40,227 nucleotides of DNA, taken from the NCBI GenBank assembly GCA_018608245.1, contig JABAZY010000019.1, forward strand, positions 90,782 to 131,008, in the 5' to 3' direction. Both the position numbers and the translations under genes were made by a program. This DNA is from Alphaproteobacteria bacterium (GTDB lineage: Bacteria > Pseudomonadota > Alphaproteobacteria > Micavibrionales > Micavibrionaceae). Shown in pieces: positions 1 through 40,227 of this stretch (position 1 is its first letter; each line of letters starts with the position of its first letter). The notes beneath the pieces are model-generated. The model saw only the letters and a program-made list of their open reading frames with translations, ran no database searches and was not told where the DNA came from.

Positions 1-1161
1 GAACAGCAACGTTTGAGCTGGAAAAATGAAAAACAAGATCTTGAGAAAATGCTTTTTGACCCTGCGCTTACTGATGAAAAGCAACGTAAGAAATTAGCGG
101 AGCTTGAAAGTAAGTTAGACTCAACACAGCAACAATTAGCAGAAGCGAAAGCCTATGCAGATAAAGCGGCGAAAGAACGCGTTATCGTTACGCGCGAAGT
201 GCCTGCGCCAGTTGAAGCTCTAAGCTCTGCAAGTAATAATGTTCTGACGTCGCCGGCACGTTCTGGCGTATCAACAAATATATATGCGCAAAATCCTGTT
301 TTGACAGCACAAAGACCAGTGTCTCAGAAACTTCGTCCAGATTTACCAGCAGTAAGCAGACAGAATTTGTCAGCAAGAGCTATCCCGCAACCAATGATAT
401 CACAAGTATCACAACGTGATGTGGCAATGGCGCAAGAGGCCAAGGCACAGGCACAAGCTTTGGCTAAAACACAGGCGGAAACGCAAGCTCAACTTCAAGC
501 TTTGAGGCGTGCACAGGCAAATACAAAAAAACCGACACAGGCACAATTACAACAGCTTGCTCAAGCACAGAAAATGGCGCAGGAACAAGCACAAGCTTTA
601 GCAAAAGCGGAAACAATTGCCAGAGAGTCTCAAGCTAGAGTTCTAGAAGCGCAAACACGTGAAGTTCAAGCGCGAGACCAACTGCAAGCGGTTGCCAGAG
701 AAAAAATGAAAATAGAGCCAGCCGCAATACCTGTTGCAAAAGCAATGCCTCGTTATCAATTATCACAAAATAATATCCAAAGCCTGCTGTCTCGTTCTGG
801 TGTGCCATTAAATGGTGCCGTTGTCCGCGTGGCGGATGATCAATATCGTTGGGATGCCGCAAATATCATTGGTAAAGCCTATATAGGCAAAGCTTCAGAA
901 GTAGGCGGTATACAGAATTTTGCTCAAAACACGATTGCTAAAGCTAAACAAGCTTGTGGTGGTGATTTTGCGGCTGTTCCAGCTTCTAGTAATCGCTTTG
1001 AAATGGCCTGTATTGGTGGCGTTTACAGCTCGTCCGCCTCATTAGTGTTGTATCAAAAAGGGCAGGAAATCATCGCCATTACGCACGAAACATCAGCGGA
1101 TGATATGGACATTGCCATGGATATTGGTGATAAAATCGCCAAAAACCTTTCTGCTCTATAG
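1..1161 (+). CDS. Ala/Gln-rich coiled-coil protein of unknown function (5' truncated by window edge)
   Basis: The frame is open to base 1 (codons E-Q-Q-R precede the first possible TTG at 13), so the gene starts outside the window and 386 residues are visible. Residues from about 130 to 240 are very rich in Ala, Gln, Lys and Glu with repeated AQAQ and QALAK units, typical of a long coiled coil. The final 130 residues look globular: they contain two Cys (in KQACGG and EMACIGG) and mixed beta/alpha content ending in DIAMDIGDKIAKNL. This tail may be the functional domain. I do not recognise the family. A scaffold or envelope-spanning role is possible from the coiled coil but not shown. It precedes the AsmA-like gene by 120 nt and may be in a separate unit because a hairpin with a T-run follows it. 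Confidence 0.8.
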   Translation, partial: EQQRLSWKNEKQDLEKMLFDPALTDEKQRKKLAELESKLDSTQQQLAEAKAYADKAAKERVIVTREVPAPVEALSSASNNVLTSPARSGVSTNIYAQNPVLTAQRPVSQKLRPDLPAVSRQNLSARAIPQPMISQVSQRDVAMAQEAKAQAQALAKTQAETQAQLQALRRAQANTKKPTQAQLQQLAQAQKMAQEQAQALAKAETIARESQARVLEAQTREVQARDQLQAVAREKMKIEPAAIPVAKAMPRYQLSQNNIQSLLSRSGVPLNGAVVRVADDQYRWDAANIIGKAYIGKASEVGGIQNFAQNTIAKAKQACGGDFAAVPASSNRFEMACIGGVYSSSASLVLYQKGQEIIAITHETSADDMDIAMDIGDKIAKNLSAL

Positions 1162-1220
1162 CTTGTAGGAGAACTACGCACCTTTTATTTCGTTAAATAA
1201 AGAAACTACAAGATTTTTCT
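1162..1220 (+). terminator. Candidate terminator or attenuator between the coiled-coil gene and asmA-like gene
   Basis: CTTGTAG (1162-1168) and CTACAAG (1206-1212) form an outer stem that encloses a perfect 7-bp hairpin TTTATTT-CGTT-AAATAAA (1184-1201) and is followed by ATTTTTCT. The stem is AT-rich and its loop is large, so it is weaker than a classical intrinsic terminator. It starts immediately after the stop codon. Confidence 0.4.
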
Positions 1221-1281
1221 CTTGTGATTCGCTATAACAATACTCGTTTAGAAAATTCAGACTTATATCACGGAGAAAACA

Positions 1282-4200
1282 GTGAAAAAACTTGTCCTAT
1301 TCCCAATTGCTATCATCGTTCTTTTACTTGCGGCTGCTTTATTTGCACCAAGCTTTATTGATTGGAATAAATATAAACCGCAAATCATTGAACAAATTAA
1401 CACGGCGACTGGATATGATGTTCAGATAAATGGTAATTTATCGCTGACAGTTCTCCCGCGTCCACAACTATCCATTGCTGGGTTGGTTATTAACGCACCT
1501 AAAAAAGTTGAATTTGAAAACCTTTTAAAATTAAAAGAAACAAAAGTTAGTGTAGCTGTGATGCCACTTCTACAAAAGAAAATTGAAGTTGATCGTATCA
1601 CTTTGATTGAACCTGATATTCAACTCGAAGTGATGAAAGATGGCACACCATCTTGGATGACTGATAAATTAAATAAAGTAGAGAAAAAATTACCTAACGC
1701 ACCAGAGGTCGCGGCGAAGGCAACGGCTAAAGTTACAGAATCAATTAGCTTGAATGGTGTTGATATTCAGGACGGTAAATTTTCTTTTATTGATCACCGC
1801 ACAGGCAAACGTCATGACGTAAAAAATATCAATGTAGCTTTAGATTCTGAAACACTAAAAGGGCCTTTTGATGTTGATGGTAGTATAAATTATCAAGATA
1901 AGAAAATTGAATTAGATATTACAACAGGCGCTCTACCTAAAGCAGGTGAAGCGCTTAAACTTGATGCTGAGATTGCACTTCCAGAGGCAGGAGCAGAATT
2001 TTCTTTCAAAGGTGTAACAACGATTAAAGCACCCTTTGATGTGCAGGGACAAACAAATTTTGATGTTTCGTCTCCTGCAAAACTGGCTGGGCTATTTGGC
2101 ACGCAACTAGATAGTAAATTCAATGAAGCATTTAAACTTGATGGACTAATAAGTGCAGATGAAAATAAAGTTTCTTACGATAATCTTAAATTATCTTTCG
2201 GTAGCATGAACGGTAATGGGCGTATTGTTTTGATGGATATTAAAGAGAAAAATCCTGCAAAGCTAAGCGGTAAAATGGAGTTCTCTTCCCTTGATCTAAA
2301 CAAATTTATGGGCGGCGCTAAAAAGCCTTCTACCAAAAAATCCAAATCATTTGCGCCAGAAGCACTAACATTGCCTATGGCGATTGATACAGATTTTGCG
2401 GTTGATTTTGGTGATGTTAAAATTAATGACAATGTCATTAAGGGTGCTTTTTTAGATATTAAAAAAACAGGCTCTAAATCTTCTGTTAAATTTAAAGCGC
2501 TCGAAATGCCAGGGGGCACAAAAGCAGATGGTGCTTTAAATGTTTCTTACGCCTCATCTTCAACGTCTTCTAAGACAGGAGCGGTCACATATTCTGATCC
2601 AAATATTACCTTTAATCTAAATGGTAAAGTGAATGAAATTTCAAAGGCTCTAAATGCGTTTGCACCTAAGGTTGATGCTTCTGCGATCACAAAGCTCTAT
2701 AAAACAGCTCAATTTGATCTAAAAGGTAGCACGCAAGGAAGTGCGATTACTCTAAAAGACAGTACCATCCAGTTGGATAGCACCGTTCTTGGTGTTGGTG
2801 GTAGTTACAAGGGGCAGGGCAAAAATGGTCGTCCGCAGGCAGTGATTGAATTGACGGCTGGTGATATTAACTTTGATCAAATATTAGAAAAATCAGGCAT
2901 TAAAAAGGCTACGAATAATGACGCTAGTGCACCTAAGAAAAGCTTGAAACAATCTTTAGAACCTATCCGTAATTTATCTCTTCCAATGGATATTGGTGTA
3001 GATCTTAGCCTTCAAAAGGCGCGTATCAATAATGCAGACCTAAGTGGCCTTCGTATCACAGGTGACGTTGCTGGTAATCGTGTGAATATTACGACAGCTT
3101 CTGTAAACAACTTTGCGGGTGCTACCATTAGTGTTAAGGGTGTTATTGCTGATCTAAAAGCATTAACTGGTTTAGACTTATCACTTTATACAAAAACCGA
3201 TAACGTTAAGACGCTAGCCAACGCATTAAAAGTAGATGTTTCAAAATTACCTGCATCTATTTCTGCGCTAGAGGCAAATGTTGGCATAAAAGGTTCAACA
3301 ACAGAATCTGCCTTTAATGCAAACATCAAAGCGCTCAGTGGTCAATTAGATGCATCAGGCACGGCGCGTAGCTTACTTGAAACGCCTAGCTTTGATAATC
3401 TTACGCTTGGGCTGAAACATCCTAATTTGGTGAATGCGATTAAAGTTGTATCGCCTAACTTCTCTGGCTCAACAGGCTTAGCAAAACCAATTAATTTTTC
3501 TGCTAAGGCGTCTAGTACGGGTAAAACATATAACTTGTCAGACATTAACGCAGTCTTCGGACCAACTAGTTTGGTCGGTGCGCTGAAAATTAATATGGCA
3601 GGTAACATTCCTGATATCTCGGGGAACATAAAAGCGGGTAGTCTTCCGCTTGATAGTTTCTTAGGCGCTAAAAAATCTGGTGGTGGATCATCATCAAGCT
3701 CACGTTGGTCGAAAACGCCAATCGATTTATCATGGATGAATAAACTTGGTTTAAATGTTGATTTGTCAGCGAAAGATATTACCTACGGTACGTGGAACTT
3801 CTCTTCGCCTTCCACGGGTTTAAAAATTAGTGGTGGTGAATTAAATGTCAGTAATTTAAAAGCAGGTGTATTCGGTGGAAATGCTACTTTAAATTCAACT
3901 GTAAAAGCAGGCGCAAAATCTGGGTCACCTTTAAGTATTAGCGTTAAATCCGATATGGATTCAATCTCACTTGAAAGTTTGGTACGCGCCTTAAGTGGAT
4001 CAAACAAACTACGTAGCTCTGGTACAGTGTCATTTGATATGGACGTAAACTCAGCAGGAGCGAGCGCGCATGATCTTGTTAACGCGCTAGCTGGTAATGC
4101 AAAATTACGCGGAACGAATGTAATTATCAAAGGGTTTGATTTACCAAAAATGGCGGAAGCTTTGGGCGGTCGTGATAAATTATTATCTGCAGCAAAGGGG

Positions 4201-4770
4201 CTTGCCTCTGGTGCGTTAAGTGGCGGTCAAACAAAATTTGATACAATCAATGGTGATTACACAATTTCAAAAGGGATTGTTAAAATCGATAATATGAAAA
4301 TGGATAGCGATACGGCTGTGATTGATTCAACAGGTAACGCAAACCTTCCAACATGGTACGTTGATACAACACATATGATTTCAATGAAAACGCTACCTGA
4401 CATGGAGCCATTAAAGGCGACGGTCAAAGGCCCTCTAAATAAACCATTAAATTCTTTTGGTAAGGGCGTTTATGAAGATTATATCCAACAAAAATTCCAA
4501 TCAGAAATTCAGGATAAATTACCTGACGTGTTGGGTGATGATGTAACGGATAAATTAAAACAGTTTGGAATTCTACCAACGCAGAAAAAACAAGAACCTG
4601 CTGTAGTGCCAACGCAAGAAGGAAGTGATGTACAACCCGCACCAACACCAAAGACCGAGCCAGCACCTGAACCAAAGAAAATTGAAAAACCTGAAGATGC
4701 ACTAAATGAATTGTTAAAAGGTGGCAATCCAGAAGAAGCAATCGACAATGTGCTTAAAGGATTATTTTAG
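1282..4770 (+). CDS. AsmA family protein
   Basis: A 1162-residue protein of the AsmA/YhjG type: large inner-membrane-anchored periplasmic proteins of the bridge-like lipid-transfer class, implicated in outer-membrane lipid homeostasis. The start is GTG, chosen because CGGAGA lies 6 nt upstream. Residues 5-25 form one transmembrane helix (VLFPIAIIVLLLAAALFAP) followed by the typical FIDWNKYKPQI segment. The middle is a long series of beta-strand repeats with alternating polar and apolar residues. The AsmA C-terminal domain (about 880-1080) includes the LSGSNKLRSSGTVSFDM-type stretch and a final IDSTGNANLPTW block. The last 80 residues are Pro/Glu/Lys-rich and probably unstructured. Family membership is clear; substrate is unknown. 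Confidence 0.92.
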   Translation: MKKLVLFPIAIIVLLLAAALFAPSFIDWNKYKPQIIEQINTATGYDVQINGNLSLTVLPRPQLSIAGLVINAPKKVEFENLLKLKETKVSVAVMPLLQKKIEVDRITLIEPDIQLEVMKDGTPSWMTDKLNKVEKKLPNAPEVAAKATAKVTESISLNGVDIQDGKFSFIDHRTGKRHDVKNINVALDSETLKGPFDVDGSINYQDKKIELDITTGALPKAGEALKLDAEIALPEAGAEFSFKGVTTIKAPFDVQGQTNFDVSSPAKLAGLFGTQLDSKFNEAFKLDGLISADENKVSYDNLKLSFGSMNGNGRIVLMDIKEKNPAKLSGKMEFSSLDLNKFMGGAKKPSTKKSKSFAPEALTLPMAIDTDFAVDFGDVKINDNVIKGAFLDIKKTGSKSSVKFKALEMPGGTKADGALNVSYASSSTSSKTGAVTYSDPNITFNLNGKVNEISKALNAFAPKVDASAITKLYKTAQFDLKGSTQGSAITLKDSTIQLDSTVLGVGGSYKGQGKNGRPQAVIELTAGDINFDQILEKSGIKKATNNDASAPKKSLKQSLEPIRNLSLPMDIGVDLSLQKARINNADLSGLRITGDVAGNRVNITTASVNNFAGATISVKGVIADLKALTGLDLSLYTKTDNVKTLANALKVDVSKLPASISALEANVGIKGSTTESAFNANIKALSGQLDASGTARSLLETPSFDNLTLGLKHPNLVNAIKVVSPNFSGSTGLAKPINFSAKASSTGKTYNLSDINAVFGPTSLVGALKINMAGNIPDISGNIKAGSLPLDSFLGAKKSGGGSSSSSRWSKTPIDLSWMNKLGLNVDLSAKDITYGTWNFSSPSTGLKISGGELNVSNLKAGVFGGNATLNSTVKAGAKSGSPLSISVKSDMDSISLESLVRALSGSNKLRSSGTVSFDMDVNSAGASAHDLVNALAGNAKLRGTNVIIKGFDLPKMAEALGGRDKLLSAAKGLASGALSGGQTKFDTINGDYTISKGIVKIDNMKMDSDTAVIDSTGNANLPTWYVDTTHMISMKTLPDMEPLKATVKGPLNKPLNSFGKGVYEDYIQQKFQSEIQDKLPDVLGDDVTDKLKQFGILPTQKKQEPAVVPTQEGSDVQPAPTPKTEPAPEPKKIEKPEDALNELLKGGNPEEAIDNVLKGLF

Positions 4771-4777
4771 CCGTAAT

Positions 4778-5020
4778 CTATTCATGAGCAGGGATAAGTC
4801 CTTTAGGAACGCCTGTGCCATAAATACGCTTACTTAATGATGTTGACGTTGCAGGGTAGCGTTGGTCTGCAACTATTAACTCGATGTCGTCTATTGCAGG
4901 TTCATTGGCAGGGGTTGTTCCTTGGGTGCAATCTTGCACCGCGGTTGCCTTTGGAACAATCTCTGTTGTCGTAGCCTCTGTATATGCTAATGACGTACTT
5001 CCTGATACACATTTTGCCAT
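4778..5020 (-). CDS. Small protein of unknown function
   Basis: An 80-residue protein, Thr/Ala/Pro-rich with two Cys, converging on the AsmA-like gene with 7 nt between the stops. It is believed to be real because the minus strand carries a strong promoter (TTGACA-N16-TATAGT, 5051-5078) and a TAGGAT Shine-Dalgarno-like site 7 nt before the ATG. There is no recognisable domain and no clear signal peptide (the N-terminus MAKCVSGSTS lacks a long hydrophobic core). It lies downstream of fumC and the RHH gene but has its own promoter. An ORF on the other strand (4884-5096) has no ribosome site and was not accepted. Confidence 0.6.
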   Translation of the reverse strand: MAKCVSGSTSLAYTEATTTEIVPKATAVQDCTQGTTPANEPAIDDIELIVADQRYPATSTSLSKRIYGTGVPKGLIPAHE

Positions 5021-5050
5021 TCTTAAATCCTACTTAATTAATACAGTAAG

Positions 5051-5078
5051 ACTATACAGAAATAATTTATTATGTCAA
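5051..5078 (-). promoter_or_regulatory. Promoter of the small orphan gene, ATTGACAT class
   Basis: On the minus strand TTGACA (5073-5078) and TATAGT (5051-5056) are 16 nt apart, close to the sigma70 consensus. The -35 lies in the longer string ATTGACATAAT, shared with the promoters at 25258, 30246 and 31207. Confidence 0.6.
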
Positions 5079-5081
5079 TAT

Positions 5082-5315
5082 TTATACGCTCGCTAAAACA
5101 TACAGTCTTATAGCACTGGATAAATTCACGGAGCGGGCTTCGTCTAGCTCTGTAATCAGCTGATTAATGGACTTTCCTTGTTTCTCAGCCAGTTGCTTGA
5201 AGATATCCCAAAAGGGTTTCTCAATAGACACGCTCGTTGCGTGCCCAGCAATATTCACAGAATGCTTGATAATAGGGGCGCTCAGAATGTCGGTTAAATC
5301 ATTTTGATCGGACAT
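5082..5315 (-). CDS. Ribbon-helix-helix domain protein (RHH_4 type)
   Basis: A 77-residue protein matching the small alphaproteobacterial ribbon-helix-helix family: a beta strand (HSVNIAGHATSVSIE), then the helix WDIFKQLAEKQGKSINQLI, then the conserved NLSSAIRLYVL terminus. RHH proteins normally dimerise and bind DNA through the strand. It starts 3 nt after the fumC stop on the same strand, so it is almost certainly cotranscribed and translationally coupled with fumC. Linkage of this family to fumC is common in alphaproteobacteria. No toxin gene is adjacent, so there is no support for a toxin-antitoxin role. Its target is unknown. Confidence 0.85.
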   Translation of the reverse strand: MSDQNDLTDILSAPIIKHSVNIAGHATSVSIEKPFWDIFKQLAEKQGKSINQLITELDEARSVNLSSAIRLYVLASV

Positions 5316-5318
5316 GGC

Positions 5319-6716
5319 CTAACCCTTGGGCTTAATCATATCTTCTGGCTTCACCCATTGGTCAAACTCTTCAGCGGTCAGATAGCCCAACTTTACACCA
5401 GCTTCTTTCAGCGATGTGCCTTCATTATAGGCCGTCTTCGCTAACTTAGCCGCCTTGTCATAGCCAATATGGGTGTTCAGTGCTGTCACCAACATCAAAG
5501 AATTCTCCATCAGGCTCTTAATACGCTCTTCGTTTGCTTCGATACCAACAACACAATTCTTGGTAAAGCTACGCGATGCATCGGCGATTAACTCAATTGA
5601 CTGAAGCACATTATAGATCATCACAGGTTTAAAGACATTCAGCTCAAAGTGCCCCTGAGAGCCCGCAACAGTCACAGTTGTGTGATTACCCATGACTTGC
5701 GCGCAAACCATTGTGATGGCTTCACACTGCGTCGGGTTAACCTTACCTGGCATGATTGAGGAACCTGGCTCATTAGCAGGTAGAATAATTTCACCAATAC
5801 CAGAGCGTGGGCCAGAACCCATCAAGCGGATATCATTCGCAATCTTCATTAAGGATGCTGCTAGAACGTTTAACGCGCCAGACACCTCGATCATCGCGTC
5901 ATGTGCTGCCAATGCTTCAAACTTATTCTCAGCCGTCTCAAATTCTAGTCCTGTAATTTCGGAGACGTTCTTAGCAAACTCAACATCAAACCCTTTCAGG
6001 CAGTTGATGCCAGTGCCTACCGCCGTACCACCTTGCGCTAATTGCATTAGGCGGGGCAGGGTCGCAATAATACGTGCAATGCCATACTCAATTTGCTTCG
6101 CATAGCCAGAAAATTCCTGACCTAGCGTCAACGGCGTCGCATCTTGTAAATGCGTCCGTCCGTTCTTCACAATTTTGGCAAAGGCATTTGATTTATTTTC
6201 CAGCTCTTCATGCAACTCTTCTAACGCAGGGATAAGCTCGTTATGCACTTGCTCAGCCGCAGAGATATGCATGACGCTCGGGAAGGTATCATTGGATGAT
6301 TGTCCCATATTTACATGGTCGTTCGGGTGGATGGGGTCTTTACCGCCACGTGTGCCCGTTAAAACTTCGTTAGCGCGCCCTGCAATAACTTCATTCGCAT
6401 TCATATTACTTTGCGTGCCTGATCCCGTCTGCCAAACGGCGAGCGGGAACTGCCCAGCAAGCGTGCCATCAATAATTTCATCGGCCGCATTAACGATAGG
6501 CTCACCAATTTCCTTATCCATTGCACCCAACGCCATGTTAGACAGCGCAGAGGCTTTCTTCTGAATGCCAAGCGCACGGATGAGGGAGGCAGGCATCTTC
6601 TCCGTACCAATATCAAAATTCAGCAAGCTACGTTGCGTCTGCGCACCGTAATAGGCATCTAGGGGAACTTCTACGTCACCAATGGAATCTGTTTCAATAC
6701 GTGTTTTTGTGCTCAT
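5319..6716 (-). CDS. fumC: Class II fumarate hydratase
   Basis: Interconverts fumarate and L-malate in the TCA cycle; cytosolic homotetramer of the fumarase/aspartase superfamily, iron-independent. From the chosen ATG the protein is 465 residues, the usual FumC length. Recognisable blocks include [18 protein letters not shown] (about 98-115), the [17 protein letters not shown] substrate region (about 129-145), [17 protein letters not shown], and the family signature [15 protein letters not shown]. The start at 6716 is preferred over an in-frame ATG 30 nt upstream because AGAGGT lies just ahead of it and the N-terminus [13 protein letters not shown] matches the family. It is the first gene of a two-gene unit with the RHH protein. 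Confidence 0.98.
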
Positions 6717-6790
6717 TATTATACCTCTATATATTATGAGGCACATAATTCCATACAGCCCAGAAAGAGTCTATAGGTAGGATCGCTTTA

Positions 6791-7471
6791 TCAATATAAT
6801 TGATACTGGAAATGCACATTTTCATTAGTATCAAACCGTGCATACTCCAAAAGAAGCTGGTCGATTTTTGGTTGTCGGCCTATGGCGTTAAATATGGTGG
6901 AGGTCACTGTGGTGACTGGGTGATTATACATGTTTAAAGATGCAGGGGCGCTCGGTCTATTTTCGTCATAACTTCTTACATTTACAAGTTTATGTTCAAC
7001 GTCATTAGAGGCGGAAGGCGTAAAGCTAAGGCATAGGCTACCTGTATCTTTTAAAACACGCGTTGCTTCTGTTAGATGAAGTTTAACATCTGGTGTATAA
7101 GGTATAACGCCATTGGATATAACGGCATCAAAGCTCTCGTTTGCATATGGAATAGGGGATTTAGATACATCAATAAGGTGTAATTTTTCTGCTGTTGCAA
7201 TCCTCTTGCTGGCGGTAATGGAAAGCATTTTTTCTGAGATATCTATGCCATGTACATCATGGCCATCTTTATCAAATGGCTTAGCGCGTTGCCCTCCAGC
7301 GATGCCGATGACTAGTACCTTGGCATGGGAAGTAAGGTGCGGCGATACCATTTGGTGAAACCTTAATGGATCACCAAAAAAGCCTTCTTCTGCCAGTATG
7401 TCATGTGTTACTGCGAACGCATCAAAGTAAACTGAGGCTGGAACAATGGGTGAAATATCATCTTTTGTCAT
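6791..7471 (-). CDS. Class I SAM-dependent methyltransferase-like protein
   Basis: A 226-residue protein with a Methyltransf_11-like Rossmann core: motif I is VLVIGIAGGQRAKPF (about 52-66), then HGIDIS (the acidic ribose-binding end of strand 2), FDAVISNGVIPY (motif around strand 4), and ATRVLKDTGSLCLSF (strand 5). Motif I has IAGGQ where many members have xGxGxG, so SAM binding is likely but divergent. The substrate is unknown. It sits 36 nt downstream of purK on the same strand but has a well-formed promoter right at its start codon (7477-7505) and no Shine-Dalgarno site, suggesting an independent leaderless transcript. Confidence 0.75.
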   Translation of the reverse strand: MTKDDISPIVPASVYFDAFAVTHDILAEEGFFGDPLRFHQMVSPHLTSHAKVLVIGIAGGQRAKPFDKDGHDVHGIDISEKMLSITASKRIATAEKLHLIDVSKSPIPYANESFDAVISNGVIPYTPDVKLHLTEATRVLKDTGSLCLSFTPSASNDVEHKLVNVRSYDENRPSAPASLNMYNHPVTTVTSTIFNAIGRQPKIDQLLLEYARFDTNENVHFQYQLY

Positions 7472-7476
7472 AAGCT

Positions 7477-7505
7477 TGTATAAGCCTAATTTAAAAATAT
7501 GTAAA
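7477..7505 (-). promoter_or_regulatory. Leaderless-type promoter of the methyltransferase gene
   Basis: Minus-strand TTTACA (7500-7505), 17-nt spacer, TATACA (7477-7482), then only 5 nt (7472-7476) before the ATG. No Shine-Dalgarno sequence fits between. The -35 box overlaps the region just before the purK stop codon. Confidence 0.5.
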
Positions 7506-7507
7506 TA

Positions 7508-8575
7508 TTAAATTTTATCTTTAAGGATAGTGACATGACCCATTTTACGACCCGCACGGGCTTCAGCTTTTCCGTATAAATGCACAGAAGCGTTAGGCAT
7601 CTCCATGTATTTAGGCACGTCCTTCACATCATCGCCAATCAAATTAATCATCTCAGCATGATGGTGAGGCTGTGTAGAGCCTAAAGGAAGTCCGCAAACT
7701 GCACGGACATGGTTCTCAAATTGTGAGGTAGGGCAGGCTTCAATCGTCCAGTGACCAGAGTTGTGTGTGCGGGGTGCTATCTCATTAGCAACAATGTCGC
7801 CATTAATTATAAATAACTCTAAGGTCAGTATACCGACCAAATCAACCGCTTCAGCTATCTTCTTAGCCATCTTTGCTGCTTTTTCTTGTATTTCCAATGG
7901 GATATCAGCAGGTGCTATGGTTTTAGATAGAATGTGATTGCTGTGTTCGTTCATTACAGCAGGGTAGCTGGCCACATTTCCAAGCAAGTCTCTCGCAACG
8001 ATAATTGATGTCTCATAATCAAATTTAATTAATCCTTCAATTACAGCTTCTTCTGTATTTAAACTTACCCAAGACTCTTGAGAATTACTGCTATCACTAT
8101 GAAATATTTGACCTTTTCCATCATATCCGAAACGCGCCGTCTTAATAATACATTCTGATGTCTGCCAGTCGCGTAACGTGTCATCAATATCACTTGCACT
8201 ATGGCAGGGTGCCCAAGGGGCTGTTTCTATGCCAATAGAGTTAAGGAAAGCCTTCTCTTTCAAACGATTCTGGGAGCATTCGAGCAGTTTTTTCTCTGGA
8301 TAAACGGGCTTTAATTTAGCTAAAAAATCTATTGTTTTCAGTGGGATATTTTCAAATTCATAAGTAATAACATCAACTGAACTAGCGAACTTACTTAAAG
8401 CACTCTTATCTTCGTAATCCGCACAAGTGAAATAGGGGGTGACAAGCGAGGCTGGGCAGTTATCTTCTGGGCAGTATATGTGCGAATTGATGCCCAATTG
8501 CGCCGCAGCGAGGGCTGACATACGTCCTAATTGCCCACCACCAAGAATACCTATAGTTTTTATTTCCATCTTCAT
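7508..8575 (-). CDS. purK: 5-(carboxyamino)imidazole ribonucleotide synthase
   Basis: ATP-grasp enzyme that carboxylates aminoimidazole ribonucleotide using ATP and bicarbonate, giving N5-CAIR for PurE in purine synthesis. It has 355 residues, the normal PurK length. The N-terminus is the diagnostic IGILGGGQLGRM; further landmarks are ADYEDKSAL, TYEFENIP, KTARFGYDGKGQ (ATP-grasp loop), IVARDLLGN, LELFIINGDIVANEIAPRTHNSGHWTIEAC, and a C-terminal HLYGKAEARAGRKMGHV. PurE is not adjacent as usual: a plus-strand P-loop gene lies between them, so purK has its own promoter (8584-8612). The start has no ribosome-binding site and the -10 box ends 8 nt before the ATG. Confidence 0.96.
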   Translation of the reverse strand: MKMEIKTIGILGGGQLGRMSALAAAQLGINSHIYCPEDNCPASLVTPYFTCADYEDKSALSKFASSVDVITYEFENIPLKTIDFLAKLKPVYPEKKLLECSQNRLKEKAFLNSIGIETAPWAPCHSASDIDDTLRDWQTSECIIKTARFGYDGKGQIFHSDSSNSQESWVSLNTEEAVIEGLIKFDYETSIIVARDLLGNVASYPAVMNEHSNHILSKTIAPADIPLEIQEKAAKMAKKIAEAVDLVGILTLELFIINGDIVANEIAPRTHNSGHWTIEACPTSQFENHVRAVCGLPLGSTQPHHHAEMINLIGDDVKDVPKYMEMPNASVHLYGKAEARAGRKMGHVTILKDKI

Positions 8576-8583
8576 AACAATAG

Positions 8584-8612
8584 GTTATGCCGTGATATTA
8601 AGAGTTAATCAA
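8584..8612 (-). promoter_or_regulatory. Leaderless-type promoter of purK
   Basis: Minus-strand TTGATT (8607-8612), 17-nt spacer, CATAAC (8584-8589), then 8 nt to the purK ATG. With initiation about 7 nt after the -10 the mRNA would begin at or next to the start codon. Confidence 0.5.
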
Positions 8613-8630
8613 GTATGATTTTTAATAGAT

Positions 8631-8722
8631 TTTATGACCCTACTTTAAATCACTTTACGTAATTTTATTTTTTATGTAGATTATCGTAAGTAATAATTAT
8701 GACGAAACTAAATTTATGACCC
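8631..8722 (+). promoter_or_regulatory. Control region of the P-loop gene with direct repeat TTTATGACCC and palindrome TTACGTAA
   Basis: The AT-rich gap between purK and the plus-strand P-loop gene holds two exact copies of TTTATGACCC (8631-8640 and 8713-8722) and the palindrome TTACGTAA (8655-8662). The copies bracket the likely promoter of the plus-strand gene. They could be operator half-sites or chance in AT-rich DNA; I could not pick a convincing -35/-10 pair. Confidence 0.3.
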
Positions 8723-8736
8723 GAAAAAGGTAATTC

Positions 8737-9453
8737 ATGCGCCTATTTGTCGAAGATATTTCTGTCTGGGATCCTAAAACTGAGGCAGATTGCTTTAATC
8801 CTTTTGCTACTGGTGTAATCTCTTTAACTTTTCAATTTGATGATGTACGTGGGTTAATGCTAGGTGGAAAAGTGTTGTCTAAAAATGTTTTTGCATTGGA
8901 TAAGCTAAGGCATGTAAAAGGGCGGAAAATCATGGCTATCGTAGGTAAATGCGGGGTTGGGAAGTCCCCTTTTGCACGATCTATTGTTCATGCCTTTGGA
9001 GATGTTGAAAGGACACGCAGAGGCAGCAAAATCCCTAATATTAGGAATAAAGAGTTCTTGTCCGGTACAAGCTCAAACTTAGGGCGTATTGTGTGGGGAG
9101 ATGTTATGGCGGAACAAACCTATGAGCATTCCAACTTAAAGCACCCAGCAAAGAGAGCTTCAGTAAGGTTGCGTAAGGCGTTAAAGGGGCTTGAATTAAG
9201 AGAGGCGGCAGGTCAAGACGGTTTATTGATTTGGGAACATGGGAATTTATGTGAACGGCAATATGGCTATTCTGGTTTTGATTCTGTTGCTTTTATCAAT
9301 GAGGGTTATGACCAAAAAGGGAAGAAATTAACTTTGGTGGTTGGGAAAAATGCACCGCTAAGACCTCAAATTGAAAATTTGAAAGTAGAACTTGGCACGT
9401 ATTTGGATGAAAATGCCATAAATGCTCTCCCACCACCGCAACGTCTGATGTAA
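8737..9453 (+). CDS. P-loop NTPase-like protein, possibly a divergent TsaE relative
   Basis: A 238-residue protein with a textbook Walker A at residues 70-77 (GKCGVGKS) followed by PFARSIVHAFG, which resembles the GxGKTxFARGxxxALG segment of TsaE, the ATPase of tRNA t6A synthesis. About 90 residues later LELREAAGQDGLLIWEHGN resembles the TsaE 'L-EEA..-G-hhhhEWpE' region, and the chain continues with a KLTLVVG strand. Against TsaE: it is about 80 residues longer, has an N-terminal 50-residue extension, and lacks an obvious SPTFxLV switch. So a TsaE-like fold is inference only. Start: ATG with AAAAGG 7 nt upstream. It ends 5 nt from the purE stop (tail to tail) and interrupts the usual purE-purK pair. 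Confidence 0.6.
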   Translation: MRLFVEDISVWDPKTEADCFNPFATGVISLTFQFDDVRGLMLGGKVLSKNVFALDKLRHVKGRKIMAIVGKCGVGKSPFARSIVHAFGDVERTRRGSKIPNIRNKEFLSGTSSNLGRIVWGDVMAEQTYEHSNLKHPAKRASVRLRKALKGLELREAAGQDGLLIWEHGNLCERQYGYSGFDSVAFINEGYDQKGKKLTLVVGKNAPLRPQIENLKVELGTYLDENAINALPPPQRLM

Positions 9454-9458
9454 CTGGT

Positions 9459-9953
9459 TTACTTAGGTTCTTCTGCAACTTTATTTGACTGGGTCAGACG
9501 AAATTCTTCTAATCGGCTCATGATAGCCTCGTCTGAGGTTCCTAAAATCGATGCGCCAAGTAGGGCCGCATTTTTGGCGCCTGCGTCACCTATTGCTAAC
9601 GTGCCGACGGGCACACCACCAGGCATTTGGGCAATTGATAATAAGCTATCCATTCCTTTAAGTGCTTTTGATTCAATGGGCACACCCAAAACAGGAAGTG
9701 GCGTCATGCTGGCAACCATACCAGGTAAATGAGCGGCACCACCGGCACCTGCAATAATAACTTTTAGGCCACGATCTTTCGCAGATTTGGCGTACTCAAC
9801 CATTCTGTCTGGCGTGCGGTGCGCTGAAACGATTTTGACCTCATGAGGAACTTTAAGATCATGCAGTATGTCATGGGCTTTACTCATTGTTTCCCAATCA
9901 GATTGAGAACCCATAATGATCCCTATTTGCGGATTATCGTCGGAATGTGTCAT
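9459..9953 (-). CDS. purE: N5-carboxyaminoimidazole ribonucleotide mutase
   Basis: Class I PurE, which moves the carboxyl group of N5-CAIR to carbon 4, giving CAIR. It is 164 residues, as expected. The signature [13 protein letters not shown] (11-23), [13 protein letters not shown] (about 44-56), [38 protein letters not shown] and [13 protein letters not shown] are all present, covering the substrate phosphate site and the catalytic His in SAHRTP and GGAAHLPG. The gene lies 21 nt downstream of the DUF465 gene and is probably cotranscribed with it. The upstream GGTAA is only a weak ribosome site. Confidence 0.98.
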
Positions 9954-9974
9954 GTCGTTACCAGTTGTTTAGGG

Positions 9975-10175
9975 TTAGGCAATAATATCGGGAAGGATAT
10001 CGCTTTTCATACGTTGAATTTGGTCTTTGAGTAATAATTTCTTCTTTTGAAGTCGTTTCATCTGTAAAAAATCAACAGGCGGAGTCGTGCGTAGGCGCTC
10101 GATAATATCGTCAAGATCCTTATGCTCGTGTTCAAGTTCAACGAGACGCTCTTCTAGGTCAGTAATATCTTCCAT
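9975..10175 (-). CDS. YdcH family protein (DUF465)
   Basis: A 66-residue, highly charged alpha-helical protein with the DUF465 pattern: LVELEHEHKDLDDIIERL, then a short PPVDFLQM turn, then RLQKKKLLLKDQIQRM. This forms a helical hairpin or coiled coil. Function of the family is not established. It lies immediately upstream of purE on the same strand, an arrangement seen in other alphaproteobacteria. No clear Shine-Dalgarno site is visible before the ATG. Confidence 0.88.
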   Translation of the reverse strand: MEDITDLEERLVELEHEHKDLDDIIERLRTTPPVDFLQMKRLQKKKLLLKDQIQRMKSDILPDIIA

Positions 10176-10305
10176 ATTTTACTTAGGACTTCATTGTAAG
10201 TTGTTATATTTAAACATCTTATCAGAAAATACACGAATTTGTAAGAAAAAGAATGGCATAAATAAAAATTAACGCATTTTCTTTTTGGTATCTGCTGGGA
10301 TTTAA

Positions 10306-10350
10306 GGTAGAAAAGTGAGGCAGATTGAATAAAAAAGTCGGGTAGAAAAG
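10306..10350 (+). repeat. Direct repeat GGTAGAAAAG upstream of pfk
   Basis: Two exact copies of GGTAGAAAAG (10306-10315 and 10341-10350), 35 nt start to start, lie in the pfk leader; the second ends 15 nt before the ATG and may contribute purines for ribosome binding. The 190-nt gap between the DUF465 gene and pfk otherwise shows only AT-rich DNA. Confidence 0.4.
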
Positions 10351-10364
10351 AAAGAAAATTATAA

Positions 10365-11441
10365 ATGTCTAAAAGAATTGGAGTTTTAACAAGTGGTGGT
10401 GATTGTGCCGGTCTAAATGCTGTTATTCGCGCTGTTGTACATAGCGCAGCCTTTAAAGGTTGGGAAACAGTAGGTATTCTGGACGGTACGGCTGGTTTGT
10501 TGAAAGAGAAGCCTGATTATAAAGTACTGACCCCTGAGGAGTTTGATGGGACCGTAATGCGTATGGGCGGTACAATTCTGGGTACCACGAATAAGGGCGA
10601 CCCATTTCATTTCCCAATGCCAGACGGTACGTTTAAGGATCGTAGCGGTGAAATCATCGATAATTACAAGAAAATTGGCCTTGATGCTGTGATCGGTATT
10701 GGTGGTGACGGAAGTCATGCCATTCTACGTAAGCTTGCTCAACAAGGGGGCGTACCAATGGTCGCTATCCCTAAAACAATTGATAATGATATTGGTGAGA
10801 CAGAAGCTTCTGTTGGCTATGACAGTGCGGTAATGGTTGCCACAGAAGCGTTAGATCGCTTGCAACCAACGGCTGCCAGCCATGATCGCGTGATGATTTT
10901 GGAAGTAATGGGTCGTGATGCTGGACATATTGCACTTGCCGCGGGTATTGCTGGTGGTGCGGATGTTATTTTGATCCCTGAACTAGAATATTCAATTGAA
11001 AATATTGCGGAGAAAATTGCGAGTGTTAAGAAATCAGGGCGTAATTTCGCGCTTGTGATTGTATCAGAAGCTGTAAAAACGCCAGAAGGTGAGCCTGTTC
11101 AGGTTCAATATTCTGACGGACAATTTCGTTATGGTGGTATCGGAAATTATCTGGGTGCACAAATCTCTGAAAAAACTGGTATTGAGGCTCGCGTAACCGT
11201 TTTAGGTCACGTGCAACGTGGTTGTCCGCCAACATTTACAGACCGCTTACTTGCTGCCGCCTTTGGTGTGCGTGCAGTAAATATGATTGAAGAGGGAAAA
11301 TTTGATAGAATGGTAGCATGGAAAAACCGTGAGGTGGTCGATGTATCTATCGAAGACGCGATTGCGGCTTATCAAGCTGTAGAGCCAGATTCTTCTCTCG
11401 TAAAAACAGCCAGAGGGTTGGGTATCTCTCTTGGTGATTAA
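10365..11441 (+). CDS. pfkA: 6-phosphofructokinase (group III-like, probably ATP-dependent)
   Basis: Phosphorylates fructose 6-phosphate in glycolysis. The 358-residue chain begins with RIGVLTSGGDCAGLNAVIRA; it has GGDGSHAI at 113-120 (metal/ATP site), PKTIDNDI at 136-143 with the catalytic base Asp140, then MGRDAGHIALAAG (substrate loop), IPE, and LGHVQRGCPPTFTDR. The two diagnostic donor-site positions are mixed: Gly116 (E. coli Gly104) favours ATP, while Lys137 (E. coli Gly124) is the residue usual in PPi enzymes. That Gly/Lys combination is typical of group III enzymes, several of which use ATP. Many alphaproteobacteria lack PFK and use the Entner-Doudoroff route, so its presence is informative. 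It is followed after 43 nt by a PH-domain protein gene. Confidence 0.93.
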   Translation: MSKRIGVLTSGGDCAGLNAVIRAVVHSAAFKGWETVGILDGTAGLLKEKPDYKVLTPEEFDGTVMRMGGTILGTTNKGDPFHFPMPDGTFKDRSGEIIDNYKKIGLDAVIGIGGDGSHAILRKLAQQGGVPMVAIPKTIDNDIGETEASVGYDSAVMVATEALDRLQPTAASHDRVMILEVMGRDAGHIALAAGIAGGADVILIPELEYSIENIAEKIASVKKSGRNFALVIVSEAVKTPEGEPVQVQYSDGQFRYGGIGNYLGAQISEKTGIEARVTVLGHVQRGCPPTFTDRLLAAAFGVRAVNMIEEGKFDRMVAWKNREVVDVSIEDAIAAYQAVEPDSSLVKTARGLGISLGD

Positions 11442-11484
11442 AGCGTATAGTTATTCAAATATAAAATTATAGGAGCGCTAAAGC

Positions 11485-12033
11485 ATGACCGAATATATTA
11501 GACAATCATTGGCCGAGGATGAGAAACTTATTCACATGGCGCATTTTCATTGGATGTACACGTTGAGTGCTTTTCTCAATGTGTTGTTTGGTGTGCTGCT
11601 TACATTTGTAATTTTAATACTCGGTGTTAACTTTCAACCTGGCGCAGACCCTGATTTAAGCTTTGTTGAAGGTGTGTTATCGTTACATCCAGGGATTAAA
11701 ATTCTAGCCTTTTTTGTGTTTCTAATGGGGCTACTTAAATTCGCTTCAATGATGATTGTGAAAGCGACGACAGAAATAGCAATTACAAATAAGCGTCTTG
11801 TATATAAGCGAGGTCTTGTGTCACGTTTTGTTGGTGAGATGAATATTGACCGTATTGAGGGCGTAAATGTTCTTCAAGGAATCCTTGGTCGTTTATTTGG
11901 TTATGGTCGTGTGATGGTGCGTGGTATGGGGGTTGGTGAAGTTGTGTTACCGCCTATTCAACAACCTATTCGCTTCAGAAAAGCCATTGAAAAAGCACGT
12001 ATGGCGTCGACGACAAAAAACCAAAATAACTAA
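11485..12033 (+). CDS. Membrane protein with bacterial PH domain (bPH2/DUF304)
   Basis: A 182-residue protein with two transmembrane helices (about 27-48 and 72-92) followed by a bacterial PH domain: TTEIAITNKRLVYKRGLVSR, then EMNIDRIEGVNVLQGILGRLFGYGRVMVRG, then the PIQQPIRFRKAIEKA end. This matches the YdbS/YdbT-like family, found as membrane-anchored small domains of unknown role. The start is ATG with TAGGAG well placed upstream. It lies between pfk and ilvD on the same strand with short gaps, so these three could share a transcript, although no functional link is evident. Confidence 0.88.
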   Translation: MTEYIRQSLAEDEKLIHMAHFHWMYTLSAFLNVLFGVLLTFVILILGVNFQPGADPDLSFVEGVLSLHPGIKILAFFVFLMGLLKFASMMIVKATTEIAITNKRLVYKRGLVSRFVGEMNIDRIEGVNVLQGILGRLFGYGRVMVRGMGVGEVVLPPIQQPIRFRKAIEKARMASTTKNQNN

Positions 12034-12061
12034 TCTAAACAAAAATTTTAAGGAATAGATC

Positions 12062-13783
12062 ATGAGCCAGAAATGGGACAAGTCTAAACTCGTCAGTCGC
12101 TATGTAACAGAAGGGGCTAAGTCTGCACCTCACCGTGCTTATTATTATGCGATGGGCTTAACGGAAGAGCAAATTCATCAACCTTTGGTCGGTGTTGCAA
12201 CTTGTTGGAACGAAGCGGCGCCTTGTAACATTGCCCTTTCTCGTCAGGCACAATCAGTGAAAAAGGGGGTGGATGTAGCAGGCGGAACACCACGCGAATT
12301 TACGACGATTACCGTGACCGATGGGATTGCGATGGGGCATGAAGGTATGCGCTCAAGCTTGGTATCACGTGACGTAATTGCTGACTCTGTCGAGCTAACG
12401 ATGCGTGGTCATTGCTATGATGCGCTTGTCGGCTTGGCTGGCTGTGACAAGTCTTTACCGGGTATGATGATGGTGATGATCCGCCTTAATGTACCAAGTG
12501 TTTTCATGTATGGTGGTACTATCCTGCCAGGTAAGTTTAAAGGCAAAGACGTTGATATCGTCAACGTTTTCGAAGCTGTTGGTCAGAACGCCGTTGGTAA
12601 AATGAGTGATGAAGATTTGCACGAATTAGAATGTATAGCGTGCCCATCTGCTGGCGCTTGTGGTGGTCAATTCACCGCGAATACAATGGCGTGCGTAAGT
12701 GAGGCTATCGGTCTTGCATTACCAAATAGTGCAGGCGCACCAGCACCTTATGAATCACGTGATGAGTATGCGGTTGCTTCCGGTGAAGCGGTCATGAGGC
12801 TTATTCGCGACAATATCCGCCCACGTGATATTGTGACCCGTGAGAGCCTCGAAAATGCAGCGGCTGTTGTCGCGGCAACAGGTGGTTCAACCAATGCAGG
12901 ATTGCATTTGCCGGCGATGGCGCATGAAGCAGGCATTGACTTCGATCTACACGCCGTGGCTGAAATTTTCAAGAAAACACCTTTAATCGCGAACCTTCGT
13001 CCAGGTGGTAAGTACGTTGCCAAAGATCTCTATGAAGTTGGTGGCGTTGGTGTTGTGTTAAAAGAACTGATGAACGGTGGATTCCTCCATAAAGACTGTC
13101 TAACTGTTACTGGTAAGTCTTTAGCGGAAAATTTAGAAGGGGTGAAACGCCCAGAAGATCAGGACGTTGTCTATTCCATCAAAACCCCTATCCATCCAAC
13201 GGGTGGGGTTGTTGGCTTGAAAGGTAATTTATGTCCTGAAGGCGCAATTGTGAAAATCGCAGGGTTGGAAGAATTGGTGTTTGAAGGGCCTGCACGTGTC
13301 TTTGACGGTGAGCAAGCGGCCTTTGATGCGGTACAAAACCGCGCCTATGAAATTGGAGATGTGTTGGTTATTCGTCATGAAGGTCCAAAAGGCGGGCCGG
13401 GGATGCGCGAAATGCTGTCGACGACTGCCGCTCTCTATGGACAAGATACGGGCGGTAAAGTCGCCCTTATTACCGATGGGCGTTTCTCAGGCGGAACACG
13501 TGGCTTCTGTATTGGTCATGTTGGCCCAGAGGCTGCTGTTGGTGGGCCTATTGGCTTGCTGAAAGATGGTGACATCATTCGCATTGATGCCGAAAAAGGC
13601 ACGATGGATGTGAAGCTGAGCGATGAAGAATTAGAGCAACGTCGCAAAGAGTGGAAACCACGCACGCATAATTATCAATCTGGCGCCATCTGGAAATATA
13701 CTCAAACAGTAGGATCTGCGGAGAAGGGCGCCGTAACTCATCCTGGTGCCGAAGCGGAAACCCACACATTTGTGGATTTATAA
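12062..13783 (+). CDS. ilvD: Dihydroxy-acid dehydratase
   Basis: Dehydrates 2,3-dihydroxy-isovalerate and -methylvalerate in valine, isoleucine and leucine synthesis. The 573-residue protein has the three cluster cysteines of the [2Fe-2S] type of the IlvD/Edd family: Cys48 in VATCWNE, Cys128 in GCDKSLPG, and Cys200 in [16 protein letters not shown]. Other landmarks are [33 protein letters not shown], the [12 protein letters not shown] block with the active-site [22 protein letters not shown] near the C-terminus. The start has AAGGAAT 8 nt upstream. Length and the DHAD-specific motifs distinguish it from phosphogluconate dehydratase. Confidence 0.97.
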
Positions 13784-13837
13784 GTTTAAACGGTAACTTC
13801 TGTTTTACTTAATGGTATATTTCTATACGGTGAAAAA

Positions 13838-15544
13838 ATGAAATTTTTTCTTACATTTTTAGCTGTGTTTTTATTGCCACTAATGGCGAGTGCTCAGACC
13901 AATTACTTTAAGCAAGAAAGTGAATTGGGACAGGGGCAATCATCAGGTGTGACTGATGCTGCATTTACTAACGCGCTTGATGCCGGTCGATTAGGTAGCG
14001 TAAAATTTGATGACACCGCAGGCATGAAAGCATTCTACGAAACACGTGGCTATGAACCTGCTTGGGTAAAAAGCTCATTGTTTAATGAAGCAAAAGCCAA
14101 CGCTGTATTGGGCGTGCTGGAACAATCTTGGCAACACGGATTAAACCCCAACAATTATCATGTGACGCAAATTCGATCTTTAATTGATAACGCGAGTAGT
14201 AAAAATAAATATGAATTAGAGTTAGCGGTGAGCGATGCGCTTGTTCGTTATGGTCGCGATATGACAGGCATGCGGATTAATCCTAAAGCTATAGGGCAAC
14301 GTGCTAAATACTGGCGTCAACCATTGCAAGGTTTAGACATTTTAGATTTTGTTGCAAAAGAATCTAATACGAAGGGCGCTATTGAGGCACTATCACCACA
14401 AGGTAATCTGTATAAAAAATTACAAGAAGAATTAGTTGAGCTTTATAAAACACCGCCAGAAGGATCAACAAAACGTCTATCGACAAACAGTACTTTACGT
14501 CCAGGCACAACCAATTCTCAAGTGGCTATTTTACGTGCTAAGCTTGGTCTCTCTGATGCATCTGCGACGCAAGGTTTAAATTATTATGATGATGCCTTAG
14601 CTAAGGCTGTAATGGCTTTTCAGCGTTCTCATGGTTTAAAACCTGATGGTATTGTTGGGTCAAATACAATTAATTTAATCAACATGACCCGTGATGACCG
14701 CATTGATCAACTGCTCGTTAATTTAGAGCGTTTGCGTTGGGTTGAAGAAGATAAACCTCCGCGTTATGTGATGGTGAATGTTCCATCGGCAACGCTTTGG
14801 GCTGTTGAAAATGGGCAAGTGAAAATTGAAATGCCTGTGATTGTTGGACGTGAAAAGCGCCCGACAAATATTTTCAGTACGACCATCACAGGTATCCGTT
14901 TTAACCCAACATGGACAGTGCCACCGACAATTAAAAAGGATGATTACTTTCCGAAGTTAAAAAAAGATCCTTACTATTTATCAGACCGTGGTATCGAGCT
15001 TCATGATAAACAGGGTACAATTGATCCAGGTACAGTTGATTGGAATACAGTTGATTGGGGGCGTGTAAATAATATGCGTATGGTGCAAGGGCCGGGCGCT
15101 GCAAATCCTCTGGGGCGTGTCCGTGTGATCATGAACAATCCGTTTAATATTTATTTGCACGACACACCGAATAAAAGTTACTTCAAGCGTGCTAACCGCG
15201 CTTTAAGTTCTGGTTGTGTGCGCATGGCCGAGCCAGAAAAACTTGCTGATTTTGTGCTTGAGGCTAATCAAGGTTGGTCAAAAGCAAAGAAAAATAAAAT
15301 TTTTGATAGTGTTAGAATGACTGAAATTAGAGCAGAGCAATCTATGCCTGTTTATATATTATATCAAACCGTGTGGCTGGGTAATGATGGCAAAGTTGTT
15401 TATGGGAATGATATTTATGGCCATGACACACAATTAATCAGTGCCTTGAAAAAGGTTGATGGTATTGCAACACAGGACGCTCAAGAGGTTGTGATTGTCA
15501 AAAACGATAAACAAGAGGTTGATTTTTATAGCGTTAACCAGTAG
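13838..15544 (+). CDS. Murein L,D-transpeptidase, YcbB/LdtD type
   Basis: Forms 3-3 crosslinks in peptidoglycan. The 568-residue protein has a Sec signal peptide (MKFFLTFLAVFLLPLMASA), an N-terminal helical part, a peptidoglycan-binding domain at about 213-285 (ending AVMAFQRSHGLKPDGIVGSNT), and a C-terminal YkuD catalytic domain. The catalytic signature is intact: HDTPNKSYF with the conserved His and SSGCVRM with Cys460. A large capping segment between strand elements is as in YcbB-type enzymes. A DUF882 gene follows, like ycbK after ycbB in E. coli. GGTG 6 nt before the ATG is a modest ribosome site. The ldtR-type regulator at 29773 is a candidate controller, by analogy only. Confidence 0.94.
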   Translation: MKFFLTFLAVFLLPLMASAQTNYFKQESELGQGQSSGVTDAAFTNALDAGRLGSVKFDDTAGMKAFYETRGYEPAWVKSSLFNEAKANAVLGVLEQSWQHGLNPNNYHVTQIRSLIDNASSKNKYELELAVSDALVRYGRDMTGMRINPKAIGQRAKYWRQPLQGLDILDFVAKESNTKGAIEALSPQGNLYKKLQEELVELYKTPPEGSTKRLSTNSTLRPGTTNSQVAILRAKLGLSDASATQGLNYYDDALAKAVMAFQRSHGLKPDGIVGSNTINLINMTRDDRIDQLLVNLERLRWVEEDKPPRYVMVNVPSATLWAVENGQVKIEMPVIVGREKRPTNIFSTTITGIRFNPTWTVPPTIKKDDYFPKLKKDPYYLSDRGIELHDKQGTIDPGTVDWNTVDWGRVNNMRMVQGPGAANPLGRVRVIMNNPFNIYLHDTPNKSYFKRANRALSSGCVRMAEPEKLADFVLEANQGWSKAKKNKIFDSVRMTEIRAEQSMPVYILYQTVWLGNDGKVVYGNDIYGHDTQLISALKKVDGIATQDAQEVVIVKNDKQEVDFYSVNQ

Positions 15545-15560
15545 AATCAGAGGCTTACAG

Positions 15561-15588
15561 CAAATTAGATCTAATTTGTTTCATTTTT
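15561..15588 (+). terminator. Weak terminator candidate after the L,D-transpeptidase gene
   Basis: CAAATTAGATCTAATTTG (15561-15578) is a perfect palindrome followed by TTTCATTTTT. The stem is AT-rich, so termination would be inefficient. Confidence 0.4.
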
Positions 15589-15697
15589 AATAAATTCGTA
15601 ATTATCCCAAGGTTATTCTAGACATACATCCGAACTATAAATAATATCCTCAAAAATAAGAAGGATGTTGAGTAAACGACAATTAGAGAGAATTAAT

Positions 15698-16273
15698 ATG
15701 CTTACAGATGAAAACATGAATCGACGTTCATTCTTAGGATTAGGTGCTGCAACTTTGGGCGGTGTTATGATTCCTGCATTGGTGACACCAGCATCCGCAG
15801 CAACGTTTAAAAATGGCGTTATCTCATCAGGCGCACGTCGTTTATCATTCCGTAATGCACATACAGGCGATAGCTTCTCTGGCGTTTATCGAGTCGGGGA
15901 TAAATATTTACCAGATGCATTTGAACAAATTAATATGGTGATGCGCGATTTCAGAACCAACACAGTGTATCCAATTGATCCGCGTGTGATTGATATTATT
16001 CATACAGTTCACCGCATGACTGGAAGCACAGAGCCATTTGAAGTTATTTCTGGTTACCGTTCACCAAAAACAAATAATATGCTTCGTAAAACAGGCTCAG
16101 GCGTTGCGAAGAAATCCCTTCACATGGAAGGTCGTGCAGTTGATCTTCGTCTTGATGGTTTTTCAACAAAACGTATCCGTGATCTAGCGGTTAGCTTAAA
16201 AGCGGGTGGCGTTGGTTATTACTCCAAAAGCAATTTCGTCCATATGGATAGTGGTGATGTTCGCGCTTGGTAG
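15698..16273 (+). CDS. Tat-exported DUF882 (YcbK-like, peptidase M15 superfamily) protein
   Basis: A periplasmic protein of the DUF882/Peptidase_M15_2 family, relatives of zinc D,D-carboxypeptidases that act on peptidoglycan. From the chosen ATG it has 191 residues. A twin-arginine signal is present: NRRSFLGLGAATLGG followed by PALVTPASAA. The catalytic domain has SGYRSPKTN, SLHMEGRAVDLRLDG with the zinc His and Asp, and the final FVHMDSGDVRAW with the second His. The ATG at 15698 has AGAGAG about 7 nt upstream; an in-frame ATG at 15665 has its purine tract directly abutting and is less likely. It follows the L,D-transpeptidase gene and probably works on the same substrate. Confidence 0.9.
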   Translation: MLTDENMNRRSFLGLGAATLGGVMIPALVTPASAATFKNGVISSGARRLSFRNAHTGDSFSGVYRVGDKYLPDAFEQINMVMRDFRTNTVYPIDPRVIDIIHTVHRMTGSTEPFEVISGYRSPKTNNMLRKTGSGVAKKSLHMEGRAVDLRLDGFSTKRIRDLAVSLKAGGVGYYSKSNFVHMDSGDVRAW

Positions 16274-16320
16274 AGTGAACCATATTAAATAGTTTTCAAA
16301 TTTCTTTGAAATGCTTATGA

Positions 16321-16348
16321 TGCCCTTTAATTATAAAGGGCATTTTTT
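16321..16348 (+). terminator. Intrinsic terminator that abuts the folK start codon
   Basis: TGCCCTTTA-ATTA-TAAAGGGCA (16321-16342) forms a perfect 9-bp stem with a 4-nt loop, followed by six T residues (16343-16348). The next base is the A of the folK ATG. AAAGGG in the right arm is the only Shine-Dalgarno-like site of folK (8-nt spacing), so the hairpin both terminates upstream transcripts and could hide the folK ribosome site. Confidence 0.75.
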
Positions 16349-16855
16349 ATGATCTATATCGCATTAGGCGCTAATCTTCCCAGTCGCTACGGCACGCCGG
16401 CACAAACGTTGGAGGCGGCCAAAGATGAATTACAGCGCCGCGCTATTAAAATAACCCACAGTTCTCACATTTGGCTGACAGCTCCAGTGCCTTTTGATCC
16501 TGATATTCCTTACTATCATAACGCGGTGATTGCGGTTGAAACTGAATTACCTGCGCCAGATTTATTGCAGTTAATGCTGGCAATCGAATCAGATTTTGGG
16601 CGTGTGCGTACTGAAAAAAATGCGCCCCGTTTAATTGATCTGGATTTAATTGCCTATCATGATGAGATTATAAAGCAGGATGATTTTCTTATCCTTCCGC
16701 ACCCCAGAATGCACGAGCGCGCGTTTGTTTTAAAACCGCTTAAAGAGATTGCAGCAGAGTGGACTCACCCTGTCACTGACGCACATATAGATGAGCTGAT
16801 AACGGCCTTGCCCGATGACCAAGAAGCTAAAATAATCGAGCAGGAGGCCGTATGA
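16349..16855 (+). CDS. folK: 2-amino-4-hydroxy-6-hydroxymethyldihydropteridine pyrophosphokinase
   Basis: Transfers pyrophosphate from ATP to 6-hydroxymethyl-7,8-dihydropterin in folate synthesis. The protein is 168 residues, normal for HPPK. It opens with the family N-terminus MIYIALGANLPSRYG and carries FDPDIPYYHNAVIAVET, ESDFGRVR, the HPPK signature RLIDLDLIAY and LPHPRMHERAFVLKPL. The start is fixed by this N-terminus even though it lies immediately behind a terminator T-run. It overlaps folP by 4 nt (ATGA), so the two are coupled and supply successive folate enzymes. Confidence 0.96.
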   Translation: MIYIALGANLPSRYGTPAQTLEAAKDELQRRAIKITHSSHIWLTAPVPFDPDIPYYHNAVIAVETELPAPDLLQLMLAIESDFGRVRTEKNAPRLIDLDLIAYHDEIIKQDDFLILPHPRMHERAFVLKPLKEIAAEWTHPVTDAHIDELITALPDDQEAKIIEQEAV

Positions 16856-17664
16856 TAGATTTCTTTAAAGGCCCCATTTACATGGGTGTTGTAAACGTTA
16901 CCCCTGATAGCTTTTCAGATGGTGGTAAATTTCTCCACGTGGAAGAAGCCATATCCCACGCACTACAATTAGAGCGCGATGGGGCGCATATTTTAGATAT
17001 AGGTGGTGAGTCGACACGGCCAAATGCTGAAACCGTAAGCGTTGAGGAAGAGTGCGCCCGTGTAATCCCTGTGATTAAAGGGCTACGTGAAGCTGGCGTG
17101 CAGGCGCTTATTTCTCTTGATACCCGCAACGCTGAAACAATGGAGCGCGCAATACTAGCGGGCATTGATATGATTAATGATGTGTCTGCCTTGACGCATG
17201 ATCCTCGGTCGTTTGATGTTGCGATTGAAAGCGCGCTTCCAATTTGTCTGATGCATATGCAAGGAAACCCAGAAACGATGCAAATTGCGCCAGTTTACGA
17301 AAATGCTGTAGATGAGGTTTTTCAGTATCTAGCACGTAGGGTGCAGGTATGTTTAGACGCAGGGGCGAACCAAAAGAACGTTATTTGCGACCCCGGTATA
17401 GGGTTTGGTAAAGCACTGGAAGATAATCTCAACATATTGAAAAATATAAATAAATTTCATGAACTGGAATGCCCCTTATTATTGGGTGTCTCACGCAAAA
17501 GCTTTATCGAGAAAATATGCCCTAATACACCAGTGGATCAACGTTTGGCAGGCTCAATCGCCGCGAATTTATGGGGCCTCAGCCAAGGCATTCAACTTTT
17601 CCGCGTTCACGATGTCGCCGAGACAAAACAGGCATTTGACGTCTCTAACGCTATTTCACAGTAA
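16852..17664 (+). CDS. folP: Dihydropteroate synthase
   Basis: Condenses dihydropterin pyrophosphate with p-aminobenzoate; target of sulfonamides. The 270-residue TIM-barrel protein has MGVVNVTPDSFSDGGKF (first pterin-binding signature), DIGGESTRPNAETVSVEEE (second signature), SLDTRN, MINDVSAL, MHMQGNPETM, DPGIGFGK and GVSRKSFI. All are canonical. Its ATG overlaps the folK stop, indicating translational coupling. No resistance-type insertion is evident in the conserved loops. Confidence 0.97.
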   Translation: MIDFFKGPIYMGVVNVTPDSFSDGGKFLHVEEAISHALQLERDGAHILDIGGESTRPNAETVSVEEECARVIPVIKGLREAGVQALISLDTRNAETMERAILAGIDMINDVSALTHDPRSFDVAIESALPICLMHMQGNPETMQIAPVYENAVDEVFQYLARRVQVCLDAGANQKNVICDPGIGFGKALEDNLNILKNINKFHELECPLLLGVSRKSFIEKICPNTPVDQRLAGSIAANLWGLSQGIQLFRVHDVAETKQAFDVSNAISQ

Positions 17665-17692
17665 ATACTGGCTTTTGAAGGGCTTAATGCGG

Positions 17693-17698
17693 TATAAT
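17693..17698 (+). promoter_or_regulatory. Perfect TATAAT -10 element before the exported orphan gene
   Basis: TATAAT lies 25 nt ahead of the ATG at 17724. No good -35 is visible at 16-18 nt, so the assignment is tentative. A GGG trinucleotide 7 nt before the ATG is a weak ribosome site. Confidence 0.4.
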
Positions 17699-17723
17699 TA
17701 CGGAAACAAGTAATGGGTTTCTT

Positions 17724-18536
17724 ATGGTTAAAATGATGCCAGAATTTCAAGCCGCCGTTGGTGTTGCTGCAATAGTAACGTCACAAGCGCTTATGGCTGA
17801 CCCAATCAACATGCCAGAAGCAGGCGTGAACGAACTTTATTCTTCTGCGGCACGCACAGCTATTCGGTTAATTGAGGATGGCGATAATCATTTTAAAGGA
17901 CAGATGATTGATGCGCGTACGCACCGACTGTCAGAATTTGAATTTGAGTTAAATGAAGATGGCTCTATTAGTGACTTAACTTACCCCAGTCGATTTTATT
18001 CCAATGGCTTAACTGAAGAGAAGTTACTGATAGATATCGATGGTGAGAATATAGGTGATAAGTACGCTATCAAGCCAGATGAAATTGTAAGAGAGTTGCA
18101 TGGACAAAATCATTCAATTGACCCTGAACAAACCCAAACGCTTGAAGCTCTAATGTTGGCTAGTCCAGATGTCTGGCCGTTTGCTGGTGGTCAACCCGCA
18201 ACAGGTGACATTGCGCGCATCGCGAAAACTGAAAATGGTAACATGATGGGCACGTGCATCATCATCCCCAATGTTGATGCTGATAAGCTTGATACTGAGT
18301 CACAAGCGGCGCTTTGCATAGTGAAGGAATTCAATGAAAATGCCACTATCACGACGAATGTAACAATGCATGTCGCGACTGAAAACGGACTAGTGAGCTC
18401 ACCTATTGTAATCGACGATAAAATAGGTTGGTTCGAAGGGCCGGGTGATGCAAATACTAGTGGGCCTACGGTTTCTGAAAATATTGATAGGGGGCTATCA
18501 CAAGGGCTTACCTATGGTAACCCTGGCGTTATGTAG
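17724..18536 (+). CDS. Probable exported protein of unknown function
   Basis: A 270-residue acidic protein. The first 25 residues (MVKMMPEFQAAVGVAAIVTSQALMA) could be a signal peptide with cleavage before DP, which would put it in the periplasm or outside. The mature part is Asp/Glu/Asn-rich with two Cys (GTCIIIPN and AALCIVKEF) that could form a disulfide. I see no enzymatic motif and no recognisable family. Its stop is separated by one base from the stop of the convergent histidine phosphatase gene. It has its own TATAAT box. Confidence 0.65.
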   Translation: MVKMMPEFQAAVGVAAIVTSQALMADPINMPEAGVNELYSSAARTAIRLIEDGDNHFKGQMIDARTHRLSEFEFELNEDGSISDLTYPSRFYSNGLTEEKLLIDIDGENIGDKYAIKPDEIVRELHGQNHSIDPEQTQTLEALMLASPDVWPFAGGQPATGDIARIAKTENGNMMGTCIIIPNVDADKLDTESQAALCIVKEFNENATITTNVTMHVATENGLVSSPIVIDDKIGWFEGPGDANTSGPTVSENIDRGLSQGLTYGNPGVM

Positions 18537-18537
18537 C

Positions 18538-19104
18538 CTAACCTACCTTCTCAATATCCCACGGAAACTCTGAACGCGACTCATTGGGTGTGAAGCTATA
18601 GAGCCTACAATTTTCAATGCGGTTAAAGTTTTCTAAATTATCATATAGATGATAAAATGCGCGGAAGATTCCACCGTGACAGGCAATCAAGATAGGGCCC
18701 TCAAGCTCTAATGCTGTGTTCAGTCCTCTCTTTACGCGCGCCGTAAAATCATCATGCGTCTCACCATTTGGTGGGTTTTCACCGGCCATGAATAACGGGC
18801 GTTTTTCTTCCCACGATGCGCGTTCCCAATCTCCAAAATGATGCTCGCCCAACAAATCCATTTCTGTCATCGGCAGGCCTATATTTTGGTTAATGATGGT
18901 TGCTGTGTCACGCGCACGCGATAAGTGGGAGTGGACGATTTGCACAGGTTTATGCACCAACTTTTCAACATGTTCGCGGGCGTCTTTTGCCTGCTCACGT
19001 CCTTTATCCGTTAGCTCAACATCTAAATTACCGCTGAAATATCGTCCTTCATTGGCAACGCTTTGACCGTGCCGGATCATGTAGAATTTTTTTAAAGTAA
19101 CCAT
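18538..19104 (-). CDS. Histidine phosphatase family protein
   Basis: A 188-residue phosphoglycerate-mutase/phosphatase superfamily member. The phosphohistidine signature is MIRHGQSVANEG (His12); the second catalytic His lies in LIACHGGIFRAF, and a proton-donor Glu is in LGEHHFGDWE. A SRARDTATI segment is also typical. Substrate cannot be told; alpha-ribazole phosphatase and sugar phosphatase are possible. The ATG at 19104 begins 1 nt after the nadX stop, so it is translationally coupled as the third gene of the ldh-nadX operon; an upstream in-frame start (19128) would overlap nadX. Confidence 0.9.
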   Translation of the reverse strand: MVTLKKFYMIRHGQSVANEGRYFSGNLDVELTDKGREQAKDAREHVEKLVHKPVQIVHSHLSRARDTATIINQNIGLPMTEMDLLGEHHFGDWERASWEEKRPLFMAGENPPNGETHDDFTARVKRGLNTALELEGPILIACHGGIFRAFYHLYDNLENFNRIENCRLYSFTPNESRSEFPWDIEKVG

Positions 19105-19105
19105 T

Positions 19106-19882
19106 TTATATAACCGCAATCTGTTCATTCATTTTTTTGAGCGCCGCCACAACGGAGTAACCAGCCAACATCGAGCTTTTTGGATTGCTCGGATCAGGCT
19201 GGTTTTCCACGCGGGAGATAATGGTGCTTGAGCCACCCTTGACTGTGATCTCATGCGTATTGCCCGCAACATTCGGATCTGCCCAAACTTCCACTTGGGT
19301 TTTCTCTGGGCCAATACCCGCCATGGACAGCGTTGCCGCTACATTCACATTGGCTGGAAAGGCTTTCGCCGCATCAAACGCATTGCCTTTAAATATAAGC
19401 GTCTTCTCAACGATTTCATCAATATTGATCCCCATTTGCTTAATAAAGGGTGCACCCTTGAAACCCTTGGGTTGCTTAGTGGATGCGATTATCGCGCTAT
19501 CTATGCTGGCGCATTGAAGAGCCGATACCGCGTCAAGACCTGACAGTGCGCCAGAGGTTACAAGCAACCGTCCTTTACTCTCTTTCACCATCTCGTCAAT
19601 TTCTGGGTAAAGCAAATAAGCGCATGCGCTAATCATCAATAAATCTTTATCTTGGGCGAACACGGCCTTGGCTAGCTCGGGCACGACTTTTGCGGGCAAA
19701 CACTCAACAACCATGTCTGATACGCTCGCCAATTCATCAAAGCTTAAATTCGGCACACCAAAATCTGGAGTGGTTAAATCGGATACACCCACAAATTCAT
19801 ATCCTGTAAGCCCTTTCTGCAAGGCTTTACAAACAATCGTGCCTAACGCACCACAACCAGCAACACCAACTTTTTTTGTCAT
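19106..19882 (-). CDS. nadX: L-aspartate dehydrogenase
   Basis: NAD(P)-dependent oxidation of aspartate to iminoaspartate, which can feed NAD synthesis. The 258-residue protein has a Rossmann start (KVGVAGCGALGTIVCKAL) and the PF01958 catalytic domain with FPANVNVAATLSMAGIGPEKTQVEVWADPN, in which the conserved Asn and the following NTHEI segment are diagnostic. The start codon overlaps the stop of the upstream Ldh-family gene by one base (TAATG), so the two are coupled. No nadA or nadC is in the window, so a role in NAD synthesis versus aspartate catabolism stays open. Confidence 0.92.
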   Translation of the reverse strand: MTKKVGVAGCGALGTIVCKALQKGLTGYEFVGVSDLTTPDFGVPNLSFDELASVSDMVVECLPAKVVPELAKAVFAQDKDLLMISACAYLLYPEIDEMVKESKGRLLVTSGALSGLDAVSALQCASIDSAIIASTKQPKGFKGAPFIKQMGINIDEIVEKTLIFKGNAFDAAKAFPANVNVAATLSMAGIGPEKTQVEVWADPNVAGNTHEITVKGGSSTIISRVENQPDPSNPKSSMLAGYSVVAALKKMNEQIAVI

Positions 19883-20874
19883 TATGCCATCTCCTGTAAT
19901 TGCGTTAATGTTTTATCCGCAATATTTATATATCCATCTTCTAACGATTTAGCTAGTTTGCGCGCAGAGCGTTCACCAGGCATTGTGATCTTATCCGCAT
20001 TGGGCGCAAGAGCTGTTTGTTTTATATCCTTTAAGGTCTGCTGGATAAGCTCTCCGTAATGTGAGTGACCGAAATGCTTAGGGTCTAAGGCGATCATAAA
20101 AAAGCCATCCGAGTCATAAATTTCTTTCTTAATATCTTTTGCCCCAATTAACGCGCCACTAAGCAACATAATCATTGTGGCTAAGCCAAAGCCTTTATAC
20201 TCGGCCAAGGGAAGTATCGCACCATTATAAGCGTCTTCAGGATTGGTCGATGGATTACCTTCATTATCTATTAAAACTCCTTCAGGTAGCGCTTCTGACG
20301 TATCTTTTGCGACCATAATTTTACCATAGGCAATCGCAGACGTTGCAATGTCGGTGATAAAATCTTGCCCATCAGCACTAGGAAAGCCAACGCCAATAGG
20401 GTTTGTACCAACAATACGTTCTTTGCTATTTGGATGAGAAACAAGCGCTACTGAATTACACCCCATAATGGCTATTAAGCCCTTCGCCGTAAAACGGCGT
20501 AGGTAATAAGCCATACTTCCTGTTGAGGCGATATAGTTGCGCGTTCCGATAAATGCCAAACCATGTTCTTGAGCACGTTTAATCACAAGCTCACTAGCCT
20601 TTAACGCCGCGACTGTACCAAGCTGCCCTTTGGCCTCCATCACGGTGATATTGCCTTTATCTAATACGATAGAAATCTCATCTGACGGCACACCATATTT
20701 TTCAATAGTTTTAACTGCTTCAATCACACGGACAATGCCATGTGATGCTTTACCTGACAGTTCGTTTTCCACATAGTGATCCACCGTTATATCCACATGT
20801 TTTGTGGATAAACCAGTTTTTAACAACGCTTGTTTGCTTAAATCTTTTAATGCTTTGATTGATATTTCACTCAT
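19882..20874 (-). CDS. Ldh family oxidoreductase (malate/L-lactate dehydrogenase type II superfamily)
   Basis: NAD(P)-dependent dehydrogenase of the PF02615 fold, which includes malate, sulfolactate and ureidoglycolate dehydrogenases and piperidine/pyrroline-2-carboxylate reductases. From ATG 20874 it has 330 residues. Landmarks are GKASHGIVRV with the catalytic His, SNYI-like RNYIASTGSMAYY, IMGCNSVALVSHPNS, GTNPIGVGFPS, DIATSAIAYGKI, and EYKGFGLATMIMLLSGALIGA. Substrate cannot be assigned. The start at 20874 is preferred over 20910 because the latter overlaps recO. It heads an operon with nadX and the phosphatase and has no ribosome site, in line with a leaderless mRNA. Confidence 0.9.
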   Translation of the reverse strand: MSEISIKALKDLSKQALLKTGLSTKHVDITVDHYVENELSGKASHGIVRVIEAVKTIEKYGVPSDEISIVLDKGNITVMEAKGQLGTVAALKASELVIKRAQEHGLAFIGTRNYIASTGSMAYYLRRFTAKGLIAIMGCNSVALVSHPNSKERIVGTNPIGVGFPSADGQDFITDIATSAIAYGKIMVAKDTSEALPEGVLIDNEGNPSTNPEDAYNGAILPLAEYKGFGLATMIMLLSGALIGAKDIKKEIYDSDGFFMIALDPKHFGHSHYGELIQQTLKDIKQTALAPNADKITMPGERSARKLAKSLEDGYINIADKTLTQLQEMA

Positions 20875-20910
20875 GTCTATACTATTTGCATGGAACAATG
20901 GACAGATCAA
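20855..20910. promoter_or_regulatory. Back-to-back leaderless promoters of ldh-nadX and recO
   Basis: Plus strand: TTGATT (20855-20860), 17 nt, TATACT (20878-20883), 6 nt, recO ATG at 20890. Minus strand: TTGATC (20905-20910), 18 nt, AATAGT (20881-20886), 6 nt, ldh ATG at 20874. The two -10 boxes overlap by 3 bp, the start codons are separated by 15 bp, and neither gene has a Shine-Dalgarno site. Confidence 0.6.
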
Positions 20911-21639
20911 GCGATAGTATTAAGTGCAAGAACGCATGGCGAGAATGGCGCGATTGTATCTTTGCTCACAGAAAATAATGGTCGTCACGCAGGGTTCGTC
21001 CACGGTGCGCAAAGTTCTAAAAAGCGCGCAATGGTCGAGCCAGGGTCTCACGTAAAAGCCCAATGGAGCGCACGCACGGACGATAGCCTTGGCACCTTCA
21101 CACTAGAGGCTGATCGCGGGATGCCCTTTGATGTTCTAAATGATGTAATGAAACTCGGCGCGCTATTATCCGCCTGTAGCCTTTGTGATGCAGCGCTTCC
21201 AGAGCGGGAAGGGCATGCAGGGCTTTATCACGGGCTGTGCGCCTTCATGGAGAGTTTAGACACAGATCATTGGAGCGCGTCCTACGTGATGTGGGAAATC
21301 TCATTACTCCGTGAGTTAGGATTTCATCTGGAATTAAATAAATGTGCAGATGGTGGCGATGTGGATACATTAATGTATGTCAGCCCAAAATCTGGTCGTG
21401 CCGTCAGCAAGGCAAGCGCTGCTCCTTACAAAGAAAAATTATTATCCCTACCAAACTTCCTCCGTCCATCGCCCATGCGTGAAGATAGTGTTGGTGATGA
21501 TGCTGATATTTTAACAGGGTTGGCGATGACAGGGTATTTCTTGGAACACTGGGTCTTCATCCACTCCAGCAAAGGCTTCCCCGAACCACGCATCAGACTC
21601 CAACAACGCTACGAAAAGCTATTGGATAAAGTCGCCTAA
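20890..21639 (+). CDS. recO: DNA repair protein RecO
   Basis: Recombination mediator that loads RecA onto SSB-coated DNA in the RecFOR pathway. The 249-residue protein has an N-terminal OB fold starting MEQWTDQAIVLSARTHGENGAIVSLLTEN, the expected N-terminus, which fixes the start at 20890. The C-terminal helical domain contains WEISLLRELGFHLELNKC and the conserved YVSPKSGRAVSKASAAPYKEKLLSLPNFL block. Only one of the usual C-terminal zinc-ligand cysteines of that block is obvious. No ribosome site precedes the ATG. Confidence 0.94.
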   Translation: MEQWTDQAIVLSARTHGENGAIVSLLTENNGRHAGFVHGAQSSKKRAMVEPGSHVKAQWSARTDDSLGTFTLEADRGMPFDVLNDVMKLGALLSACSLCDAALPEREGHAGLYHGLCAFMESLDTDHWSASYVMWEISLLRELGFHLELNKCADGGDVDTLMYVSPKSGRAVSKASAAPYKEKLLSLPNFLRPSPMREDSVGDDADILTGLAMTGYFLEHWVFIHSSKGFPEPRIRLQQRYEKLLDKVA

Positions 21640-21696
21640 AATAGCACAGCGAGAAGAATATCCTATTTATTCTGTGAGTTAGCCCTAATAAAACCC

Positions 21697-21725
21697 TTGG
21701 TCTCGCTAAGTCTTGGTGGTAAACA
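21697..21725 (+). promoter_or_regulatory. Tentative leaderless-type promoter of parC
   Basis: TTGGTC (21697-21702), 17 nt, TAAACA (21720-21725), then 5 nt to the ATG at 21731. Both boxes are weak matches. Confidence 0.25.
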
Positions 21726-21730
21726 ATCCT

Positions 21731-23971
21731 ATGGCGAAAAAAGAATCACCAGTGATAGAACCACAAATCATCGATCAGGGCATGGGCGAAATCCTCTCTG
21801 AGCGTTATTTGTCCTACGCGCTGTCGACGATTATGAGCCGTTCTCTACCTGATGTGCGTGACGGCATGAAGCCTGTTCACCGTCGTTTGCTTTATGCGAT
21901 GCACCAGTTAAAATTAAGCCCAGAAAATCAACCAAAAAAATCTGCCCGTGTGGTCGGTGATGTTATCGGTAAATATCACCCGCATGGTGATAGCTCTGTT
22001 TATGACGCGATGGTACGCTTGGCGCAGGACTTTAATGTGCGCTATCCGCTAGTTGATGGACAAGGGAACTTTGGTAATATTGATGGCGATAACGCCGCTG
22101 CGATGCGTTACACAGAAAGCCGTCTAACGGCTGTGTCCATCTTAATGCTGGAAGGCATCGACCAAGATGCCGTTGATTTTCGTGAGACATATGATGGCTC
22201 AGAAAATGAACCTGTTGTTCTACCGGGTGCGTTCCCTAATATTTTGGCGAATGGTGCAACGGGTATTGCTGTTGGTATGGCGACCAACATCCCACCATTT
22301 AATGTTGATGAGCTTTGCGAAGCATCTCTAGCGTTATTAGAAGGTGATGTTGATGCCAAAGCATTACAAAAAATTATTAAAGGCCCAGACTTCCCAACGG
22401 GTGGAACGCTTGTTGAGCCGAAAGAAAATATCGTTAAGGCCTATGAAACAGGTCGCGGTGCCTTCCGCCTTCGTGCGAAATGGGAACGCGAAGATTTAAA
22501 ACGCGGTACATACCAAATTGTTATCACAGAGATTCCGTACCAAGTTCAAAAATCTAGATTGATCGAAAAAATTGCTGACCTTGTGAATGAACGTAAATTA
22601 TCCATGTTGGATGATGTGCGCGATGAATCTGCCGAAGATATTCGTGTTGTCCTTGTCCCTAAATCGGGCAATGTTGAGCCTGAATTATTGATGGAAGCAC
22701 TCTACCGTGCAACTGATTTAGAAACACGTTTCAACATGAACATGAACGTGCTGGATGGCGGCACTGTTCCACGCGTGATGAGCTTGAAAGAAGTACTCCA
22801 AGCATGGCTTGCTCATCAACAAGAAGTGCTGATCCGCAGATCATCTTTCCGTTTGGGAAAAGTATTGCACCGTTTAGAAGTGTTGGAAGGGTTCCTAACT
22901 GTTTATCTTAACGTTGATAAAGTTATTAAAATTATCCGTACAAAAGATAAACCTAAAGAAGAGTTGATCAAAGAATTCAAACTCAGCGAAGTTCAAGCCG
23001 AAGCTATTCTAAATATGCGTTTACGCTCATTGAATAAACTTCAAGAAATTGAACTTCAGGGCGAGCATGATGAGTTATCCAAAGAACGTGATGAGCTTGA
23101 AAAACTAATTAAATCTGAAGCACGTCAATGGACGATCATCAAGAAACAAATTAAGAGCTTAAAAGAAATGTTCGGTAAGACGACCGACCTTGGTAAGCGC
23201 CGCACGAAAATCGGTAAAACGCCAGAGCCTGTTGATATCGAAAGCCTTGAAGAAGCGATGATCGACAAAGAACCTATCACTGTTATCTGCTCGTCTAAGG
23301 GCTGGGTAAAGGCGATGAAGGGGCACAGCATTGATCCTAAGTCTATTAAGTACAAAGACGGCGACCGTGCTAAATTTATCATTGAATTGCAGACAACTGA
23401 CAAGGTTATGATCTTCGGCTCGAACGGTCGTTTCTACACGATTGCGGGTGATAAATTACCACCAGGGCGGGGCTTCGGTGAGCCGTTACGTTTGATGGTT
23501 GATCTACCAAATGACGCGGATATCGTTGATATGACGCTTTATAATTCTGATAAGAAAATGGTTGTGGCTTCTGATGATGGTCGTGGCTTTATCGTGAATA
23601 TGTCCGATACACTCGCGCAAACAAAATCGGGCAAGCAAATCCTGAATGTCTCTGGCAAGGTTGAGGCAAAGTTCTGCAAACCGTTGGAAGCAGGGCATGA
23701 CACTATCGCCGTCATCGGTAAGAACCGTAAGATGATTGTATTCGATCTCGATCAAATTCCAGAAATGGCCAAGGGTAAAGGCGTTATCCTACAGAAATAT
23801 AAAGATGGCGGTCTATCAGACTTTAAAACATTTAAATGGGATGAGGGGCTGACTTATAAATATGGCTCAGGTGAGACAATCGTCGAAGACCTAAACCCAT
23901 GGATAGGCTTACGCGCCCAAGCTGGTCGCCTCCCACCAAACGGCTTCCCAAAAAGCAATAAATTCGGCTAA
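21731..23971 (+). CDS. parC: DNA topoisomerase IV subunit A
   Basis: Breakage-reunion subunit that decatenates daughter chromosomes together with ParE. From ATG 21731 it has 746 residues, matching ParC rather than the longer GyrA; the GyrA-box QRRGGKG is not seen. The catalytic Tyr lies in [12 protein letters not shown] (codon 127 from this start). The drug-pocket helix reads [12 protein letters not shown], so the positions equivalent to E. coli Ser80 and Glu84 are Ser and Asp, the wild-type-like state. A coiled-coil gate (about 420-470) and a degenerate C-terminal beta-pinwheel follow. Earlier TTG and GTG codons in frame (21713, 21716) are possible starts but add MVVNNP without a ribosome site. 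Confidence 0.95.
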
Positions 23972-23977
23972 GCAATA

Positions 23978-24577
23978 ATGTCTGAACAAGCTTATAAATT
24001 CCAAATCGTATCAGAAGGCATTTATGAAGAAGCTTTAAATCTTTATCTTAAAGACAGCATTGATAGTAATTTAAAAAAACTCAAAGAATTCTTTGAAAGC
24101 CCTGCTCACAAGGATATTAGCTTCGAAATATTTTTTAAAGATGATGACTATAAATCATTTATCGGTTTTGAGATCGAGCCTTTGGATCGTGCAAAGCAAT
24201 ATGTGCAACTAAATCAATTGGTCTCTATAATAACGGCAGAGATGGTCATGTTGGATGCGACAAAGCATGTAGCAGATATTTTTCAAACGAAAGTAAGTTT
24301 AGATAATTCTGCTTTCATGGAAGTGGGGTTTGATGTGTTTTGGGGTTCGCGCGGGCACGTCATTGTGCAGGATGAAAACCAAACAATGCCTTACGATGGT
24401 CTTCTAAAAAATTATCCCCAATTCGACGCTAAATATGACGACCGCCCCATCATGATGGAGTATGCGTGGCATAAAAATGAAAGCGAGGGCATTATCTACC
24501 GCTACTGGCTCGCAAAACAACTAAGCCCCGAAAACGGTAAGATTGACCGCGATAGATATAACAACTTAGTGCAATAA
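23978..24577 (+). CDS. Protein of unknown function
   Basis: A 199-residue soluble protein rich in aromatic and acidic residues, with no signal peptide or membrane segment. It begins 6 nt after the parC stop and is probably read from the same transcript. There is no recognised motif; the sequence has mixed alpha/beta character, ending with YRYWLAKQLSPENGKIDRDRYNNL. Its stop lies 4 nt from the stop of the convergent orphan. Confidence 0.65.
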   Translation: MSEQAYKFQIVSEGIYEEALNLYLKDSIDSNLKKLKEFFESPAHKDISFEIFFKDDDYKSFIGFEIEPLDRAKQYVQLNQLVSIITAEMVMLDATKHVADIFQTKVSLDNSAFMEVGFDVFWGSRGHVIVQDENQTMPYDGLLKNYPQFDAKYDDRPIMMEYAWHKNESEGIIYRYWLAKQLSPENGKIDRDRYNNLVQ

Positions 24578-24581
24578 TAGA

Positions 24582-25202
24582 CTAAGCACACTCGGGCGGT
24601 TTTTGCCCATAAGCAAACGGTACAGTCAATGACGCTCTTTGTGCGTCGATATAATCATGATCTACCACGTTAGCATTTTGATCATACATGACGATTGAGG
24701 TTGTATTAACATGCCCCATACCTGTGATTTTATCTGAATATTTAAAGATAGCATAATGCGCACCATTTGCTTTTTGCGGATCTTCGATAGCATAAACGTC
24801 ATAACCCCTTAAATGCCCACTATCATATTGGTTGTTACATACGTAGCTTAGCTGGGAAATAATAACGTCTTGAACAGCTTTATCTGGAATTGTACTTTTG
24901 ACGCGGGCAATAGAGTCTTCGCTTATTGCTTGTTCAAGATGATTTTTTACTTTTCCTCTTCCGTGAATTATAGGAACCGTATTGCCGTCTAAATCAAGGC
25001 TATCGGCACCTAGGGACATCACTCTTTCGCCAATAACTTTAGGTTCACCTATTTGTTTAGTGCGAACAAGTTTGCCGTCTGATGTTATACCTGTTTCTGC
25101 TGTTTTCTTTGCCCATGAAAAAAATTTCATAGTAAGTTTATCTATGGAGCCCAGTAACGCAGGGTAGGTAACTGTTGCTTGTTCATTCATAACATCATTC
25201 AT
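24582..25202 (-). CDS. Protein of unknown function
   Basis: A 206-residue soluble protein, not recognised. It has three Cys (VCNN, near the middle, and PECA at the end) and mixed composition. It looks like a functional gene because an ATTGACAT-type promoter (25235-25263) and an AAGGG site 10 nt before the ATG precede it. A second in-frame ATG four codons downstream (MNEQATV) is possible but lacks a better ribosome site. Confidence 0.65.
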   Translation of the reverse strand: MNDVMNEQATVTYPALLGSIDKLTMKFFSWAKKTAETGITSDGKLVRTKQIGEPKVIGERVMSLGADSLDLDGNTVPIIHGRGKVKNHLEQAISEDSIARVKSTIPDKAVQDVIISQLSYVCNNQYDSGHLRGYDVYAIEDPQKANGAHYAIFKYSDKITGMGHVNTTSIVMYDQNANVVDHDYIDAQRASLTVPFAYGQKPPECA

Positions 25203-25234
25203 ATCTATATGCCCTTAGTTGTTCTAAAAAAAAG

Positions 25235-25263
25235 AACATAATAAAATTTATTAATTATGTCAA
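25235..25263 (-). promoter_or_regulatory. Promoter of the 206-residue orphan, ATTGACAT class
   Basis: Minus-strand TTGACA (25258-25263), 17-nt spacer, TATGTT (25235-25240). The -35 lies in ATTGACATAAT. Just downstream is the inverted repeat GTTCT-A8-AGAAC (plus-strand view, 25220-25237), which could bind a regulator or form a hairpin in the 5' end. Confidence 0.55.
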
Positions 25264-25274
25264 TGAAAAACACC

Positions 25275-26042
25275 TTACGACGGCGTAAATGACGGGTCTG
25301 CGCGTTCAAGTTCATGTAGTTTTGGGGCTCTAGGGACAGGAACCCATTCCTGAGCCGCTCTGCTGAAAATCTCACAGCCATCATAGCGTAACAAGTAAGT
25401 TAGATAATCTGCTTTAAGATTGGCCGTGCCTAAATAGAAGTACTCAATGCCTGCCTCTTGTGCGTATTCAATTGTTTTTAAATCAATCAACACGCCTAAC
25501 GAGTAGTCTTCAGATAATTCAGGATCAAAACATTTATGGGTACCTGCCAGAGAACCACCATCTTGTCTAAATAAACTATGGGCGACTAACTTACCGCTAG
25601 GATCAACCAATGTTGCACAACTGTCATTTAACAATATGCGCTCGTTTAGAGTGTTAACTGAAATGCTTTTTTCTAACGCTTCCCCTTTGCGGAGGTTATG
25701 ACGGTAGTATAACGCAACGTAATCTTCGCTTAAATGGGGGAGGCCCATTTGAAAGTGAAATTTTTCGCCATCTCTCATAATACGTTTTTGTCGTCTGGAG
25801 GGGGTAAATCTGGATGTATTGACCCGCACAGGCTTGCAGTCATTACAATTATCACAGTCATAAGTGCGTGCGCCTACGCTTTCCAGTATGGCGCCGTCTG
25901 TTCTTGCAAACGCTAAAAGGTCAGGGTTGTCTTCTCGTTTAGGTGTTTGATTATCTCTATATATATACCTAAGACGACTTTCCTTAACAGGGTTAATTAA
26001 ACAGTTTGTCTTTGCTGTGAGGCTTGAATAATCGTTACGCAT
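25275..26042 (-). CDS. bpt: Aspartate/glutamate leucyltransferase (N-end rule, Ate/Bpt family)
   Basis: Adds leucine (Bpt) or arginine (Ate) from aminoacyl-tRNA to proteins with acidic N-termini, marking them for ClpS/ClpAP. The sequence shows the N-terminal Cys-rich segment (CDNCNDCKPVRVNTSRF), PSRRQKRIMR, a YVALYYRHNLR segment, a central GNAT-like fold (LVAHSLFRQDG, SLAGTHKCFDPELSEDYSLGVLIDLKTIEYAQEAG), and YFYLGTANLKADYLTYL. From ATG 26042 it has 255 residues, about family size. The start at 26042 is preferred over a TTG at 26057 because a promoter ends 5 nt ahead of this ATG; neither has a ribosome site. Whether leucine or arginine is transferred cannot be told for certain; bacterial members are usually Bpt. 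Confidence 0.88.
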   Translation of the reverse strand: MRNDYSSLTAKTNCLINPVKESRLRYIYRDNQTPKREDNPDLLAFARTDGAILESVGARTYDCDNCNDCKPVRVNTSRFTPSRRQKRIMRDGEKFHFQMGLPHLSEDYVALYYRHNLRKGEALEKSISVNTLNERILLNDSCATLVDPSGKLVAHSLFRQDGGSLAGTHKCFDPELSEDYSLGVLIDLKTIEYAQEAGIEYFYLGTANLKADYLTYLLRYDGCEIFSRAAQEWVPVPRAPKLHELERADPSFTPS

Positions 26043-26047
26043 AAGTG

Positions 26048-26076
26048 TTTTTAGCAAAGATGATTATGATCGTCAA
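26048..26076 (-). promoter_or_regulatory. Leaderless-type promoter of the N-end-rule transferase gene
   Basis: Minus-strand TTGACG (26071-26076), 17 nt, TAAAAA (26048-26053), then 5 nt to the ATG at 26042. This places the transcription start at or beside the start codon. Confidence 0.5.
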
Positions 26077-26095
26077 TCGTTATGACAATAAAAGC

Positions 26096-26124
26096 TTGAA
26101 TTTTATATTGTTTAAGCGTATGGT
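26096..26124 (+). promoter_or_regulatory. Candidate promoter of the 91-residue orphan
   Basis: TTGAAT (26096-26101), 17 nt, TATGGT (26119-26124). An alternative is ATGACA (26082-26087) with TATATT (26104-26109) at 16 nt. A near-consensus Shine-Dalgarno AAGGAGGG (26138-26145) lies 7 nt before the ATG. Confidence 0.4.
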
Positions 26125-26152
26125 CTGTTTGAATTATAAGGAGGGTTAGTAA

Positions 26153-26428
26153 ATGGGTAGTAGCATAGTTGGTGTTTCAGGTGCTTGGCGTGCTGTTCCA
26201 AGAGGTGCAGATGTGCGAAATGACAGAGATATGGCCAATATTCATGCAGAAGAAGGTATGTCACGAAATATTGGCATTGCCACGAGCGTTAAACAACACC
26301 GTAAAACGCTTGATGCCCTTAATCAACAGTTACGAGACGAGTGGAATCCACCAGTTGGTGACATGACGCAGACAGATCGCTTACTTGCACAGCCTTCACC
26401 ACTTAGCCGTTTGGGATATGACGACTAA
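26153..26428 (+). CDS. Small protein of unknown function
   Basis: A 91-residue hydrophilic protein that opens MGSSIVGVSGAWRAVPRGAD and is likely flexible at both ends. It is called because of the very strong ribosome site AAGGAGGG with ideal 7-nt spacing, one of the best in the window, and a plausible promoter. There is no recognised domain. It lies between the divergent N-end-rule enzyme gene and the convergent motB gene. A second overlapping reading frame (26169-26366) has no start signals. Confidence 0.6.
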   Translation: MGSSIVGVSGAWRAVPRGADVRNDRDMANIHAEEGMSRNIGIATSVKQHRKTLDALNQQLRDEWNPPVGDMTQTDRLLAQPSPLSRLGYDD

Positions 26429-26446
26429 GCTTGCTATATCTAAACC

Positions 26447-27463
26447 TTAAGGGAAGCTAACGCTACCTTCGCTACGTTTATATAATTTTTTATCAGACTT
26501 CTGCGCTTCTAGCTCACGTTTAACAGCGTTTGTGCTCATGCTGGCACCTTCTTGTAACGTAAGATATTCATGCAACAGAATAATACTAATGCGGCGATTA
26601 CGCGGGTCATTCGCGTTCTCCGCAAATAAATGGTCAGTGTCTGACTTCCCGACAACGTTATTAATACGTGTTTTAGGAATACCCGCTTTAACCAACTCAC
26701 GACGGCTGGCATTGGCACGGTCGGATGATAATTCCCAGTTTGTATAAGTAGCGCCCGATCCATAAGGTAAGCTATCGGTATGACCACGCACGGAGACTTC
26801 ATTCGGTAATTTTTGAATGATGGTTGTTAATTTACGAATAAGCTTTTTGGTATGCGGAAGCGGGATAGCACTCCCCACTGCAAATAAAGGTTTTCCTTCT
26901 TGGTCGATAATTTGAATACGCAAGCCCTCTGGCGTCATATCAACTTTTAAGGCCTTCGCCATGTCTTTTAATTCTGGAGAGCTCTCGATTGATTTTTTAA
27001 TCGCAGCTTCTGCTTTTTTGAAATTCTCTTGTTCGCGTTTTTTGATTTCCTGCATTAATTGCGCATCAGTCAACTTCGTTAGTTTTTCACCTTGCTGTGT
27101 TGGTGTTTTGTCTAACGGCATGCTGCCGGGGCGCATCGCAGGGTCGGGGGCATTTTGTAATGTAGCGAGTGGCGTGGTGGTGGATGTCATCACACCTTCT
27201 GGTGATAAAGTAATACCACCCAAAATACCGCCAGCACCATCTGTTGTGTTTGAAACACGTGGTGTTGGTTTAAAATAATCGGCGATACCATTTTTTTGCA
27301 TGTCGGTGGTCACACTCAATAACCAAAGAAGCAGGAAGAATGCCATCATCGCTGTCACAAAGTCAGCATAGGCAACTTTCCACGCACCACCATGGTGACC
27401 GGCAGCGGTCTTCTTTACCTTTTTGATAATAATGGGTCTTAGTTCGTCTTGCTTATTAGACAT
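26447..27463 (-). CDS. motB: Flagellar stator protein MotB
   Basis: Peptidoglycan-anchored stator subunit that conducts protons with MotA. The 338-residue protein has a short cytoplasmic tail, one membrane helix (about 32-52, YADFVTAMMAFFLLLWLLSV) with the ion-carrying Asp34, a plug/linker rich in Pro and Gly, and a C-terminal OmpA-like domain with VRGHTDSLPYGS and NWELSSDRANASRRELV. The lone Asp and lack of polar partners fit the proton type. It starts 18 nt after motA, so the two form one operon. Confidence 0.96.
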   Translation of the reverse strand: MSNKQDELRPIIIKKVKKTAAGHHGGAWKVAYADFVTAMMAFFLLLWLLSVTTDMQKNGIADYFKPTPRVSNTTDGAGGILGGITLSPEGVMTSTTTPLATLQNAPDPAMRPGSMPLDKTPTQQGEKLTKLTDAQLMQEIKKREQENFKKAEAAIKKSIESSPELKDMAKALKVDMTPEGLRIQIIDQEGKPLFAVGSAIPLPHTKKLIRKLTTIIQKLPNEVSVRGHTDSLPYGSGATYTNWELSSDRANASRRELVKAGIPKTRINNVVGKSDTDHLFAENANDPRNRRISIILLHEYLTLQEGASMSTNAVKRELEAQKSDKKLYKRSEGSVSFP

Positions 27464-27481
27464 GCTTTTCTACCTACTAAT

Positions 27482-28372
27482 CTACGCGGTTGGCGCAGGA
27501 AGCTCGTTTAATTTATCTTCCAATTCAAGGAAGGTTGGCTGTACATCATGAGGTAGAAGTTTACGTGAAAATTCTACGGCCACTTGCGGTGCGGCACCAT
27601 TTAGGAAGGCCACAATACCCGCTTTGATACAACGGTAATACATGACCTTTGTATCTGCACGTGACGTCATCGCACCCGCGATAGGGCCAATAAATCCATA
27701 AGCTAACCAAACACCAAGGAAGGTACCCACAAGCGCGCCACCAATCATTTTACCTAGAATTTCTGGTGGCTCACTAATCGAGGCCATTGTTTTAATAACC
27801 CCCAATACCGCCGCCACAATACCAAGGGCGGGAACACCATCGGCCATTACTTGCACTGCATGGCCAGGGTGATGTTCATGGGCAGAAATTGTTTCTAGCT
27901 CTTCATCCATCAGCGAGTCAATTTCATGAGCGCTATCATTCCCTAATGAGATGATACGCAAATAATCACAGAGGAAAAGACTGGCATGATGATTATTCTG
28001 AAAGGTTGGAAATTGTTCAAATAATTTACTCTCTTCTGGACGCTCAATATGTTGCTCCAATGATAACCAACCTTTGGTTCTAGCTAATTTAAACACAGTG
28101 AATAGCATGCTCAGAAGTTCAACATAATCTTCTTTCGTATGTGCGGCAGGCTGAGATAGTGATTTAAAATAGTGTCCTGTGTTTTTAACAACATCCATTG
28201 GGTTGGCGACTAAGTACGCACAAACAGCAACACCCATAATAATCATAAACTCAGCAGGCATCGCCGGAAGTAGGGCGCCTGTGATTAAGTGCATACCTGC
28301 ATCATAACCTGCGGCTAATAGTAAGCCACCAAAAGTGAAAATAACAACAAAAGCTAGAGCAACAAACTTCAT
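27482..28372 (-). CDS. motA: Flagellar stator protein MotA
   Basis: Inner-membrane stator subunit with four helices that pushes on FliG. The 296-residue protein shows two N-terminal helices (about 2-22 and 36-54), a cytoplasmic loop with KLARTKGWLSLEQHIERPEES, and the C-terminal helices VPALGIVAAVLGVIKTMA and IGGALVGTFLGVWLAYGFIGPIA. The loop has the Arg/Glu-rich stretch needed for rotor contact. The mRNA leader carries two hairpins, one of which encloses the AAAGGA element. Confidence 0.96.
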   Translation of the reverse strand: MKFVALAFVVIFTFGGLLLAAGYDAGMHLITGALLPAMPAEFMIIMGVAVCAYLVANPMDVVKNTGHYFKSLSQPAAHTKEDYVELLSMLFTVFKLARTKGWLSLEQHIERPEESKLFEQFPTFQNNHHASLFLCDYLRIISLGNDSAHEIDSLMDEELETISAHEHHPGHAVQVMADGVPALGIVAAVLGVIKTMASISEPPEILGKMIGGALVGTFLGVWLAYGFIGPIAGAMTSRADTKVMYYRCIKAGIVAFLNGAAPQVAVEFSRKLLPHDVQPTFLELEDKLNELPAPTA

Positions 28373-28376
28373 GACG

Positions 28377-28422
28377 TTTAGAAATCCTTTCTAAAGGGGA
28401 GCTCAGGCACGAAAGGCCTGAG
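28377..28422 (-). promoter_or_regulatory. Hairpins in the motA leader, one enclosing a Shine-Dalgarno-like AAAGGA
   Basis: On the minus strand CTCAGGC-CTTTCGT-GCCTGAG (28402-28422) forms a 7-bp stem, and nearer the start TTTAGAAA-GGA-TTTCTAAA (28377-28395) forms an 8-bp stem with the GGA of the AAAGGA element in its loop. Neither is followed by a T-run, so they are not intrinsic terminators of hemB. The proximal hairpin ends 4 nt before the motA ATG and could modulate translation. Confidence 0.5.
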
Positions 28423-28502
28423 AGAATACATCACAATATTATGCCTGAATTCCTATAGATGACAAGCACATAGACACTATTATATAGAGTGGGTGGATAA
28501 TT

Positions 28503-29603
28503 TTAGGCTGATGTCTCTTTTAACCAATCGGCAACATCAATCGCGGAGTAGGTAACAATCATGTCAGCACCAGCGCGTTTGAAGGATAGTAAGCTTTCCA
28601 TCATAGAGTCTTTGAAGTTAATGGCGCCTGCTTGTGCGCCAAACTGCATCATCGCGTATTCACCACTAACTTGGTAAGCTGCGAGCGGTAATTCTGTTTT
28701 TAAACGTAAGTTCGCAAGTACGTCTAAGTAAGGCATACCAGGCTTTACCATTAATATATCAGCACCTTCTTGCTCATCCATCAACGCATCGCGAATGGCT
28801 TCACGGCCATTGGCAGGATCCATTTGATATGATTTTCTGTGCGCAGGCACTTTTGTGTCATGACCTAATGAACATCCAGCCGCATCGCGGAAGGGGCCAT
28901 AGAAAACAGAAGCGAATTTTGCGGCATAGGCCATCACAGGAACGTGTGAAAAGCCTGTCACATCTAATGCATGGCGGATTCCAGAAACTTGACCATCCAT
29001 CATGCCAGATGGGGCAACCATATCCGCACCTGCTTCGGCGGCAATAACAGCCTGCATCGCAACATTTTCAACGGTCTTGTCATTATCAACATCACCCATA
29101 GCGTTAATCGGGCCACAATGTCCGTGGTCTGTGTATTCGCAGAAACATAAATCAACGATGACCATAACATCAGGGGCGACTTCTTTGGCCGTGCTAACCA
29201 TACGGGCTAATAAGCCGTTTGGGCTCATTGAGTCGCTACCTGTATGGTCTTTATTATGTGATACGCCAAACAACATAACGGCTTTTACACCACTATCAGC
29301 GACTTGCTTCATCTTGTCTTTAAGGCTCTTTTCTGTCTCACGGTAAACGCCCGGCATGCTTTTGATTTCAACGCGTTCCTCTAAATCCTCTTCAATAAAG
29401 ATAGGCAAAATAAGGTCACTAACATGTAAATGATTTTCGCGCACCATGTCACGAATGGCGTCTGTGCGGCGTAATCTACGCATACGCACATGCGGAAAGC
29501 TATTTTCCGTTAAGCGTTTATGCTTTAGCTTTTCTGCGTGTGTAGAAGGCTCAGCAAGCTCTTTGGGTAAGAAGTCAGTTAAATCAGTTTTTTGATGTGT
29601 CAT
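28503..29603 (-). CDS. hemB: Delta-aminolevulinic acid dehydratase (porphobilinogen synthase), zinc type
   Basis: Condenses two 5-aminolevulinates to porphobilinogen in heme synthesis. The 366-residue protein has the active-site lysines Lys229 (in MAYAAKFASVFYGPFRDAA) and Lys287 (LMVKPGMPYLD), plus VAPSGMMDGQV. The metal loop reads VDLCFCEYTDHGHCG with Cys153, Cys155 and Cys163, i.e. the catalytic-zinc form rather than the Asp-containing Mg form described in several bacteria. The ATG has no ribosome site; a perfect extended -10 ends 9 nt upstream. motA-motB lie 130 nt downstream on the same strand. Confidence 0.97.
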   Translation of the reverse strand: MTHQKTDLTDFLPKELAEPSTHAEKLKHKRLTENSFPHVRMRRLRRTDAIRDMVRENHLHVSDLILPIFIEEDLEERVEIKSMPGVYRETEKSLKDKMKQVADSGVKAVMLFGVSHNKDHTGSDSMSPNGLLARMVSTAKEVAPDVMVIVDLCFCEYTDHGHCGPINAMGDVDNDKTVENVAMQAVIAAEAGADMVAPSGMMDGQVSGIRHALDVTGFSHVPVMAYAAKFASVFYGPFRDAAGCSLGHDTKVPAHRKSYQMDPANGREAIRDALMDEQEGADILMVKPGMPYLDVLANLRLKTELPLAAYQVSGEYAMMQFGAQAGAINFKDSMMESLLSFKRAGADMIVTYSAIDVADWLKETSA

Positions 29604-29612
29604 TTAGCTAAA

Positions 29613-29621
29613 ATTATATCA
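29613..29621 (-). promoter_or_regulatory. Extended -10 promoter of hemB
   Basis: Minus-strand TGATATAAT (29613-29621) is a perfect extended -10 (TGnTATAAT). It ends 9 nt before the hemB ATG, giving a leader of only a few nucleotides. Confidence 0.55.
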
Positions 29622-29728
29622 ATTATTATACGAATTTTAATAACATTAAGTTATTCTTATTGTAATGGGACATTTTTTCACCATTGTAAATGTTATTTTT
29701 TTCTGACAACATGTGCTCATAATATTTG

Positions 29729-29754
29729 CGTGGCGCGTTTATGCGCCTGAGCGT
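29729..29754 (+). repeat. Dispersed stem-loop repeat, copy A
   Basis: GGCGCGTTTATGCGCC core followed by TGAGCG. It aligns with copies B (37516-37541) and C (39198-39223) and keeps a stem despite substitutions: the T-A pair of B and C is C-G here, and an extra G-C pair replaces an A-C mismatch. It lies 7 nt before the AGGAG ribosome site of ldtR. Confidence 0.5.
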
Positions 29755-29772
29755 CTAAAAAGGAGATATAAA

Positions 29773-30240
29773 TTGTCATTATACTTTGAATCAATTCAGC
29801 TAATCGAACGCTTACATCGTTATTTCCTTGATGTGGTGAAGGTGGAGCTTGATCGTCGTAATTTACAGGATGTGAACAATATCCAAAGTTTGATCTTATA
29901 TAACATCGGTCATGATGAAATGACGGTGGGGGAATTGACCTTACGCGGTTACTACCTTGGGTCTAACGTGTCCTATAATGTGAAGAAAATGGTTGAAAAC
30001 GGCTATTTAGAACAGGAACGCTCAGTGCATGATAAACGCTCAATCCGTGTGAAGTTATCGGATAAAGGTAAAGAATTATACGCTGTACTATCTGAAATGA
30101 TGGATGGCCATGTGTCGAAGCTAGAAGGCACAGAATTAACGCCTGAGCGTCTAAAAGACTTCACAGAGACAATGCAAATGCTTGAACGCTTCTGGAATGC
30201 CCAAAGCCAGTTCACAGGACTATCTAGTCTCGAAGACTAA
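29773..30240 (+). CDS. ldtR: MarR-family transcriptional regulator, LdtR-like
   Basis: A 155-residue winged-helix regulator with the MarR core: NIQSLILYNIGHDEMTVGELT, recognition helix GSNVSYNVKKMVENGYL, and the wing VHDKRSIRVKLSDKGKELY. The dimerising N- and C-terminal helices are present. The N-terminus SLYFESIQLIERLHRYFLDVVK is typical of the alphaproteobacterial LdtR group, named for control of an L,D-transpeptidase gene in Liberibacter. The start is a TTG at 29773, chosen because AAGGAG sits 7 nt upstream; a longer frame from 29713 would read through the repeat and promoter region. An L,D-transpeptidase gene lies at 13838; direct control is inference. It faces hemB divergently. Confidence 0.85.
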   Translation: MSLYFESIQLIERLHRYFLDVVKVELDRRNLQDVNNIQSLILYNIGHDEMTVGELTLRGYYLGSNVSYNVKKMVENGYLEQERSVHDKRSIRVKLSDKGKELYAVLSEMMDGHVSKLEGTELTPERLKDFTETMQMLERFWNAQSQFTGLSSLED

Positions 30241-30245
30241 CTTCA

Positions 30246-30274
30246 TTGACATATATCTAAATTTTTGCCATAAC
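30246..30274 (+). promoter_or_regulatory. Promoter of the 291-residue orphan, ATTGACAT class
   Basis: TTGACA (30246-30251), 17 nt, CATAAC (30269-30274). It begins right after the ldtR stop, so the next gene is separately transcribed. Confidence 0.55.
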
Positions 30275-30305
30275 ACCTTTATCGTAATAAATAAGGGCAA
30301 TAATT

Positions 30306-31181
30306 ATGGCTGTTACACAAACACCTGAAATGCGTGAGAAAACTTTAGCAACGGCTATAGACAAGTTAAGCGCACGTCTTGTTGGCTTTGATATTACGCA
30401 AGCGGAACGCTTACAGCACCTTGATAGTGACAATCGAATCTTTCATGAGATACGTTTTAGCGATAGGGACGCTGAGTTGTTTAACAGTGCCTCTGAAAAA
30501 TTAGCTGAAAAGGGCATTCATTTTTCTATTCACTTACTACAGGCAACGCATGTCGAGCTTTCACAATTTTTGGATGGTGACGAGCGCGCAGTCGTTGAAC
30601 AATTCATACAGGGTTTTTTCGGAGATAATACAACACTTGGTATGGGGATTTACTCAACTAATTTGGACGTTGATGAACGATTTGTAATGGATTGGGATAG
30701 TTTACCTCTAAGCTATAGAGGGGTATCTGACGCGGATCAGTTGAAGAGAATACTGGCTATTGATTTAGTCACGAAGGCGGATATAAGCAGTAGTAAAAAG
30801 CTGGATGCGGATGAATTAGCAAGAATTAAATTACTACTCGAATCAGATGATCATAAATTCCTTTTAGAGATGACAGAGCAATTCAGAGAGATGGCGTATG
30901 AAGCAGATTATTTAGGAGTCATGAAAGATTTTGTGGAAAGTGATCTTGGCTCACAATTAATTGACGCTTGGAATAACCCAACTGACTACGTTAAACCTAG
31001 AATAGAAAAAAAATTCAAGGCAGATCGCGAGCTTGATATTAAGGATGAGATTACAAGAATTGCTAAAGTAAGTGACCAGTCTATCCGACTAAGATTGGAC
31101 TTAATCAGAAGCCGTAGACCAGCAATGGAATTAAGTTTAGTGCCAAACGGGGGTGGCCCAAAAGACCCAGAAGCTGGATAA
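30306..31181 (+). CDS. Protein of unknown function
   Basis: A 291-residue, strongly charged, mostly helical soluble protein (many Asp, Glu, Leu, Arg). No signal peptide, membrane helix or known motif is visible; the C-terminus ends with a Gly/Pro tail (VPNGGGPKDPEAG). AAGGG lies 8 nt upstream of the ATG and a TTGACA promoter precedes it. It is followed by another orphan with the same promoter type. Confidence 0.65.
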   Translation: MAVTQTPEMREKTLATAIDKLSARLVGFDITQAERLQHLDSDNRIFHEIRFSDRDAELFNSASEKLAEKGIHFSIHLLQATHVELSQFLDGDERAVVEQFIQGFFGDNTTLGMGIYSTNLDVDERFVMDWDSLPLSYRGVSDADQLKRILAIDLVTKADISSSKKLDADELARIKLLLESDDHKFLLEMTEQFREMAYEADYLGVMKDFVESDLGSQLIDAWNNPTDYVKPRIEKKFKADRELDIKDEITRIAKVSDQSIRLRLDLIRSRRPAMELSLVPNGGGPKDPEAG

Positions 31182-31206
31182 CTTTATTACAAAAAACTCA
31201 AAGTGA

Positions 31207-31236
31207 TTGACATTATCGAAATAGATTGTCTTAATA
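31207..31236 (+). promoter_or_regulatory. Promoter of the 135-residue orphan, ATTGACAT class
   Basis: TTGACA (31207-31212) in the string ATTGACATTAT. The -10 is less clear: TTAATA at 18 nt (31231-31236) or CTTAAT at 17 nt. Confidence 0.4.
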
Positions 31237-31266
31237 AATTTAGAATTTTAGAACAGGGAAAATAAT

Positions 31267-31674
31267 ATGGGTAATTTAGCTGTTGGTGGTACATTCGGAA
31301 GCGCCACATTATTAGATCAAGTAAATGCATTTGTTGCGCGTGCGTTGCCTCAAGAATTAGTAGGTGAAATTTTTAAAACGCAAGATGGACTTGATCAAGC
31401 AAGAGAGGTGGCCAGAACAAGTCCAACAATTCATAGATGGGTTGCGATTGCATCTAAGGCCAATGAGGCTGGTGATCGTGAAGGAATATCTCATGCTAAA
31501 TCAGTGTTGGATCAAGAAGTTACTATGATAAATTTTAAAGTGTTAGGTGTTCCTGGTAATCCTTTTGCGCCAGTTGAAACTTTCGAAGATAAATTAGCGC
31601 GTTATGATGAGGCAGATCTAACGGATCGTTCTATTCAAATGCTGCAAGACCGGTCTGCGCCCGCCCTAGTATAA
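31267..31674 (+). CDS. Protein of unknown function
   Basis: A 135-residue soluble protein, not recognised, with a Gly-rich start ([19 protein letters not shown]) followed by probable helices. AGGGA with good spacing precedes the ATG. Its last 44 nt overlap the 3' end of the convergent gcdH gene, an antisense overlap of coding regions. It shares the ATTGACAT promoter class with the gene before it. Confidence 0.65.
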
Positions 31675-32806
31675 GTGCATGAATATCATGCGTACCTTCA
31701 TAGGTATTCACAGCTTCTAAATTCATCATGTGACGTATCACAGGGTATTCATCTGATATTCCATTACCACCCAACATGTCGCGACACGTGCGCGCAATAT
31801 CCAATGCTTTCCCACAATTATTACGTTTAAACATGGAAATGGTCTCTGCTGGTGCTTGATCCAAATCTTTCAATTGACCCAAACGATGCGCGGCGCATAA
31901 CCCCAGTGTTATCTCGGTTTGCATGTCGGCAAGTTTCTTTTGCACCAACTGATGACCTGCCAATGGCTTCCCATAGACTTCACGGTCCAGCACATATTCT
32001 CTAGCCGCGTGCCAGCAGGCTTCTGCAGCACCCATTACGCCCCAGCTAATGCCATAGCGTGCAGAGTTCAAACACATAAATGGTGCTTTCAAGCTATTGG
32101 TGTCTTCCAAACGATTCTCATCAGGTACAAAGACTTCATCCATCATGATACCACCAGTGATAGAGGCACGGAGTGAGAACTTGCCCTCAATCTTTGGCGC
32201 AACCAAACCATCCATACCTTTTTCAAGCAACAGGCCAATGGTCTTGCCTTCTTCATCATGCGCCCAAACAACAAACACATCCGCGATAGGGGAATTTGTA
32301 ATCCATTGTTTCGCACCAGATAACTTATATCCACCTTTAACTTTCTTGGCTTTAGTCACCATATGGCTCGGGTCTGACCCACCATCAGGTTCTGTTAGAC
32401 CGAAACAACCAATTAACTCACCTGTTGCTAACCCCGGCAACCATTTTTCTTTTTGCGCTTCCGTTCCAAATGTATGAATAGGATACATAACCAATGATGA
32501 CTGAACAGACAGGGCAGAGCGATAACCAGAATCAACGCGCTCCATCTCACGCGCGATTAATCCATAGGCTGTTTGCGATACACCAGAACAGCCATAACCC
32601 TCTAACGGTGCGCCTAATAACCCTAAGGCACCCATTTTTTTCATGACATCTGGGTCGAATTTTTCGTGTCGGTTGGCCTCGACAATGCCGGGGAGTAATT
32701 CCTTTTGGGCGAAGTCATGGGCACTATCGGCGATCATGCGGTCTTCGTCGCTAAGTAGATTGTTGAGGAGAAGGGGATCTTTCCAGTCGAATTCTGCTTT
32801 TTTCAT
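31631..32806 (-). CDS. gcdH: Glutaryl-CoA dehydrogenase (acyl-CoA dehydrogenase family)
   Basis: FAD enzyme that oxidises and decarboxylates glutaryl-CoA to crotonyl-CoA in lysine, tryptophan and glutarate breakdown. The 391 residues match the GcdH subfamily closely, particularly the C-terminus [19 protein letters not shown] followed by [22 protein letters not shown], with the catalytic Glu in TYEGTHDIH. The FAD site is in [14 protein letters not shown] and [17 protein letters not shown]. An electron-transferring flavoprotein is its expected partner and is not in the window. The ATG has no ribosome site but a TGATACAAT extended -10 ends 6 nt before it. The 3' end overlaps the 135-residue orphan by 44 nt. 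Confidence 0.93.
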
Positions 32807-32821
32807 GTGTATATTGTATCA
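32787..32821. promoter_or_regulatory. Back-to-back promoters of gcdH and the DUF6898-like gene
   Basis: Minus strand: extended -10 TGATACAAT (-10 proper 32813-32818), 6 nt before the gcdH ATG at 32806. Plus strand: TCGAAT (32787-32792), 17 nt, TATATT (32810-32815), 8 nt before the ATG at 32824. The -10 boxes overlap by 3 bp; neither gene has a ribosome site. Confidence 0.5.
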
Positions 32822-32823
32822 TT

Positions 32824-33039
32824 ATGAATCCTAACAAGCCATTAAATCCTCTCGAAAATAGAGAAATTATCATCGAATTCCATCCAGTAGGGAATTTGGT
32901 GAAAGTCGCGGCTATGGATACTGCGACTTTGATTGAAATCTCTATCCAAGGGCCGAAAACTGCTTCCGAAGAAACTTTGAAAAGAAATGCGTTGAAACGC
33001 CTTGAATATGTTCTGCGGAAAAGAGGGTTTTTAGAGTAG
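32824..33039 (+). CDS. Small conserved protein (resembles DUF6898)
   Basis: A 71-residue protein with IIIEFHPVGNLVKVAAMDTATLIEISIQGP and ending RNALKRLEYVLRKRGFLE. This fits a short alphaproteobacterial family that I recall as DUF6898 and that is often beside glyA or rpiB; function unknown. The start is 17 nt from that of the divergent gcdH, and no ribosome site precedes it. rpiB follows after 42 nt. Confidence 0.7.
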   Translation: MNPNKPLNPLENREIIIEFHPVGNLVKVAAMDTATLIEISIQGPKTASEETLKRNALKRLEYVLRKRGFLE

Positions 33040-33046
33040 AATTGGC

Positions 33047-33075
33047 TTGAAATAAGGGTTCTTGCGCTTTATAAC
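33047..33075 (+). promoter_or_regulatory. Leaderless-type promoter of rpiB
   Basis: TTGAAA (33047-33052), 17 nt, TATAAC (33070-33075), then exactly 6 nt (AACCTC) to the ATG at 33082. Both boxes are good sigma70 matches and there is no room for a Shine-Dalgarno site. Confidence 0.6.
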
Positions 33076-33081
33076 AACCTC

Positions 33082-33510
33082 ATGACAATAAAAGTAGCCA
33101 TAGCATGCGATCACGGTGGGGTTGCGCTTAAAAATTACCTTAAACAGCAAATCACAAATGTTGAGTGGGTTGATTTAGGTGCGAATGGTACTGAGTCGGT
33201 CGATTATCCAGATTACGGCTACAAAATTGCTGATGCCGTAGCTGGTGGGCAGGCACAGCTTGGTGTCGCAATTTGTGGGTCAGGCATAGGAATTTCCATC
33301 GCCTGTAATCGTAACAAAGCTATCCGCGCTGCTTTATGCACAGACACAACAATGGCGCGCCTAACCCGTGAGCATAATGACGCAAACATAGTTTGCTTGG
33401 GCGCGCGTCTAACGGGCGATGTCTTGGCGAAGGAAATTGTCGAAACATTTATAAAAACAGAATTTGAAGGCGGACGTCATGTAACCCGTGTCGAAAAACT
33501 TACGAAGTAG
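33082..33510 (+). CDS. rpiB: Ribose-5-phosphate isomerase B
   Basis: Interconverts ribose 5-phosphate and ribulose 5-phosphate. The 142-residue protein begins with KVAIACDHGGVALKNYL, and has DYPDYGYKIADAVAGGQAQLGVAICGSGIGISIACNRN with the active-site Cys in CGSGIG, and REHNDANIVCLGARL. All belong to the RpiB/LacAB family. It is followed by glyA after 32 nt, the usual alphaproteobacterial order. Confidence 0.97.
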   Translation: MTIKVAIACDHGGVALKNYLKQQITNVEWVDLGANGTESVDYPDYGYKIADAVAGGQAQLGVAICGSGIGISIACNRNKAIRAALCTDTTMARLTREHNDANIVCLGARLTGDVLAKEIVETFIKTEFEGGRHVTRVEKLTK

Positions 33511-33542
33511 CATTAATAAATTTATCATAGAAGGAAAATACC

Positions 33543-34859
33543 ATGAGCAACGCAGCCAAAAGCTTTACAATCGCAGACACATATTTCGGTGCAAATTTAT
33601 CCGAAACTGATCCAGATGTATCAAACGCAATCCAAAGCGAATTTAAACGTCAGCAAGATCAAATCGAATTAATCGCGTCTGAAAACATTGTGTCAAAAGC
33701 TGTGATGCAAGCACAAGGTTCAGTCCTAACAAATAAGTATGCTGAAGGTTATCCAGGAAAACGTTACTACCAAGGATGTGAATATGTTGATGTCACTGAA
33801 ACGTTAGCTATCGAACGCGCAAAGAAAATCTTTGGTTGTAAGTACGTAAACGTGCAACCACATTCTGGAGCACAAGCAAACCAAGGTGTATTCCAAGCAT
33901 TGCTTAAGCCAGGCGATACTTTCTTGGGTATGTCACTGGCTTCAGGTGGTCACTTAACACATGGTGCGAAGCCTAACCAATCAGGTAAATGGTTTAACGC
34001 TATTCAATATGGCGTAAAAGAATCAGACGGTCTGATCGATTATGTTGAAGTTGAAAAATTAGCGCTTGAGCATAAACCAAAATTAATTGTGGCAGGGGCG
34101 TCCGCCTACCCACGCGTTATTGATTGGAAACGTTTCCGCGAAATCGCTGATAAAGTTGACGCTTACTTGTTTGTCGACATGGCGCATTACGCAGGTCTGG
34201 TTGCCGGTGGATCATATCCATCACCACTTGAATATGCAGATGTTGTCACAACAACAACCCACAAAACTCTACGTGGCCCACGTGGCGGAATGATCTTGTC
34301 GAATGACGAAGATATGGGTAAGAAATTTAATTCTGCCATCTTCCCTGGTCTACAGGGTGGTCCTCTACAACATGTGATCGCGGCCAAAGCGGTTGCCTTC
34401 GGTGAAGTTCTACAGCCTGCTTTCAAAGAATATGCACAAGCCATCGTTGATAACGCAAAGACATTAGCATCGACACTTGTGGATGGTGGTCTTGATATCG
34501 TTTCTGGCGGAACAGACTCACACATCGTTCTTGTTGACCTTCGTCCTAAAAATATCACAGGTGATATTGCTGACTTGGCGCTAGAACATGCAGGTATTAC
34601 GTGTAACAAAAACGCCGTGCCTTTCGACCCGGCCCCACCAATGGTAACCTCTGGTATCCGTTTAGGCACACCAGCAGGGACGACACGTGGTTTTGGTTCT
34701 GCTGAATGGGCACAGATCGGTGAGATGATTCTAGAAGTTCTTGATGGTGTTGCCACAAACGGCCCAGAAGGAAACAAGGACGTTGAGAAATCGGTAAAAG
34801 CAAAAGTAAAAGCTCTATGCGACCGTTTCCCAATCTACGAAGAAGCTTCTAACATTTAG
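33543..34859 (+). CDS. glyA: Serine hydroxymethyltransferase
   Basis: PLP enzyme converting serine and tetrahydrofolate to glycine and methylene-THF, the main one-carbon source. The 438-residue sequence has [69 protein letters not shown], the PLP lysine in [19 protein letters not shown], and [26 protein letters not shown]. The ATG has AAGGAAA 7 nt upstream. It lies in rpiB-glyA-nrdR order, all on the plus strand. Confidence 0.98.
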
Positions 34860-34885
34860 TAGGTAAAAGAAAGGCTAGCAAGTAA

Positions 34886-35398
34886 ATGCGCTGTCCATTT
34901 TGTAGTAGCGATGACACACAAGTGAAGGACTCACGTCCGACGGATGATAATTCATCTATCCGTCGCCGTCGTGGTTGCTCATCTTGTGGTGGTCGCTTTA
35001 CAACATTTGAGCGCATTCAACTTCGTGACATGATCGTTGTCAAATCAGGCGGACGTCAGCAACCTTTTGACCGTGATAAAATCATCCGTTCCATGCAAGT
35101 GGCCTTGCGTAAACGTCCCGTTGATATGTCCGTCATTGAAAAAGCTGCCACAGGCATTGTTCGCCAGCTTGAGAGTGAAGGGGAGCAAGAATTTTCATCT
35201 TCTCACATCGGTGAGCTAGTGATGAAAGCGTTGATGAACCTCGATATCGTGGGTTACATCCGTTACACATCCGTCTATAAAGACTTCCGCAATCCTGATG
35301 ATTTCAATGCGTTTCTTGATGAGGTTCGTAGTATTCAGGAACAACAAGATCGTAACGATGCAAAGCAAGATGATATCCCCCCAGTTGCGGCGGAGTAA
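34886..35398 (+). CDS. nrdR: Transcriptional repressor NrdR
   Basis: Zinc and ATP/dATP-binding repressor of ribonucleotide reductase genes. The 170-residue protein has the N-terminal zinc ribbon with Cys3, Cys6, Cys31 and Cys34 (CPFCSS... CSSCGGRF), the RRRR linker, and the ATP-cone ([20 protein letters not shown] to [17 protein letters not shown]). The Asp/Glu-rich C-terminal tail is slightly longer than usual. It lies 26 nt after glyA. No ribonucleotide reductase gene or NrdR-box target is visible in the window. Confidence 0.97.
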
Positions 35399-35406
35399 TT
35401 TCACAT

Positions 35407-35479
35407 CGTCATTGCGAGCATAGCGAAGCAATCCAGTAATACTAGATTGCCGCGTCGGCTGTGCCTCCTCGCAATGACG
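35407..35479. repeat. Palindromic interspersed repeat of the CGTCATTGCGAG type
   Basis: CGTCATTGCGAG (35407-35418) and its exact inverse CTCGCAATGACG (35468-35479) flank an inner inverted pair GCAATC (35428-35433) and GATTGC (35445-35450) with the loop CAGTAATACTA. The segment with AGCGAAGCAATCCAG resembles a palindromic repeat found in many unrelated bacterial genomes. It fills the gap between nrdR and ribD. Only one copy is in the window. Confidence 0.75.
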
Positions 35480-35483
35480 TTTA

Positions 35484-35511
35484 TTGCGATTTAAAAGAAA
35501 ATCTATATAAA
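35484..35511 (+). promoter_or_regulatory. Leaderless-type promoter of ribD
   Basis: TTGCGA (35484-35489), 16 nt, TATAAA (35506-35511), then 7 nt to the ribD ATG. No ribosome site is seen. The -35 begins 5 nt beyond the palindromic repeat and repeats its ATTGCGA string. Confidence 0.5.
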
Positions 35512-35518
35512 GACTATT

Positions 35519-36631
35519 ATGCAACATTCACAAATAGATATTTGGCACATGAAATCCGCGCTTAATTTGGCGCGTACTGGCTTGGGACGTACCTACCCAA
35601 ACCCATCTGTTGGTTGTGTGATTGTCGATAACGCAGATTATATCCTAGCGCGAGCGTGCACCGCTGACATGGGAAGACCTCATGCAGAAACAAGTGCCAT
35701 TGAACTGGCGGGTGAATCAGTCAAAGGCGCAACCGTTTATGTCACTTTAGAGCCATGCGCTCATGTTGGTGCGACTGGTTCATGCGCCGACGCATTGGTC
35801 AAAGCGCAAGTAAAACGCGTGGTTATAGCTATACAAGATCCTGACCCACGCGTCGCTGGTGCTGGGGTCAAGATGCTTGAAGATGCAGGCGTTGATGTAA
35901 CCATCGGCGTACTCGCGGATGAAGCCTACAAATTAAACGAAGGTTACTTCTTATCAAGGGAGCAGGGGCGTCCACTTGTTACCCTAAAAACGGCCACAAC
36001 ACTGGATAATAAAATAGCCACTGCATCGGGTGAGTCGCAATGGATCACGGGAGCATGCGCTCGTATGCGCGGTCATTTGGAGCGCAATCAGCATGACGCC
36101 ATCATGGTTGGTGTTGGCACGGCGCTAGCCGATAAACCGAATTTACGTGGGCGCATAAATGGTGTTCATTATCAGGGTATTAGAATTCTATGCGACACGT
36201 CATTAAAGATTCATGACTCGGACTGGTTTTTCGATAATATTGACCAATCACCTGTTTGGATTTTCTGCGGTTTAGTCAAAAACGACGCTAAAGTAAAAGC
36301 CTTAGAAGCGAAGGGTGCGAAAGTTATCCGCTTGTCTAGGGATGAGAATGGGCAGGTCGATATAGCAAAAGCGCTGAGCTATATGGCGATCGAAGGCATC
36401 ACCCGCGTGCTAGTCGAAGGCGGATCAACTTTAATCGGCTCATTCATCAAACATAATTTATATGACCGCATGTTACATTTCTCAAACCCCAGCATTATCG
36501 GCGCGGATGGTCTAAACGCTTTCCCCGCTTTAGCTATTGATAAATTAGACGCGCGCGTTAAATTACACAAAACAGAAACCATTGAGCTAGGCGAAGATAG
36601 ATTAGATGTTTACAGGAATTATCACAGATAA
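35519..36631 (+). CDS. ribD: Bifunctional riboflavin biosynthesis deaminase/reductase
   Basis: Deaminates the pyrimidine intermediate of riboflavin synthesis and reduces its ribosyl side chain. The 370-residue protein has the cytidine-deaminase-like zinc site: HAETSAIELAG (zinc His and catalytic Glu) and VTLEPCAHVGATGSCADAL (two zinc Cys; the usual RTPPC is replaced by ATGSC with the Cys kept). The C-terminal reductase domain (about 150-370) has TLKTATTLDNKIATASGESQWITG and VLVEGGSTLIGSF. The last 26 nt overlap the ribE start, so the two are coupled. Upstream lie a palindromic repeat and a leaderless-type promoter. Confidence 0.96.
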   Translation: MQHSQIDIWHMKSALNLARTGLGRTYPNPSVGCVIVDNADYILARACTADMGRPHAETSAIELAGESVKGATVYVTLEPCAHVGATGSCADALVKAQVKRVVIAIQDPDPRVAGAGVKMLEDAGVDVTIGVLADEAYKLNEGYFLSREQGRPLVTLKTATTLDNKIATASGESQWITGACARMRGHLERNQHDAIMVGVGTALADKPNLRGRINGVHYQGIRILCDTSLKIHDSDWFFDNIDQSPVWIFCGLVKNDAKVKALEAKGAKVIRLSRDENGQVDIAKALSYMAIEGITRVLVEGGSTLIGSFIKHNLYDRMLHFSNPSIIGADGLNAFPALAIDKLDARVKLHKTETIELGEDRLDVYRNYHR

Positions 36632-37214
36632 AGGCGTCGTCGCATCAGTTGTCAAAAATGACGGCGGTGATTTACACCTCGGCATTAAAACGGCGTATGA
36701 TCTAAACACTGTTGATATTGGCGCGTCTATCGCTTGTTCGGGCTGTTGCTTAACGGTTGTCGAAAAACAGGGCGATGTATTTTTTGTGGATGTGTCTGCC
36801 GAAAGCCTATCTAAAACAACCATCGGCAATTGGACTGAAGGCGTAATCATTAACCTTGAGCGCGCTCTAAAAATGGGTGATGAGCTTGGTGGTCATATCG
36901 TGTCAGGTCACGTTGATGGGCTGGCAAAGCTCGTAAGCTTTACTCAAGAGGGTGAATCGTGGCGTTTAGTATTCTCTATACCTAATAATTTGGCGCAATA
37001 CGTAGCCCCTAAAGGGTCAGTGTCGCTCAATGGCGTGTCATTGACCGTCAATGAAGTCAGCGACCTTGATGGCACAACATTCGGCGTTAACATCATTCCG
37101 CACACATGGGATAACACCAATCTCGGTAATCTAAAGGTCGGTGACAACCTCCACATAGAAATAGACATGCTCGCCCGTTACGTCGCGCGTATTGCCGACA
37201 TTAATAAAGCTTGA
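36606..37214 (+). CDS. ribE: Riboflavin synthase alpha subunit
   Basis: Dismutates two lumazines to riboflavin. It has two tandem lumazine-binding domains: MFTGIITDKGVVASV and the ACSGCCLTVVEKQGDVF/DVSAESLSKTTI block in the first, then GHIVSGHVDGLAKLV and SVSLNGVSLTVNEV in the second, with the NIIPHTWDNTNLG finish. The length of 202 is normal. The start lies within the 3' end of ribD. The order ribD-ribE-ribH is the alphaproteobacterial riboflavin cluster, but here a 382-nt leader with an FMN riboswitch separates ribE from ribH. Confidence 0.97.
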   Translation: MFTGIITDKGVVASVVKNDGGDLHLGIKTAYDLNTVDIGASIACSGCCLTVVEKQGDVFFVDVSAESLSKTTIGNWTEGVIINLERALKMGDELGGHIVSGHVDGLAKLVSFTQEGESWRLVFSIPNNLAQYVAPKGSVSLNGVSLTVNEVSDLDGTTFGVNIIPHTWDNTNLGNLKVGDNLHIEIDMLARYVARIADINKA

Positions 37215-37243
37215 AAATAACCCACGGTTTTCCTATATTGAGA

Positions 37244-37456
37244 ATAGTTCTCAGGGCAGGGTGTAACTCCCTACCGGCGGTAAGTAGTCTTTCGAGAGTA
37301 TAAGCCCGCGAGCGCTTTTACGATTATTCCAGTCGCAACTGCGACTGCGCAAGAGGTCTTGCGAAGCCTTTAGTGGCGTTTGAACGGTTTTAAAAGGTCA
37401 AGCAGATCTGGTTAAATTCCAGAGCCGACGGTCATAGTCCGGATGAAAGAGAGCGC
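37244..37456 (+). ncRNA. FMN riboswitch (RFN element) upstream of ribH
   Basis: The conserved core is present in order: TTCTCAGGGCAGGGTGTAAC, CTCCCTACCGGCGGTAAGTA, AGCCCGCGAGCG, GGTCAAGCAGATCTGGTTAA, ATTCCAGAGCCGACGGTCAT, AGTCCGGATGAAAGAGAG. It binds flavin mononucleotide and represses the gene that follows. The variable arm (about 37311-37394) is large and contains two tandem perfect hairpins, CAGTCGC-AACT-GCGACTG (37330-37347) and CGCAAG-AGGT-CTTGCG (37348-37363). The consensus GGTCAGCAGAT has an extra A (GGTCAAGCAGAT). Confidence 0.93.
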
Positions 37457-37592
37457 TTGTTAAGTAATGTCATACGTGCGAACGAAATGGCATTGCGTTT
37501 TGTACTGTGAGCCCGCGTAGCGTGCTTGCACGCCTGAGCGCATTTAACAAGCATTTGCCCTGATTTTTGGTAATTACAAAAGAAAGGGAAAA
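37455..37592 (+). promoter_or_regulatory. Expression platform of the FMN riboswitch, probable translational control of ribH
   Basis: GCTTGTTAA (37455-37463), directly after the aptamer, pairs perfectly with TTAACAAGC (37544-37552), enclosing repeat copy B. Immediately after it TTTGCCCT (37554-37561) can pair with AGGGAAAA (37585-37592), which contains the ribH Shine-Dalgarno (7 of 8 pairs). No hairpin followed by a T-run is present, so sequestration of the ribosome site is more likely than termination. Confidence 0.55.
37516..37541 (+). repeat. Dispersed stem-loop repeat, copy B
   Basis: Core GCGTGCTTGCACGC preceded by CGTA and followed by CTGAGCGC. It matches copy C at 22 of 26 positions; two of the four differences are a compensatory C-G to T-A change in the stem. 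It sits in the closed region of the riboswitch expression platform. Confidence 0.6.
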
Positions 37593-37596
37593 TACC

Positions 37597-38079
37597 ATGA
37601 ATCAGACTTTACTATCCTCTACGCAAAAAATTGCGTTTATCCAAGCCAACTGGCATGCCGACATTGTAGGCGAGGCCAGAAAATCCTTCATTAAAAACAT
37701 GGCACCTGCGGGTATCACGGAAAAGGACATTGAAATTATCGATGTTCCTGGCTCATTAGAGATTCCATTGATGGCCAAACGTTTAGCTGAGACTGGGGAG
37801 TACGCAATTATCGTGGCTTCTGGTTTCATTATTAATGGTGGGATTTATCATCATGAATACGTTAATCATGCCGTGCTAGATGGCATGATGCGTGTGCAAC
37901 TTGATACGAATGTACCCATTCTATCTGTTGTGTTAACACCGCATCATTTCCACGGATCGATTGAGCATCATAAGTTCTTTTTCGATCATTTCTCTAAAAA
38001 AGGAGAGGAAGCAGCGAGTGCATGCATTAAAACACTTGAAAACATGAGCCGTTTCACTGTATTGAGTGAGGCAGCTTAA
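37597..38079 (+). CDS. ribH: 6,7-dimethyl-8-ribityllumazine synthase, type II (RibH2-like)
   Basis: Makes the lumazine precursor of riboflavin. From ATG 37597 it has 160 residues. IAFIQANWHADIVGEARKSF, VPGSLEIPLMAK, ASGFIINGGIYHHEYVNHAV and VLTPHHFHGSIEHHKFFFDHF match the decameric type-II enzymes (RibH2 of Brucella and Mesorhizobium) rather than the icosahedral RibH1. The start is fixed by AAAGGGAAAATACC before the ATG; upstream in-frame GTG at 37567 would add a segment containing the ribosome site. It is controlled by the FMN riboswitch and followed by nusB after 18 nt. Confidence 0.93.
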   Translation: MNQTLLSSTQKIAFIQANWHADIVGEARKSFIKNMAPAGITEKDIEIIDVPGSLEIPLMAKRLAETGEYAIIVASGFIINGGIYHHEYVNHAVLDGMMRVQLDTNVPILSVVLTPHHFHGSIEHHKFFFDHFSKKGEEAASACIKTLENMSRFTVLSEAA

Positions 38080-38097
38080 TTATTTCGAGAAATATTG

Positions 38098-38577
38098 ATG
38101 ACAACATTTCAGCAAAAATCTAACAAGGGCTCTAAAATTGCCCGCAACAGTGCCGCCAGACTTCTGGCGGTGCAAGCTGTCTATCAGATGATCGAAAATG
38201 ATCAAACTGATAAGGAAGTAATTGCAGAGTTTATCAAGCACCGTACGGGTCATGATGTCGATGGCGACGAATTCGTACAACCAGAAGTAGAATTATTCAG
38301 TAGGGTTGTCACGGGCGTAAGTGACAACAGAGAACAGCTAGTATCGCTAGTTATCAACAATCGCGGTGAAAAAGCACGCGATAGTGTGGCGAAGACTGAA
38401 AAACTTTTACAAGCAATATTTTTGTGTGGCTCATTTGAGCTTATGGCACACCAATCCATTGATTTTCCTATCATAATTTCCGATTATCTTCATGTAACAC
38501 ATGCTTTTTATGAAGAGCCAGAGGCCAAATTAGTCAATGCTTTGCTGGATTCTGTCCGAAAAGTAACCCGAGAGTAG
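38098..38577 (+). CDS. nusB: Transcription antitermination factor NusB
   Basis: RNA-binding factor that works with NusE in rRNA antitermination. The 159-residue all-helical protein has SAARLLAVQAVYQM near the start and the second-half pattern KTEKLLQAIFLCGSFELMAHQSIDFPIIISDYLHVTHAFYEEPEAKLVNALLD, typical of NusB (ELxx...hDhPhhVhIxEYhxLAxxFhxxxxxxFVNGVLD). The ATG at 38098 is preferred over the TTG three bases earlier; CGAGAAA precedes it. It closes the ribD-E-H-nusB cluster. Confidence 0.92.
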   Translation: MTTFQQKSNKGSKIARNSAARLLAVQAVYQMIENDQTDKEVIAEFIKHRTGHDVDGDEFVQPEVELFSRVVTGVSDNREQLVSLVINNRGEKARDSVAKTEKLLQAIFLCGSFELMAHQSIDFPIIISDYLHVTHAFYEEPEAKLVNALLDSVRKVTRE

Positions 38578-38706
38578 TATTCTGCTGTTTTTATAAAGAA
38601 TCTGTTAACCTTTTCCACGTACTATTAATGATGTACCCGATTTACATGATCTAGGGGATTATGTTCATTATTCAGGGGTATTCAACTGGGGAAAGGTTTC
38701 ACGGGA

Positions 38707-39195
38707 ATGAAATTATTATCAACATTTGCATTTGTATTGATGCTTCTAGGCGCTAGCGCAGGGGGCAGCTATTTGTTCTTTAAGCAGAGCGCTGTTGCAG
38801 ATGCTGGCGATGCTAGCCAGTCAGCTATAGACAAAAAAGCTAAAAAAATAAGCCAAGCTGAAGAAGGCAAAAAATCATTAAAATTCGTAGAATTAGAGCC
38901 GATGGTACTGCCTATTATAGATGATAGTGGCATCCAACAGTTAATTACACTTGTGGTCGTGATCGAAGTTGATTCAGAAGAGAATGCGAAACAAGTAAAA
39001 GATTTATCACCGCGTCTAAAAGATGCGTTTATTCAGGACATGTATGGTGTGTTAAACCGTAAGGCCTCTCTGGAGGGGGGCGTCTTACGTGTTGATCGTT
39101 TAAAGAAACGTTTAACAAAAGTGTCAGCAAAAGTTTTAGGTGAAGACAATGCTAATCAAGTTCTTCTTCAAGTAGTGCAACAAAATCCAGTTTAA
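38707..39195 (+). CDS. FliL-like flagellar basal-body associated protein
   Basis: A 162-residue protein with one N-terminal membrane helix (5-26), a Lys/Ala-rich linker, and a domain from about 58 that fits FliL: FVELEPMVLPIIDDSGIQQLITLVVVIEVDSEENAKQV, then SPRLKDAFIQDMYGVLNR, and a helical tail. FliL associates with MotA/MotB around the motor. No other fli gene is adjacent, so the assignment rests on length and pattern. GGGA ends directly at the ATG, with AAAGG further upstream. A repeat copy C follows the stop. Confidence 0.7.
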   Translation: MKLLSTFAFVLMLLGASAGGSYLFFKQSAVADAGDASQSAIDKKAKKISQAEEGKKSLKFVELEPMVLPIIDDSGIQQLITLVVVIEVDSEENAKQVKDLSPRLKDAFIQDMYGVLNRKASLEGGVLRVDRLKKRLTKVSAKVLGEDNANQVLLQVVQQNPV

Positions 39196-39197
39196 GC

Positions 39198-39223
39198 CGT
39201 AGCGTGTTTACACGCCTGAGGCC
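39198..39223 (+). repeat. Dispersed stem-loop repeat, copy C
   Basis: Core GCGTGTTTACACGC, preceded by CGTA and followed by CTGAGG. It begins 2 nt after the stop of the FliL-like gene and has a perfect 6-bp stem. Confidence 0.6.
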
Positions 39224-39260
39224 AAAGTTTTAAGAGTCTAGTTTTTTCCTCCAGTAAACA

Positions 39261-39295
39261 AAAGAGCTCAGTGCCCCAAGGCGCTGAGCTCTTTT
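39261..39295. terminator. Bidirectional intrinsic terminator
   Basis: AAAGAGCTCAGTGCC, loop CCAA, GGCGCTGAGCTCTTT forms a 15-bp stem with one G-T pair. T-rich DNA follows on both strands (CTTTT on plus, CTTTTGTTT on minus), so it can serve the FliL-like gene and the convergent orphan. Confidence 0.85.
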
Positions 39296-39309
39296 ACTGT
39301 TAGGGCTAA

Positions 39310-40203
39310 TTAAAACGCAATACCGAATTTGCCTGAAAAGCTTAAGCCAAACGTACCATTGCTATCATTTGATCTGTTCTCGCCACAGCAACGCTCCGCG
39401 TTATTTTTAGCTTTTGCAAAATCGCTTGCGACACTGACATCAACGGTCTTGTATGAATCATTGCCCAGTAAGTCGTTTGCATCATTTGTGCTCAAGTAAG
39501 GCGTGCTTGTGTAGACACCTCTTAGTTGTTCTAATGTGTCAGCAGATAGATTGCTCGCTGCAACATTTTCACCAGGCACGACCGTTTCAGTGCTCATGCA
39601 AGTTTCTATTGATCCGTCAAATCCCATACAGACAGATACACGCAATTCTGTACGTTCATGCAAAAATTTATCATACCATTTAAGGAATGATCTATCCTTG
39701 CTGGCTAAGGCTTTATCATCTTCTAAGTAATCAGCTAAAACTTCAGTATGTGCTTGCGCAATAGACTTTCCATCTTGAATGGCATATTTGAAAATCTGTG
39801 CTTCGCGTTGGATGTACGGGTCGCTTTCGGTGTCTTTCCAGACATCGCTAGAGAAACTTCTATCTGCCATTTCATAGCTTTGTGACAATTCAATATTGAT
39901 TTTATGCCCGCTCATGGCGCGTGACCACAATAGAGCATCTGCAACTTTGTAATCTTCTGTCCATTCAACAGCCTTGTTATATTCTTTAGCTGTTTTTCCT
40001 GTCAAAATACTTCGTGCAATATGAGCGTTTGATAAATCTTCATCAATAATGTAGGCATCAGCTTTTCCGTCAATACCGATAGGGGTCGTCTCAGAAAGTG
40101 GTTCTCCAAAACAAAAAGCCGTGTCATTTTTTATAATATGGTTTGTCCAAGCCCAACCTTCGTCCGTTTGTTGCGGTGATCTCAAGTGGTCGCTGCAACA
40201 CAT
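39310..40203 (-). CDS. Protein of unknown function at the window edge, possibly frameshifted
   Basis: A 297-residue frame from an ATG at 40203; an in-frame TAA lies 3 nt upstream. The start is unconvincing: there is no ribosome site and the N-terminus MCCSDHLRSPQQ is not a signal peptide. Upstream, a different frame reads TPAERFNQCV, and it would join this frame if two bases (a GT in AATGTGTTGC near 40198-40202) were removed, so the true gene may begin outside the window with a frameshift or sequencing difference here. The body is Asp/Ser/Thr-rich with paired Cys (CC) at both ends, and the chain finishes NGTFGLSFSGKFGIAF, with alternating residues and a terminal Phe as in outer-membrane barrel strands. 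Function not recognised. Confidence 0.55.
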   Translation of the reverse strand: MCCSDHLRSPQQTDEGWAWTNHIIKNDTAFCFGEPLSETTPIGIDGKADAYIIDEDLSNAHIARSILTGKTAKEYNKAVEWTEDYKVADALLWSRAMSGHKINIELSQSYEMADRSFSSDVWKDTESDPYIQREAQIFKYAIQDGKSIAQAHTEVLADYLEDDKALASKDRSFLKWYDKFLHERTELRVSVCMGFDGSIETCMSTETVVPGENVAASNLSADTLEQLRGVYTSTPYLSTNDANDLLGNDSYKTVDVSVASDFAKAKNNAERCCGENRSNDSNGTFGLSFSGKFGIAF

Positions 40204-40227
40204 TGGTTAAATCGTTCTGCTGGTGTT

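Follow-up and report, generated by a model that had tools for sequence, protein, structure and literature searches.

Between purK and purE, and antisense to both, the stretch of DNA analyzed here (40,227 nucleotides, referred to as the window) carries a gene for what its sequence identifies as a P-loop protein (Table 1), without clear relatives apart from one very divergent open reading frame (ORF) at the same place in a genome of the same genus, G006. With slightly less than even confidence we lean toward a genuine accessory gene, restricted to this lineage, whose product is a small P-loop NTPase, and this reading includes an origin from a TsaE-type protein. The gene would then be fast-evolving and might encode a TsaE derivative whose switch residues have been lost and whose function lies outside the synthesis of t6A. 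Tentatively, then, the window holds an orphan P-loop NTPase in a variable junction, whose TsaE ancestry is seen through the G006 ORF and not in the window protein itself.

Table 1 Features of the purE-purK junction in the window and in G006
Feature	Position	Strand	Basis and remarks
purK	7508..8575	-	Pfam and NCBIfam (NF004676, E 2.5e-146); divergent from the orphan gene
AAAAAGG, candidate ribosome-binding site	8724..8730	+	Sequence reading; 6 nt before the ATG
Orphan P-loop NTPase gene (putative), 238 aa, ATG start	8737..9453	+	ORF, codon score, shuffles, weak P-loop matches
Walker A GKCGVGKS, residues 70-77	8944..8967	+	Translation; followed by an unusual Pro (GKSPF)
IWEHG, residues 165-169	9229..9243	+	Counterpart of TsaE E-W-P proposed by hand; Glu kept, Trp replaced by His
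purE	9459..9953	-	Pfam and NCBIfam (TIGR01162, E 5.3e-66); convergent with the orphan gene
G006 P-loop ORF, 187 aa	L004:1999-2562	-	purE-purK junction, antisense; same genus as the window genome

The plus-strand frame of the original prediction, with GKCGVGKSPFARSIVHAFG starting at residue 70 and IWEHG further on, is present exactly as described, and its stop codon is separated by 5 bp from that of purE. The longest stop-free run in the 883-bp gap between purK and purE measures 239 codons, a length that none of 1000 base shuffles of the gap attained (mean run 78 codons, maximum 184), and the codon score of the frame, 0.121, is the only positive one among the six frames (-0.079 to -0.403 in the others). 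Run length and coding bias make the ORF more than a product of chance, and coding support, whose weakness had been named beforehand as an argument against a gene, is positive in both respects.

The window protein contains a Walker A motif of the GxxGxGK[ST]xFxR type (GKCGVGKSPFAR, residues 70–81), which by eye stands in the usual setting, with a putative hydrophobic strand before it and a putative helix after it (RKIMAIVGKCGVGKSPFARSIVHAF). Several P-loop families match this region in Pfam and NCBIfam with E values of 0.001–0.1. The Pfam matches are weak and restricted to the P-loop: the best is NB-ARC (PF00931; E 0.0012, 38 residues at 55–92, 18.6 bits against a curated cut-off of 23.5), next to SMC_N (0.023) and RsgA (0.079); the best NCBIfam match is Lon (0.017), and an IS21 helper is also among the best profile matches. 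All Pfam and NCBIfam matches stay below the family cut-offs, and TsaE models are absent from the matches at E up to 10, a range in which the HMMER filters drop most matches above about 0.1. The PDB search gave weak P-loop matches to ATPase proteins at E 0.4 or worse, and PADLOC and PHROGs matched the window protein weakly, over its P-loop, and the G006 ORF not at all. AlphaFold produced no usable model, either for the window protein alone (pLDDT 30.0) or for the G006 ORF with the window protein aligned (pLDDT 30.9). Asp122 and Glu167, both placed solely by hand alignment, are candidates for the Walker B or catalytic acid.

Comparison with TsaE (PF02367, TIGR00150) reveals the common P-loop form GxxGxGK[ST]xFxR, a Walker A region that the window protein also has in common with NB-ARC and other P-loop ATPases, but neither the PT[FY] segment after the P-loop nor the Trp of the EWP motif. 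The P-loop begins, for the start chosen, at residue 70 versus 35 in the organism's own TsaE, which bears out the distinct N-terminus ascribed to the protein. Each of the TsaE loci (31/31) contains a reading frame in which P-loop, PT[FY] and E[WL]xx[RK] are combined; PT[FY], sought after the P-loop, is absent from the window protein and from the G006 ORF, and the missing switch of the original prediction is real as regards the SPT segment. We take the EW of the EWP motif to be E108-W109 of E. coli TsaE, and the Y of HxDxYR is presumably its Tyr82. By eye GLLIWEHG resembles the EWP motif; its score of 1.8, the third best of any position in the window protein itself, gives it no statistical support. 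The stretch GRIVWGDVMAE keeps a possible Asp and scores -8.6 for HxDxYR, a motif for which even the best site in the protein (-7.6) is matched or exceeded by 974 of 1000 shuffles.

Aligned with hhalign to 31 TsaE proteins, the window protein is covered over residues 59–89 alone. Downstream of the P-loop, 54 of 250 shuffles and 52 of 250 decoys align to the whole TsaE profile at least as well as the window protein does, and its score for the ordered TsaE motifs is equaled by 260 of 1000 shuffles and by 145 of the 615 decoys; proteins containing GKTxFxR or PTFxL were removed from the decoys so as not to include TsaE, and the decoys are not independent, because the sets contain orthologous proteins. 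TsaE accounts for three of its 12 best global and two of its 12 best local z-scores against P-loop proteins. The two best non-self matches in 385 genomes of the class are genuine TsaE proteins (E 0.0012 and 0.0057 per genome, over the P-loop region), and the third, identified by reading, is an ABC-type ATPase. The similarity of the window protein to TsaE is confined to the P-loop region, and the part downstream of it is indistinguishable from shuffles. Of the P-loop ATPase with TsaE-like features that had been proposed, the P-loop protein stands, and the TsaE paralogy is not demonstrated for this protein, which gives no TsaE signal past the P-loop.

Relatives of the window protein are correspondingly scarce. 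At E ≤ 0.001 it matches only its own genome, both among 95 relatives (1/95) and among the 385 class genomes (1/385); the weaker class-wide matches are mostly P-loop stretches, and one of the weaker matches, L051 (E 0.05), spans residues 41–234. Pattern-seeded scans of genome_contigs and IMG/VR, which depend on short exact peptide matches, returned no relative, and tblastn gave two 68-residue matches at E 0.9 in phage records and none in plasmid records. A match from Lentisphaerae (L053) covers 26 residues. With a two-row profile of the window protein and the G006 ORF, 2 of 142 genomes of the order were matched at E ≤ 0.01, namely the window genome and G006; among 104 genomes of the family the same two were joined by a 61-residue match in G039 (E 0.0098), inside a 602-codon frame. 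In the PDB this profile, too, found weak P-loop matches, with interferon-inducible GTPases first (0.0036), and TsaE at 0.085. The parts of the full-text literature on TsaE paralogs, TsaE-like proteins and purE/purK adjacency that were available to us contain no description of the gene.

The statement that purE and purK are usually adjacent holds in the relatives. purE was found in 90 of the 104 family genomes, and 85 of these loci were analyzed, the other five having purE at or near a contig end or being otherwise left out; two genomes from the order brought the survey to 87 loci. purK lies on the analyzed piece in 70 loci and not on the piece in 17, it has the same strand as purE in 70 of 70, and in 53 of these 70, among which the locus of the window is counted, the gap is at most 150 bp. 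Fourteen of the 17 larger gaps (all except those of 177, 191 and 200 bp) were examined for start-to-stop ORFs of at least 60 amino acids. The longest ORF is antisense to purE and purK in nine (L003, L004, L005, L024, L029, L098, L110, L138 and L145) and sense in four (L015, L028, L114 and L129), and L096 has no ORF of this size in the gap. Apart from the window/G006 pair and look-alike neighbors in L138 and L145, visual comparison shows no likeness among these ORFs, and not all of them need be genes. Mapping of the junction, as had been proposed, identifies by eye G006 alone as carrying a resembling ORF, in the same orientation.

Some of the other junctions merit separate description. L138 (G479) has a tandem pair of antisense ORFs, about 116 and 111 residues long, whose starts are alike (MKLLLTTTQAFAQAVA and MKISLTTTRDFAEAVA) and which seem to be copies of one small protein, and in L145 (G046) look-alike antisense ORFs of 147 and 115 residues stand side by side between purE and purK. 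Antisense ORFs of 131–170 residues in L005 (G002), L024 (G018), L029 (G030) and L110 (G052) each end within about 20 bp of the purE stop and are unlike the window gene by eye. The abutting stops, 5 and 3 bp from purE in the window and G006, were considered as a trait of this pair alone and discarded, since the stops of other antisense ORFs also lie close to that of purE. Position had likewise suggested a part in purine synthesis, which is unsupported, because 53 of 70 loci leave no room for such a gene between purE and purK and the other junction ORFs, that of G006 apart, look unlike it by eye; nothing but position ties the window gene to purine synthesis.

The evidence for TsaE ancestry comes from the G006 ORF. 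TsaE is its sole match in Pfam (E 0.019, 15.3 bits against a cut-off of 26.6) and TIGR00150 its sole match in NCBIfam (E 0.016, 15.0 bits against 60.1), both over the P-loop. Scored against an EWPER profile built from the TsaE proteins of 31 relatives, its segment TGVNIVENPERAQ is equaled by none of 1000 shuffles and none of 615 decoy segments; the motif GVNIVENPER resembles GICLIEWPER of TsaE, with the Glu kept and the Trp replaced by Asn. From this motif to the end of the protein, 1 of 250 shuffles and none of 250 decoys align as well; the corresponding counts are 11 and 14 of 250 for the whole alignment after the P-loop, and 37 and 49 of 250 for the end without the motif. HxDxYR is unsupported in the G006 ORF, its best site being reached by 422 of 1000 shuffles. 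In a comparison set made up of the window protein and 63 P-loop segments, of which 32 are TsaE, TsaE provides 11 of the 12 best global z-scores and 6 of the 12 best local ones, among which the top three are other P-loop proteins. Searches with the G006 ORF gave five matches at E ≤ 0.01 in the 385 class genomes and six weak matches in the 95 relatives, and nothing in scans of phage records and IMG/VR. On these motif and profile comparisons, the G006 ORF is probably TsaE-derived, with its EWP Glu retained and both the Trp and the SPT segment gone.

Whether this ancestry extends to the window gene depends on the relationship between the two ORFs. Junction, strand and genus are common to the two and speak for a relationship. 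Both have GK[ST]P, and Pro after GK[ST] occurs in just these two of 52 distinct GxxGxGK[ST] motifs from frames of at least 140 codons in the loci examined. The spacing from the P-loop Lys to the candidate Glu, provided that the hand-placed Glu is correct, is 91 residues in the window protein and 87 in the G006 ORF versus 67 in the organism's own TsaE. An initial shuffle test of the pair gave a global score reached by 1 of 2000 shuffles and a local score reached by 74 of 2000. The attempt to prove homology from sequence was abandoned, as the P-loop control cancelled this support: among P-loop proteins the similarity of the two ranks 13th of 64 globally and 49th of 64 locally, in a comparison biased against the pair because many of the 31 non-TsaE controls come from loci chosen as best matches of one or other protein. 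The hhalign probability for the pair is 13%. At the DNA level the ORFs are similar at chance level, as are their upstream regions (139 of 1000 shuffles as good). A purE plus purK tree covering 23 genomes places the window genome as the earliest branch of the genus (support 0.87) and puts G006 in a group with G004 and G005 (0.81), which have purE–purK gaps of 43 and 75 bp; the window genome and G006 are thus not sisters, and common descent of the two ORFs needs about three losses. Taken by itself, descent of the window gene from a TsaE-type protein is a distinct possibility, somewhat short of probable.

The search for a canonical tsaE elsewhere in the genome, recommended in the original prediction, located one at G000:C22 (E 2.1e-35), and the window genome also has TsaD and a second PF00814 match, presumably TsaB. 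G006 has its own TsaE (E 6.2e-35) and two PF00814 matches, and two such matches are likewise present in G039, whose purE–purK junction is closed. The presence of a canonical TsaE makes a housekeeping role of the window gene in t6A synthesis unlikely. In a separate locus (L033:1435-2941, plus strand), the last codons of canonical tsaE overlap a 336-residue ORF that by eye is phosphotransferase-like.

According to the parts of the published work available to us, TsaE has a seven-stranded mixed sheet (PMC9654439), and its hydrolysis reactivates TsaD–TsaB, after which ADP-bound TsaE departs (PMC11648230, PMC9654439). In E. coli TsaE, as described in the accessible portions of PMC4330362, Tyr82 is a switch II residue, E108A and T43A abolish nucleotide binding, and W109A loses the ATPase and leaves t6A synthesis in vitro intact, so that loss of the Trp need not abolish function. 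On the reading of the window gene as an accessory NTPase of TsaE-type origin, the ancestor would have lost the SPT segment and the switch residues (the counterparts of E. coli Tyr82 and Trp109), a loss that the G006 ORF would have undergone as well. The window protein would bind ATP through Lys76 and Ser77 of its Walker A motif, with Glu167 perhaps taking part in Mg2+ binding, the role of Glu108 in E. coli TsaE. Having Walker A and this Glu but no switch residues, such a protein is expected to bind ATP yet to turn over poorly; it would no longer reset TsaD–TsaB by hydrolysis, and may act instead as a nucleotide-dependent binder of another partner or as a non-cycling decoy of TsaD–TsaB.

The accessory-gene reading competes above all with an orphan P-loop NTPase from a different class (for instance AAA+/Lon-like, ABC, GTPase or small-molecule kinase), unrelated to TsaE and acquired from a phage or other mobile source, the G006 ORF being an independent insert. 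We regard this as a serious contender, if on the whole improbable. It agrees with the identity of the best profile matches (NB-ARC, SMC_N, RsgA, Lon, IS21 helper), with a window/G006 similarity no better than that to other P-loop proteins, with the various other ORFs that the junction holds in relatives, and with the separate positions of the two genomes in the tree; it has to accommodate, however, that both inserts are P-loop proteins with GK[ST]P, antisense and within one genus, that no significant phage, plasmid or IMG/VR relative was found, and that the two best class-wide matches are TsaE.

A chance ORF, or the decaying remnant of a P-loop gene whose product has ceased to be functional, we consider unlikely. 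The codon score is low compared with the 27 other genes of the window (0.082–0.435) and drops to -0.038 over one of the four 60-codon stretches, the region has about as many promoter-like sites as expected by chance (7 versus 5.3 ± 2.5 in shuffles), and no close relative was found, but a stop-free run of this length in the only positive frame, an intact Walker A motif in a typical setting and the candidate ribosome site all speak for a working gene. Still less credible is a second working TsaE, whether a duplicate for other conditions or a phage-type TsaE retuning t6A formation: the complement of TsaE, TsaD and presumed TsaB is already in place, SPT and HxDxYR elements were not found, and the window protein has no TsaE match in Pfam or NCBIfam, which outweighs for us the P-loop and EWP Glu retained in the G006 ORF, the in vitro activity of W109A (PMC4330362, as far as accessible) and the phage TsaE-like proteins on record (PMC12363180, in part). 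We give the least credence of all to a specific scenario within the TsaE reading, in which a switch-less derivative, so fast-evolving that two species of one genus barely match, binds TsaD–TsaB without cycling and tunes or blocks t6A formation, its expression opposed to transcription of the purine genes.

For the accessory P-loop NTPase that we favor, the nearest precedent we have seen is the TsaE-like proteins recorded in mycobacteriophages, which in the part of that report available (PMC12363180) are likewise extra TsaE-like proteins beyond the housekeeping copy, but phage-borne and found by predicted structure; the phage records and IMG/VR gave no significant relative of the window protein or of the G006 ORF. 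More generally, in a minority of this alphaproteobacterial family the purE–purK junction houses a mix of additional ORFs, antisense more frequently than sense. If descent from TsaE is true, the window gene would represent a cellular, switch-less offshoot of TsaE beside canonical TsaE and TsaD, and could serve to test how widely the TsaE scaffold lends itself to other uses.
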